7,993 nt of DNA, from positions 1 to 7,993 of the forward strand of contig JAJRTK010000126.1 in assembly GCA_024278345.1 (NCBI GenBank), given 5' to 3'. Under the pieces are notes generated by a model. It did not search any database. It saw nothing but the letters and a program-made list of their open reading frames with translations, and was not told the DNA's origin. Source of the stretch: a bacterium. GTDB lineage: Bacteria > CSSED10-310 > JAJRTK01. Below are positions 1 to 7,993 of the stretch, in pieces; the stretch's first letter is position 1, and each line of letters starts with the position of its first letter. A program made the translations under genes and the position numbers.

Positions 1-17
1 AACCCTTTGTCTTCTTC

Positions 18-33
18 GTGTTGCGTTCCGCTC
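18..33 (+). repeat. 16-base direct repeat, copy 1
   Basis: GTGTTGCGTTCCGCTC is repeated exactly at 2635-2650, so the two copies flank glnN. After the shared 16 bases copy 1 continues directly into CCATC, whereas copy 2 carries 19 extra bases, including a small hairpin, before the same CCATC. The inserted piece lies between two CCGCTC words, which would fit slippage or deletion between short repeats. A shorter related word, TTCCGCTCCCATCG, occurs here (26-39) and again at about 6319-6332 inside the minus-strand operon. Confidence 0.55.
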
Positions 34-81
34 CCATCGGTCGCCATCCGACGCCCGCTGCTCGCCATTATCGCCGCCTTC

Positions 82-105
82 GCTCCATTGCCCTAGGGCT
101 GGAGC
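82..105. repeat. Imperfect inverted repeat (hairpin)
   Basis: GCTCCA (82-87) pairs with TGGAGC (100-105). Inside it lies the perfect 10-base palindrome GCCCTAGGGC (90-99), leaving a TT bulge on one side. The result is about ten base pairs with a tiny loop. No T-run follows on either strand, so it does not look like a standard intrinsic terminator. It may be an intergenic repeat element or the end of a transcript coming from outside the window. Confidence 0.45.
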
Positions 106-213
106 ACCACCGAAAACTACGCCCCGCCAGGATCGGGACCTATCAGATCCGGTTGACAACTTCACCGCTGGGGCAGGCCTCCTTCCCGGCTCCGTGCAGC
201 CCGGAGGGCGCTA

Positions 214-232
214 CACCGGCAAGATGCCGGTG
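214..232. repeat. Intergenic hairpin of the TGILPV type
   Basis: CACCGGC (214-220) and GCCGGTG (226-232) form a perfect 7-bp stem around the loop AAGAT. Read on the minus strand in one frame it gives TGILPV. From memory this motif recurs at the ends of spurious ORFs in Verrucomicrobia and Planctomycetes genomes because the DNA element is repeated many times. A second small stem, CTCCG (190-194) with CGGAG (202-206), sits just upstream. No T-run follows. I read this as a dispersed intergenic repeat; the lineage hint is recollection. Confidence 0.5.
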
Positions 233-496
233 CCACCGTTTCGGCGAAGAAAATTATAAAGCAAAAACACGACAATTTGATAGGTCCCCCAAGGATCGTT
301 CCACCCGCGGGCAAAGGAAACGCAAATGTTGGACAAGGAGTCGGGAGTCCGGTATGTAAAGACCTTCCCTGCCGGGAAGAAGTCCGCCCGCCATCGAATT
401 CCAAGCCCCTTTGGCGAAGTGTTTGCGGATCGCTTTGGAACCTGCCTTTTGTCTTTCCTCGGACCGACGTCGCGTCGCTGCACGGGAGCCATCGTC

Positions 497-2626
497 ATGG
501 ATAAACGCCACCCTTCGGGAACGATTTTGGACATCTTCGGCAAGAATACCTTCAACCGCGGCGCCATGCGGGAGAAGCTGCCGAAAACCGTCTTCGAATC
601 CCTTCTTGGCACCATCGAACGAGGAGAACCCATCGATCCAGATATCGTGCCGGCCGTTGCCCACGGCATGAAGGAATGGGCCATGGAACGGGGCGCCACT
701 CACTATTGCCACTGGTTCCAGCCCATGACGGGATCCACGGCGGAAAAACACGATGCCTTTCTTGCCTTCGATTCAGAGCAAAACCCCATGGAAAGGTTCT
801 CCGGCTCCCAGCTCATCCAGGGCGAGCCCGACGCTTCGAGCTTCCCATCGGGCGGCATGCGGACCACCTTCGAGGCCCGGGGATATACGGCCTGGGATCC
901 CAGCAGCCCTGCCTTCATCATGGAAGGCCCCCACGGCGCCACTCTCTGTATCCCGTCGATCTTCCTGAGCTACCACGGCGGCCCCCTGGACAAGAAAACG
1001 CCTCTTCTCCGATCCGTGGAGGCCTTGAGCAAGGCCGCGGTGCGGATGCTCCGCCTTCTGGGCCGGGAAACCTCCCGCGTCGTTCCCCAGGCCGGCTGCG
1101 AGCAGGAGTATTTCCTGGTGGATGGCAAGCTCTACGAACGGCGGCCCGACCTCATGGTGGCAGGGCGAACCCTCCTTGGCGCCGCCCCCCCCAAAGGCCA
1201 GCAGATGGAAGACCACTACTTCGGGTCCATTCCGCCGCGGATCCTTCATTTCATGCAGGACGCTGAACGGGAGCTCTACAAGCTCGGGGTTCCCGCCAAA
1301 ACCCGCCACAACGAAGTGGCGCCCCACCAATTCGAGCTTGCGCCCATCTACGAGGATGTCAACCTGGCCGCCGATCACAACCAACTGGTCATGGAGTTCC
1401 TCAAGAAAGTTGCCGCTCGCCATGGCCTCGCCCTCCTTCTCCACGAAAAACCCTTTGCCGGAATCAATGGGAGCGGCAAGCACAACAACTGGTCTCTCAC
1501 CGACGCCGAAGGAAACAACCTTTTCGAGCCCGGTTCCACACCCCACGAGAACCTCCAGTTCCTAATCTTCCTTGTGGCCGCCCTCAAAGCCGTTTCCAAA
1601 AGGGCCGCACTCCTCCGCTGTTCCATCGCCAGCGCCGGAAACGATCTACGCCTTGGCGCCAACGAAGCACCGCCAGCGATCATTTCCGTCTTCCTGGGAG
1701 AACAGCTCAGTGCTATCCTCGACCACCTTGAAAGCGGCCAACCCAACGGAGAGACCGCCCGGGAAAGCATCGACCTCGGCATCTCGAAGATCCCCCTGAT
1801 CTCCAGAGACAATACTGATCGCAACCGAACCTCTCCCTTCGCCTTTACGGGCAATAAATTCGAGTTCCGCGCTGTCCCCTCTTCCATGTCCATCTCCATT
1901 CCTCACACCGTCCTGGCCACCGCCATGGCCGAAGCCCTCGACGAAATGTCCGGCAAATTGGAGAAGGCCCTCGAAAACACGGAAAACCGGGATCACGCCA
2001 TCCTTTCGCTCTTGCGCGCGGAGATCGCCGCCACCAGAAAAATCCGCTTCGAGGGCGACAACTACAGCGACCAGTGGCTCCAGGAAGCCGAAAGACGCGG
2101 CCTCCCCAATCTCCCCGACACCCCACGGGCCATGAAGCTCTGGATCGATGGAAGCACCAAGGAGCTGTTCCAGCGGTACGGCGTGTTCGATGAAACCGAT
2201 CTCCACTCCCGTTACCAGATCAAGCTGGAACAGTATGTCAAGCAAATCGAGATCGAAGCGGCGCTGGTGGTCGATCTCGTGGAGCAGGACATTCTTGGCG
2301 CTTGTTTTGAGCAGCAATCAAGAACGGCCCAGTCCATCGCCCATCTGGCGGTCGTCACCGAAAGCCCCCATCTCGCCGTGCAGAAGGAATACCTGGACCG
2401 CTATTCCCGCCTCCTCTCCGATCTCATCACAAAGGTCGGCCACCTGAAGCGGCTCCGCGACGAGATCCGGGAAGAACCCGACCTCGAAAAGAAGGGAAGC
2501 CGCACCTCCACGGATCTCTTGGGAGCCATGGAAGAAGTGCGCAAGACCGCCGATGCCCTGGAGCTCCAAACCGACTCCAAGCGCTGGCCTCTGCCTTCTT
2601 ACCTGGAGCTCCTCTTCCAGCACTAG
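497..2626 (+). CDS. glnN: Glutamine synthetase, type III (GSIII)
   Basis: Catalyses ATP-dependent amidation of glutamate to glutamine in the cytosol; GSIII enzymes form large dodecamers. From 497 the protein is 709 aa, near the family's usual 700-730. Numbering from M1 at 497 (subtract 57 from the 326 frame), family motifs run in order: KHDAFL near 84, EPDASSFPSGG near 110, GCEQEYFLVD at 200-209 (metal-binding Glu), KTRHNEVAPHQFELAP at 268-283, NGSGKHNNWSL at 324-334, LGANEAPPAI at 386-395, and DNTDRNRTSPFAFTGN at 438-453. The helical C-terminus ends in the typical WPLPSYLELLF. The start at 497 has GGAG (484-487) nine bases upstream. An in-frame ATG at 326 has a better AAGGA (314-318), but the 57 extra residues look non-family. 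The gene appears monocistronic. The family is certain; only the start is open. Confidence 0.96.
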   Translation: MDKRHPSGTILDIFGKNTFNRGAMREKLPKTVFESLLGTIERGEPIDPDIVPAVAHGMKEWAMERGATHYCHWFQPMTGSTAEKHDAFLAFDSEQNPMERFSGSQLIQGEPDASSFPSGGMRTTFEARGYTAWDPSSPAFIMEGPHGATLCIPSIFLSYHGGPLDKKTPLLRSVEALSKAAVRMLRLLGRETSRVVPQAGCEQEYFLVDGKLYERRPDLMVAGRTLLGAAPPKGQQMEDHYFGSIPPRILHFMQDAERELYKLGVPAKTRHNEVAPHQFELAPIYEDVNLAADHNQLVMEFLKKVAARHGLALLLHEKPFAGINGSGKHNNWSLTDAEGNNLFEPGSTPHENLQFLIFLVAALKAVSKRAALLRCSIASAGNDLRLGANEAPPAIISVFLGEQLSAILDHLESGQPNGETARESIDLGISKIPLISRDNTDRNRTSPFAFTGNKFEFRAVPSSMSISIPHTVLATAMAEALDEMSGKLEKALENTENRDHAILSLLRAEIAATRKIRFEGDNYSDQWLQEAERRGLPNLPDTPRAMKLWIDGSTKELFQRYGVFDETDLHSRYQIKLEQYVKQIEIEAALVVDLVEQDILGACFEQQSRTAQSIAHLAVVTESPHLAVQKEYLDRYSRLLSDLITKVGHLKRLRDEIREEPDLEKKGSRTSTDLLGAMEEVRKTADALELQTDSKRWPLPSYLELLFQH

Positions 2627-2634
2627 CCCCTCCT

Positions 2635-2665
2635 GTGTTGCGTTCCGCTCGGGCTGCTCGCAGCC
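2635..2665 (+). repeat. 16-base direct repeat, copy 2, plus short hairpin after glnN
   Basis: Bases 2635-2650 repeat 18-33 exactly and begin nine bases after the glnN stop. They run into GGCTGC (2652-2657) and GCAGCC (2660-2665), a perfect 6-bp stem with a 2-base gap that must open slightly to form a loop. No T-run follows, so a role as the glnN terminator is possible but not supported by the usual signature. Confidence 0.45.
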
Positions 2666-2786
2666 GCTCCCATCCCTCGCCCGGTTCACCGCGGAATCGA
2701 GCAAGAAACCCCCGTTCTTCCTTCTCTAAAGTCCCCTTGGACGCCCCGTAACCCGAACTGCTCCCCATGACGGTCTCCCGTTGAGG

Positions 2787-2808
2787 CCATGGCGCAAAAC
2801 CGCCATGG
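2787..2808. repeat. Perfect 8-bp stem-loop between glnN and rpsR
   Basis: CCATGGCG (2787-2794) and CGCCATGG (2801-2808) form a perfect stem around the loop CAAAAC. It lies about 100 bases upstream of the rpsR start and about 160 bases downstream of the glnN stop. There is no downstream T-run. It could be a rho-independent-like 3' end for glnN, an operator (each arm is itself partly palindromic, CCATGG), or a leader structure if rpsR is transcribed from further upstream than the promoter proposed here. Confidence 0.5.
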
Positions 2809-2835
2809 AACACAGGGAGATTCCGGGCACTGCAG

Positions 2836-2864
2836 TTGCTTTCCTCACCTTCTTGATCCATACT
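2836..2864 (+). promoter_or_regulatory. Possible sigma-70-type promoter for rpsR
   Basis: TTGCTT (2836-2841) and CATACT (2859-2864) are separated by 17 bases, giving 3/6 and 4/6 matches to the consensus boxes. A start near 2871 would leave a short leader of about 35 bases before the rpsR ATG. The match is weak and chance is a real possibility in a region of this size. Confidence 0.25.
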
Positions 2865-2890
2865 CGCTTGCCGCAAGGCCTAGGCAAAGC

Positions 2891-2898
2891 AAAAGGAG
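2891..2898 (+). promoter_or_regulatory. Ribosome binding site of rpsR
   Basis: AAAAGGAG ends six bases before the ATG at 2905. It is a strong Shine-Dalgarno match and fixes the start of the short bS18 gene. Confidence 0.85.
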
Positions 2899-2904
2899 TC
2901 ACAG

Positions 2905-3123
2905 ATGGCGCGAAGATTCGGACGAGGCTTTTCGAAACGCAAAGCGGAGTCCCTGAAAAATATCAATTACAAGAACACCGAGCTTCTGCTCCGCTTCATC
3001 ACGGAGCGTGGAAAGATTTTGCCCAGGCGATTCTCCGGGGTCTCGGCGAAGGACCAGAGGGCGCTTTCCAGAGCGATCCGCAGGGCTCGCAATCTGGGGA
3101 TGCTTCCTTTCGTGGGCGAGTAG
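2905..3123 (+). CDS. rpsR: 30S ribosomal protein bS18
   Basis: A 72-residue basic protein, close to the family's usual 70-80. Core features match bS18: INYKNTELL (20-28), [12 protein letters not shown] (31-42) and the closing helix [19 protein letters not shown] (51-69). In the small subunit bS18 pairs with bS6 on the platform and contacts 16S rRNA. The start is fixed by a strong ribosome binding site six bases upstream. There are no cysteines, so this is the zinc-free form of the family. The gene stands alone: in most bacteria rpsR lies between rpsF/ssb and rplI, none of which is here, and the next gene converges from the other strand. It may be the sole copy moved out of its operon, or a second paralogue; the window cannot decide. 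Confidence 0.95.
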
Positions 3124-3163
3124 GTTTTCCGGCAAGCAGCCGGCGCCCGGCCATGGCACTCGC

Positions 3164-4411
3164 TCAGCGCCCCCACACACAACCGGCCAGCCGCCGAAAA
3201 AAGCTTGAACCGCGTAAGACGGGGCAACCATGGCGGCAAAGCTCTTCTTCGCTGAATGACTTCACGCCGGAAGCTCTGAGGCCCGTGGCCCATGCAAGGG
3301 CGGGAACGGGGTTTTTTATGTGGTTCCCCGTTGTGCTGGAAGTGGAGTGATCACTGGCCACGGCCACCGCCGCTCCCAAGGAGAGTCGGCGAAGCATCGC
3401 CCCCAGGTGGGCGTCGATGGTTTCCAGATAGGCTGCCTTGGCGGCGGGCTTCCGATCATGCCCCAGGATGTCGGTGGCCTTGACGTGAAGGAGAACGACA
3501 TCGAGATCGCCACGGCCCAGATAGTGGAGGGCTGTCTCAAACTTCTTGCCTAGATCGGTATCGACGTTCGCGGTAAATTCCGACCGCGTAAAGGTGGAGA
3601 TGCCCACCAGGCGAGAGACGCCCAGAACGGTCCTGTCCGCCGCGATACAGAGAGAGCGGAGCCCATATTTCTCTCGGAACGTGGGAAGCTCGATGTGTTG
3701 GCCGGGCTGCCGGACAAGAATCCCGCTGGCCGGTACGAGGCCGGCTTGACGACGTTCCACGTTCACGGGGTGATCCCGGAGGATCTCCCCGGCACAGGCG
3801 ATGGCCTTTCGGAGTTTCGATGCAGTGAAGGCTGCGGCCCTGGACTCATCGAGAGGACCGACGGGAAGGGGGAAGGTTTTGCTGCCTTGAAGGCTCATGG
3901 GATCGTTACCCGAAATGGCGGGGGAGAGCCCGGGTCCACGAAGAAGGATGGCAAGGCGATGTTCGGTGGCGCTTCGGACTCGGAGTGTGATGCCGTCACC
4001 AAGATTCAGGTGATCCAGGGACTTGGCCAACTCGAGGGTGCCACGGCGGATCCGACCGGCACGCCGGTCGAGGATCTCTTGCTCTTCGGTGATCGTGGCA
4101 AAGTTTCCACGAAGAGCGACGTCTCCATCCTCCAAGGAAAGACCTGCTCCGGCGGCTTCCACGGGGCCTCGTCGCGGAATGCCGTGCCAGGGATCGAGGC
4201 CGAGGAGCGCGAACTGGCCAATATGTGTGGCAGCAGTGCCTTCTTGGTCCCGAAGATCGAGAAGGTAGGCTTCTCCTTCCCGGGCCAGTTTGTCCAGGTG
4301 TGGTGTTCTGGCGCAGGCCAGTGGGGTCCTGTTTCCGAGCTCGGAGGAAGGTTCATCTCCGAGTCCGTCGAGGATCAGGTAGAAGAGACGTGCCGGGGGA
4401 CTGGGGCTCAC
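3164..4411 (-). CDS. apgM: Archaeal-type 2,3-bisphosphoglycerate-independent phosphoglycerate mutase family protein
   Basis: A 415-residue alkaline-phosphatase-superfamily protein of the ApgM branch, which interconverts 3- and 2-phosphoglycerate using metal ions. Visible landmarks are DGLGD (15-19), LGLDP (70-74), NFATI (103-107), DRRAGR (115-120), HPVNVERR (214-221), HVKATDILGHD (309-319; metal ligands D314, H318), SDHS (353-356; D354, H355) and H364 in GNHIKNPVP. The family motif GSDxAHL that carries the nucleophilic serine is replaced by GTAATHIGQF (58-67), so the nucleophile would be T62 (ungapped alignment) or T59. Mutase activity is therefore likely but not assured; a phosphatase or transfer role on a related phosphoester is possible. 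The GTG start at 4411 overlaps the stop of the kinase gene as GTGA, with AAGGAGGA (4428-4421) nine bases upstream, so the two are translationally coupled. Last gene of the minus-strand operon. Confidence 0.87.
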   Translation of the reverse strand: MSPSPPARLFYLILDGLGDEPSSELGNRTPLACARTPHLDKLAREGEAYLLDLRDQEGTAATHIGQFALLGLDPWHGIPRRGPVEAAGAGLSLEDGDVALRGNFATITEEQEILDRRAGRIRRGTLELAKSLDHLNLGDGITLRVRSATEHRLAILLRGPGLSPAISGNDPMSLQGSKTFPLPVGPLDESRAAAFTASKLRKAIACAGEILRDHPVNVERRQAGLVPASGILVRQPGQHIELPTFREKYGLRSLCIAADRTVLGVSRLVGISTFTRSEFTANVDTDLGKKFETALHYLGRGDLDVVLLHVKATDILGHDRKPAAKAAYLETIDAHLGAMLRRLSLGAAVAVASDHSTSSTTGNHIKNPVPALAWATGLRASGVKSFSEEELCRHGCPVLRGSSFFRRLAGCVWGR

Positions 4412-5571
4412 GAGCCTCGCTCCTCCTTCTTGCGAACGCGGTGGATGGCATCGGTGATCATGCGGAGAAGATCGCTCGCCGCCTCGTCGAAATTGTTGTT
4501 CTCCAAGATCGGAACATCGTGTTGATCGGCCAGATCCAAGATATGCTCCTGGATCTTAAGAATATCGTCAATCGAGGCTATGGCCTGTTCGGTCCGCCGA
4601 GACCGGGTTGTTTTTTTTCGTTGCAGAAATCGGCCCATGAGGGTTTTAGGATCGAATGTCGCGATGATCACGGGGATCACCGTCGCGCGATCCCCGAAGC
4701 GCATGGCCGCGCTCATGGGCGGCAAAACATGTACTCCCTCCACGATCAGGTGGAAACTCTCCACCACCGCCCGCCGGATGCTGGCTTCAATGCCCACCTC
4801 CACGCGCATGACCTGCTCCCGATACCCTTCGATGACCGGATCGGTGAGAGCGGTGGTGGCCCGATAAGCGTAAGATGAGGAATGGATCGACGGCAGGATC
4901 TCCTTGGACAACAACCGGCGCATGATCTCCCGGATCAGATCCGTGGACGCAATTTTCCGGATTCCCAGCCGGTAGGCGATCTCCGTGGCCAGGGTCGATT
5001 TCCCGCAACCCGTGGCCCCGCCAATGAGCACGATGATGGGGCGGTTCCGATCCTCGATCTGGAGCATGGCGTCGTACCGCCGAAGAACCCCTTTCCCGTG
5101 ACGCTCTTCCACGATTTCCCGGACGAGCTCGTCGTGAACACGCCAGTCGATGGGCCGCGTCGGGATGGCGTTCAAGCGGTTCCAGACTTCCTGGGCTGTC
5201 TCATACGCCTGACGTGGATCGAGCCCGGTAGCTGCCAGCCTTTGGCTCAGAAGTCCCCGGGAAAAAGGCACGGCATTCCCGTCGTGAAGCACCAAAGGCG
5301 GATCATTCTCGTGAGCTTTGGCATCGGCGTCCAGAAGCTTTTCCAAGGCGCTTTGCCCAAGCTCCTTGGCCACCACCTTGTGAAGAACCTCCTGGAGCTT
5401 GTCCGCCGTGACTTCTTCTTCCTCCGCCAGCCGGTCCCGCACCAGGTTCGCCACGGAGTACGCCTCGTCGAATCCCAGCCCCCGTTTGAGGAGCGAGTGA
5501 GTCAGCATTCCCCGCAAAAAGGGAATTCGGCCTTCGGGGCTCAAGACGTGGAGGCGTTGTTTTCGGCTCAT
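4408..5571 (-). CDS. pgk2: 2-phosphoglycerate kinase with two ATP-cone-like domains
   Basis: A 387-residue cytosolic kinase. The family phosphorylates 2-phosphoglycerate to 2,3-bisphosphoglycerate with ATP, known from methanogens as the first step to cyclic 2,3-diphosphoglycerate. Two related N-terminal ATP-cone-like units are visible: RIPFLRGMLTHSL (15-27) with AYSVANLVRDRL (37-48), and AVPFSRGLLSQRL (100-112) with AYETAQEVWNRL (122-133). A P-loop kinase domain follows: IVLIGGATGCGKST (180-193, Walker A with K191), STDLIREIMR (209-218), SIHSSSYAY (228-236), LIVEGVHVLP (275-284, Walker-B-like), and a basic lid segment RFLQRKKTTRSRR (314-326). It is longer than I recall for archaeal homologues, about 300 aa, mainly through the second cone. 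The ATG at 5571 has only a weak GAG upstream. It follows the unknown gene by 46 bases and overlaps apgM by four. An A8 run sits in the lid codons. The actual substrate in this organism is inferred. Confidence 0.88.
   Translation of the reverse strand: MSRKQRLHVLSPEGRIPFLRGMLTHSLLKRGLGFDEAYSVANLVRDRLAEEEEVTADKLQEVLHKVVAKELGQSALEKLLDADAKAHENDPPLVLHDGNAVPFSRGLLSQRLAATGLDPRQAYETAQEVWNRLNAIPTRPIDWRVHDELVREIVEERHGKGVLRRYDAMLQIEDRNRPIIVLIGGATGCGKSTLATEIAYRLGIRKIASTDLIREIMRRLLSKEILPSIHSSSYAYRATTALTDPVIEGYREQVMRVEVGIEASIRRAVVESFHLIVEGVHVLPPMSAAMRFGDRATVIPVIIATFDPKTLMGRFLQRKKTTRSRRTEQAIASIDDILKIQEHILDLADQHDVPILENNNFDEAASDLLRMITDAIHRVRKKEERGS
4421..4428 (-). promoter_or_regulatory. Ribosome binding site of the apgM-family gene
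   Basis: Read on the minus strand the site is AAGGAGGA, nine bases before the GTG start at 4411. It lies inside the last codons of the kinase gene and decides the GTG start that overlaps the kinase stop codon. Confidence 0.75.
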
Positions 5572-5617
5572 GGATCTCAGCAGTGGAGGGCAAGTTCATG
5601 AAAGGCCAGAAAGAGGC

Positions 5618-6421
5618 TCATTGCCCCAAACCTCCCGAGGCGCCGCCCGAGACGACCCTCGACGGCAGCAATTGTTCAATGCACTGGCTGGAAACGACGC
5701 GGTAAGCTGGTTTGTAGCGTTCCCGGTATTCATCGCTGTGGTGAAGAGCTGGATAACCGTGACGGGACATTCTTGACACGAACCTCCGAAACCGGGAGCT
5801 CAAACGCTTGTTGCCAAGATCGGCTTTCCCCAAGGATTTCAGGATCTCCCCGAGCCGAGCCGGCGACGGATGGATGAACTTTGCCGTCTGGAGGAAACAG
5901 GTACCGAGGGCTTGGGCAGAGCCGCCAGCAGCCTTGAAGGGCCGGAGGTTGACCCGGACCAAGAGCCCGGTGGGATGGATCGGCTCGAAAAGGGGCTCGC
6001 TCTTGCTTGCCTCCACGGACTTGAGTTCGAGAGCAAGACGACCCAAAACCGCAGCCGAATCAGAAACGGCGTGCTCCGTCCCCATGACGCCCTGGTAGAC
6101 CAGCTTGTAGATATCCTGCGCCCGAGTTTCGGGGCGCAGGTCGAGGTGTCGCCGGACAAGCTTGCTCCAGTCCGGTGTACCTTCTTTGGCAGCGGCTTCC
6201 CCAAAACCCACGCCGACACCTCCGAAAACAAGAAGGGTCAGCCCCAGTGCCACGACCCACCATGCCTCCGGCCTCCTACCTCCACAATCTCCGTGGAGAA
6301 TGGGTGGAAGCGCCAATTTTCCGCTCCCATCGTGTAAAGAAGGTAGAACACTGCCGAGTTTCTGGATCTCCAAATCCTTCTGGCGCGTCTCAGTCAACAT
6401 GTGGATCGAAGGGAGCGGCAT
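5618..6421 (-). CDS. Conserved-looking hypothetical protein with one N-terminal membrane or signal segment
   Basis: I do not recognise a named family. From the ATG at 6421 the product is 267 aa; GGAG (6433-6430) lies eight bases upstream and the previous gene stops 24 bases away. A hydrophobic segment, AWWVVALGLTLLVFGGVGVG (53-72), is followed by GFGEAAAKEG, which resembles a signal-peptide end, so the rest probably lies outside the cytoplasm. The soluble part (about 82-245) looks like a folded domain with charged and aromatic motifs: RPETRAQDIYKLVYQGVMG (96-114), EHAVSD (116-121), LVRVNLRPFKA (154-164), and a basic, Tyr/His-rich tail with SRHGYPALHHSDEYRERY (219-236). The first 50 residues are unlike the rest; a GTG at 6253 would give a 211-aa protein starting at the hydrophobic segment. 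Its place between a hydrolase-like gene and the phosphoglycerate genes suggests shared expression, not a function. Confidence 0.72.
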   Translation of the reverse strand: MPLPSIHMLTETRQKDLEIQKLGSVLPSLHDGSGKLALPPILHGDCGGRRPEAWWVVALGLTLLVFGGVGVGFGEAAAKEGTPDWSKLVRRHLDLRPETRAQDIYKLVYQGVMGTEHAVSDSAAVLGRLALELKSVEASKSEPLFEPIHPTGLLVRVNLRPFKAAGGSAQALGTCFLQTAKFIHPSPARLGEILKSLGKADLGNKRLSSRFRRFVSRMSRHGYPALHHSDEYRERYKPAYRVVSSQCIEQLLPSRVVSGGASGGLGQ

Positions 6422-6445
6422 TCCAAGATCTCCGGCGAGCCGATA

Positions 6446-7396
6446 TCAACGGCACCAATAATGGCGCGGAATTTGCCCGTGTCCAAAGCGCGAGCGCTCG
6501 ATACGGAAGTTGGTCCGATTTCCGAGGATCTTCCGCAAAGAACGCACCCGCCCTTGCTGGTAAGGAGTGTAAACTATAGCGATGGAACTCTTCGCGTTTT
6601 GAGGATCTTGCGCCCAGTGCCCGAGCTTGCGAGGCAGGTCACCCTGCAATCCGTCCCAGATTTCGATTCGATCCGCTTCGAGCTCACCGGCGTCCAGAGC
6701 ATTTTCCAGGGCGGCGCCGCCCGTGCTATGGACCCGGAGAAGAATGCCGCCGCGCTCAAGTTTGCCCGTTTGGAGCAACTTGGCAGCGGCCTTCGACACC
6801 TCCCGCAGAAGCTCCCCAAAACTCTCGCCGCGAAAGGAAGACATCCAGTCACGTCCATTGGAACGGTGGCCCTGCGGAAGAACGAACAGGCTGTTGGGAT
6901 GGCGAACTCCCCACTTCCGAATCTCCGCGGCGATCCCGCCTTGGGACAGTATTTCGTCGAGGCGGCCACCCTTGCCATGGAAGAAAAGAACAAGCTCCAA
7001 AGGCTTCGTCGGGTTGACCCGCGGGGGAACGTAGAGAGCCACCGGGCGACCGCCGTTGGCCGGGGAACGGAGCAGGGTATGCTGGCCCCCAAGATCGTGC
7101 AAGATTTGAGAAGCAGCGTTGGCAATGGCCGAAAGTCCTCCTCCCTGCCGACGGCTTCCCCCATGCCGCCGTGGCCGATTGGGGAAAACGGATCTTGGCG
7201 GCCTCCGCTGACGGGCGGGCCGATAACCATCCGAAGAATGTGCCGTCTCCCGCCCGGGTGCATCCGAGAAAGCTCTACTTTTCGCCGGGCTTCCGCTCAG
7301 AACAGGACCCTTGTCTGGTGCCGGGCGCGGTGAAGCGAAGGCATCCAGCCCGCTGGATCTGCCTGGTCTGGCTGAACCTGGTGGATGGACACCCAT
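6446..7396 (-). CDS. Alpha/beta-hydrolase-fold protein, substrate unknown
   Basis: From the ATG at 7396 the product is 316 aa. GAGGAA (7409-7404) sits seven bases upstream, which favours this start over an in-frame GTG at 7423 with no clear site. Residues 1 to about 85 are low-complexity, rich in Pro, Arg, Ser and Gly. The rest reads as an alpha/beta hydrolase: GRPVALYVPPR (116-126), LVLFFHGKGG (135-144; oxyanion-hole type strand and turn), NSLFVLPQG (168-176), GGILLRVHSTGGAAL (216-230) with S224 as candidate nucleophile in VHSTGG, D243 or D248 as candidate acid, and FGHGQIPRHYW (304-314) with H306 as candidate base. The elbow lacks the usual first Gly (VHSTG instead of GxSxG). No secretion signal is evident. 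It is the first gene of the four-gene operon. Esterase- or peptidase-type chemistry is possible; the substrate cannot be read from sequence. Confidence 0.72.
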   Translation of the reverse strand: MGVHPPGSARPGRSSGLDAFASPRPAPDKGPVLSGSPAKSRAFSDAPGRETAHSSDGYRPARQRRPPRSVFPNRPRRHGGSRRQGGGLSAIANAASQILHDLGGQHTLLRSPANGGRPVALYVPPRVNPTKPLELVLFFHGKGGRLDEILSQGGIAAEIRKWGVRHPNSLFVLPQGHRSNGRDWMSSFRGESFGELLREVSKAAAKLLQTGKLERGGILLRVHSTGGAALENALDAGELEADRIEIWDGLQGDLPRKLGHWAQDPQNAKSSIAIVYTPYQQGRVRSLRKILGNRTNFRIERSRFGHGQIPRHYWCR

Positions 7397-7617
7397 GGGA
7401 AGCTTCCTCGGTTTTGGCGTCACGTGCGACGACGCCCTGTGGAGAGGTGGCTCCCTCGCCGGAAGGAGATCCTCGCAGAATCGGGGTTGACACCCTCCCG
7501 GTCTCTCCCTCCTCCTTGGTGGGAACGCCAGTGCAGCCTAGTCACAATCTGGAGGAGAACTCCAGGCTGAGACCCAAGAGTCGTTCCCAATCACACAGGT
7601 ATCCCACCACTTCAGTT

Positions 7618-7662
7618 CCCTAGAAAGTTAGTTTTGTTTACATTTAATCAAGGATGACAATC
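7618..7662. promoter_or_regulatory. AT-rich island, possible promoter region of the minus-strand operon
   Basis: This stretch is markedly AT-rich within a GC-rich window. Read on the minus strand it offers TTGTCA (7659-7654), and TTGATT (7651-7646) followed after 15 bases by TAACTT (7630-7625). Neither pair has good spacing and consensus together. It lies about 220 bases upstream of the first operon gene, which would mean a long leader. Treat as the most promoter-like place, not as a defined promoter. Confidence 0.25.
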
Positions 7663-7820
7663 GTGGCCCGTGGTCAATTCTTCGGGCTTGCTTCCCTCGA
7701 GGCTTCCCTGCCTTTCCCCTCACTGTCGGGCGGCCTCGGTCATCGGTGGTATCCACGTAAGGCGGGACAGTTCGACGCTCTTATGCGCTCTGCTGGCGCC
7801 ACGCGGTGCTCGGCGGTCGT

Positions 7821-7973
7821 CCGGGGACACCGTCCCCGGTCCCCTGGCAGGGCTTCGGGCCTCGGTCATGGTACCGGCCACGGTGCAGATTTCAGACGCC
7901 GCCCCAGGGCTTCCAGCCCTGGAACCCGGCGGAGGCTCTGCCTCCGGACCTCCGCTGGGAGCGCCGCTCCCAG
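7821..7973. repeat. Cluster of four strong hairpins
   Basis: Four near-perfect stem-loops lie in 153 bases. The first is CCGGGGAC/GTCCCCGG with loop ACC (7821-7839). The second is CCAGGGC/GCCCTGG with loop TTCCA (7904-7922). The third is CGGAGGC/GCCTCCG with loop TCT (7930-7946). The fourth is CTGGGAGC/GCTCCCAG with loop GCC (7955-7973). The last three are separated by 7 and 8 bases only. None is followed by a T-run. The layout resembles modular dispersed intergenic repeats rather than a terminator, and the element may continue past the window. Confidence 0.6.
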
Positions 7974-7993
7974 ACCCACGCCAGGGAGCCAGC

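Follow-up and report, generated by a model that had tools for sequence, protein, structure and literature searches.

The archaeal-type phosphoglycerate mutase (ApgM) homologue encoded in the window carries threonine at the position of the nucleophilic serine, and this substitution is a real one, characteristic of a clade. The genomic context of the clade appears to tie the threonine-type proteins (Thr-ApgM) to the 2,3-diphosphoglycerate (2,3-DPG) and cyclic DPG (cDPG) branch in bacteria, which is the new point of this work; cDPG is an unusual compound with storage and protective functions in archaea. Our reading, held tentatively and at somewhat less than an even chance, is that the window protein is a specialised and working ApgM paralogue of the (cyclic) 2,3-DPG branch rather than of glycolysis, acting most probably as a phosphohydrolase in 2,3-DPG recycling.

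The window encodes an ApgM homologue adjoining a 2-phosphoglycerate kinase homologue

The window is the entire contig G000:C45 (7993 bases) from a 6.06 Mb draft genome (88% complete) of a thinly sampled bacterial phylum. The genes that concern us are as follows.

3164..4411, minus strand: ApgM-family gene with Thr at the nucleophile position (415 aa, GTG start; Pfam and TIGR00306 scores, PDB homology)
4408..5571, minus strand: 2-phosphoglycerate kinase (2PGK) homologue, directly upstream of ApgM (387 aa; PRK04220, P-loop)
4408..4411, minus strand: overlap of the 2PGK stop and the ApgM start, GTGA, 4 nt (sequence read and ORF coordinates)
326-2626, plus strand: type III glutamine synthetase, the opposite-strand downstream neighbour of ApgM (GSIII domain)

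Judged by homology, the window gene is an intact ApgM homologue. Its product scores above cut-off for both PF01676 (101.1 bits, cut-off 24.3) and PF10143 (96.4 bits, cut-off 21.5), PDB entries 2zkt, 3kd8 and 3idd are full-length homologues, and the predicted structure matches 2zkt over the full length (Z 39.1, rmsd 3.6, 374 residues). The score for the ApgM subfamily model TIGR00306 is 308.6 bits, under the cut-off of 320, which is exceeded by the clade members G031, G041, G178 and G186 (429–446 bits). NF038358 (PhpG) is the third-best NCBIfam match at 215.7 bits, with the equivalog cut-off of 545 not reached, and scores are also below cut-off for PF01663 (NPP / type I phosphodiesterase; 21.4 bits, cut-off 23) and PRK05362 (phosphopentomutase; 20.1 bits, equivalog cut-off 256). 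The neighbouring 2PGK is a full-length homologue with an intact P-loop (GGATGCGKST) and scores 264.4 bits against PRK04220, below the equivalog cut-off of 343.

The remainder of the window includes a 267-aa ORF (5618-6421, minus strand) with no meaningful Pfam or NCBIfam score, which may be a real conserved gene, and a 325-aa ORF (6446-7423, minus strand) with no family match. The GSIII N-terminal domain of the glutamine synthetase ORF starts from residue 69, and translation probably begins downstream of the first ATG.

Threonine 62 occupies the nucleophile position of an otherwise intact site

The residues discussed below are located in the window as follows.

4211..4240, minus strand: GTAATHIGQF, residues 58-67 (translation; codons GGC ACT GCT GCC ACA CAT ATT GGC CAG TTC)
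4226..4228, minus strand: T62 codon ACA, nucleophile position (gap-free alignment column; Thr in 13/13 of the clade, Ser in 30/30 outside it)
4367..4369, minus strand: D15, metal ligand (near-invariant in 43 sequences)
3470..3472, minus strand: D314, metal ligand (near-invariant in 43 sequences)
3458..3460, minus strand: H318, metal ligand (His in every Thr member, 13/13, and in 14/30 Ser members, the remaining Ser members having Glu)
3347..3352, minus strand: D354 and H355, metal ligands (near-invariant in 43 sequences)
3320..3322, minus strand: H364, metal ligand (near-invariant in 43 sequences)
3629..3631, minus strand: T261 codon, second clade-specific residue (Thr in 13/13 of the clade; Met, Leu, Val or Asp in the 30 Ser members)
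3623..3625, minus strand: L263 codon, the Lys/Arg site of Ser types (Lys or Arg in 27/30 Ser members, 0/13 Thr members)

The first-pass annotation had numbered the motif GTAATHIGQF correctly as residues 58-67 and put it at 4206-4238, where the codons place it at 4240..4211. It had also proposed that a threonine takes the nucleophile site, either T62 if aligned without a gap or T59 with one, and of these the former stands since the alignment needs no gap. MAFFT alignments with 10 and 42 homologues are gap-free in the motif region and bring T62 under the serine column, with the window QEGTAATHIGQFALLGLDP aligned with PGVRVGTDVGHLALFGYNP of the nearest relatives and with the PGSDTAHL-type motif of classic members. 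T62 is invariant in 11/11 aligned Thr-clade sequences and T59 is not conserved, and in the structure model T62 is found two residues before a helix (64-69), with T59 in a variable loop (56-61) of pLDDT <50. We ruled out T59 as the nucleophile, given the gap-free alignment, and the clade-wide occurrence of threonine likewise rules out a sequence or assembly error as its source.

The loss of the Asp that follows the nucleophile, earlier taken as a further sign of altered chemistry, is true of the window protein (H63) but is not diagnostic because this residue is Gly or Ala in 17/30 Ser members and is retained in 10/13 Thr members. Both Asp63 and His66 are absent from the window protein and from G003, a genome of the same phylum. 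The six metal ligands named in the same annotation (D15, D314, H318, D354, H355 and H364) are indeed all present, and the alignment shows them conserved in the Thr clade; the phosphoglycerate-pocket residues R101, N103, R116, R117, R120 and R152 are retained as well.

Threonine at position 62 marks one clade with further residue changes

Among 43 ApgM homologues, position 62 is Thr in each of the 13 proteins in the clade of the window gene and Ser in each of the other 30, and in the tree of these proteins the Thr set forms one side of one branch with 100/100 support. When the tree was constructed with the motif columns omitted this branch retained 100/99 support, and a single change accounted for the threonine in all 200 bootstrap trees checked. 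Within the clade, the window and G003 proteins pair at 98/98 in the first tree, with the pairing unstarred in the motif-less tree, and branch lengths in the window's sub-branch are long (about 1.0–1.3).

Only columns 62 (Thr/Ser) and 261 fully separate the two groups. Position 263 is Lys in two aligned archaeal ApgM proteins of known structure, and basic residues are absent from this position throughout the Thr clade. Lys336 of the bacterial iPGM from B. stearothermophilus hydrogen-bonds the substrate phosphate (PMC3145672), and the equivalence of position 263 with this lysine is uncertain by two residues because hhalign comparison of the ApgM and GpmI profiles puts the GpmI Lys at column 261 rather than 263. 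Residue 172 (His in classic members) was dropped as a clade marker as it is variable within the Ser group.

The first-pass annotation concluded from the threonine that this is an active enzyme with altered chemistry, and we consider this idea plausible. That the enzyme is active but has taken on a different role can be argued because the Thr protein has been kept full-length in a deep clade with the active site otherwise intact. The part that does not follow is that threonine alone implies new chemistry, because phosphopentomutase, a true mutase of the superfamily, has an active-site threonine (Thr85; the PDB contains a phosphorylated form as well as the variants T85E and T85Q). Altered function is better supported by three other features than by the motif: throughout the clade a basic residue has been lost from position 263, T261 has been gained, and the gene is linked with those of 2PGK and cDPGS.

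Thr-ApgM genes are linked with 2PGK and cDPGS

We identified Thr-ApgM genomes as those with matches at E <= 1e-60, sorted by residue 62. Among 386 genomes, Thr-ApgM was found in 8, 2PGK in 17 and cDPGS in 9, and the Thr-ApgM genomes included 2PGK in 7/8 and cDPGS in 5/8 cases (Fisher p = 6e-10 and 1e-7, respectively, though these genomes are not independent, with the 8 falling in five families). All five families have 2PGK. The cDPGS gene was not found in the window's genome G000 (88% complete), G003 or G236. There was no Thr-ApgM match at the same threshold in G111, G247, G320 and G385, all of which have both 2PGK and cDPGS, so Thr-ApgM is not essential to the pathway.

Gene order shows the same association. 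2PGK is directly upstream of Thr-ApgM with no cDPGS between them in the window, G003, G236 and G386, and the order 2PGK–cDPGS–ApgM(Thr) is found in G031, Candidatus Abyssobacteria SURF_17 and contigs labelled Omnitrophota, Coatesbacteria and Poribacteria; a Planctomycetota contig that starts inside the operon has the order cDPGS–ApgM. The cDPGS beside Thr-ApgM in G031 and Abyssobacteria SURF_17 scores 442 bits to the solved Methanothermus fervidus cDPGS (8oru), and a CBS-pair gene follows ApgM(Thr) in Abyssobacteria SURF_17, Planctomycetota, Omnitrophota, Coatesbacteria and Poribacteria. It should be noted that Poribacteria, G031 and G178 (Abyssobacteria genome) may not be separate lineages because the ApgM of the Poribacteria contig is identical to that of G316, a genome that shares its family with G031 and G178. 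The genes of G041 and G186 occur on separate contigs, and no ApgM was found near 2PGK in three genomes with 2PGK but without the Thr gene (L109-L111).

A number of other observations were made in the course of this comparison. Full-length bacterial cDPGS genes 34–72% identical to the G031 copy are present in Abyssobacteria, Omnitrophota, Coatesbacteria and Poribacteria, with a partial gene in Planctomycetota (L033, L091, L094, L095, L097 and L093). In G111 (L104) the 2PGK–cDPGS pair adjoins glycyl-tRNA synthetase and ExbD genes, Thr-type ApgM not being found in this genome, and the cDPGS homologue of L115 (G320:C113:1770-3137) has one in-frame TGA which is possibly a sequencing error or a sign of decay. 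The genes after Thr-ApgM in G003 (L034:7251-8969, 5239-6489) encode CHAD, ParA-like and PP2C/cyclic-nucleotide-binding proteins, with a link to phosphate storage possible. A Thr-type ApgM is also found on mecB-bearing Macrococcus plasmids (L098:7824-9059), where the neighbouring genes encode a DASS anion symporter and a regulator of the LysR family, with no 2PGK nearby, and here it may take part in importing and degrading an organic anion.

Another mutase is present in 6/6 of the Thr genomes tested: GpmI is above cut-off in G000 (402.9 bits), G003, G041 and G186, and G031 and G178 have additional Ser-type ApgM genes. The GpmI of G000 rules out the window ApgM as the only mutase of its genome and, judging from gene content, the Thr enzyme is not the housekeeping mutase.

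A proposed role in recycling 2,3-DPG

As the window gene adjoins 2PGK, its product probably handles the precursor of an archaeal storage or protective compound rather than taking part in sugar breakdown. The pathway to cDPG by 2PGK and then cDPGS has been described (PMC1224877, PMC10690619), with cDPG regarded in a 2023 paper as exclusive to archaeal methanogens (PMC10690619), and the methanogen Methanothermobacter is known to have a membrane-bound hydrolase activity on cDPG, by which carbon would return to 3-PG (PMC1224877). The window shares with the pathway of M. fervidus a 2PGK homologue beside the ApgM gene, and relatives have a full cDPGS in between; it differs in being bacterial, in the ApgM-like third enzyme and, in relatives, the CBS protein, and in having no detectable cDPGS in its genome.

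In the scheme we propose, 2PGK would make 2,3-DPG from 2-PG and cDPGS, where present, would close the ring to give cDPG. The Thr enzyme would bind the 2,3-DPG pool through the retained phosphoglycerate pocket, take a phosphoryl group onto T62 and then release it to water, converting 2,3-DPG (or cDPG, where cDPGS is present) to monophosphoglycerate and so forming the recycling branch of a pathway for a storage or protective compound. A hydrolase seems the simplest reading because the metal site and arginines are kept, the nucleophile is Thr and there is no basic residue at 263. The catalytic residue of the alkaline phosphatase SPAP is also a threonine (Thr89; PMC3145672), and the window protein has a threonine nucleophile (T62 by alignment) and a metal site type in common with SPAP and the NPP phosphodiesterases; the NPP enzymes are also without the iPGM lysine (PMC3145672), as the window clade is without a basic residue at 263, although NPP and SPAP do not have the ApgM cap domain found in the window protein. 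A broader version, in which scattered uncultured bacteria carry a complete cDPG operon, Thr-ApgM hydrolyses cDPG or 2,3-DPG, and the window represents a reduced form cycling 2,3-DPG only, is possible, if less likely than not.

The most serious alternative is that the Thr enzyme is a dedicated mutase which supplies 2PGK with 2-PG made from 3-PG, with Thr substituted for Ser and the reaction unchanged. It has to be taken seriously because phosphopentomutase shows that threonine can serve a mutase of this superfamily, though the B. cereus enzyme (Thr85), which has the alkaline-phosphatase fold and active-site threonine in common with the window protein, has a different cap domain and is matched at only 20 bits against the 256-bit cut-off. 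The window protein also scores near the ApgM subfamily cut-off (308.6 of 320 bits) and four clade members exceed it, the phosphoglycerate-binding arginines are retained, and supplying the substrate of 2PGK would be a natural task within the operon. However, every Thr genome tested has other mutases, and the clade-wide loss of Lys/Arg263 and gain of T261 suggest more than a neutral swap. When set against the ApgM proteins proper (TIGR00306; 2zkt, 3kd8, 3idd), the window protein has the two-domain fold, metal ligands and phosphoglycerate-binding arginines in common with them and differs in having Thr62 for Ser, T261, an aliphatic residue for Lys/Arg at 263 and a sub-cut-off score, and its gene is in an operon with 2PGK and is not a housekeeping mutase. 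We consider unchanged mutase activity to be rather unlikely on balance.

Our preferred reading of 2,3-DPG recycling is less certain for substrate in the window's own sub-branch because the kinase and the Thr enzyme have both diverged and cDPGS is absent. Unless another synthetase is present, the substrate in G000, G003 and G236, where cDPGS was not found, cannot be cDPG, and the product of the window and G003 2PGK enzymes may not be 2,3-DPG because both fall below the equivalog cut-off. It is conceivable, if improbable, that in this sub-branch (window, G003 and G236) the kinase and the Thr enzyme have drifted jointly to another small phosphorylated acid. The 2PGK of G031 is above the cut-off missed by those of G000 and G003, the branches here are the long ones noted above, and the window and G003 proteins have lost Asp63 and His66. 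Furthermore, the 2PGK family includes mevalonate-3-phosphate 5-kinase, which these proteins match weakly, and class I methanogens without cDPGS keep 2PGK, for which a different function has been suggested (PMC2686161). Against such a shift, most of the phosphoglycerate-pocket residues are retained in the window protein.

Phosphonate or diester chemistry of the PhpG or phosphonoacetate hydrolase kind, hinted at when the threonine was first compared with other branches of the superfamily, seems very unlikely. PhpG, a phosphonoformyl transferase (NF038358), is an ApgM homologue with a changed reaction and the third-best match (216 bits), and the Macrococcus plasmid member adjoins an anion symporter rather than 2PGK; but the PhpG score is far below the cut-off of 545 and no phosphonate gene was identified next to the window gene or in the neighbourhoods scanned. 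A literature search found no paper combining phosphonoformyl and phosphoglycerate mutase. That the gene is a dead or decaying copy is the least credible explanation, for although the window protein lacks Asp63 and His66 close to the nucleophile and loop 56-61 is modelled with low confidence, the ORF is full-length and intact, keeps all metal ligands and has a start codon that overlaps the gene before it, and a relative at 42% identity shows the same pairing with 2PGK.

Implications for annotation and for cDPG in bacteria

Several Thr-type proteins are currently lumped by score with the glycolytic mutases, and a signature of T62, T261 and a non-basic residue at 263 would separate them from true glycolytic mutases in annotation pipelines. 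The 2PGK–cDPGS–ApgM(Thr) operon suggests that cDPG may be made by several bacterial phyla. We know of no assigned gene for the hydrolysis of cDPG or 2,3-DPG back to phosphoglycerate, and Thr-ApgM would provide a concrete candidate for cDPG degradation, a step for which an activity is known from a methanogen.
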